Shown here piece after piece: positions 1 through 32,549 of a DNA stretch of 32,549 nt (within the stretch, counting starts at the first letter, position 1; every line of letters begins with the position of its first letter). Source of the stretch: a virus; IMG/VR virus record IMGVR_UViG_3300044640_001748, positions 1 to 32,549 of that record; one strand, 5' to 3'. The position numbers were made by a program, and so were the translations under genes. The notes beneath the pieces were generated by a model that worked only from the letters and a program-made list of their open reading frames with translations, made no database searches and was not told the origin of the DNA.

Positions 1-78
1 GCCAACTGACCCTGCAGGATCAAAGAAGGCCAAGCTGGTGGTGTGGTCACGGTTTTTTGTGGTGTTGAATACTGTCAT
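1..78 (-). CDS. nrdB: Ribonucleotide reductase class Ia beta subunit, N-terminal fragment
   Basis: The first 26 codons are visible and the gene runs off the left edge of the window. The start ATG is preceded by an AAAGGAAT Shine-Dalgarno sequence that overlaps the end of nrdA. The N-terminus (MTVFNTTKN, then FFDPAGSVG) resembles the start of T4-type NrdB (FNT...FFG...), the subunit that holds the diiron-tyrosyl radical cofactor. Its position 11 nt downstream of nrdA supports the call. No catalytic residues fall inside the visible part, so the assignment rests on the N-terminal motif and gene order. Confidence 0.8.
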   Translation of the reverse strand, partial: MTVFNTTKNRDHTTSLAFFDPAGSVG

Positions 79-89
79 AATTATTCCTT

Positions 90-2405
90 TTAAATTTTGC
101 AACTATCGCAATCGTCAATTTCATCAATGACAGTAGGAATCACACTTTCAATGAGAATACTTTTACGTGAAAGACGTTCAATATCAATTTCGCCTGACCC
201 ATCATAGGTATTAAAATAATACAACTGCTTTCCACCATATTTGTAAAACATTACTAAATGTTTGAGCATGTCACTCATGGTGATCTTCTCTTCATCATAG
301 TGCTGGGGATTGTATGAGGTATTGACACTGATGCCTTGGTCAATGTACTTTTGTAATACTGCACATATTTTTAAATAGCCTTCAGGACTTTTTTGATCCC
401 ACAGCAATTCGTATTTGTTTTTCAAACGGCGATATTCTGGTACTACTTGCTTGAGCACACCGTCCTTGCTTTGTTTGATGCTTACATAGCTACGTGGTGG
501 CTCAATGCCGTTGGTGGCATTTGAAATTTGTGCCGATGTTTCTGCTGGCATTAGTGCCATCAATGTACTGTTACGAATTCCGGTGCGCTTGAGTTGATCA
601 CGTAGGCCGGTCCAGTCAACAACATCACGGTGTGTCACCAATTCATCAACTTCTCGTTTGTAAGTGTCAACTGGCAATACTCCTAGATGGTACTTGGTCT
701 CATTGCTCTTGGGACATGCGCCAAATTCTTCAGCAAGATCAGCACTGGCTTTGATGAGATAATAACTCCAGTGTTGTGCCCATTCGTCAACCTTGGCCAA
801 TGCCGCTGGATCACTGTAGCTGAGATCATTCTTGGCCAACCAATAGGCCAAATTAATGATGCCGACACCAAGCGGGCGGCGATTCTCTGTGGCCAGCTGA
901 GCAGCCAGAATAGGATAGTGTTGGTAACTCAACAATGCGTCAAGTCCACGAACTGCCAGAGTACAGGCTCTTTCCATGTCTTCGGGATTTTTAAACACAC
1001 CCCAGTTCAATGCGCTGAGTGTGCACAATGCAATCTCACCTTCGGGATCGTTGATGTCATTGAGCGGTTTTGTGGGCAAGTCAATTTCACAGCAAAGATT
1101 GCTTTGTCTAATTGGCGCAACATCGGCAATGAAACTACCATGCGAGTTTGCATGGTCAACATTCATTAAGTACACACGGCCAGTGTCTTTGCGTTCCTGT
1201 ACAAACATTGAAAACAAATCAATGGCTTTGATTTTTTTCTTGCGTAGTTTGGTATTGCGTTCTGCGGTCTCATATAACTCGCGGAAACGATCTACGTCTT
1301 TGTAAAATGCATCAAACATTTCTGGAACATCATTGGGCGAAAACAAAGTGATGTCGCCATTGGTTAACAAACGTTCGTACATGACTTTGTTGAATTGTAC
1401 GCCATAGTCCATATGGCGTACACGGTTATCGTCGGTGCCTTTGTTGTTTTTGAGTACTAATAGATCTTCAACTTCTAAGTGCCATACTGGATAATACAAC
1501 GTTGCCGCGCCATTGCGCACTCCACCTTGACTACAGCTACGTGTGGCTGCCTGAAACATTTTATAAAAAGGAATTACGCCAGTGTGATAAGCATCACCAT
1601 TACGAATGGGACTGCCAAGAGCACGAATACGACCGGCTCCGATGCCAATACCTGCCTTTTGACTTACATACTTTACAATGCTTGAAGTGGTGGCGTTGAT
1701 GCTATCTAAGCTGTCGTTGGTTTCAATTAACACACAGCTAGAGAATTGTCGTTGTGGTGTTCGAACTCCGGCCATGACTGGTGTGGGCAAACTAATTTGG
1801 TGTGTGCTAATAGCATCGTAATAATCTTTGACATAGGTCAATCTTGTTTCTGTGGGATACTTGCTAAAAAGTGTGGCTGCAATTAGCACATAGGCCATTT
1901 GTGGAGTTTCAAATATTTCTTTGGTTACACGATTTTGTACTAGATATTTGCCGCGCAGTTGTTCCATTGCGGCATAAGTTAGTTGTTCATCTCGTTCGTG
2001 TCTAACAAATCCATTGATTTTCTCCCAGTCATCAGCTGAATATTCGGCCAACAATTCAGCATCATAAAATCCACGCTCAATGTTTTTCTTAACTAGATCA
2101 AGTATATGGCTGGGAGTAAATGCACCGTACACTTGTTTTCGTAAGTGATAGCAAATCAATCTTCCTGCCACATACTGATAATTTGGATTTTCTTCGCTGA
2201 TTAAATCTGCGGCGCTTTTAATTAATGTTTCTTGTATACTTGCTGTAGCAATACCATTGTAAAATTGTAGGTGACTTTTTATTTCTACCTCACTTGCCGA
2301 TACACCAGTTATTCCCTGGGTTGCCCAAAAAACTACTTTGTGCAGTTTTTCAATGTCTAGTAGTTCTCGTCTACCACCTCTTTTTTGTACTTGTATTTGC
2401 GTCAT
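90..2405 (-). CDS. nrdA: Ribonucleotide reductase class Ia alpha subunit
   Basis: This is the large catalytic subunit that reduces ribonucleoside diphosphates to deoxy forms for phage DNA synthesis. At 771 aa it is full length. Residues 1-95 form an ATP-cone regulatory domain (VQKRGGRRE start). The redox cysteines are C224 (SSCVL) and C461 (ALCTLSALN). The radical site is in NLCCE with N436, C438 and E440. The radical-transfer tyrosines are Y729-Y730 (LYYFNT). The C-terminal shuttle pair is C766/C769 (CDSCKI), separated by two residues where E. coli has four. The start ATG overlaps the upstream stop as ATGA, so translation is probably coupled. nrdB follows directly. Confidence 0.97.
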   Translation of the reverse strand: MTQIQVQKRGGRRELLDIEKLHKVVFWATQGITGVSASEVEIKSHLQFYNGIATASIQETLIKSAADLISEENPNYQYVAGRLICYHLRKQVYGAFTPSHILDLVKKNIERGFYDAELLAEYSADDWEKINGFVRHERDEQLTYAAMEQLRGKYLVQNRVTKEIFETPQMAYVLIAATLFSKYPTETRLTYVKDYYDAISTHQISLPTPVMAGVRTPQRQFSSCVLIETNDSLDSINATTSSIVKYVSQKAGIGIGAGRIRALGSPIRNGDAYHTGVIPFYKMFQAATRSCSQGGVRNGAATLYYPVWHLEVEDLLVLKNNKGTDDNRVRHMDYGVQFNKVMYERLLTNGDITLFSPNDVPEMFDAFYKDVDRFRELYETAERNTKLRKKKIKAIDLFSMFVQERKDTGRVYLMNVDHANSHGSFIADVAPIRQSNLCCEIDLPTKPLNDINDPEGEIALCTLSALNWGVFKNPEDMERACTLAVRGLDALLSYQHYPILAAQLATENRRPLGVGIINLAYWLAKNDLSYSDPAALAKVDEWAQHWSYYLIKASADLAEEFGACPKSNETKYHLGVLPVDTYKREVDELVTHRDVVDWTGLRDQLKRTGIRNSTLMALMPAETSAQISNATNGIEPPRSYVSIKQSKDGVLKQVVPEYRRLKNKYELLWDQKSPEGYLKICAVLQKYIDQGISVNTSYNPQHYDEEKITMSDMLKHLVMFYKYGGKQLYYFNTYDGSGEIDIERLSRKSILIESVIPTVIDEIDDCDSCKI

Positions 2406-2836
2406 ATGTTGTAACCTAAATGTTGTTGTAATTGTTCAGCACTAATTTGCCGAGTTATTGTTATTGCCGTTGAGTCGATATTTAACAGTTCACCTGGGGC
2501 CCAATTCAGTATATATTTTCCATGGTTGACCAGGACTAAATTGCCCCGATCTGTCTGCGCCACGGATAGAGATTCTATGCCTGGGCATGATGACATTAGT
2601 ATAGTATACGCTATTCCCTGGCATCTTGCAAGATCACAGTAGTGATTTTTTTCCAATAAGTCCCAAGGACCTGGCCAAGTTGTGTAGTTATCCCAATTCA
2701 AATATTGATTGACCATAGGTACACGCCACCACCAGTCGTTGACTGCGTGGAGGTATTGTTCTTGGGTAAGATTGTTGGGATTGGATCTTAGGCTGTACCA
2801 ATCGGCCAGCCGTTGTTCAAATAAATCAGGCCACAC
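2402..2836 (-). CDS. Hypothetical protein, tryptophan-rich, upstream of nrdA
   Basis: A 144-aa protein I do not recognise by function. It starts with GTG three bases after the stop of the tail-protein gene and ends in an ATGA overlap with nrdA, so it is probably translated by coupling. The N-terminal half is rich in Trp and Tyr (WPDLFEQRLADWY, NDWWWR). No signal peptide or membrane segment is visible. The next in-frame Met is at residue 41, which would remove the Trp-rich part, so the GTG start is preferred. Confidence 0.7.
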   Translation of the reverse strand: MWPDLFEQRLADWYSLRSNPNNLTQEQYLHAVNDWWWRVPMVNQYLNWDNYTTWPGPWDLLEKNHYCDLARCQGIAYTILMSSCPGIESLSVAQTDRGNLVLVNHGKYILNWAPGELLNIDSTAITITRQISAEQLQQHLGYNI

Positions 2837-2839
2837 GTT

Positions 2840-4408
2840 TTAGGCTAAATGTGATATTGAATAAGTCAAGAATCCAACAAATCCAGTGCTGGTGGTAGTG
2901 TATTCAACTGATACCTGATTGGCTGATTGGTCCACTGCAAGTGTAACGCCGCAATTCACATTTTCAGTGTAGTCGTCAGTGTAGTTCGGTAGCGTACTAT
3001 CTGTTGGTGCACTAGTCACAGTCAATATGCCAGTTCTAACACCGACATCTCGCACTATGGTGTATTGCATTTGAAATGCGCGAGTGACTTCACTGTTAAC
3101 ATTGAGAATAGTTTGATTGGCTGAATTATCATCTAAAGTAAAACTGCGACCAGCTTCTCTAGCATACTGACCCATTTGTAACAATGTGCCGCCGGTGGCT
3201 GCACTGGTGCTTAAAATTTCAACACGCGGTATTTCAAATGCATCAGCATCACTGCGTTCAAACAAATCATTGGATGAAACATTGTTGTCGTTGCCAAAAG
3301 AAATCACTGCTGATGTGGGATTGGTTGCGCCAATGCTGTTGCCTACATTGTAAAATATATTGAAGGCAGAAACGTTGAGACTGACCTGATCATAGACAAT
3401 GCCTTGATAGTAGACATTGTCAAAGAAGTTGTGCACAGCACGGAATCCAGTTACGTTGCTGTCCAACACTATTCCTTGGTAAACAGTGTTGAATTGACTG
3501 TTAGACACCACGGCAGCATTTAACAATGCGTCTGTGCTGATGCCGTACTTGATGTTGGTGAATGCACATTGTTCAAACACAATGTTGTTGCAAATATTTG
3601 ATCCAATGCTGGCAAATCCCACAGCAAAACTGTCATCTAACGGAGTTGCACCAGCGGCAGCCAACTCAGACAAAGTGACGTTGCCAACAAACCCAACATT
3701 GGAAAATGAGCATTGAGTGGCTTGATCGACCAAAAACACATTGGTGCTGATGGCAGATTGAAATGCCATGTTGTTGATCTCAATGTTGGTAGGAGGGGTA
3801 GCGCCATTGTTGCCAATGCTGGCACCAGTTTGCTGGCGGCTGTCACCATACTGGGCCACGTAATTGGGTATAGAAGAATCATCGGGTTGTAGTAGAATGA
3901 TTGAACTATTGATACCTTCGCCCACTAAACGAGCATAGGTGGGAATAACAACTGTGCTAGTGATTCTATATGTGCCGGCTGGGAAAAACAAACTACGACG
4001 AATTTGTGTGTTATTTTCTCGGCAGTAAAGTTGATAGAATGCTCGGGAAATGGCAGCCGTGTCGTCTGCTACTCCATCACCCACTGCCCCAAAGTCTCTG
4101 ACACTGGCCATGTCATCCAATTTGGCCTGAACTGTGCGTACCACAGGAGTGCTACTTGTGGGGCCGGTTTGTGCGGCATACCCCACTGCTATATCTGCAT
4201 AGGTGTAATTGCTGAGTGTTGTGATATCTGAATACTGGGTTAGTATTTCAGTATTTCCAATTTCTGGGGCGCCATCTTGTAGGGTTCCGTTGCCAATGAA
4301 CAAGCGACGACTATCAACGCACCAGCCAAGTTCTGCGCCGGCTAACTGCGGTAAATCTTCTGTGTAACCTTTACGGTTGGTAATTCGTGAAATCTGTACT
4401 ATAGCCAC
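2840..4408 (-). CDS. Tail fibre or tailspike-like protein with pectate-lyase fold
   Basis: A 522-aa virion protein. Residues 1-60 (MAIVQISRITNRKGYTEDL, later RRLFIGNGT) match an N-terminal module that recurs in marine T4-like phage tail and fibre proteins. Around residue 100, SVRDFGAVGDGVADDTAAI is the classic opening of the pectate-lyase-3 parallel beta-helix domain, followed by Asn/Val/Phe-rich repeats to about residue 390 and a beta-rich C-terminus. It probably contacts host surface glycans; enzymatic activity is not shown. The start is GTG with AGAGGAT upstream. A GCTAAATA late-promoter-like motif sits 22 nt before the start. Confidence 0.85.
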   Translation of the reverse strand: MAIVQISRITNRKGYTEDLPQLAGAELGWCVDSRRLFIGNGTLQDGAPEIGNTEILTQYSDITTLSNYTYADIAVGYAAQTGPTSSTPVVRTVQAKLDDMASVRDFGAVGDGVADDTAAISRAFYQLYCRENNTQIRRSLFFPAGTYRITSTVVIPTYARLVGEGINSSIILLQPDDSSIPNYVAQYGDSRQQTGASIGNNGATPPTNIEINNMAFQSAISTNVFLVDQATQCSFSNVGFVGNVTLSELAAAGATPLDDSFAVGFASIGSNICNNIVFEQCAFTNIKYGISTDALLNAAVVSNSQFNTVYQGIVLDSNVTGFRAVHNFFDNVYYQGIVYDQVSLNVSAFNIFYNVGNSIGATNPTSAVISFGNDNNVSSNDLFERSDADAFEIPRVEILSTSAATGGTLLQMGQYAREAGRSFTLDDNSANQTILNVNSEVTRAFQMQYTIVRDVGVRTGILTVTSAPTDSTLPNYTDDYTENVNCGVTLAVDQSANQVSVEYTTTSTGFVGFLTYSISHLA

Positions 4409-4429
4409 GGTAGTATCCTCTGTTTAGAG

Positions 4430-4437
4430 TATTTAGC
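4430..4437 (-). promoter_or_regulatory. Late-promoter-like GCTAAATA
   Basis: On the minus strand this reads GCTAAATA, close to the T4 late consensus TATAAATA. Its last base lies 22 nt before the GTG start of the tail protein, with an AGAGGAT ribosome-binding site in between. It overlaps the stop codon of the exonuclease gene. The same octamer occurs before the gene starting at 8288. Confidence 0.55.
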
Positions 4438-5143
4438 TGATCATGTAGTACTGTTCCACACGTTTGTTCCACTCGTTGTTCCAGTGTGCAAACTCGTCCT
4501 GTTCAATCACATATTCAGTGTAAACCGGTTTGCCTAGTGCGCCGTCGGGCAAAACTGCAGGTTGTTGGGCCATCATGATCACCCCTGTTTTGATATCTGT
4601 GCCGTGGGTGCTATTATGTGCCGAGGCATAGGCTGCAAGTTGGATAAAATAGTCATCAATCCATTCACGTTTTTTGGGCTTGTTGGTTTGTTTAAAATCA
4701 ATGATTGCAGGCTGTCCTTTCCATAACCCAAGACAGTCTGTGGTTCCTGCATATAACCCACTGTAATAAACTGGAACCTCTACTCCCCAAAATTCATCCA
4801 CATTGCCCAGACCTTGAAGGATAACTTCTGCGGCCATAAACCAACTGGGCTGTGCGAAAGGATTTCCGGGCAAGGGTTTCATGTCTGATTGCAGTGCATA
4901 ATGCTCTAGGTAGGCATGCATTCTGGTGCCTCGATTGGCAGCTTCTGTGGTAATTTGCTGTGCTTGTTGCTCGCCCACACGCTTTTTCCAGTTTGCAAGA
5001 GCCTGGCGCTTTTCTTCAGGCTTGGTACGATCTAGTATGGTGGTGACACTGGGAACTTTGCTGCCGTCGGGCAAACAATAATGTCGTTTGCCGTTGATGG
5101 TTGTTCTATCAAGCGGGGCGTAATTATAGCGTTGAGTTATCAT
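4433..5143 (-). CDS. PD-(D/E)XK exonuclease, phage/MGME1-like
   Basis: A 236-aa nuclease of the RecB-like PD-(D/E)XK superfamily. The N-terminus VPSVTTILDRTKPEEK is typical of phage and mitochondrial MGME1-type exonucleases. The core reads GTTDCLGLWKG, then AIIDFKQTNK (acidic and Lys residues of the D...DxK site), then FIQLAAYA (the helix carrying the conserved Gln). Only two cysteines are present, so this is not a Cas4/AddB-type Fe-S nuclease. The start codon overlaps the iscA stop by one base (TAATG). Likely role: DNA end processing in recombination or host DNA degradation. Confidence 0.85.
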   Translation of the reverse strand: MITQRYNYAPLDRTTINGKRHYCLPDGSKVPSVTTILDRTKPEEKRQALANWKKRVGEQQAQQITTEAANRGTRMHAYLEHYALQSDMKPLPGNPFAQPSWFMAAEVILQGLGNVDEFWGVEVPVYYSGLYAGTTDCLGLWKGQPAIIDFKQTNKPKKREWIDDYFIQLAAYASAHNSTHGTDIKTGVIMMAQQPAVLPDGALGKPVYTEYVIEQDEFAHWNNEWNKRVEQYYMIS

Positions 5144-5463
5144 TAAATTCTAAAACTTTCTCCGCAACCACAGCGGTCACGTTCATTGGGGTTGCGAAAT
5201 TCAAAGCCTTCGTTGAGTCCATTGCGGACCCAATCCATTTCAAGGCCTTGAATATAAGCCAGACTTTTTGGATCAATGTAAACATTAACACCTAGAGATT
5301 CGAATAGTTGATCATGTTCGTCTACAGCATCAACATATTCTAACACATAAGCAAGCCCCGAGCAACCAGTGGTTCGAACACCTATTCGAATACCGTCGCC
5401 TTGGCCGCGCTTTTGAATTTGTAATTTTACTTTTTTGGCTGCTTGTTCAGTTAGCGAGATCAT
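5143..5463 (-). CDS. iscA: Fe-S cluster A-type carrier (IscA/ErpA/HesB family)
   Basis: At 106 aa it has the usual length of this family. All three cluster-ligating cysteines are present: C34 in TTGCSGLAY and C98/C100 in CGCGESF at the C-terminus. A-type carriers accept [Fe-S] clusters from the IscU scaffold and pass them to apo-enzymes in the cytoplasm. The gene overlaps iscU by 17 nt upstream and the exonuclease by 1 nt downstream, so the three are probably co-translated. IscA, ErpA and SufA cannot be separated by eye. Confidence 0.95.
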   Translation of the reverse strand: MISLTEQAAKKVKLQIQKRGQGDGIRIGVRTTGCSGLAYVLEYVDAVDEHDQLFESLGVNVYIDPKSLAYIQGLEMDWVRNGLNEGFEFRNPNERDRCGCGESFRI

Positions 5464-5836
5464 GTTTTGCTTTATAATCTGCTACCGCCGCTTTGATGGC
5501 ATCTTCTGCAAGTATTGAACAGTGAATTTTAACAGGGGGGAGGGCAAGCTCATCAGCAATCTCGCTATTTTTGATCGCTGCCGCCTCGTCAAGTGTGCGT
5601 CCTTTGACCCACTCAGTAATGAGCGAACTACTCGCAATCGCCGAGCCGCAACCATATGTTTTAAATCTGGCATCTGTAATGACTCCTTCAGTATTTACTT
5701 TGATTTGAAGTTTCATAACATCGCCACAAGCTGGGGCACCAACCATGCCAGTACCAATATCAGTATTACTCTTATCAAAAGATCCAACGTTCCGGGGGTT
5801 TTCATAATGATCAACCACTTTTTCTGAGTATGCCAT
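5447..5836 (-). CDS. iscU: Fe-S cluster assembly scaffold IscU
   Basis: A 129-aa protein, essentially the length of bacterial IscU. The three scaffold cysteines are C37 (PACGD, with D39), C63 (YGCGSAIASSS) and C106 (KIHCSIL, with H105). The LPPVK chaperone-recognition motif for HscA is intact at residues 99-103, so it could plug into the host Isc machinery. No phage cysteine desulfurase is seen in the window. There is only a weak AGAAAGAA ribosome-binding site. Confidence 0.96.
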   Translation of the reverse strand: MAYSEKVVDHYENPRNVGSFDKSNTDIGTGMVGAPACGDVMKLQIKVNTEGVITDARFKTYGCGSAIASSSLITEWVKGRTLDEAAAIKNSEIADELALPPVKIHCSILAEDAIKAAVADYKAKHDLAN

Positions 5837-5847
5837 AATAATTCTTT

Positions 5848-6444
5848 CTATTTGTTTAACATTGATTGATACCCGTCAATGTATGGGTTAGGTGTGCGTT
5901 CAGGATCCAGGCCGTCAAACAAAACTTTTAACTGTTTATAATTTAACACCACATTGCGGTAGTTGTAAGGGGCTTTGTTTAAAAAGTTAAGCCTACGAGC
6001 TCGAAAAGTATTTGATACCAATCCCAATCGATCCAAAACATGCTGATGGTCATTTACAAAATCTTCAAAATAAAACTCTTCAATCACTGCATATGGCCTT
6101 GACAAATCAACACTTTTTGAATGCCATGTGTTAAAACCATATTGCCATAAAAAATCTTCTTCACTGACAGTAAACGGAACAATAGTCTGATTACTATAAA
6201 TTGTAGATTGTTGTGTATGCCAAACAATACAATTGGACATTATTGATGCAAATGCATCTCGACGTTTTACAATTATTAATGCGGTATTCGAATAATTGTC
6301 TAACACGTACCGCGGATCATGTGAGTGTACAGTTTTTAAAAAAGTTTTATCACCTGCAGATTTTATTATATCTGCAATTAAATTACCCCCAACTCGCGGA
6401 GGAGCACTAATCAAATAACGCTCTATGGCGTTGGACTGCTTCAC
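5848..6444 (-). CDS. Sulfotransferase-like P-loop protein
   Basis: A 198-aa protein. Residues 12-21 (ISAPPRVGGN) resemble the PAPS-binding loop of sulfotransferases. Residues 40-70 (HSHDP...IIVKRRDAFASIMS) resemble the following His-Asp and R...S segment that binds the 3'-phosphate. These are family similarities I see by eye, and substrate and activity are unknown. The start is GTG, overlapping the TAG stop of the Cys-rich gene by one base, with AGGGAT upstream. It might modify a host or virion surface molecule. Confidence 0.5.
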   Translation of the reverse strand: MKQSNAIERYLISAPPRVGGNLIADIIKSAGDKTFLKTVHSHDPRYVLDNYSNTALIIVKRRDAFASIMSNCIVWHTQQSTIYSNQTIVPFTVSEEDFLWQYGFNTWHSKSVDLSRPYAVIEEFYFEDFVNDHQHVLDRLGLVSNTFRARRLNFLNKAPYNYRNVVLNYKQLKVLFDGLDPERTPNPYIDGYQSMLNK

Positions 6445-6626
6445 TAGTTATATCCCTGTCCTGCTATACATATTTCACATTCGCAGTCAGGGCAATAATC
6501 ACATTTGGAACATCCGTGTCCACAATGCTGGTCGCATCCGCATTTGCATTTGAATACGTAGCGTTTGTAATTTTCAAACTGCAACGTGTTACTGTGTGCA
6601 GGTTCTTGTTCGTGTAACTGTGCCAT
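6444..6626 (-). CDS. Small cysteine-rich protein, probable metal binder
   Basis: A 60-aa protein with ten cysteines and two histidines packed into the C-terminal half (CKCGCDQHCGHGC, then CDYCPDCECEIC). The spacing suggests binding of zinc or another metal, or a disulfide knot; I cannot assign a family. It overlaps the 3' end of the secreted-protein gene by 38 nt in another frame and its stop overlaps the next gene's GTG. No signal peptide is seen and there is no strong Shine-Dalgarno sequence, so coupling is likely. Confidence 0.6.
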   Translation of the reverse strand: MAQLHEQEPAHSNTLQFENYKRYVFKCKCGCDQHCGHGCSKCDYCPDCECEICIAGQGYN

Positions 6627-6927
6627 CAGAATTTTCTGTTTCGGTCCAAGGACTGCAATTTTGTTTTTGTGTTTGTATTACCTGCACTGGAGGTTGTACA
6701 ATAACTGGATCTGGGCGTGTTGCACTATAAATTACTGCGCCACCTATGATAGCCGGAACCATCCAATTCAATCCGCCATTGTGGCGCCAGTGACTATGTC
6801 TATGATGGTATTGGTGGTGTACCTGCCAACGAGGTTCGACTACTAGTCTAGAACCGTGACGTTCAGGGCCAGCAAAGGCTGGTACTGCGGCGATAGCCAG
6901 TAATAAGACTGCAAATAATTTTTTCAT
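6589..6927 (-). CDS. Secreted or membrane-anchored His-rich small protein
   Basis: The start was moved to the ATG at 6927 because GAGGAG lies just upstream and a clean signal peptide then begins (MKKLFAVLLLAIAAVPAFA, cleavage probably before GPERH). The mature part has a His cluster (VHHQYHHRHSHWRHN), a hydrophobic stretch (WMVPAIIGGAVIYSA) and a C-terminal Cys pair in NCSPWTE...TRTCTQ. It is exported to the envelope. The function is unknown; the His cluster could bind metal. Confidence 0.75.
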   Translation of the reverse strand: MKKLFAVLLLAIAAVPAFAGPERHGSRLVVEPRWQVHHQYHHRHSHWRHNGGLNWMVPAIIGGAVIYSATRPDPVIVQPPVQVIQTQKQNCSPWTETENSDGTVTRTRTCTQ

Positions 6928-6988
6928 AATGATCTCCTCGAATGTAAGTGTTATTATTATATAACGCATTACCCATCAGTTTAGTATA

Positions 6989-7105
6989 CTACTTTTTTGA
7001 AAAGAAGTCAACTACTTTCTTCTGAATATTACGAGCAAATTCTGGTTGAGGGAAGTTCCAGCCAATAAAGGCACCAATGGCTATTAAAAAGATAGTTTCT
7101 AACAT
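6989..7105 (-). CDS. 38-aa single-span membrane peptide
   Basis: A short ORF read directly from the sequence. It starts MLETIFLIAIGAFIGWNF (one hydrophobic segment) and ends in a basic tail, KKVVDFFSKK. AAGGAA precedes the ATG and the stop of the preceding gene lies one base before the ATG, so it fits the operon. The function is unknown; similar tiny N-terminal-membrane proteins are common in phage late regions. Confidence 0.65.
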   Translation of the reverse strand: MLETIFLIAIGAFIGWNFPQPEFARNIQKKVVDFFSKK

Positions 7106-7106
7106 G

Positions 7107-7448
7107 TTAAATTCCTTTACTAGCGGCTCTTTTGGCCATTTTATCCACGGTAGCGCGAGCTTGATCTGGATTCATATCAGAATCGTCAACTTCGGGTTCC
7201 GCGCCTTTGAATGTTATTTTATCTGGCTCTACATTTGATATCAAGCCGTTTAGTGGTGGCTGCGATGCCATTGCGGCCAATTGCGATTGGCCCAAGCTTA
7301 TGCCCATGTCGCGGGCCAATTTTAAAAATGCCTGGGTTGATATAGTTTTTGGTGCGTTGGTATCCTGGGCGCGACCAATTAAAAATTGTGTCAGCGCCGC
7401 AAGTTTTCCTTTGTCCACACCTGATTGTTCAACTTCAAGTATTAACAC
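7107..7448 (-). CDS. Hypothetical protein of the late block
   Basis: A 113-aa protein starting with GTG immediately after the stop of the preceding gene (TAA-GTG). It appears helical and its C-terminus is charged (EPEVDDSDMNPDQARATV, then KMAKRAASKG). No known domain is recognised. Its position between the 279-aa acidic-tail protein and the 38-aa membrane peptide suggests the same transcription unit. Confidence 0.7.
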   Translation of the reverse strand: MLILEVEQSGVDKGKLAALTQFLIGRAQDTNAPKTISTQAFLKLARDMGISLGQSQLAAMASQPPLNGLISNVEPDKITFKGAEPEVDDSDMNPDQARATVDKMAKRAASKGI

Positions 7449-8288
7449 TTATTTTCTACGCTCACGTCCCAGCGCGGCTGCCAAGTCTTTGGTATCATCA
7501 ACTTCGACATCGGCATCAACTTCAACATCGGCCATGTCGCCATCATCAACTGAGGGCATATCATCAGCACCCATGCCCATGTCTCCACCCAGCTCTTCGC
7601 CTGGCACTGATGGCGCCTGACCAGTGATGGCACCTTGTGCGGCTTCAAGTTGTGTCTTACCTTGTTGCACTGCACTCAACAAAGTGCTCAATGCGGCACT
7701 GGCCTGTGACTGATATGCTGTTGCTTGTTCAGTTCCCATGTCATTGCGAATACTGTCAACCAACGCAGGCAAATCTTTGAACTGCATTTCACTGATGTCT
7801 TCGGTCATTTTCTGAACACGATCCAACATGTCTTGACTGGCCAACACTACTTGTGCTGTTTGCAATTCGCTTTCTTTGACCATGCGCTTCATGCCGGGCT
7901 TTTTGCCTTCCTTTTTCATGAGAGCAATTGCTGTCATGGTTTTTTGTTCTTCAGGATTTAAAGTCTGCCCATTGCTGGCTTTTTGAATAGTTTGCTTGGT
8001 TTTGGGATCATTGACATCAATTGCCAAGGGCGTTTCTCCCATTTCTTTTAAATGTGCAGTCAATGCTTGTTCTATCATCATCAACTTTAGATATGATGGA
8101 TCTTGCTCGCTCTTATAAAAGCTGGTCTGCGAGCGCTGTTCTGTGACAAGGCCGCGTACACGTTTTAACAGGTACTGTGTAGCCTTGGGGCTAAGTGTGT
8201 CTAAACTTAGATGTTGCCCCAGGCGGCTTTCAAGCACTTGCTTGATATTTTTTACCCGGGGTTGAGTGTTTAGTTCGTGCAATTTCAT
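7449..8288 (-). CDS. Hypothetical helical protein with acidic tail
   Basis: A 279-aa, mostly helical protein. From about residue 225 it becomes low-complexity, with Gly/Met (GGDMGMGADD) and then strongly acidic (DVEVDADVEVDD) stretches, before a basic end (GRERRK). Charged helical proteins like this occur as scaffold or core components in phage heads, but I have no direct evidence. AAAAGGA precedes the ATG, and a GCTAAATA motif lies 24 nt upstream inside the end of the neighbouring gene, so it is probably expressed late. It overlaps the upstream gene by 59 nt. Confidence 0.75.
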   Translation of the reverse strand: MKLHELNTQPRVKNIKQVLESRLGQHLSLDTLSPKATQYLLKRVRGLVTEQRSQTSFYKSEQDPSYLKLMMIEQALTAHLKEMGETPLAIDVNDPKTKQTIQKASNGQTLNPEEQKTMTAIALMKKEGKKPGMKRMVKESELQTAQVVLASQDMLDRVQKMTEDISEMQFKDLPALVDSIRNDMGTEQATAYQSQASAALSTLLSAVQQGKTQLEAAQGAITGQAPSVPGEELGGDMGMGADDMPSVDDGDMADVEVDADVEVDDTKDLAAALGRERRK

Positions 8289-8742
8289 CGTTGAATCCTT
8301 TTAACTGCCAATATTTAGCCACATTTACACATTTTTCCAATCTTGAATTTATAAAAAATAACAATTGTTCTTTTTGTGAAATTTTAGCTGCCACACTATC
8401 ACGGATCACAGGATCAGAATAGTGTTTGTAAAGTTTTTGCTTTACTGATAAATCTGCTTGGATTTGCTGTCGCTTAGAATCCAACTCAAGTATTTCCTGG
8501 GCTTTGATGACTTGATTAAACTTATCAAGTATGCACCAACTCAGTGCTGTTTTTTTGCTGGTAAAATTAGATATTAAATTTTCCCTGCACAACACCTGCA
8601 CTATGCCATCTGAGTCTATAATACGATACTTGTCAAACACTAAAAATCCACGGTCAGTGTTGATTATACTGTTATCTTTTGCACTTGCCGCTGTGTCGCC
8701 TAGGATTCGCTTGATGCGTTCTTCAAAGTCTATGTTTTTCAT
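8230..8742 (-). CDS. Hypothetical protein of the late block
   Basis: A 170-aa protein of unknown function. The N-terminal third is mixed (GFLVFDKYRIIDSDG); the rest is a long charged helix region (EILELDSKRQQIQADL). The ATG overlaps the preceding stop as ATGA. Its last 19 codons overlap the 5' end of the next gene in another frame, which is a long overlap for this genome. Confidence 0.7.
   Translation of the reverse strand: MKNIDFEERIKRILGDTAASAKDNSIINTDRGFLVFDKYRIIDSDGIVQVLCRENLISNFTSKKTALSWCILDKFNQVIKAQEILELDSKRQQIQADLSVKQKLYKHYSDPVIRDSVAAKISQKEQLLFFINSRLEKCVNVAKYWQLKGFNDEIARTKHSTPGKKYQASA
8312..8319 (-). promoter_or_regulatory. Late-promoter-like GCTAAATA
   Basis: The minus-strand octamer GCTAAATA is identical to the one before the tail-protein gene. 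Its last base is 24 nt from the ATG at 8288, with AAAAGGA between. It lies inside the upstream coding sequence. Confidence 0.5.
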
Positions 8743-9005
8743 TTAAGTACATAATTAGTAATCAGATAGCCTGTGGTTGCAATAAGAAATCCAATCAACC
8801 CCATGCCCCAATTAATCAACTGATCGTTTCTTTTTTCGGCCATTTTATGCACAATACCGTGTACATCATGTATCATTGATTTAAGGCTGGCAATATTGCC
8901 TTCTAGTGTTTCTAGTTTTTCTTCAAGATAGCGATATCGTTCGGCACATAATTCTACATGAGCTTCCAAGCTTTTCTTTTCGATTTCTGTGGTATCAGTT
9001 CTCAT
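8739..9005 (-). CDS. Small coiled-coil protein with C-terminal membrane anchor
   Basis: An 88-aa protein. Residues 8-60 form a heptad-rich coiled coil (YRYLEEKLETLEGNIASLKS), followed by a C-terminal hydrophobic span (WGMGLIGFLIATTGYLITNY). This topology resembles XhlA-type haemolysin/holin-associated phage proteins, but that is only a shape match. The ATG is followed by an ATGA overlap with the next gene. Confidence 0.65.
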   Translation of the reverse strand: MRTDTTEIEKKSLEAHVELCAERYRYLEEKLETLEGNIASLKSMIHDVHGIVHKMAEKRNDQLINWGMGLIGFLIATTGYLITNYVLK

Positions 9006-9022
9006 GAGGCAAATCCTTTTTT

Positions 9023-9451
9023 TTATTTACCAATATCTGCGGTGAACCAAATATTGGTGTCTTCCGCAAAAGGACAGAGAACCAGGCTGTTTGTCAGTGT
9101 TTCATCTAGACCCAGTATCATGGGAACACCGTTAGAGTCTTGCAACAATGCCCCAACAACATTGTTGCTGTTGCTGATGGATTCTATTGAATCAATTGTA
9201 AATTCAAACTCCCAGCAACCATCATTGTTTTTGACTGGATCAGTGATATCGTAAGGCAGGGTTCTCAGAGATATGATTTGATTTATTGTTTCCCAATTGC
9301 GTTGCTGATTTCGACTGCGGTACCATAAATCTTGATTGGATATTACCTTGCCAGTTTCGTCTGTAAACGGCATTCTAGAAGAGTTGTAATTGCTACGTAC
9401 ACCAGTGGCTGTGATGTCAAACAATGTTTTGCATTTGATTTGACAGGTCAT
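9023..9451 (-). CDS. Hypothetical virion-associated protein
   Basis: A 142-aa protein, probably beta-rich. It has the segment QQRNWETINQIISLRTLPYD, a pattern I associate with conserved unknowns of T4-like aquatic phages. No catalytic motif is seen. Its ATG overlaps the stop of the oxygenase gene as ATGA. Confidence 0.7.
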   Translation of the reverse strand: MTCQIKCKTLFDITATGVRSNYNSSRMPFTDETGKVISNQDLWYRSRNQQRNWETINQIISLRTLPYDITDPVKNNDGCWEFEFTIDSIESISNSNNVVGALLQDSNGVPMILGLDETLTNSLVLCPFAEDTNIWFTADIGK

Positions 9452-10074
9452 GTTGTTACGTGAACTCGACAGTTGGCACTCAGAATATATCTATTATTTT
9501 TTCCATGATAGGGAACTGCACTGTGTTGTATCCAACTAGGGAATACCACCAACATGCCGGGCGCGGGCAATATGTCAATGCTGTTATCTTTGCTGATATA
9601 CCTTGATCCTATATCTGAGTACATGGTGTGATTGGGATTGTAGAATCGATTCACTCCGTTTTTACTTGTGGGCGACATATCTCCGCAGTCGAGATAATAA
9701 ATGCAACTCCAAGTGCTGTTGGGATGAACATGCATGTCATGATATCCACCGTCACGAGTTATGTGGCACCAAGATTCGTGTAATTCAATTTGAACATTTA
9801 ATTTCTCTGGCCAGTTACGTTTGTTGGCATCGTAACTGGCTTGGAACATACAGTTTTTAACCCAATGAGCCCATTCAGTCACTGCTGGGCTAGGGTGTGT
9901 TACAAAGTCAAAAGTGCTTTCGTAAAGATTGTGTTTGATGTCTGCGCTGACATTGCTGTTGCGCTGTTGCGTCTCAAGGTCATGGCAAACTGTTTTGAGT
10001 TCCTTGACATGCTGGTTGTGTTCGGGCCAGTCGAACGAATAGAACATTGTTGGCCAAAGTGGCATTGATTGCAT
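9448..10074 (-). CDS. 2OG-Fe(II) oxygenase family protein
   Basis: The start was placed at the ATG at 10074 because a terminator lies just upstream and would fall inside any longer ORF. This gives 208 aa. The jelly-roll dioxygenase signature is visible: HDMHVHPNSTWSCIYYLDCG (residues 112-131, with the iron-binding His residues), the distal His in FPSWIQHSAVPY (H184), and R195 with the family pattern RYILSANCRV for 2-oxoglutarate. Such phage enzymes are usually uncharacterised hydroxylases. There is no Shine-Dalgarno sequence; a GTTAAATA motif ends 9 nt before the ATG. Confidence 0.8.
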   Translation of the reverse strand: MQSMPLWPTMFYSFDWPEHNQHVKELKTVCHDLETQQRNSNVSADIKHNLYESTFDFVTHPSPAVTEWAHWVKNCMFQASYDANKRNWPEKLNVQIELHESWCHITRDGGYHDMHVHPNSTWSCIYYLDCGDMSPTSKNGVNRFYNPNHTMYSDIGSRYISKDNSIDILPAPGMLVVFPSWIQHSAVPYHGKNNRYILSANCRVHVTT

Positions 10075-10082
10075 AATACATG

Positions 10083-10090
10083 TATTTAAC
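10083..10090 (-). promoter_or_regulatory. Late-promoter-like GTTAAATA (leaderless position)
   Basis: The minus-strand motif lies 9 nt before the oxygenase ATG. With T4 late-promoter geometry, transcription would start about 3 nt before the ATG, leaving no room for a ribosome-binding site, and none is seen. Confidence 0.35.
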
Positions 10091-10097
10091 GGCCAAG

Positions 10098-10123
10098 AAA
10101 AACCCCGGAATAAATCCAGGGTT
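10098..10123 (-). terminator. Rho-independent terminator
   Basis: On the minus strand: stem AACCCTGG, 7-nt loop, stem CCGGGGTT (one G-U pair), followed by a short T-rich tail (TTTTTCTT). It lies 22 nt after the stop of the gene ending at 10145 and just before the oxygenase gene. Confidence 0.8.
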
Positions 10124-10144
10124 GTTCTGAGAGCGTAAACTCTA

Positions 10145-10609
10145 TTAGGCCAATTTGAAGCCTGGGTCAGTAACGTCTGTACCAGACACGTTAACACCTG
10201 TCACAGTGCCATCGCTGGCTGTGATCTGAACGTTGCCTAGAGCTTTCAAGGCTGCGTCCAAAGTTGCCGCTGTCCATGCATCTTGTGGATACACAGCATA
10301 GCTGATTTGGCCGGTGTCATCGCCTTCAACTTGGTACTTGGCAATAGTTGCTGTACGTTGAATAGCTTGGTTGATTTGAACTACTACGCCAGGTGTAAAC
10401 ACGCCGCCGCTGTAGCTGCCAAGTTGAGTGCGCAAGTCAATAGCTTGGTTAGAACCATTTTGCACAATTACTTTGAAAAAGTCAAGCTTGGGGCCGTCCA
10501 TCTGCACCAAGGCAGCTGTGGCACCAATGTTACCGACTTGTGAACCGTTGTTGATGTCTAACGCAAATACTGGTTGTGCGTCACCATTAAAGGGTGGAAA
10601 ATATGCCAT
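10145..10609 (-). CDS. Virion structural protein (unknown)
   Basis: A 154-aa beta-rich protein (MAYFPPFNGDAQP start; repeated Gly/Asn/Thr segments such as NGSQVGNIGATAALVQ). There is no enzymatic motif. It has a strong GGAGAT ribosome-binding site, an ACTAAATA motif 43 nt upstream and its own terminator downstream, so it looks like an independently and strongly expressed late gene, as expected for an abundant virion protein. The exact role is unknown. Confidence 0.75.
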   Translation of the reverse strand: MAYFPPFNGDAQPVFALDINNGSQVGNIGATAALVQMDGPKLDFFKVIVQNGSNQAIDLRTQLGSYSGGVFTPGVVVQINQAIQRTATIAKYQVEGDDTGQISYAVYPQDAWTAATLDAALKALGNVQITASDGTVTGVNVSGTDVTDPGFKLA

Positions 10610-10651
10610 TTTAAAAATCTCCTAAGTTAGTGGCCTTTCTGGGCCTACTTT

Positions 10652-10659
10652 TATTTAGT
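10652..10659 (-). promoter_or_regulatory. Late-promoter-like ACTAAATA
   Basis: The minus-strand motif lies 43 nt before the ATG at 10609, in the 68-nt gap between two late genes. A small inverted repeat (GGCC...GGCC) lies between it and the gene. Confidence 0.5.
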
Positions 10660-10677
10660 CAATTGACAAAAAAACGG

Positions 10678-12603
10678 TTACTTGGGATTGTTTTGTGCGG
10701 CATTTCCAGCTGAAAACACCCCGCGATTTACCAGTTTTACTAGCCCAGTTGGAGTGGGCACAACAAAGCCTTCACCTTCGGCTTGACCGCCTGTGCTTTG
10801 TTCAAGCCCTTGAACTTGTTGTTCTAGTTGTTGTGCTAGGTTTAATTTTAAATTGTAAATTGCGTTCCAAATTGCCAATAGTCCCAGGTGGGCCTGGCTG
10901 GGCACTGGTTTGTTGTTGGCATCTAGGGTGTAGAGCTTGCCCGGGATGTTACCAGACTTGGCATTGTACTGACCATTGACGTCGGGATTGCCGGTCACCA
11001 ATTCGCTGTACTGTTTGGCACTGGATTTGGTTCTCATCCAGTTGGGCATGCTAAATTTTGTACCACCAATGATGCGTTGATTAAAATAGGTCTGCATTTG
11101 TGCTCGTGTGCTAGATGGCAACGAGTTTAGTAGTGCGTCTACGGCTGCACCATATGTGCTGACAGTTTGTTTGGCATCTGTAATTAAATTGGCCGGGGGC
11201 TTTAATGTAAATGAGATACCAATGTTGGGTCGAATGATGTCAACACCGCCGTTGACATTTTCCAGACCTTGGCCGTTCCAGACCTGAGCTGTTTGATCGC
11301 CCAGGTTAGCAAACTGTTGGTGCACCACAATGCCGCCAGTTTTGCCAGGTATAGTTTTTCCAAGTTCACTGTTGGCAGGTATTGAATACTGTACAAGATT
11401 GGGTTTGAATACATACTTGCCACCCTGTGGTTGAAGTTCTCCAGCCCACATCAAGTCGCCCCAATAGAATCCTGGACCTTTGGTGGCAGCATCAAGGCCA
11501 GGCCATATGGCTTTTAATTTAGGGTACAAGTCACTTCTTAGGTTACCAGATTTTTTCTGCTGGTCGTACTTGATCCAATCTTCAGGACTCTGCGCTGGAT
11601 ACTTGGCATCAAACATGTATTTGTCCATGACTGCCAAACGTCCATTGGGCAATCTACCCCAAATCAAGGCAGGTTTGCCATCCCATTTAATAGTAGTCTT
11701 ACTGGCATTGGTGATGGCGCCTTGCAGGTCTTGTATGGCTCGGTTGGCGGCTGCACTGCCGCCCATGAAGAAAGCATCCTCAGGATGCGGAATTCTAGGA
11801 TCTTTCTTTTTGACCGGGGCTTCATCTTCAATAATAATGTGATATCCTTGATTGACAATTCTATCACGTAGACGAGCCATGAAACTAGCTTCGCTTTCTT
11901 GCACTGGTGCGCCGGGTTCAGCAAGCCCTTCTCTGGCAAGATATTCTCTAAAATCTTTAAGTTTGGCATCACGCTGTGGATCTTTTTCCAAGGCGGAGTA
12001 GATGCTTTCTACATTTTTTAAATTTTCACGGGAGGCGCTGGGCCCTAATAATACTTTAGCTACATAGTCAGGATCCATGCCACCATCAACCAATTGATTT
12101 GTTTCACGGCTAAGCATGCCATTGGCGCCTACTTTGAAACCCAAGGCCTTTGCTATTGAACTCATTAACACATTGCGGTTCATGCCCTTGTATGCAGATC
12201 CTTCTGCACCACCATAATAGAATGTGCCCCAGTCCAGGTTAGGAAAAAACATAAAGTCAGTTTGCACATAGCCTTTGTTGGGGTCACCGGTAATAGGGGT
12301 TTTAAAATGCACTTCGCCTTTTTTAACCACCCATTCACGTGGGTCAAGTCCTTGACTTGTGACCCATTGAGTAAGTTTGGCCGCAATTTGATCTTTGGTC
12401 ACTTCACCAACGTCCACCCCAAGATCGAGGTCACCACTGGTGGGCTTGCGGCCAGTTGATCCCAACCAACGTTCTTTGGGGAATTTCATGCCCAGGACTT
12501 TTTCTACAAATGCAATGGTGGCAGGTACGTCAGCTTGATTTATACGCTGTGTTGCTGGATTGCCAGCTGGGTCTTTAAAGACATTTCCGCCTTCAGTTAA
12601 CAT
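10678..12603 (-). CDS. Pol-beta-type nucleotidyltransferase with ligase-like domain
   Basis: A 641-aa protein that looks like two joined enzymes. The N-terminal domain has the Pol-beta nucleotidyltransferase signature GST...GDLDLG (G48-S49, D58, D60) and a third acidic residue in VQTDFMFF (D116). From about residue 240 a second domain has motifs resembling covalent nucleotidyltransferases (DNA/RNA ligases): KWDGKPA (K305, a KxDG motif), WGDLMWAGEL (E388) and GGIVVH (422-427). I know no assigned function for this architecture; similar long proteins occur in other T4-like phages. The C-terminus ends Gln/Gly-rich. It overlaps the upstream 85-aa gene by 11 nt. Confidence 0.75.
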   Translation of the reverse strand: MLTEGGNVFKDPAGNPATQRINQADVPATIAFVEKVLGMKFPKERWLGSTGRKPTSGDLDLGVDVGEVTKDQIAAKLTQWVTSQGLDPREWVVKKGEVHFKTPITGDPNKGYVQTDFMFFPNLDWGTFYYGGAEGSAYKGMNRNVLMSSIAKALGFKVGANGMLSRETNQLVDGGMDPDYVAKVLLGPSASRENLKNVESIYSALEKDPQRDAKLKDFREYLAREGLAEPGAPVQESEASFMARLRDRIVNQGYHIIIEDEAPVKKKDPRIPHPEDAFFMGGSAAANRAIQDLQGAITNASKTTIKWDGKPALIWGRLPNGRLAVMDKYMFDAKYPAQSPEDWIKYDQQKKSGNLRSDLYPKLKAIWPGLDAATKGPGFYWGDLMWAGELQPQGGKYVFKPNLVQYSIPANSELGKTIPGKTGGIVVHQQFANLGDQTAQVWNGQGLENVNGGVDIIRPNIGISFTLKPPANLITDAKQTVSTYGAAVDALLNSLPSSTRAQMQTYFNQRIIGGTKFSMPNWMRTKSSAKQYSELVTGNPDVNGQYNAKSGNIPGKLYTLDANNKPVPSQAHLGLLAIWNAIYNLKLNLAQQLEQQVQGLEQSTGGQAEGEGFVVPTPTGLVKLVNRGVFSAGNAAQNNPK

Positions 12604-12850
12604 CAGTGCGCCTTACTGTGCGAGTAAATTTGCTGGGATCGCGATCTCGAATAGCATTTAACAATTTTCGATTTAGTTTTTCAGCTTCTTCAGGGTTATA
12701 AGTAGATTCAATTTGCTCAAGCAAACGAATGGCTGATGATATAACATTTGAGGCGCGGCTTTCGATTACATATTTTTGATCAGTTTGTTGAAACCTATCT
12801 TGATATATTAAATCTAGCTCTTCAAGGATGCTACGGGTTTTCTTTTGCAT
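12593..12850 (-). CDS. Hypothetical small helical protein
   Basis: An 85-aa, charged, all-helical protein (QKKTRSILEELDLIYQDRF start) with a basic C-terminus. The function is unknown. It is the first gene of its unit, preceded by AAAGG and an AATAAATA motif 24 nt upstream, and it overlaps the 641-aa gene, so the two are probably co-expressed. Confidence 0.65.
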   Translation of the reverse strand: MQKKTRSILEELDLIYQDRFQQTDQKYVIESRASNVISSAIRLLEQIESTYNPEEAEKLNRKLLNAIRDRDPSKFTRTVRRTDVN

Positions 12851-12873
12851 TTTTGTTTTGGACCTTTATACTC

Positions 12874-12881
12874 TATTTATT
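12874..12881 (-). promoter_or_regulatory. Late-promoter-like AATAAATA
   Basis: The minus-strand motif ends 24 nt before the ATG at 12850, with AAAGG between. The spacing matches the motifs at 4430, 8312 and 30232. Confidence 0.55.
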
Positions 12882-12901
12882 GCATCATTGGCATATATGC
12901 T

Positions 12902-12909
12902 CGTAAATA
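12902..12909 (+). promoter_or_regulatory. Late-promoter-like CGTAAATA (leaderless position)
   Basis: The plus-strand motif ends 8 nt before the ATG at 12917. There is no Shine-Dalgarno sequence in between. Low confidence because only the TAAATA core is shared. Confidence 0.25.
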
Positions 12910-12916
12910 TCATACT

Positions 12917-13765
12917 ATGAATCGCTTGTTTACATTTGGCTGTAGCCTAACTAATTACCATTATCCAACTTGGGCTGATATAATAGCCACAAACTTTGAT
13001 GAATTTCAAAATTGGGGGCGCAAGGGTGGCGGGAATAATTTTATTTTGAACTCCTTGATTGAATGTGATCAACGTAACAATCTTGACTCAACCGACACTG
13101 TGATTATACTATGGTCAGGTATCAGCAGAATTGACTACTATCAAGTCAATGAATGGAGTCACTTGCACCATAGATACTTTGATTTAAAAAGTAGAGATGT
13201 ACCGTTTTCCTGCCCCGACGGTTATCAACTGCTGTCATTGGCCTGGATGGTATCTGCCATAAATTTTCTTGAATCTCGCGAGATCAAATGGAAAATGTTT
13301 CGCTGGCAAGAGTTAGACACTGACACTAAAATACATGCACTTTATAAAGACGCATTGCAACCATTGCTGTATGCACCGTTTGAAGAAAATGATCAACAAT
13401 ACAAGCTCAGCCAACAGTCATCAGTGCATGCCGATGACTTGTACCAACGGTTGGCCGGGCCAGACTGGCCAGATCTTGCTAGTATCTTAGATGGATCATA
13501 TAAAAACAAAAAGTTACCGCTGGGCATTGAGGACGAGTGCGTTGATTTTTTAAATCAAATGAGTCGTGATAAACGCATTCTAGCAAAAAGTTTCAACGAG
13601 ATAGATCAGCATCCTAGTCCGTTAAAGCATCTGGCATGGGTTAACCAATACTGTCCTGAATACACCATCACCGACAAAACAAAAAATCAATTGACCAGCA
13701 TTGATCAATGCTTGTTGAATCAACAGCCGTATGATTTTATTCCATCACGACCCCAGAGATTTTAA
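12917..13765 (+). CDS. SGNH-hydrolase-like protein
   Basis: The start was moved to the ATG at 12917, giving MNRLFTFGCSLTNYHYPTWAD. The block-I pattern GCSLT (in place of GDS) followed by PTWADIIA is typical of phage SGNH/GDSL-like proteins. Residues 72-84 (TDTVIILWSGISR) could be block III. I see no clear C-terminal DxxH block in the 282 aa, so catalytic activity is doubtful. It is one of few plus-strand genes, and its stop directly abuts the stop of the convergent helicase gene. Confidence 0.6.
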   Translation: MNRLFTFGCSLTNYHYPTWADIIATNFDEFQNWGRKGGGNNFILNSLIECDQRNNLDSTDTVIILWSGISRIDYYQVNEWSHLHHRYFDLKSRDVPFSCPDGYQLLSLAWMVSAINFLESREIKWKMFRWQELDTDTKIHALYKDALQPLLYAPFEENDQQYKLSQQSSVHADDLYQRLAGPDWPDLASILDGSYKNKKLPLGIEDECVDFLNQMSRDKRILAKSFNEIDQHPSPLKHLAWVNQYCPEYTITDKTKNQLTSIDQCLLNQQPYDFIPSRPQRF

Positions 13766-15202
13766 TCAAGGTTGACTCTTGATTTGACCCAGCAGTTGTT
13801 TGAGCTTGCTACTTTGCACATCTGCACTCACTTTGGCTGGTTGTTCCCAGGCCGGAGTTCCAGTTGCCCGAACGAATGTAGTAGTATTGCCACTTTCTTC
13901 TGATTTAATTTGGCTTTTAGCTTTGATTGATTCCATGATGGAACTTTGTGGCTTGTTGTAGCCAGTTCCTTGGTCGCCGCCTTCATCAGTAATGCGCATT
14001 GTTTCAATGTTGTACTCCAAATCAATTTTTTGACCAACGCCGGTCGAGCTTCTAGATTTCATGCATTGTATTTGGTATTTGCCACGCTCTTTCATAGCAC
14101 GACTTGTAAAAATACCAAACACGTTATCTGCTGTGTTGATCTTTGAAATACCACCCGAAATATGTGAGTGATCAAATTCAATTTCTTCCACAGCGGATCT
14201 ATTCAACTGACTTGCAGTTACCATTAGGATGCCAAGTTCTTTGGCTAAATTCCGAAGTTCTTCTGAAACGTACTTGTCTTTGACAAACAAGTCGTTGGGG
14301 CTGACTTTGGCACTCACCGGCATCAACAAGTCCAGGTAGTCAATCATCACAAAGTCCACTCGCTTGCCAGTTTGAATTTGATACTCTTTCAAGTAGGCAC
14401 GAATGTCATTGATGTTGCTTTGTGCTGGCAAGCCCTTGACTTGGTAGTTGCCGGATTTTTTTGCAACCAGTTTAACTTTGAGTTCAGCTGTTTCAATGTC
14501 TTTGCGAATGTCTTTGGTTGACATATTGGTCAACATGGCATCTGTTCGCAAGCTAGTAAGTTCTTCTGAAAGTTCTAGTGTAATGTAAACTCCGCTGAGC
14601 CCGGACTGTAGCCAGTTTAACGCAATGTTCATCATGACCAAACTCTTGCCCGAGCCTGATCCACCTGCAAAGATGTTGAGTTCACCTCGGCTGAACCCAC
14701 CATACAACAACCTATCCAGCTGTGGCCAACCAGTGCTGACTTGACCGCCACTGTTGAAGTATTTGTTGATGCGAGCACTGGGATCGTCAAAGTAGTCTGT
14801 GCCCATGTCCTTGGTCAGGCTGATTTGTACAGCGTCTTTGATTAACTTTTCTACAGGTTCAAACTCGCCTTTTTCCAACAAGTCAGCGGCTTTGAGAATT
14901 GCCCTCTCAAGTTCTTGCCGCTTGGTAAAGCTTTCAAACTCGGTCATGAACCAATCAAAGTGTCCTTCATTTAAGTCGGGTACATGTTGCAGTTTTACTC
15001 CAGTGGTTGCAGAGATCTGTGACCTGTCAGGCATGGTCTTGTGTTTGTCTGTGTGTTCTTTAATAAACTCGGCTGCTGGTCGTAGACTCCGGTCAAAGTT
15101 CTGCGGGTTGTAGATGTTTTGAACACGCACATAACTTTGTGCGTCCTCAAGAATCATTTCTAGAAATAGTCGTTGGACCTCAAGTCCGTATTCTTTTAAC
15201 AA
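13766..15202 (-). CDS. Replicative DNA helicase (DnaB-like, T4 gp41 type)
   Basis: A 478-aa hexameric helicase that unwinds the replication fork with the primase. The RecA-like core has Walker A GGSGSGKS (180-187), the segment YITLELSEEL (207-215), Walker B FVMIDYLDLL (D288) and the later VTASQLNRSAV. The start appears to be TTG: GGAA lies about 9 nt upstream and the alternative ATG is at residue 16. It overlaps the primase gene by 23 nt, matching the gp61-gp41 pairing of T4-like phages. Confidence 0.93.
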   Translation of the reverse strand: MLKEYGLEVQRLFLEMILEDAQSYVRVQNIYNPQNFDRSLRPAAEFIKEHTDKHKTMPDRSQISATTGVKLQHVPDLNEGHFDWFMTEFESFTKRQELERAILKAADLLEKGEFEPVEKLIKDAVQISLTKDMGTDYFDDPSARINKYFNSGGQVSTGWPQLDRLLYGGFSRGELNIFAGGSGSGKSLVMMNIALNWLQSGLSGVYITLELSEELTSLRTDAMLTNMSTKDIRKDIETAELKVKLVAKKSGNYQVKGLPAQSNINDIRAYLKEYQIQTGKRVDFVMIDYLDLLMPVSAKVSPNDLFVKDKYVSEELRNLAKELGILMVTASQLNRSAVEEIEFDHSHISGGISKINTADNVFGIFTSRAMKERGKYQIQCMKSRSSTGVGQKIDLEYNIETMRITDEGGDQGTGYNKPQSSIMESIKAKSQIKSEESGNTTTFVRATGTPAWEQPAKVSADVQSSKLKQLLGQIKSQP

Positions 15203-16166
15203 GTTGTTTCTTCCTTATTTCAATTTTAATTCGGCTGGTCTCTCGGGACTGCATGATAGTTAGCAAAGTACCTAACTTACCCAACTTTATCACAGCATCG
15301 TTGACATCTTTGCAACCTTCCGGCCATTCTGGTATGCTTACGCTGTATCCTAGTTCCACAGCACGGTCAATTAATTCTAATCCTGCCTTGTCTTGATCGG
15401 GTACCACAATGGCTTCTTTACCTAAACTACGAATCAATCGTGATTGACTGTCGCTTATGGTATTGTGCATAACTGCAAGACCATCAATTGAAAGTGCATC
15501 AAAGATGCCCTCGGTGACAATCACATACTGCCAGTCAGGGTGCTGTGAATCTGTGCCGAACACATACCCAGGCTGACTATCACTGATAAACTTGGGTTGC
15601 TTGTTATCTAAAAATCTACAAGTCCATCCCACAATTTTATCATTATGAGTGAATGGAATTACAACGTGCGGACGCACCCAATGAACGCCGTCTGTGCGCT
15701 CTTGTATCATCACAGGAAAGTCTCGGGGAACACATCTTGACCTCACATACTCTGTGTAATACTTGTGTTCATCAGTCAATAACTCTGCAAAAGGTGGTAG
15801 ATCTCGTTCTTCAAACTCAATGGCTTGTAGTACATTAAACGTTCGTTGCCTATCTTCTATAATGCCATGGATGTTGCGATGTCGTAAACTTTCAAGATTG
15901 AGCATGTCAATCTCATTGTCCGGCACCCCCACCCACCCCAACAGCCTTCGAGCTTTGAATGTTAGCTGTCGTCCTAAAATAAAACTAGCAGTGTAACCAC
16001 AATTGAAACAATGGTAGCTCCAACCTTGGTCACTGGATTTGAATCCACCACGCTGACGCTTGTCCAAACTGTTGCCGTTGTGGCTACAGCAAACTGCGTT
16101 GAAGCTGATCCACCCCGATGGTGTTTGTTTTCTCTTGGCTGGTAGGTAGTTGATTACGTCTATCAC
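15180..16166 (-). CDS. DNA primase (T4 gp61 type)
   Basis: A 328-aa primase that makes RNA primers at the fork. The N-terminal zinc finger is C26/C27-x-H29...C53-x2-C56 (CCSHN...YHCFNCGY). The TOPRIM domain has E219 (VTEGIFDAL) and the DxD pair D257/D259 (VVPDQDKAG). A GTG start overlaps the upstream stop as GTGA. It is followed directly by the helicase gene. Confidence 0.93.
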   Translation of the reverse strand: MIDVINYLPAKRKQTPSGWISFNAVCCSHNGNSLDKRQRGGFKSSDQGWSYHCFNCGYTASFILGRQLTFKARRLLGWVGVPDNEIDMLNLESLRHRNIHGIIEDRQRTFNVLQAIEFEERDLPPFAELLTDEHKYYTEYVRSRCVPRDFPVMIQERTDGVHWVRPHVVIPFTHNDKIVGWTCRFLDNKQPKFISDSQPGYVFGTDSQHPDWQYVIVTEGIFDALSIDGLAVMHNTISDSQSRLIRSLGKEAIVVPDQDKAGLELIDRAVELGYSVSIPEWPEGCKDVNDAVIKLGKLGTLLTIMQSRETSRIKIEIRKKQLVKRIRT

Positions 16167-16900
16167 ACAGACATTATAACACGATCTATCTCTTGTTGCA
16201 AGATATCTTGGAGCATGATGTGTCCGTTTTCATTGGGATGGCCGCCCGGAAATGTTAATTGCTTTTCATTGGGGTGTCGTCGCAACCAGTGCACAAAATT
16301 GAATCCCGGCAGTATTTTGGAAGGTACTGAAATTTCTTCGTGTGGGGGACTGATATCCCAGATCAACATTGGCAAGTTTCTTCTGGCAGCTAGTCCATCA
16401 AAAAAGTACAACGCCTGCTCGTAATTTAACATTGACAAGGGATCGCTTTCACTGAGCACCATGTAGCGTTTGATCATATCAGTCCATTCTCGTGTTACTG
16501 GACCATCTTCAACCCCGGCATGCACCCAGGCGCTGTGAACAAATTGATTCCAAGGCGGATCATTGTTCATGCGTTGATGGTTGGGATTGAAAAAACTCAT
16601 CCTACTGCCTTCAGTTAAGCCAGTTAGCACTAAACACTCTGATGGGTTTGGTTCGTGACGAAGCCACCAAAGAAAAGTCCAAATAGTACTTTGTAAACTT
16701 CCACCTGGAATTCCAAAGTTTTCAGTTGGGACACTGTAATGTTTGCCTAGCAGTCCCAAAAAGCAATTGCGTTCTCTGTAAGAAGTATTTTGTAACCAGC
16801 TTGGGTGTGCGTTTTTATCGTTGGCTAATAAGGTTGGGTCTAACAACTCATCGCCCCAGACCCAGCTGTCACCAAATCCAACAATTTTTTTAAATTTCAT
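16163..16900 (-). CDS. SGNH/GDSL-like hydrolase
   Basis: A 245-aa protein. The block-I nucleophile motif GFGDSWVWGDE (S12) and the C-terminal block-V segment GGHPNENGHIML (H227 as catalytic His) are both present, so it may be an active esterase or deacetylase. The substrate is unknown. The ATG overlaps the stop of the virion protein gene as ATGA, and the primase follows with a GTGA overlap, an unusual mix of late and replication genes. Confidence 0.75.
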   Translation of the reverse strand: MKFKKIVGFGDSWVWGDELLDPTLLANDKNAHPSWLQNTSYRERNCFLGLLGKHYSVPTENFGIPGGSLQSTIWTFLWWLRHEPNPSECLVLTGLTEGSRMSFFNPNHQRMNNDPPWNQFVHSAWVHAGVEDGPVTREWTDMIKRYMVLSESDPLSMLNYEQALYFFDGLAARRNLPMLIWDISPPHEEISVPSKILPGFNFVHWLRRHPNEKQLTFPGGHPNENGHIMLQDILQQEIDRVIMSV

Positions 16901-17682
16901 CGATAAGTTATAAGATCTACGTTGCCGTTACTAATACCAAATTCAAGTCTAATATAGGGATGGTATCCTTCAACGTTGATTCCTCTGCGAGCAGTTTCTT
17001 CAACAAATGTCAACTCAGATACAGTGTTTCCATTTTTTAAATCTTCAAAAGATATATTGTACCATTCAACCGTGTTGGCGGTGGCGGCGGTGGCGCCTTG
17101 AACTGCTATTGTACCTGTGTAGTCCACAGTGTCTAGTTGGAAAGTAGTTAAGGGTGCACCATCTGTGGTCAATGTGCTGGAATAATAAATGCTACTATCC
17201 GGTGCTTGGCTGGGAATAGTCAGCACTGAGCTGGCAACAAAGGCAGGAAACACTGAATCAACTATGTCAATGACGCCTCGGGCGCCAGAATAATCGTCAG
17301 TGAGCACAGCTTGGTTAAGTACTCCAGAGCTGACTTCAATGCTCCAACTTGCAGGTTGAGCCTGAAAGTGTAGCGTTTCGGCAGCAGTGATTGTAACTTT
17401 GGCTCGACCAAGGGCATTACTTAGACTTACTAGTTCTTTGGCAATTAATAAATTTTCGCCATTTTGACTAATAATGCGGAAGGTGAATGTACTACCGGTA
17501 ATATTTACTGGTTTTTGATCTTGATTTTGGAATTGAAAAAGTATGACATTGTCTACTCCAAGGTTAAGTTTTAAATTTTTTGCGTACACTGGTTCCCACC
17601 TCCGGTCAAAGTATGCCCCCGTGATGTCTACCAAAATTACCGTTTGTATTTGTTGATATAAATAGGCAGTGGTTGAATACAT
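16897..17682 (-). CDS. Virion structural protein (unknown)
   Basis: A 261-aa beta-rich protein (NITGSTFTFRIISQNGENLL, ASWSIEVSSG) of the type found as baseplate or fibre components in aquatic T4-like phages. There is no enzymatic motif. AAAGGAG lies 6 nt before the ATG. A CATAAATA motif lies 16 nt upstream. Exact role inferred, not shown. Confidence 0.7.
   Translation of the reverse strand: MYSTTAYLYQQIQTVILVDITGAYFDRRWEPVYAKNLKLNLGVDNVILFQFQNQDQKPVNITGSTFTFRIISQNGENLLIAKELVSLSNALGRAKVTITAAETLHFQAQPASWSIEVSSGVLNQAVLTDDYSGARGVIDIVDSVFPAFVASSVLTIPSQAPDSSIYYSSTLTTDGAPLTTFQLDTVDYTGTIAVQGATAATANTVEWYNISFEDLKNGNTVSELTFVEETARRGINVEGYHPYIRLEFGISNGNVDLITYR
17657..17664 (+). promoter_or_regulatory. 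Late promoter, TATAAATA
   Basis: This is a perfect T4 late consensus on the plus strand, 39 nt before the ATG of the lone plus-strand gene at 17703. It lies inside codons 7-9 of the divergent virion protein gene. Confidence 0.55.
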
Positions 17683-17697
17683 GAGGATCTCCTTTCA

Positions 17698-17705
17698 TAT
17701 TTATG
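17698..17705 (-). promoter_or_regulatory. Late-promoter-like CATAAATA
   Basis: The minus-strand motif ends 16 nt before the ATG at 17682 and overlaps the start codon of the divergent gene at 17703. With standard geometry the mRNA would begin within the AAAGGAG site, so this may not be the functional element. Confidence 0.35.
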
Positions 17706-18080
17706 GGTGAAAATTTATTACGTACTTTAAGCGAACGGTGGCCCTTCATCACCCTATGCGTGTATGCCGGCAACGAATACCTGGGTATTATACAAAATCG
17801 CGATAACGCAATAACAACTTTGTATGATTTTGGCAGTATTTTAAGCGACGAAGAGAAAAATCAATTTATTGACTTGGCCAATACCTGGTGGTGGGAGAGC
17901 AACCGTAGTATCCCCATCAACATATTTTTGAAAGCAGAATGGGAGCAATTTCGCCCCTATCTCAGAACTTTCAGCAATCGAGATCTGCAAATCTTGCACG
18001 GTCCTGTGTGCAGTTTAACTGATATTAGTCAGAAGAAGAGCAAACGAAGATCAATTACCCTGGTCAGGAAGCTGGATTAA
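17703..18080 (+). CDS. Hypothetical protein, plus strand
   Basis: A 125-aa protein of unknown function, mixed alpha/beta (FITLCVYAGNEYLGIIQNRD) with a basic C-terminus (QKKSKRRS). The perfect TATAAATA upstream suggests late transcription. The only ribosome-binding-like site, GAGGA, is 15 nt from the ATG, which is far. Its 3' end overlaps the end of the convergent DnaE-like gene by 17 nt. Confidence 0.65.
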   Translation: MGENLLRTLSERWPFITLCVYAGNEYLGIIQNRDNAITTLYDFGSILSDEEKNQFIDLANTWWWESNRSIPINIFLKAEWEQFRPYLRTFSNRDLQILHGPVCSLTDISQKKSKRRSITLVRKLD

Positions 18081-18642
18081 TTTCATCCAGCAGATTCATA
18101 TGTAGTACCACCAGCATGGCATAGGACAAGCTATGTGACTTTTTAAATGTGTAGCCCCGGCTATCGTCCCCGTTCCAAACTTCATCAAATACTTCGCTCC
18201 AAGCACGATTTTGCAAGTGTGCTTTGCCCGGGCGAATAATACTGATAAACGCTGCCATTCTGGGCACACTGTCAGGACGCATACTGCGCAGTAAGTCTGT
18301 GTATTTTCCCACGTGAACTAGTTGGCTGGACCATGCAGGATCTTCCCATAATCGCTGCCAGGGTGGTGATGTTGTCAGCAATGTTTCATAGTGTGCTGGG
18401 TCACGCACCAACTGATACACACTCATGTTTAAAAAATCCAACTTGAAGTAGCCACGATTTTCGGCAGTTTGATAGTCAATGGCTGCACACTTGTTGATGA
18501 GATCTTGCGGGACTTCAGTGACGTACACGCCCGAATTGTGTCGTCGCACTTGCCCATCCGTCACCTGCATGGCTGCGGTATGCTGGATTAATTCAAGCAC
18601 CTTGCTTCGGTCCGGGAGATCAATGTCGATGTCTGCGCTCAT
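18064..18642 (-). CDS. Miniature DNA polymerase III alpha (DnaE)-like protein
   Basis: The start was set at the ATG at 18642, which forms an ATGA overlap with the upstream stop and gives 192 aa. In order, it contains counterparts of DnaE signatures: ADIDIDL (D6/D8, cf. PDFDVDF with the two catalytic Asp), VRRHNSGVYV (cf. HAGGVVIAP), YFKLDFLNM (K67/D69, cf. KFDFLGL with the third Asp), LLRSMRPDSVPRMAAFISII followed by RPG (cf. L..LQPD.FEDMIAL..L.RPG) and GYTFKKSHSLSYA (cf. GYGFNKSHSAAYA). Bacterial DnaE is about 1,160 aa; the PHP, most finger and tail regions are missing. Homology is convincing by motif order, but polymerase activity is an open question. Confidence 0.7.
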   Translation of the reverse strand: MSADIDIDLPDRSKVLELIQHTAAMQVTDGQVRRHNSGVYVTEVPQDLINKCAAIDYQTAENRGYFKLDFLNMSVYQLVRDPAHYETLLTTSPPWQRLWEDPAWSSQLVHVGKYTDLLRSMRPDSVPRMAAFISIIRPGKAHLQNRAWSEVFDEVWNGDDSRGYTFKKSHSLSYAMLVVLHMNLLDEINPAS

Positions 18643-19616
18643 AAATTGTGTATTTGTAGTGAGTGAGTAAACCAACCATCTTCGTTAATTGGTATTGTAC
18701 GCTCAAGTAGTTGTTGAAGTCTAGCATCAATATAGCCTTCGTAGATGACGTTGATGCTGGGCAACTCAAATTCTTCACCAGCAATCATTCTTGATATTAT
18801 ACTATCACAGTATTGTTTGCTGTGTGCAAAGGGTTGACGTTTTAAAAATTCTTGGTGTAGATTTAACAATTCAACATCATTGATATCAACTGCAAGTTCT
18901 AGCCAATTTGCCAGATCATGAATTTCATGTATGAATTGATCCATGTTGTAAAACTTGCCAAACTCAAACCGTTTAACTTGACAACTTTGGTGATACACCA
19001 TCTGTTCCTGATTGAGTACAAGCCCGTGGCGTTCTGGTTGCAAGAATCCAAATCGGAAAAACTCTCTAAGTATGTGCCTGGGACAATCTGGGTGGTCAGC
19101 ATCAAATTGATAAAATTTAAGATTATGCACAGTCTCACATTCTTCACGGACGTGGTCTGGTAATTGTAGGTATTCTGCCTGGGTGGTGATCGCTGGCCAA
19201 CTAGAATCTGCCACGGCTTGATAACCGTCTACAAGTTGATTATTAAAGTACTGTGAAATAATGTTTTCTCGAACCCACCGGTAATGTGTAGTATCAAGTT
19301 TATTATAAGTATCAATCTCTAATTTTTCTGGATCCACGTTGTAGTCTCCGGCACGTAACAAACTTATACATTGCAAAGCCAACAGGTCATCAGTTGTAAA
19401 CTGTATAGAAATTACTGCAGAGTCAACCAACGGAATGTTGCTGACTGAATAGTGTCCACACTGAAACATGGTGTCACTGAGATACGTTTTTTGATGTGCG
19501 CCGCCCAGGGCGTTAAATGGAGTGGGTGCGGCTGTTACTACTTGCCCAAGAATTCGATTACACACAAACTCTAGATAGTTGCCATGTGCACCCCCAACAA
19601 AGTCAATGTATATCAT
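18639..19616 (-). CDS. Hypothetical protein with GGAHGN loop
   Basis: The start is either the ATG at 19622 or, as listed here, the ATG at 19616 that forms TAATG with the upstream stop; 325 aa. The N-terminus IYIDFVGGAHGNYLEFVCN has a strand-Gly-rich loop-helix shape like a P-loop of sulfotransferase-like phage proteins, but I cannot identify further motifs. It is flanked by the zinc-finger gene and the DnaE-like gene, both by tight overlaps. The function is unknown. Confidence 0.65.
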   Translation of the reverse strand: MIYIDFVGGAHGNYLEFVCNRILGQVVTAAPTPFNALGGAHQKTYLSDTMFQCGHYSVSNIPLVDSAVISIQFTTDDLLALQCISLLRAGDYNVDPEKLEIDTYNKLDTTHYRWVRENIISQYFNNQLVDGYQAVADSSWPAITTQAEYLQLPDHVREECETVHNLKFYQFDADHPDCPRHILREFFRFGFLQPERHGLVLNQEQMVYHQSCQVKRFEFGKFYNMDQFIHEIHDLANWLELAVDINDVELLNLHQEFLKRQPFAHSKQYCDSIISRMIAGEEFELPSINVIYEGYIDARLQQLLERTIPINEDGWFTHSLQIHNL

Positions 19617-20290
19617 TACCATCCAGCCTGTTTTAATATTTCTTGTGAGTAAGCTTGGTCAGCACTGTAATCATTGAATTTCTTTTGCCAAACATCGCTG
19701 TCAATGTAGGACCAGATCATGGCAATCTGTGTTTGGTCAAGCGAGTTTAAAAACTTTTGTCCACTCTCACTGTTGTAAATTACCCAGGGACTGATTTTAC
19801 CTGTGGTCACTGCATGGCATATTGCATTTGCATTGCCATATCTAAGACAATCATGTGCTGGATTGCCTGTGGACTCTTGCCAGGCAATACCATATTCAAT
19901 TGCACGAGTCAAGGCATCGTCAACTGCTTCTACTCGCAGATACCCAATGAGGTACTCGGTGTAAAATGCATCCTTGCACCAATAGTCAATTTTCTTGTTG
20001 TTCTTCAACAACCAGTCCATGAACCTAACTGGGTTCACAGCTCGTAGTCCCATGCAGTACCTACCAAATTTGACAAACGCCCTATAGTAAGGACTTTTGA
20101 CAAATCCATCCCAGCTCTTTAACCGGCTAGACCCTTGTGTGTAGTCATAGAACTTTAGATAAGCCTGCAACCCTAGTTGCACTCCCATCTCATTGCGTTC
20201 TTGTTCCCGTCGTTTTTGTTCACACACATGCACAGCCAGTGTGGTTTCTTTGATAAAACTACGATCACAATATTGACAAACAAACGACAT
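19616..20290 (-). CDS. Zinc-finger protein, unknown function
   Basis: A 224-aa protein. The N-terminus has a C2HC-type finger (C5-x2-C8, H21, C23 in FVCQYCDRSF...LAVHVCEQ) followed by a basic stretch (QKRREQER). The rest is helical with many aromatics (WDGFVKSPYYRAFVKFGRYC). It may bind DNA, RNA or a replication partner. Conserved unknowns of this kind occur in T4-like phages; I know no assigned role. It lies in the replication block. Confidence 0.7.
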   Translation of the reverse strand: MSFVCQYCDRSFIKETTLAVHVCEQKRREQERNEMGVQLGLQAYLKFYDYTQGSSRLKSWDGFVKSPYYRAFVKFGRYCMGLRAVNPVRFMDWLLKNNKKIDYWCKDAFYTEYLIGYLRVEAVDDALTRAIEYGIAWQESTGNPAHDCLRYGNANAICHAVTTGKISPWVIYNSESGQKFLNSLDQTQIAMIWSYIDSDVWQKKFNDYSADQAYSQEILKQAGW

Positions 20291-20312
20291 GTTTTAAATT
20301 TTCAAAAACTTG

Positions 20313-20762
20313 TTATAGTGAAGTATCATTGCCCATGTCTTTGAGTTGTGCCGCAAGCTCTTTTTTGGTGTTGATGCGACTCATGAGTTCAACTTCATCC
20401 ATCTTCATGTTGGGATACAATTTCATCAACATTTTTTTAACATCAGTGTTGCCTTTGTCTTTTTTCTTGGGGGCAATCCACGGATGTGTGTGGTTACCAG
20501 TTCCTGGACTCACTGCTGTGCTCATGAGCCACTGCAATTGCGGGTGCTTGTTTACTGTAAAAAAGTGTTTGTTGAGATAGTGATTACAGCTTTGCACATA
20601 GTATTCTTGCAGTTCCTGTGTGCCCTGCACTGTGCTACTCCAGCGAATCATGAGATAGGGGCTAAACTTTTTGCGTTCTTCATCAGTGAGACTGCTGTAA
20701 AAATCACGGTCTTTGCCATCAAGCCGGGCCATCTCATAGCGTATGTTTAGCCGATCGCTCAT
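20313..20762 (-). CDS. Probable clamp-loader small subunit (gp62-like)
   Basis: A 149-aa protein. The pattern FSPYLMIRWSS, then NHYLNKHFFTVNKHPQLQW, then a Lys-rich turn, then ELMSRINTKKELAAQLKDMG resembles the short gp62 versions of aquatic T4-like phages (MINRW...NxYL...K-L-Y...). T4 gp62 itself is longer and divergent. gp62 works with gp44 to load the gp45 clamp; neither partner is in the window. The ATG overlaps the upstream stop as ATGA. Confidence 0.5.
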   Translation of the reverse strand: MSDRLNIRYEMARLDGKDRDFYSSLTDEERKKFSPYLMIRWSSTVQGTQELQEYYVQSCNHYLNKHFFTVNKHPQLQWLMSTAVSPGTGNHTHPWIAPKKKDKGNTDVKKMLMKLYPNMKMDEVELMSRINTKKELAAQLKDMGNDTSL

Positions 20763-20953
20763 TTGATTTTTGCTGCCAATTGGTTGATGACTTCTCTGAG
20801 ACGCACAATATCTCGGTGCATGCGATTTATTTTATTATCTTGCTCAGCAAGCTTGGCCTCTAGCTCTCGAATCTGGCTGGGAGACTCATCTACTTTGGGT
20901 TTGATTATTGGGGCAACAACTGGGTTGTCGGGGTCGGTTTGATATTGTTTCAT
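20759..20953 (-). CDS. Small coiled-coil protein
   Basis: A 64-aa protein. Residues 1-25 are Pro-rich and probably disordered (DPDNPVVAPIIKPKVDE); residues 26-64 form a regular coiled coil (IRELEAKLAEQDNKINRMHR). The function is unknown; it probably oligomerises. Its stop overlaps the start of the gp62-like gene. Confidence 0.65.
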   Translation of the reverse strand: MKQYQTDPDNPVVAPIIKPKVDESPSQIRELEAKLAEQDNKINRMHRDIVRLREVINQLAAKIK

Positions 20954-20957
20954 ATGA

Positions 20958-21461
20958 TTACCATGCTAAACTGTAGTTAACTATCTCGCAATTCCTACTA
21001 ATGTCCTTGACAAAATAAACACAGTCCGGACTAGGATCATTGTTCAAAGGCACTGCCAACATTTGTCCGTTTTTAAGCTTGGGTGCATACCAGGTCACTT
21101 CGTGATAAACATCTAGAATTTCTATGCTTGGAAAACTGGGACGAAAGCTACTCAATGGATTGAACTGGAACACTTTAAAGCCACGATCATTTATACTTGT
21201 GAGTGGCAATACTTCTAAGTCGCCTAGATCAGGCTCACCTATCAGCACTTGCCAGTCCATGGGCATGCGGATTATATCATTGCCAATTTTAAGCACCAAA
21301 GCAGGTGCTGTAAAAGTTTCTAGGTATATCAAAGGTATGTAATGATAATCAGGATTGCTGGGATCTGAATTATCAAGTATGGCGAATCGCATGTCATCCA
21401 CTTCGTCGGGCAACGTGTTTAGATCATAGGACTGATTGTCATCAAGGGTTAGTATTTGCAT
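20958..21461 (-). CDS. Conserved hypothetical protein
   Basis: The start was set at the ATG at 21461 (MQILTLDDNQSYDL), giving 167 aa; upstream codons encode a hydrophobic stretch that overlaps another gene. It is a beta-rich protein with MPMDWQVLIG, EVLPLTSINDRGFKVF and NPLSSFRPSFPSIEI. I associate this pattern with a conserved unknown of marine T4-like phages. There is no Shine-Dalgarno sequence; a TTGACT-17-TATAAT promoter ends 8 nt upstream, so the mRNA may be leaderless. Confidence 0.7.
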   Translation of the reverse strand: MQILTLDDNQSYDLNTLPDEVDDMRFAILDNSDPSNPDYHYIPLIYLETFTAPALVLKIGNDIIRMPMDWQVLIGEPDLGDLEVLPLTSINDRGFKVFQFNPLSSFRPSFPSIEILDVYHEVTWYAPKLKNGQMLAVPLNNDPSPDCVYFVKDISRNCEIVNYSLAW

Positions 21462-22014
21462 AAAGTATATTATATATGGTATCAGGGCTGTAGTCAACCA
21501 CCTGCCACGGCAATTGATTAAAGTAATCAAGCACATATTCAGCATTGCGTTCGTAAAAACCACAAGTGGTATCACGCCATAATGAGAATAGTGTGCGAGT
21601 TCGTTCTAAGGTGATCTCTGGGTTTATCTGCCGGCAGTGATCATGTAACTTGTGTACGTCTTGCAGTAGTTGTGTCAATGACCAACAGCATGGATTGCCT
21701 TTGAGCATTGCTTCAAGGCTTGATATTTTATGTACCATTTCACTGACTTCCATTTGTGTTGGTGGTCGGTTGATTTGTGTTAAATTGGGATTTTCTATGA
21801 AATAGCAAAAACTAGCATCAACAATGTTGTCCCAGATCACAGCAACACCGTTCCGGCCATAGCTGTTTTGAAGCAATGATGAAGATGGCAACTGTTGTTG
21901 TCGGTAACATGCTACTGCAACGTCAAAACGTTCATCATTGTTGCTGTGCAAAATACAATCTATTAAACTGCCACAGCCGCCAGGTGCTGATCTAATTATT
22001 TGATTTTCATCCAT
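21442..22014 (-). CDS. Hypothetical protein downstream of uvsW
   Basis: A 190-aa protein with many Cys and Asn (APGGCGSLIDCILHSNNDER). It overlaps the end of the uvsW-like gene by 19 nt and the next gene by 20 nt. I see no known motif. The N-terminal SAPGGCGSLID is faintly like the Gly-rich loops of other P-loop-like phage proteins here, but this is weak. Confidence 0.6.
   Translation of the reverse strand: MDENQIIRSAPGGCGSLIDCILHSNNDERFDVAVACYRQQQLPSSSLLQNSYGRNGVAVIWDNIVDASFCYFIENPNLTQINRPPTQMEVSEMVHKISSLEAMLKGNPCCWSLTQLLQDVHKLHDHCRQINPEITLERTRTLFSLWRDTTCGFYERNAEYVLDYFNQLPWQVVDYSPDTIYNILYANTNP
21469..21497 (-). promoter_or_regulatory. Sigma70 promoter, TTGACT-17-TATAAT
   Basis: The minus strand has a -35 TTGACT (21492-21497) and a -10 TATAAT (21469-21474) with a 17-nt spacer. 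The -10 ends 8 nt before the ATG at 21461, so transcription would start at about the start codon. Confidence 0.6.
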
Positions 22015-23465
22015 TCCAGTTTTTCTTGCGTGAAAGGATAGTTTGCTTCTTTGTAATAAGCTTTACGTTTAGTGAGATGTCGTTTGGCAAACTTGCAGGT
22101 TGACGTGACATCCCAGATTTGTACGTGGTCTTTGTCTTCTGCTTTTCTAATGCCTCGCCCAATGCTTTGTATAACGCGGACAAAGCTTTTTCCGGGCTCA
22201 AGAAGAACCAAATTAAAAATACGGGGGATATTAATACCCACAGCGGCCACACCGTAAGTCGCCACAATAATCTTGTCACTAGATTCTGCCACTTCATCAT
22301 ATTCATCCTGCCTATCTTTGGCTTTGGTTGCACCACTCACAAACACAGCACGTTCGCCCAAGCGTTCAACTAAGGCTTGTCCAGCCGCTACTCGATCTAC
22401 CAGCACCAATGTGTTGCCTGTTTCATTGACTTGCCGAATCAAACTAGCAATTGTATCTAGTCTGCCAGTTTCTTCCAACAAGTATTTTAATTCACTTTGG
22501 TAATTGCTAAACTCAACGTGATCCATCAATTGCACTACGTTAACATGACACTGCGCCAGCACTCCCTGCTGTTGCAGTTCATTGGCAGTGAGCTTGCCAA
22601 TGACCGGACCCAGACTCACCAACAAGCTTTGGCTTTCAAACTTTTCTTTGGGTATGGTTCCAGTCAATCCCCAACGTATGGGAATCTGACTCATGACTCC
22701 GGTCAACAAAGTTTTTAGTGCATCTGCTTTGGCCATGTGCACTTCGTCAACCATGACGCACACCACGCCTTCAATAAACTCTTGTATGGTGCAATCACCA
22801 ACACCAGCTTTGGTATTTTTTAACAACACATTGAGACTCTGCCAAGTACATATAGTATGTTGCCGTCCCCACTCTTTGCGATCGCCATAATAGACCCCAA
22901 CGTCAAGACCCAAATTGACATAGTCTTTTTCTGTTTGGGTGACCAGGCTTTTATTGGGAACAATGACAATACTGCGTCCATGATGTCCCACGTGCCAACT
23001 CAGGGCCGCGGTCATAATTGTTTTACCTGCACCCGTGGCCACTTCTTGTATGCACTGCGGATTTTGCAGGAAGCTGTTGATAATGTCAACTTGATAGTCA
23101 CGCAATTTGATGGGCTGTCCTTGTTGCGGGTGTCCCTTGGGCCAGGCTTTGTCGGCAAAAGTATCTTCTGAAGCTAGAGAAAACTCAAAGGTAGTAGAAT
23201 ACTCGCGTTGATCATCCAGCTCAATGTCATAGTTCATTTGCTCAAGCATGGGGATAATCTCGGGCAATAAATTTACATAAGTGCTGCCCCCCAGTTGAAA
23301 GTAGGCAACTTTTCCATCCCAACGACCTAGACGAACTGCCGGCAAGTACCTGGCATAGGGGATATCGTATTTGAACTTGGCCACAAGTTTTTTACGGGCT
23401 TCAAGATCAAGTCCTTCTATTTTGATGTTGACTTCGTCTTTTATAGTAATAGTCGCTGTTTTCAT
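21996..23465 (-). CDS. uvsW: UvsW-type ATP-dependent helicase (SF2)
   Basis: A 489-aa helicase. In T4, UvsW unwinds branched DNA and R-loops and turns off origin-dependent replication. Walker A is ATGAGKT (143-149), the DEVH box is at 240-243, the later motif GLTGTIPKE is present and motif VI is VIQSIGRGIRK. The N-terminal about 100 aa is the UvsW-type accessory domain (IPYARYLPAVRLGRWDGKV). There is no Shine-Dalgarno sequence; a sigma70-like promoter lies right before the start. Confidence 0.92.
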   Translation of the reverse strand: MKTATITIKDEVNIKIEGLDLEARKKLVAKFKYDIPYARYLPAVRLGRWDGKVAYFQLGGSTYVNLLPEIIPMLEQMNYDIELDDQREYSTTFEFSLASEDTFADKAWPKGHPQQGQPIKLRDYQVDIINSFLQNPQCIQEVATGAGKTIMTAALSWHVGHHGRSIVIVPNKSLVTQTEKDYVNLGLDVGVYYGDRKEWGRQHTICTWQSLNVLLKNTKAGVGDCTIQEFIEGVVCVMVDEVHMAKADALKTLLTGVMSQIPIRWGLTGTIPKEKFESQSLLVSLGPVIGKLTANELQQQGVLAQCHVNVVQLMDHVEFSNYQSELKYLLEETGRLDTIASLIRQVNETGNTLVLVDRVAAGQALVERLGERAVFVSGATKAKDRQDEYDEVAESSDKIIVATYGVAAVGINIPRIFNLVLLEPGKSFVRVIQSIGRGIRKAEDKDHVQIWDVTSTCKFAKRHLTKRKAYYKEANYPFTQEKLEWMKIK

Positions 23466-23473
23466 ATTTGTTA

Positions 23474-23502
23474 ATTGTACAGGACTTTTTAAACAAAGTC
23501 AA
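23474..23502 (-). promoter_or_regulatory. Sigma70 promoter, TTGACT-17-TACAAT
   Basis: The minus strand has a -35 TTGACT (23497-23502) overlapping the radical SAM stop codon and a -10 TACAAT (23474-23479) with a 17-nt spacer. Transcription would begin 1-2 nt before the uvsW ATG. Confidence 0.6.
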
Positions 23503-24632
23503 GAAAAATATTTGGCCATTTCTGGAAAGGTGTCAGTAAAGCTTGTATTCCGGTATTGGTCGTGTTGTTGTGTTCGTTGTACAAACTCAGCAAAGTGTTC
23601 ACTGTCGTCAACATTGGCCAACATCCTGGCCCAGGTGCGTGTGTCAAGATACGGGCTCTTGGACAGCTTTGATATTATATACTGTTTGGCTTCGCCGGAC
23701 CATACTGATGCTCTAAAATGCTGGGGCAAGTGCACTCGTCCCAGCCAAGGTTTTGGCAATCCTATATCATTGCACCATTTGAAAAACTCTGGCAAGTAGG
23801 CTATGTTAAATGCACTCACTGTCTTTGACACACTGAGTTTAATATTGTCAATGCGCCGTGCATGTTCCACATACTGTTTGACGTTTTCCACAGTGCTCTG
23901 CCACACTGCCGGAAATCTTATGTACTCGTATTGATCACCAACGCCATCAATGCTTAGTTGTAAATCAATTTCTCGAAAATGTGACCAAAGACGCCACCAG
24001 TCTGGGCCTGGGAACATAGTAGCGTTAGTGGTGTAGTGCAGACTTACAGTACGTGATTGGCCGCTGTCGATGTATTTCTGTAGAATTTCATGCTGTAAAG
24101 GCACTCCACTCAAAAATGGCTCCCCGCCTGGTATGTCAATGTGCACCAGTCCCGGAGCATTTGTAAGAAAGTCGTTGACAAAGCCTTGCTTGTAAAAATG
24201 GTTTGGGGGCACATCAATGTTGTAGATTTTTTTGTATTCAGCCTGCCAGCGACTTGATGCCATGGGCCCGCAAGTAATACAAGTTAGATTGCAAGTATTT
24301 CCAAATGCTATACTGGCAGTTAAAATTTTTGCCTGCTCTAGATCATAGTCATTGTAGTGCTGTTGCCAGCGTTCATGATCTAGCTGACGTTTGCTTTTTA
24401 TGTTGTTTTCTTCTTCGATACGGCAACGATCACAACCCTGGGGCCATTTACCTTCAAGGAAATCCTTTTTCACCTGTGCCAATGTGTTGCTGTGTCGATA
24501 ATCTACTAGAGCATGCGTTTTAATATTATTGGCGTGGTCAGGATACGCTGAATTATTGAACTTGCAACAGGGTGTTATTTCACCCTGGCTGTCAATGTCA
24601 ATGTTACTCCATGGGGCATAGCAAAAAGTCAT
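23499..24632 (-). CDS. Radical SAM protein with N-terminal twitch/SPASM-like cysteines
   Basis: A 377-aa protein. The radical SAM [4Fe-4S] motif is CNLTCITC (C114, C118, C121) and the GGEP motif is at 169-172. Before it, CYAPW...GEITPCC and CDRC (C4, C22, C23, C67, C70) look like an auxiliary-cluster domain of the twitch/SPASM kind, here N-terminal rather than the usual C-terminal place. The substrate is unknown; relatives modify peptides or sugars. There is no Shine-Dalgarno sequence. It heads a run of methyltransferase and SGNH genes. It needs Fe-S clusters, which the phage IscU/IscA could help supply. Confidence 0.85.
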   Translation of the reverse strand: MTFCYAPWSNIDIDSQGEITPCCKFNNSAYPDHANNIKTHALVDYRHSNTLAQVKKDFLEGKWPQGCDRCRIEEENNIKSKRQLDHERWQQHYNDYDLEQAKILTASIAFGNTCNLTCITCGPMASSRWQAEYKKIYNIDVPPNHFYKQGFVNDFLTNAPGLVHIDIPGGEPFLSGVPLQHEILQKYIDSGQSRTVSLHYTTNATMFPGPDWWRLWSHFREIDLQLSIDGVGDQYEYIRFPAVWQSTVENVKQYVEHARRIDNIKLSVSKTVSAFNIAYLPEFFKWCNDIGLPKPWLGRVHLPQHFRASVWSGEAKQYIISKLSKSPYLDTRTWARMLANVDDSEHFAEFVQRTQQHDQYRNTSFTDTFPEMAKYFS

Positions 24633-24639
24633 TGTTGTA

Positions 24640-24672
24640 ATTGTATGTTCTTCAAGATAACACCACAGTCAA
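24640..24672 (-). promoter_or_regulatory. Possible promoter, TTGACT-21-TACAAT
   Basis: The minus strand has TACAAT 8 nt before the radical SAM ATG and TTGACT overlapping the upstream stop codon. The spacer of 21 nt is too long for a standard sigma70 promoter, so this is tentative. The layout copies the uvsW promoter. Confidence 0.3.
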
Positions 24673-25358
24673 GGTATGTCTGCTGGGGGCAAGGTTTGTA
24701 TTTCATGCCATGAATATTTCATAATTCCGGCTTGTATAAATTGTGCGACATCGGCTGGAAATTCTCCATAGGTCAAATGAATTGAATTATTGCTCATGGC
24801 CAATGGCAAGTCAACTGTTGGAGCAAGTAACACCTGATGATTTTTTGCTATAAAAATCTGATGGTTTCCTATTAGACTAATATTCCAGTCCGATGACCGA
24901 ATAAACTCATCAACTGCCCAGGTGACCTCGGGCCACATAGAATTCATGTAGTCATCTACACAAATTATGCCATTGCATTTACTTTGAACTTGAAGCAAAT
25001 CGGTTAACACCTTGTGGTATTTTTTATTTGCATCCAAGTGCACAAACGAATATTGCTGGTGTAATTTTGGTATTCCAATTTGAGTATCCTCAATTCGATA
25101 GTCAATTGATAAATTATACTGCTTGATCAATTGCTCAAATGGTTGCTGACTATAGCCTTGACACCAATCGTCGATTATAGTTAAATTTTTAGACAGCTCG
25201 TACAAAGTCAATGCACTTCCGCCATACCCAGTGCCACACTCTAGCATGGGTTTTCCTGCAAACTGTTGGGCTAGTTTATAAAACAAATACCAGTCCACAC
25301 CAGTTTTGCCTGGTTTTGGCACTTGCCCGTCTAGTTGTAATTGTAATAATTTGCTCAT
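24669..25358 (-). CDS. Class I SAM-dependent methyltransferase-like protein
   Basis: A 229-aa protein. The SAM-binding loop is MLECGTGYGGSALTL (about residues 38-52), followed by NLTIIDDWCQGY (acidic end of strand 2) and SFVHLDANKKYHKVL, a Methyltransf_24-like layout. The target is unknown. The ATG overlaps the upstream SGNH gene stop as ATGA. The context suggests sugar or small-molecule modification. Confidence 0.7.
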   Translation of the reverse strand: MSKLLQLQLDGQVPKPGKTGVDWYLFYKLAQQFAGKPMLECGTGYGGSALTLYELSKNLTIIDDWCQGYSQQPFEQLIKQYNLSIDYRIEDTQIGIPKLHQQYSFVHLDANKKYHKVLTDLLQVQSKCNGIICVDDYMNSMWPEVTWAVDEFIRSSDWNISLIGNHQIFIAKNHQVLLAPTVDLPLAMSNNSIHLTYGEFPADVAQFIQAGIMKYSWHEIQTLPPADIP

Positions 25359-26152
25359 GTAAAAACTTTATCAAACTTTGATTGTAATAGTTCAGCTATG
25401 ACAGATTGACTATTGGGACCAGGGTGCCCTTCGGTGTTGCTTTCTATAAAATCAATTTGGTGATTGTAAAACGGATCGTATAAATTCAACCAATGACTCT
25501 CTTGAATGCCACCAAATTTTTCATACGAAGAGTGCATAGTGTCGTACAGTGACTTTGTTTCCGAATCATCTCTATCCTCTGACAACAGTATTTCCCTGGT
25601 GAATTCATCTAATTCAGATGGCGTTGCCCACTCAACTTTTTTAAGAAATTGCTGGTGTTTCCACGGTAGACAATAATTTACAAATCCAATCTGACACGAG
25701 TATTGTTTTGCAATCTCAATCAATAAATTGCATTTAATTACAAGATCTAAAATATCCCAGTGATAATTGTAATATCGTGTGTTAAATTTTTGTTTTATCT
25801 GATCTTTGATAGTTATTGTTTGATTATTTACTAAGTTGATGTCAACAAAGTTATTTGGGAAGGACACATAGGGACTGGAGGTTCGATACAATTCAAATCC
25901 ATAATTAATATTTGTGCGGGGTATCAGAGACCAGGTCACCATGGCATGAGTAAAATTTCCAGTTCTAATATTGGCGTAGGTTTCGTTAAAAATTTCAGCA
26001 TTGTCAGCACCAACTATGCTGGTGTTTGTTATATCACACAAGGGAAATTGTGCGTTAATTAGAGACGTGGGCCAAAAAGATCGCATCATCTCTTCATTGG
26101 TAAGTCCATACCCGGCACTGGCACTGGAACCTGAGATTAAAAACTTTTTCAC
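25355..26152 (-). CDS. SGNH-hydrolase-like protein
   Basis: A 265-aa protein. Block I is SGSSASAGYG (GSS in place of GDS) and the C-terminal block V is TEGHPGPNSQSVIAELL, similar to other SGNH proteins (HPN..G). Segment HAMVTWSLIPR may be block III. A GTG start overlaps the upstream stop as GTGA. It is the middle member of an overlapping SGNH-SGNH-methyltransferase group. Confidence 0.65.
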   Translation of the reverse strand: MKKFLISGSSASAGYGLTNEEMMRSFWPTSLINAQFPLCDITNTSIVGADNAEIFNETYANIRTGNFTHAMVTWSLIPRTNINYGFELYRTSSPYVSFPNNFVDINLVNNQTITIKDQIKQKFNTRYYNYHWDILDLVIKCNLLIEIAKQYSCQIGFVNYCLPWKHQQFLKKVEWATPSELDEFTREILLSEDRDDSETKSLYDTMHSSYEKFGGIQESHWLNLYDPFYNHQIDFIESNTEGHPGPNSQSVIAELLQSKFDKVFT

Positions 26153-26742
26153 TGTGACAGTTCCTGTAGTTTAATTTGTAACTGTTTATAGATGGTCTGA
26201 TTGGCTTGTTTAGTATAGTGCACAACATCGCCTCGGTTATCTAACCAAAATTTATAAAAATTAATCATACAATCAAATTGGTATAGGTCCGCCCAGTCAA
26301 AATGTGTGATGTGCAACACCTTGGAATGCTGGGTTATTTGATCTATTTCTCGACAACAACTACTATGAATAAACTTGTAATAGTCTAGATCAAAAATATG
26401 TTTGTAATAACTAACAATGTCTTGAGCAATGGCGACTTGATTTAATTTAGATTCAGCATCGGCAAAAATAATGTCACTGGATCTGTACAAATGGTTGTCG
26501 GGGTATAAAGGATTGGATTCACAATGAATCCTATTGGGACTGGTATGACTTATTACAACAAAATCATAATCATCTAAGTCAACTGATTGCAATTTTTTCA
26601 ATATTTTGTATTGCCCTATGCCAGGAGATGATAGGTTTGTCACTGTGAAATCTTGTTTTAACAGCACAGGCCATCCAAGATCGCCGGACAGTTGTTCCGA
26701 AGAAAAACTATCTCCAACAATCAACACTCTTTTTTCCGTCAT
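26149..26742 (-). CDS. SGNH-hydrolase-like protein
   Basis: A 197-aa protein. Block I is LIVGDSFSSEQL (S12 nucleophile in GDSFS); a block II-like Gly lies in SSPGIGQYK and block III in DFVVISHTSPNR. The C-terminal VVHYTKQANQTIYKQL could supply the catalytic His. It is the first gene after a terminator, so it probably begins a transcription unit; two TTGAC boxes lie upstream but no clear -10 is at a good distance. Confidence 0.7.
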   Translation of the reverse strand: MTEKRVLIVGDSFSSEQLSGDLGWPVLLKQDFTVTNLSSPGIGQYKILKKLQSVDLDDYDFVVISHTSPNRIHCESNPLYPDNHLYRSSDIIFADAESKLNQVAIAQDIVSYYKHIFDLDYYKFIHSSCCREIDQITQHSKVLHITHFDWADLYQFDCMINFYKFWLDNRGDVVHYTKQANQTIYKQLQIKLQELSQ

Positions 26743-26773
26743 AGTAGTAATTATGTACTTTTGTCAAGAAGTC

Positions 26774-26805
26774 AAAAAAAGAGGTACCGGTTTAAGGGTA
26801 CCTCT
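26774..26805 (-). terminator. Rho-independent terminator
   Basis: On the minus strand: stem AGAGGTACC, 8-nt loop, stem GGTACCTCT, then seven T. A 9-bp perfect stem with a T-run. It ends the AAA+ ATPase unit. Confidence 0.92.
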
Positions 26806-26808
26806 AAA

Positions 26809-26845
26809 CAAATCGCCCAGGAGCTAGTCTGATAATGGCGATTTG
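26809..26845 (-). other. Second 3'-UTR hairpin
   Basis: A perfect 9-bp inverted repeat (CAAATCGCC / GGCGATTTG) with a 19-nt loop lies between the stop of the 41-aa gene and the terminator. With the terminator it forms a two-hairpin 3' end of the transcript. Confidence 0.6.
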
Positions 26846-26854
26846 GTAAACAGT

Positions 26855-26980
26855 CTAGGCGTGCTCTAATTCAAATACCTGATATCCCGAATAAGGATAG
26901 TTTTCTTGTAGCCATTCTACCAGGCCTGGTTCCCAGGGATAGACTATTGTACGGTCTCGATTGGCAATGTATTGTATCAT
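26855..26980 (-). CDS. 41-aa hypothetical peptide
   Basis: The start is at the ATG at 26980, two bases after the stop of the preceding small gene (TAA-A-ATG), which suggests coupled translation. The sequence begins MIQYIANRDRTIVYPW and ends acidic (YQVFELEHA). A longer reading to 27076 would overlap the previous gene heavily and is less likely. The function is unknown. Confidence 0.5.
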   Translation of the reverse strand: MIQYIANRDRTIVYPWEPGLVEWLQENYPYSGYQVFELEHA

Positions 26981-26981
26981 T

Positions 26982-27155
26982 TTAGTTGTCCCAGGTGTCA
27001 AGAAGTATAATGTACCCGACCATGAAAAACAGCCAACCTTGTGCGGTGTTGCCTTGTGAGAAATATTGTAGGCCACTTAGCACATTGATACCACCAATTG
27101 TGTATCCAATCTGTTTGCGATACGTACCAAACCAAACTGTAAATTTTTCAAGCAT
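26982..27155 (-). CDS. Small membrane protein
   Basis: A 57-aa protein; the start at the ATG at 27155 is supported by AAGGAA upstream. It has two hydrophobic segments (IGYTIGGINVLSGLQYF and GWLFFMVGYIILLD) and a basic N-terminus. Probably in the inner membrane; function unknown. Part of the AAA+ ATPase early unit. Confidence 0.65.
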   Translation of the reverse strand: MLEKFTVWFGTYRKQIGYTIGGINVLSGLQYFSQGNTAQGWLFFMVGYIILLDTWDN

Positions 27156-27174
27156 TATTATTTCCTTTACTAAT

Positions 27175-28203
27175 TTAGGCACTCTTCATGCAAGTAGTCT
27201 CAGCCATGAGTCTCCACTTTGCAGGGAAGCTTTTAACCAAGTCTGCAATCTTAAGAGCCATACGCAGGCTCATCTCACGCAGGCGAGCTTGGTTGACATT
27301 CATGAAGTCAATGATGTCATCTTGTTGCATCTCTGAGAACTCGTAGTCCTGGAACAACACACCATCTCGGGCAATCTGTTTAATGCGCAGGATCTTGTCA
27401 CGCATGGTGTCAAGTGTCAAGTCCAAGTAGTGACAGCGACTCTGCAATGCATCCAAGTGGTCACGCAATTTTTGTGACTTCATCTTGTCAAACTTCAAGT
27501 TAGTGATAAAAATAACACTGCCTCGGAACTCAAAGCTGTCTGGGATGCCTTCGCGGCGCAGAGTACTGCTCTCTGACAGCCATGAAATCTTACGCTTCTT
27601 ACCTGAGTCCAAGGCACCCTTGAGCAAGTTAAGAGCAACGTCATCTAACAAGATGCTGTCGCAGTCATCAAACACCAACACACAATTGGCGTCACTGTAT
27701 TTGTACAGTGTTTGGTACAAGCCAATTGGGGTGGCACTGCCTTTGACTACCTCAGCACGTAGACGCTTGCCGGCAATCTTGTCAAACATACAGGCCTTGT
27801 CAACTTCGGCTTCTACGCCGTAGCTCTTGCCCACGCCCGGGGGGCCGCTGACAATCATTGCACGGATGTCGCCTGCTGTGGCTGCCTTGGTCATCTCAGT
27901 GAGAATCTCAAAACGCTCGCGGATCCGAGTCATTGCTTGTTCTTCAGTTTCTACTGCCACTGATTGTTTAAACTCTACAGTCTTGGTCTGTGCTGTCACA
28001 GTGTCTCCTCCAACAATTTCAATATCCTCGATGCCGTCAACACGAACACGCACCACGTCAAACTCGGCGCCAAAATGGCCCTCGCTTTTTACAGTTACAA
28101 AGCCGCCGCGGGCGCCTTTTGTAAAATCTTTAACAAGAGTAAACGCAACACCACGCACGTTTTGATTGCGGTAAGTGCCTTTGTGTATTACAACTTGGGT
28201 CAT
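27175..28203 (-). CDS. AAA+ ATPase
   Basis: A 342-aa protein. The N-terminal about 85 aa is beta-rich (GGFVTVKSEGHFGAEFDVV). The AAA+ core has Walker A GPPGVGKS (120-127), Walker B CVLVFDDCDSIL (D179/D180), sensor-1 VIFITNLKF and a C-terminal helical part. The family is clear but the job is not; it is not gp44. GGAGCTAGGA lies before the ATG and a strong sigma70 promoter 31 nt upstream, so it is probably an early gene. Confidence 0.85.
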   Translation of the reverse strand: MTQVVIHKGTYRNQNVRGVAFTLVKDFTKGARGGFVTVKSEGHFGAEFDVVRVRVDGIEDIEIVGGDTVTAQTKTVEFKQSVAVETEEQAMTRIRERFEILTEMTKAATAGDIRAMIVSGPPGVGKSYGVEAEVDKACMFDKIAGKRLRAEVVKGSATPIGLYQTLYKYSDANCVLVFDDCDSILLDDVALNLLKGALDSGKKRKISWLSESSTLRREGIPDSFEFRGSVIFITNLKFDKMKSQKLRDHLDALQSRCHYLDLTLDTMRDKILRIKQIARDGVLFQDYEFSEMQQDDIIDFMNVNQARLREMSLRMALKIADLVKSFPAKWRLMAETTCMKSA

Positions 28204-28233
28204 TCCTAGCTCCTTTTTAATTTCTATACAAGT

Positions 28234-28262
28234 ATTATAGCAAAAGTTGAATTATTGGTCAA
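28234..28262 (-). promoter_or_regulatory. Early sigma70 promoter P1
   Basis: Minus strand TTGACC (28257-28262), 17-nt spacer, TATAAT (28234-28239). It drives the AAA+ ATPase unit. Its -35 overlaps the end of the 59-aa gene. Confidence 0.88.
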
Positions 28263-28431
28263 CCGGCGCAAACATGCGTGAGCCTTGTGCCACAAAAACC
28301 CGATAAGCTTCCAGGGTTTTTTGGGGCTGAGCCAAGGGATTCTTTTGGATGAATGCCAGGGTTTCCGGCAGGGGCATGCCCAAGAATTCTGCTTCTTTTT
28401 GCAAGTGTTTGATTGCTGTAGTGATCTGCAT
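28252..28431 (-). CDS. 59-aa hypothetical protein
   Basis: A short early gene read directly from the sequence: MQITTAIKHLQKEAEFLGMP, ending in FAPVDQ. AAGGAG lies 7 nt before the ATG and it has its own promoter (P2). It is probably helical. The stop codon lies within the promoter of the next gene. The function is unknown; small early genes are often host-takeover factors. Confidence 0.75.
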   Translation of the reverse strand: MQITTAIKHLQKEAEFLGMPLPETLAFIQKNPLAQPQKTLEAYRVFVAQGSRMFAPVDQ

Positions 28432-28461
28432 ATCTGCTCCTTTGTTGCTTACTATGCTTGT

Positions 28462-28490
28462 ATTATAGCAAATGACGTATTTCTGGTCAA
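28462..28490 (-). promoter_or_regulatory. Early sigma70 promoter P2
   Basis: Minus strand TTGACC (28485-28490), 17-nt spacer, TATAAT (28462-28467). The 29-nt core and a few flanking bases are identical to P3. Confidence 0.9.
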
Positions 28491-28542
28491 CCGTTTTTTA
28501 CATTGTTTTTTGTGTACTTTGATGCGTCAGCACAACATCTAA

Positions 28543-28557
28543 GGGCGTAAACCGCCC
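28543..28557 (-). other. Small GC hairpin
   Basis: GGGCG / CGCCC with a 5-nt loop, extendable by CATC/GATG after small bulges. There is no T-run on either strand, so it is probably not a standard terminator. It lies between the 99-aa gene and P2. Confidence 0.45.
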
Positions 28558-28575
28558 ATGATGGCAAAAATGTAT

Positions 28576-28626
28576 ACTCAAGTACTGGTTTTAGGGAGCA
28601 AAACTGCAAACTCAAGTACTAGTTTT
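28576..28626. repeat. Direct repeat pair, 17 nt
   Basis: ACTCAAGTACTGGTTTT at 28576-28592 and ACTCAAGTACTAGTTTT at 28610-28626, one mismatch, 34 nt apart. Each contains the palindrome AGTACT. The second copy reaches the stop of the 99-aa gene. Possibly a protein-binding site. Confidence 0.6.
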
Positions 28627-28925
28627 TAGATGAGTTTTCCGTTGCGATCAAACTTGATTGGTTGGCTAAACTCCGGAAAATGTACGCCATGCGGTGCAAG
28701 ATATTGTGCTATACGCAATAATGATATATTTAGAATCTCCTGAATATCTTCATATTCAAAATCATTCATATACAATATATTAATATTATAATCCAGGTCT
28801 TCATCGACATCTACAAAATCATCAGAATCAAGAACTGTACCGTCATCATATTCGATAATCAATGGCTGATATTCTTTAAACTCATTGTATTCTTTTAAAT
28901 CAAATTTGGTGTGCTCTTTAATCAT
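28626..28925 (-). CDS. Hypothetical acidic early protein
   Basis: A 99-aa protein with a strongly acidic middle (DDGTVLDSDDFVDVDEDLDY). AAGGAA precedes the ATG and it has its own promoter P3. Acidic small early proteins can mimic DNA or bind host factors, but there is no direct evidence here. Confidence 0.7.
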   Translation of the reverse strand: MIKEHTKFDLKEYNEFKEYQPLIIEYDDGTVLDSDDFVDVDEDLDYNINILYMNDFEYEDIQEILNISLLRIAQYLAPHGVHFPEFSQPIKFDRNGKLI

Positions 28926-28954
28926 GCTTGTTCCTTATTAGTTAATATACAAGT

Positions 28955-28983
28955 ATTATAGCAAATGACGTATTTCTGGTCAA
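28955..28983 (-). promoter_or_regulatory. Early sigma70 promoter P3
   Basis: Minus strand TTGACC (28978-28983), 17-nt spacer, TATAAT (28955-28960). Spacer identical to P2. Confidence 0.9.
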
Positions 28984-28990
28984 CCAAATT

Positions 28991-29380
28991 TTAAACAGTT
29001 TGGCCTGCTACAAGGCGTCGAATACGGTGGGCCATGTCTTCGGGGGTGTCGCCTTTGCCTGTGAGCATAAAGGACGTATACTCCACCATGTCGGCACTCT
29101 TAAACTCCAGGTCAATGCCCAGGTTCTTAAACACCAGGTTCACTTGCTTGAGAGTCTCAACCACTGTTTCGTGTACAAGGGTACAGGTGTCGTTGTTGAT
29201 TTCCTCATCGTAGTACTGCAAATCTTCTGCAAGAAATTTGTTGTAGGCACCCTGGTCGTCCATGATACAGAACTTGCCAAAAGCCCGGTTAAGATCAGGG
29301 TCCATAAAGTCATCAATGCCTTCACCAATGTCGTTGGTGTCAATGCTGTTAAGACGTTCTTGTTTAGTAAATGTACGCAT
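28991..29380 (-). CDS. Hypothetical early protein
   Basis: The start was moved to the ATG at 29380 because AAAAGGAG lies just upstream, giving 129 aa. The protein is acidic and helical (DTNDIGEGIDDFMDPDL). The function is unknown. It is the first gene of the early block, with promoter P4 about 30 nt upstream. Confidence 0.72.
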   Translation of the reverse strand: MRTFTKQERLNSIDTNDIGEGIDDFMDPDLNRAFGKFCIMDDQGAYNKFLAEDLQYYDEEINNDTCTLVHETVVETLKQVNLVFKNLGIDLEFKSADMVEYTSFMLTGKGDTPEDMAHRIRRLVAGQTV

Positions 29381-29409
29381 CTGGGCTCCTTTTGTGTTTG
29401 TATGTGTGT

Positions 29410-29438
29410 ATTGTAGCAAATGGTGAATTATTGGTCAA
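29410..29438 (-). promoter_or_regulatory. Early sigma70 promoter P4
   Basis: Minus strand TTGACC (29433-29438), 17-nt spacer, TACAAT (29410-29415). The spacer resembles P1. Confidence 0.82.
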
Positions 29439-29463
29439 CCAGGCAATGTGTTGTTTTTTAGCC

Positions 29464-29494
29464 ACAAAAAAACCCTACAATTTGCAGGGTTTTT
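29464..29494 (-). terminator. Rho-independent terminator
   Basis: On the minus strand: AAAAACCCT, loop region, AGGGTTTTTTT. It follows the stop of the virion protein gene at 29514 by about 20 nt and separates it from the early block. Confidence 0.88.
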
Positions 29495-29513
29495 GAACAA
29501 GCTTGTCTGTGAA

Positions 29514-30209
29514 TTAGCTTGCATAGGTTGGGTTAAGCCTTGGGGGTGACACAAACAAATCAAACTCCAATACATCCCCGTCTTGAATGTCAATGGGCCA
29601 ATTACCTTCTTCTCCAGGCTCACGCTCAATGAGCTGATCTACTCCGTTAATTCGAATATTTCTTTTTGCATCGTACATACGGGTACCATCAGGGTTGGCG
29701 CCAACCGAGGTTATGAAATTGTTTTCAATAGGCACTGTAATGATGTATTCACGATTGACATACTTGATTGAGTCTGGGTGTAATCCATCTTTTGGTGCTG
29801 AATACTTGTCAAAAAATTGTTGGTCATCTAATAGAAGAATGTCTTGTTCAAATTCCTCGATTGAAGCTGGTTTGTAGCCAGGCCAAACTGCTTCGGCACG
29901 GAGCGCCTTGGTTATGCCGGCTTGTATATGATTCATTGTAATCGCCCACACATTAAGAACACCGCCCTCTCCTAGGCCATTTACTGTGATCTTGACTGGT
30001 ATAGCATCACCAGCCACAGAGCTGTCTGTTTCCCAGGTACAAACAATGTCTGAATCCTGGTCAAGTATGTCTGGCGTGCGTGGAACTGGTGCCTGTTCGG
30101 GCACTGTGCCATTGAACACTTGTGCTCCGTTAAACTCAACAGTGACTGTTGCTGGGGCGGCAGAATCCCCCCAGGCTTTTCCAATTAATCGATTAGTGCG
30201 TATAGCCAT
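29514..30209 (-). CDS. Virion structural protein (unknown)
   Basis: A 231-aa beta-rich protein (VTVEFNGAQVFNGTVP, VKITVNGLGEGG). It probably has an Ig-like or jelly-roll fold; there is no catalytic motif. AAAGGA lies before the ATG, a CATAAATA motif 23 nt upstream and its own terminator downstream, so it is a single-gene late unit. Role inferred from fold and expression signals. Confidence 0.75.
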   Translation of the reverse strand: MAIRTNRLIGKAWGDSAAPATVTVEFNGAQVFNGTVPEQAPVPRTPDILDQDSDIVCTWETDSSVAGDAIPVKITVNGLGEGGVLNVWAITMNHIQAGITKALRAEAVWPGYKPASIEEFEQDILLLDDQQFFDKYSAPKDGLHPDSIKYVNREYIITVPIENNFITSVGANPDGTRMYDAKRNIRINGVDQLIEREPGEEGNWPIDIQDGDVLEFDLFVSPPRLNPTYAS

Positions 30210-30231
30210 GGTAATTGTCCTTTATTAGATT

Positions 30232-30239
30232 TATTTATG
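30232..30239 (-). promoter_or_regulatory. Late-promoter-like CATAAATA
   Basis: The minus-strand motif is one base from TATAAATA and ends 23 nt before the ATG at 30209, with AAAGGA between. Confidence 0.6.
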
Positions 30240-30250
30240 CCAGCTCATTT

Positions 30251-30985
30251 TTAGCGCCAGTGTTTTACAACAAAATCATCATGAATTTTGTCGGGTTTTG
30301 GGCGGCCATGAAAAATTACAATTTTCAGACCCGGGGTAACTACAGCGCCAGCGCCGGGACGACGATGTGTGCGTGTCTTCATGTCTAGCCCACCGTTATC
30401 AACTTGCCACCGCCAGCTTTGTACTGCTGTGGGATCAATAAATCTTCGGTCAACTAAGTCTATCATCACACTTATATAGTCTTGATCTCCGGGATATTGA
30501 TCCATGATTTTTTTCATGTCGCTCTGAGAAAACTTCTTCCAAATGTGTTGGAATTTTTGTGTATCCCAAAACATGACACTGGAATTTATCCCAGTCCAAT
30601 TTGCTCTCCACAGCGATCTAAAATCTTTAATGGTCCAAAAATGATTGGATGATAGACCCAACATCCAATCTAAGTTGTCGACTATTAGCACATCGAGATC
30701 AAAATACAGTAGTCTTCCGGGCACATGCACAGGGTTAAACATCTGCATTTTATACCACCAAGCTCGCTTTGGGCCATTAGCTGCCGGCCAGGAATCCAGG
30801 GAATGTTTGATCATGTGTGCTGGCACTTCGCGTTCGGCTTCGGTGAACACATGCAATTTTATTGGGTAAGAAAAATTGCGTTGTAACATAGAATACAATT
30901 TTTCTACGTAGTCCCAGGAATATTTGTCCCCGTGAATTAAACAAGCACAATCCACTGTGAGTTCTTGATGATGTTGTAATGGCAT
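30251..30985 (-). CDS. Glycosyltransferase-like protein (DxD)
   Basis: A 244-aa GT-A-like protein. The nucleotide-sugar/metal motif is FDLDV (D96/D98), preceded by the KRAWWYKMQMF helix and followed by NSSVMFWD and GDQDYISVM, a GT8-like order. The C-terminal IVIFHGRPKP matches the late His motif of these enzymes. The sugar is unknown. There is no Shine-Dalgarno sequence. It diverges from the plus-strand carbohydrate genes. Confidence 0.75.
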   Translation of the reverse strand: MPLQHHQELTVDCACLIHGDKYSWDYVEKLYSMLQRNFSYPIKLHVFTEAEREVPAHMIKHSLDSWPAANGPKRAWWYKMQMFNPVHVPGRLLYFDLDVLIVDNLDWMLGLSSNHFWTIKDFRSLWRANWTGINSSVMFWDTQKFQHIWKKFSQSDMKKIMDQYPGDQDYISVMIDLVDRRFIDPTAVQSWRWQVDNGGLDMKTRTHRRPGAGAVVTPGLKIVIFHGRPKPDKIHDDFVVKHWR

Positions 30986-30994
30986 AAGATTTCA

Positions 30995-31002
30995 TATTTA
31001 CC
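30995..31002 (-). promoter_or_regulatory. Late-promoter-like GGTAAATA (leaderless position)
   Basis: The minus-strand motif ends 10 nt before the ATG at 30985; no ribosome-binding site follows it. Confidence 0.25.
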
Positions 31003-31014
31003 ATTATCGCAGCC

Positions 31015-31022
31015 TATAAATA
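31015..31022 (+). promoter_or_regulatory. Late promoter TATAAATA (leaderless position)
   Basis: A perfect T4 late consensus on the plus strand. It overlaps the first ATG (31022); by T4 geometry transcription would start at the second ATG (31028), giving a leaderless mRNA. Confidence 0.45.
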
Positions 31023-31783
31023 TGATTATGAAAATCGTTATAGTAACCGGTGGCTTTGACCCCATACATTCTGGTCATATTTCTTATCTCAATCACGCTG
31101 ATCATTTGGGTGATTTGTTAGTTGTTGGTTTAAATTCTGATGCGTGGCTTGCTCGTAAAAAAGGTCGTCCGTTTATGACCTGGCGTGAGCGCATGGCAAT
31201 TTTAGACAATTTACACATGACAGATCATGTCATTGAGTTTGATGACAGCGACGGCACAGCCTGTGATGCTATTCGTCGAGTCAAAGAAATGTTCCCCACA
31301 GACGAAATTGTGTTTGCCAACGGCGGAGATAGAACATCTGACAATATTCCTGAAATGGTGTTTGATGATGTGGAGTTTGTATTTGGAGTTGGGGGAGACG
31401 ACAAAGCCAACTCCAGTTCATGGATACTAGAAGACTGGAAGAAACCCCGAACAACTCGCGCCTGGGGCTACTATCGTGTGTTGCACGAAGTAGGCGCAAA
31501 TACCAAACTAAAAGAACTCACTGTGTCTCCAAAAACATGCCTGAGTATGCAACGACATGATCAACGTGCCGAGTTTTGGTTTGTGGCCGAAGGCGAGGCT
31601 GCTGTCTACACCCTGGACTCGTCAAGTGATCATGATCTAGTAGGACACTACCAGGCCCATGAGCATATTTTTATTGCCCAGGGTGAATGGCACATGTTGT
31701 GCAATGAAACTGACCAGCCACTCCGGTTAATAGAAATACAGTACGGCACTAACTGTGTGGAAGAGGACATTGAACGCCGATGA
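31022..31783 (+). CDS. Cytidylyltransferase-like / phosphomannose-isomerase-like cupin fusion
   Basis: A 253-aa protein. Residues 1-137 are a nucleotidyltransferase of the TagD/RfaE-C kind: TGGFDPIHSGHISYL (HxGH motif), later ANGGDRTSDNIPE. Residues 145-245 are a cupin like the type II phosphomannose-isomerase domain: TTRAWGYYRVL, MQRHDQRAEFWFVAEGEA, and AQGEWHMLCN. It is likely to make an activated sugar or polyol. Start either of two ATGs (31022 or 31028); there is no Shine-Dalgarno sequence. It overlaps the next glycosyltransferase gene as ATGA. Confidence 0.8.
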   Translation: MIMKIVIVTGGFDPIHSGHISYLNHADHLGDLLVVGLNSDAWLARKKGRPFMTWRERMAILDNLHMTDHVIEFDDSDGTACDAIRRVKEMFPTDEIVFANGGDRTSDNIPEMVFDDVEFVFGVGGDDKANSSSWILEDWKKPRTTRAWGYYRVLHEVGANTKLKELTVSPKTCLSMQRHDQRAEFWFVAEGEAAVYTLDSSSDHDLVGHYQAHEHIFIAQGEWHMLCNETDQPLRLIEIQYGTNCVEEDIERR

Positions 31784-32466
31784 AAGCCATACCAGTTTAC
31801 ATTGGGTACGATCCGAGAGAAGCCATTGCCTTTCACACCTGTGCCAACTCAATCATACGACATGCGTCAAAGCCTGTGTCTATTATTCCTGTGGCATTAA
31901 ACTTGTTTCGTGACTACGAAGAAACACACACAGATGGCAGCAATCACTTTATCTACACACGTTTTCTAGTACCACACCTGCAAGAATACACAGGCTGGGC
32001 AATCTTCATTGATGGTGACATGATTGTGCGTGATGATATTGTAAAGTTATGGGAATTACAGAATCCTTATAACGATGTCATGGTGGTCAAACACGATTAC
32101 AAAACTTGTATGCCTGTAAAATACCTAGGAGCAAAAAATGAAGACTATCCTCGAAAAAATTGGAGTAGTGTTATTCTGTGGAATTGTAATTCTTTTCCTA
32201 ACAGGAAACTTACTCCCCAGTTCGTCCAACACGCCACCGGCAGTGAGCTCCACCGCTTCTCGTGGTTAGATGATGACCGCATTGGTGAACTACCTCCTGA
32301 ATGGAACTGGCTGCCTGATGAATACGGTATCAACCGAGATGCCAAACTATTACACTACACGCTAGGCACGCCTTGTTTTCAAGAGTTTGCTGACACTCCA
32401 CAAGGCGATGAATGGCACAGAGAACGCATACTTACAGAGTATTGCCAGCAAAGGTTGATAGAATGA
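31780..32466 (+). CDS. Glycosyltransferase-like protein (DxD)
   Basis: A 228-aa GT-A-like protein. The metal-binding motif is IFIDGDM (D78/D80), with FIYTRFLVP before it and NWSSVILWNCN and a C-terminal LLHYTLGTP after it. Similar to GT8-like unknowns in T4-like phages. The donor might come from the fused nucleotidyltransferase upstream, with which it overlaps (ATGA). Acceptor unknown. Confidence 0.75.
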   Translation: MKAIPVYIGYDPREAIAFHTCANSIIRHASKPVSIIPVALNLFRDYEETHTDGSNHFIYTRFLVPHLQEYTGWAIFIDGDMIVRDDIVKLWELQNPYNDVMVVKHDYKTCMPVKYLGAKNEDYPRKNWSSVILWNCNSFPNRKLTPQFVQHATGSELHRFSWLDDDRIGELPPEWNWLPDEYGINRDAKLLHYTLGTPCFQEFADTPQGDEWHRERILTEYCQQRLIE

Positions 32467-32549
32467 GTGATGGCAGTGAGAGATCAGCACCAAGACCTAG
32501 AAGTGTTGATGCAAATACATTTGCAAGCAATTGGGAATTGACGTTTGGA
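32463..32549 (+). CDS. Hypothetical protein, 5' part only
   Basis: The first 29 codons are visible (MSDGSERSAPRPRSVDANTF) and the frame is open at the right edge. The ATG overlaps the stop of the glycosyltransferase gene (ATGA), so it belongs to the same operon. The N-terminus resembles small conserved proteins of aquatic T4-like phages; function unknown. Confidence 0.6.
   Translation, partial: MSDGSERSAPRPRSVDANTFASNWELTFG

Follow-up and report, generated by a model that had tools for sequence, protein, structure and literature searches.

Here we show that two small overlapping genes in the window, i.e. the whole stretch of 32,549 bases of an IMG/VR virus record that we analyzed, belong to real and conserved protein families, CysR and HisR, and that both families recur next to iscU and iscA in several phage lineages. 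CysR, a ten-cysteine miniprotein, is under strong purifying selection, and its ten cysteines and one histidine are invariant. Judging from the sequences, we tentatively propose that CysR and HisR form a metal-handling accessory module of phages, which would be co-expressed with the phage IscU and IscA in an operon-like series.

The features of the locus are collected in Table 1. The genes of the series follow each other closely. The TAG of CysR shares 1 nt with the GTG start of the sulfotransferase-like gene, which separates CysR from iscU in the window population; iscU begins 11 nt after the latter gene, iscU shares 17 nt with iscA, which in turn overlaps the nuclease-like gene by 1 base. The IscU of the window scores 225 bits against TIGR01999 (cut-off 192.4), and its IscA scores 148.4, which is just under the cut-off of the IscA equivalog (150.6) and above those of TIGR00049 and Pfam. 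Promoter-like and terminator-like sites showed no clear excess over shuffles. The sulfotransferase-like gene is mobile: in L028/L029 it is found between iscU and iscA instead. Elsewhere in the window (31022-31783, plus strand), a cytidylyltransferase-like domain is fused to the C-terminal cupin of a mannose-6-phosphate isomerase.

Table 1. Positions of the features of the CysR-HisR locus in the window.
Feature	Position	Strand	Basis
HisR, 112 aa, probably exported His-rich protein	6589-6927	minus	ORF and sequence reading
His-rich segment of HisR, HHQYHHRHSHWRH, residues 37-49	6781-6819	minus	sequence
CysR, 60-aa ten-cysteine miniprotein; ATG start inside HisR, TAG stop	6444-6626	minus	ORF
Cys core of CysR, CKCGCDQHCGHGCSKCDYCPDCECEIC, residues 27-53	6468-6548	minus	alignment
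38 nt shared by the 3' part of HisR and the 5' part of CysR, different frames	6589-6626	minus	ORF coordinates
GAGGAG, Shine-Dalgarno-like, 6 nt upstream of HisR ATG	6934-6939	minus	read directly
Sulfotransferase-like gene	5848-6444	minus	Pfam Sulfotransfer_3, 15.1 bits, below cut-off 27
IscU (Fe-S scaffold)	5447-5836	minus	Pfam NifU_N 1.8e-53; TIGR01999 above cut-off
IscA (A-type carrier)	5143-5463	minus	Pfam Fe-S_biosyn 1.3e-19
PD-(D/E)XK nuclease-like gene, last in overlapping series	4433-5143	minus	PF12705, 22.1 bits vs cut-off 22

Several lines of evidence establish CysR as a family. First, an earlier sequence-only reading of this DNA had described an exported protein with a His-rich segment whose gene overlaps, in a different frame, that of a protein with ten cysteines in about 30 residues. 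Both open reading frames, their strand and their overlap were confirmed, and the exact count is ten cysteines in 27 residues (positions 27, 29, 31, 35, 39, 42, 45, 48, 50 and 53). None of the six frames attained this density in 200 dinucleotide-preserving shuffles of the window, the maxima being 6-9 cysteines per 27 aa. Second, the Cys-rich frame is conserved in relatives, with invariant cysteines and an excess of synonymous changes; a lack of such conservation, which would have counted against the earlier reading, is thereby excluded. A first profile scan of IMG/VR led to 128 confirmed relatives in 291 stretches, and a second to 103 in 236, 80 being kept each time; a DNA pattern for the cysteine spacing, also run on IMG/VR, gave at least 119 stretches, of which 15 carry CysR relatives by profile among the matches listed. 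Four contigs of the window's own population, recovered by a plain protein search, carry CysR (99.9-100% DNA identity). The nearest diverged relative, L154, was used for the comparison of substitutions given below; in L154/L155, CysR has 85% protein identity over all 60 residues and the same overlap with HisR, and the order HisR, CysR, iscU is the architecture of the window minus the sulfotransferase-like gene.

Third, all ten cysteines and His34 are invariant in 32 of 32 aligned members. The core C-x-C-G-C-x2-H-C-x3-C-x2-C-x2-C-x2-C-x-C-x2-C is present in the window copy; its glycine is found in at least 90% of the 32 members, and its spacing deviates in a few. Outside the core, the family has a conserved N-terminal motif, YMDDF-NYKRFT. 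The window copy has FENYKRY, with a 14-residue leader replacing YMDD, and the motif is missing in some other members too. Fourth, between the window and L154, codons 13-60 of CysR show 22.5 synonymous differences at 25.0 sites and 8.5 nonsynonymous differences at 119.0 sites (NG86), and the cysteine codons differ by synonymous changes only. AF2 gave CysR no fold (pLDDT 52). Ten invariant thiols and a histidine in a chain with no predicted fold of its own would be consistent with a structure organised by bound metal, as in metallothioneins. One locus, L087, contains a doubled CysR unit, a single ORF with two ten-Cys-like repeats (6581-6850, minus strand), and a second CysR-like match is present in the two-locus cluster headed by L221 (L221 and L223).

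The HisR family was collected by an alignment scan, which gave 69 loci from 87 stretches. The window copy begins MKKLFAVLLLAIAAVPAFAG and consists of a signal peptide, the His-rich segment, a glycine-zipper-like hydrophobic helix (~56-70) and a C-terminal two-Cys hairpin (91-110); this agrees with the exported-type protein of the earlier reading, and the protein is probably exported, as its sequence suggests. The usual motifs of the family are a W-x-W-V-x-P-x-IIGG helix, a V-I-V-Q-Q-P stretch and C-SPWTE-DGT-TRTRTC, and in an alignment of 36 sequences W55, P58, G62, G63, C91, W94, E96, G102, R108, T109 and C110 are invariant. The window copy shows the whole family pattern (signal peptide, W-x-x-P-x3-G-G helix, C-x2-W-x-E...G...R-T-C hairpin); weaker relatives drop the hairpin or the His segment. 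The AF2 model contains an N-terminal helix, helix 56-70 and hairpin 91-110 at a pLDDT of ~90, with a pTM of 0.24, and a Foldseek search with it returned nothing under E 5. The 36 members gave only scattered weak matches to Pfam, the best being DUF6732 (3/36, E 0.001) and Fungus-induced (6/36, E 0.0061). No relative was found by tblastn in INPHARED phages with the window copy (P0002) and L426 as queries, or in plasmids with L426. Bacterial glycine-zipper envelope proteins combine a signal peptide with a glycine-zipper helix. HisR resembles them in its signal peptide, glycine-zipper-like helix, proline-rich stretch and two-Cys C-terminal module; it differs from them in matching Pfam only weakly and in having a His-rich segment and a linkage to iscU.

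The overlap between the two genes is probably incidental, a compact junction rather than a key feature, and at most it couples translation. Among the loci examined, HisR and CysR lie side by side only in the window population and in L154/L155 (6 of 69 HisR loci). Codons 1-12 of CysR, in the overlap, differ between the window and L154 by two synonymous and two nonsynonymous changes, which are too few to judge. Outside the window population, the first 14 residues, which bear the overlap, were found only in L154/L155 and in L011, where they lead into another gene. Since most members in other phages start near NYKR, a few residues ahead of it, these 14 residues are a local addition. The ATG of CysR arises from the GAT-GGC (Asp-Gly) codons of the conserved HisR hairpin; GAT is used at this site in 29 of 56 distinct HisR sequences, and an ATG at this spot is therefore a common by-product. 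In L011 the sulfotransferase-like gene seems to begin at the same ATG. A TTG start at codon 15 (6584), which would abolish the overlap, was considered and rejected: L154/L155 have TTA at this codon, which leaves the ATG at 6626 as the start common to these copies.

How often CysR lies near genes for Fe-S assembly was assessed with 97 CysR matches in the examined loci, corresponding to 52 distinct sequences and 34 clusters at 85%. An iscU or iscA open frame lies within 400 nt of CysR in 12 of 34 clusters. One of these, L348, had been retrieved with an IscU query, and leaving it out gives 11 of 33; the iscA neighbours include several divergent ones. A gp14/gp15-like gene is found within the same distance in 10 clusters (one of them also with iscU/iscA), NrdA is near in two, and 11 have none of these genes. 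CysR and iscU share a one-base stop-start junction in L154/L155, L163/L189, L187, L192 and L211/L212. On a poorly resolved tree of 51 CysR rows and 47 columns, Fe-S adjacency (700-nt label) requires 10 changes, at least three of them forced by well supported branches; for this count L277, whose contig ends before iscU, was labelled 'other', and the window row was assigned 'FeS' by hand. Other copies are linked to ribonucleotide reductase genes. L303 (50-3284) contains an operon with the order NrdA, CysR, thioredoxin, NrdB; L294 (13-1406), which begins at CysR, continues with thioredoxin-like and NrdB-like genes by likeness to L303; and NrdA and CysR are neighbours in L232. In L296, a ferritin-like gene lies two ORFs upstream of CysR and an isocitrate lyase-like ORF downstream.

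The profile scans favour the Fe-S link, because they rank by likeness to the window copy (P0001) or to L163, both IscU-linked; the pattern scan is less biased in this respect. Among the matches listed, its 15 CysR loci have iscA once (L125), iscU never, gp14/gp15-like genes nine times and NrdA once, and one of them, L103, is of the window population and ends before iscU. None of 104 non-CysR loci of the same scan (978 kb, among the matches listed) contains iscU, iscA, HisR relatives or other query genes. An A-type carrier is encoded on 9 of 14 large CysR contigs, picked by length, and IscU on 4, compared with 2 and 0 of 18 large control contigs (Fisher p 0.0025 for the carrier and 0.028 for IscU); control loci and contigs were unmatched for phage group or habitat. 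These p values are too favourable, because six of the 14 contigs form one group with a divergent iscA beside CysR, without which the carrier count is 3/8. Large contigs of the gp14/gp15 type have IscU in 0/5 and an A-type carrier in 1/5, and no CysR was found in nine records of HisR or sulfotransferase-like relatives. We conclude that some of the CysR family is genuinely linked to Fe-S genes, although this is no rule. The suggestion of the sequence-only reading that the two genes form a metal-handling patch with their Fe-S neighbours therefore stands in part: both conserved phage families recur beside iscU/iscA in several contexts, but many CysR copies have no nearby Fe-S gene.

For HisR, 48 distinct sequences (C-terminal halves) were compared, and 21 of them have iscU downstream at no more than 800 nt. 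At least two of the negatives (L396 and L404) end less than 350 nt after HisR, and the link may be favoured because the seed alignment came from relatives of the window. Starting from IscU, HisR relatives are present in 20 and CysR in one of 80 loci kept from at least 600 matching stretches. HisR is located downstream of iscA in L361 and L382, and weak matches to HisR without the His segment occur in L363, L364, L373 and L388. The slot before iscU alternates between HisR (L422, L451) and CysR (L348), and also holds a glutaredoxin-family gene (L311 3703-3996), a class-V aminotransferase gene (L332 2849-3994), possibly encoding a cysteine desulfurase, and IscA, CspA-like and small membrane ORFs. 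By comparative evidence, much of the HisR family and part of the CysR family are tied to phage Fe-S assembly. A 38-aa single-helix ORF in the window (6989-7105, minus strand; MLETIFLIAIGAFIGWNFPQPEF...) resembles ORFs that directly precede iscU in several IscU loci (e.g. L315, L321, L349 and L361), and it may therefore be another member of this accessory slot. An iscR-iscS-iscU-iscA-hscB-hscA series was seen in L457 (CAKLQF020000009.1 35882-41253), a record named Acinetobacter phage that resembles a bacterial chromosome deposited as a phage.

Genes for IscU and A-type carriers are themselves known in phages. According to the text of PMC5332604, they occur as auxiliary metabolic genes in marine environmental phages, some of them T4-like, and have been proposed to support Fe-S proteins of both phage and host. 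The companions named there are glutaredoxin, PaaD, ClpP, Cas4 and radical-SAM genes. Its main text uses neither 'cysteine-rich' nor 'metallothionein'. We recognised no description of the CysR or HisR family in searches of the open-access journal literature. CysR had no fitting model in Pfam, PHROGs, NCBIfam or PADLOC, and the PDB gave no sequence match; at E 0.5, none of the 32 members hit a Pfam metallothionein model or anything in NCBIfam. Searches with tblastn of INPHARED phages gave nothing with members L113, L163 and L223, and with the window copy they gave two places in Aeromonas phages (E 0.3-0.4); the one inspected sits in a 254-aa ORF and was judged to be chance. A search of plasmids with L163 was also negative. 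In bacterial genomes, scanned with narrow patterns, relatives were found in 0 of 39 stretches in a first scan and in 1 of 83 in a second, and the latter (L230) was rejected because it belongs to an ORF of 1004 aa, in a Firmicute MAG; given how narrow the patterns are, a bacterial source may have escaped them.

How might such a module act? CysR would be a small metallothionein-like protein of the cytoplasm, folded around perhaps 3-4 metal ions (Zn2+, Fe2+ or Cu+), with its ten thiolates and the histidine as ligands. During infection it could buffer or pass on metal, or guard against mismetallation and oxidation, for the phage Fe-S assembly, and in other phages it could serve ribonucleotide reductase likewise. 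HisR would be exported, held by its glycine-zipper-like helix, and bind metal via its His segment at the envelope. The bacterial metallothioneins of the SmtA/BmtA type are very small, Cys-dense proteins with CxC and CxxC motifs and a polymetal-thiolate cluster. CysR is like them in its very small size, in its cysteine content of about one fifth with CxC/CxxC spacing, in its invariant histidine and in the expected polymetal-thiolate cluster. It differs from them in having no Pfam match, in its N-terminal YMDDF-NYKRFT motif, in lying often near iscU/iscA or nrd genes, and in being found here only in viral contigs. The window also carries NrdA and a SPASM-domain (Fe-S binding) gene (23499-24632, minus strand). 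The products of both would use metal or Fe-S, and that of the SPASM-domain gene might draw on the Fe-S assembly genes of the phage. Both are enzymes, whereas CysR and HisR resemble small binding proteins.

The strongest rival to CysR as a metal donor for IscU and IscA is a general metallothionein role. CysR would then be a phage metallothionein or thiol buffer (for zinc, copper or oxidant protection) that is not specifically linked to the assembly of Fe-S clusters, and shared accessory slots would explain its neighbours. We give this appreciable, if limited, weight. It accords with the diverse contexts of the 34 clusters, with the single Fe-S assembly gene at the 15 pattern-scan loci listed, with the CspA-like, small membrane and other ORFs that also take the slot before iscU, and with the resemblance of the Cys density and CxC/CxxC spacing to those of metallothioneins. 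However, iscU/iscA adjacency recurs on the tree, and the conserved motif outside the Cys core suggests a partner. As for the proposed metal-handling module, a bolder form of it, which we consider unlikely, is that CysR is a phage-specific metallochaperone family (Cys10His) that loads metal for IscU/IscA and ribonucleotide reductase, its partner in some phages being a His-rich envelope protein that collects metal at the cell surface.

A zinc-finger-like role in the structure or assembly of the neck or tail, with later copying to other places, is improbable for CysR. In many phages CysR does lie between gp14-like and gp15-like genes, including the nine pattern-scan loci mentioned above; the gp15-like gene was assigned by Pfam PF16724, and its counterpart, called a virion structural protein by PHROGs, is presumably gp14 in the T4-like neck/tail contexts. 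Nevertheless, 24 of 34 clusters have no gp14/gp15-like gene within 400 nt of CysR, and there is none in the window-population loci L277-L280. Similarly improbable is an Fe-S or electron-transfer protein of ferredoxin type, which would take clusters from the phage IscU or give electrons to NrdA. The neighbours (IscU/IscA and NrdA/thioredoxin) and the CxxC runs would suit such a role, but no ferredoxin family in Pfam or NCBIfam and no sequence relative in the PDB was found for CysR, and its CxCGC spacing differs from the CxxCxxCxxxCP of ferredoxins. Finally, an accidental open frame in the gap after HisR, to which one might ascribe the neutral codon usage of CysR and the lack of a Cys-rich frame in L011 (flanks 89-93% identical to the window; ~160 bp absent at this place, as in L006, so that the leader continues into the sulfotransferase-like gene), is refuted by the family scan, the invariant cysteines of the alignment, the purifying selection and the shuffles, and its probability is negligible.

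CysR and HisR are direct, testable candidates for how a phage would obtain and steer metal for its IscU and A-type carriers, and CysR is short enough for synthesis. The CysR family also illustrates how small Cys-rich phage ORFs, even conserved ones, can slip past current libraries. If the metallochaperone reading is true, these phages would carry with them the means to supply their own metalloenzymes with metal.
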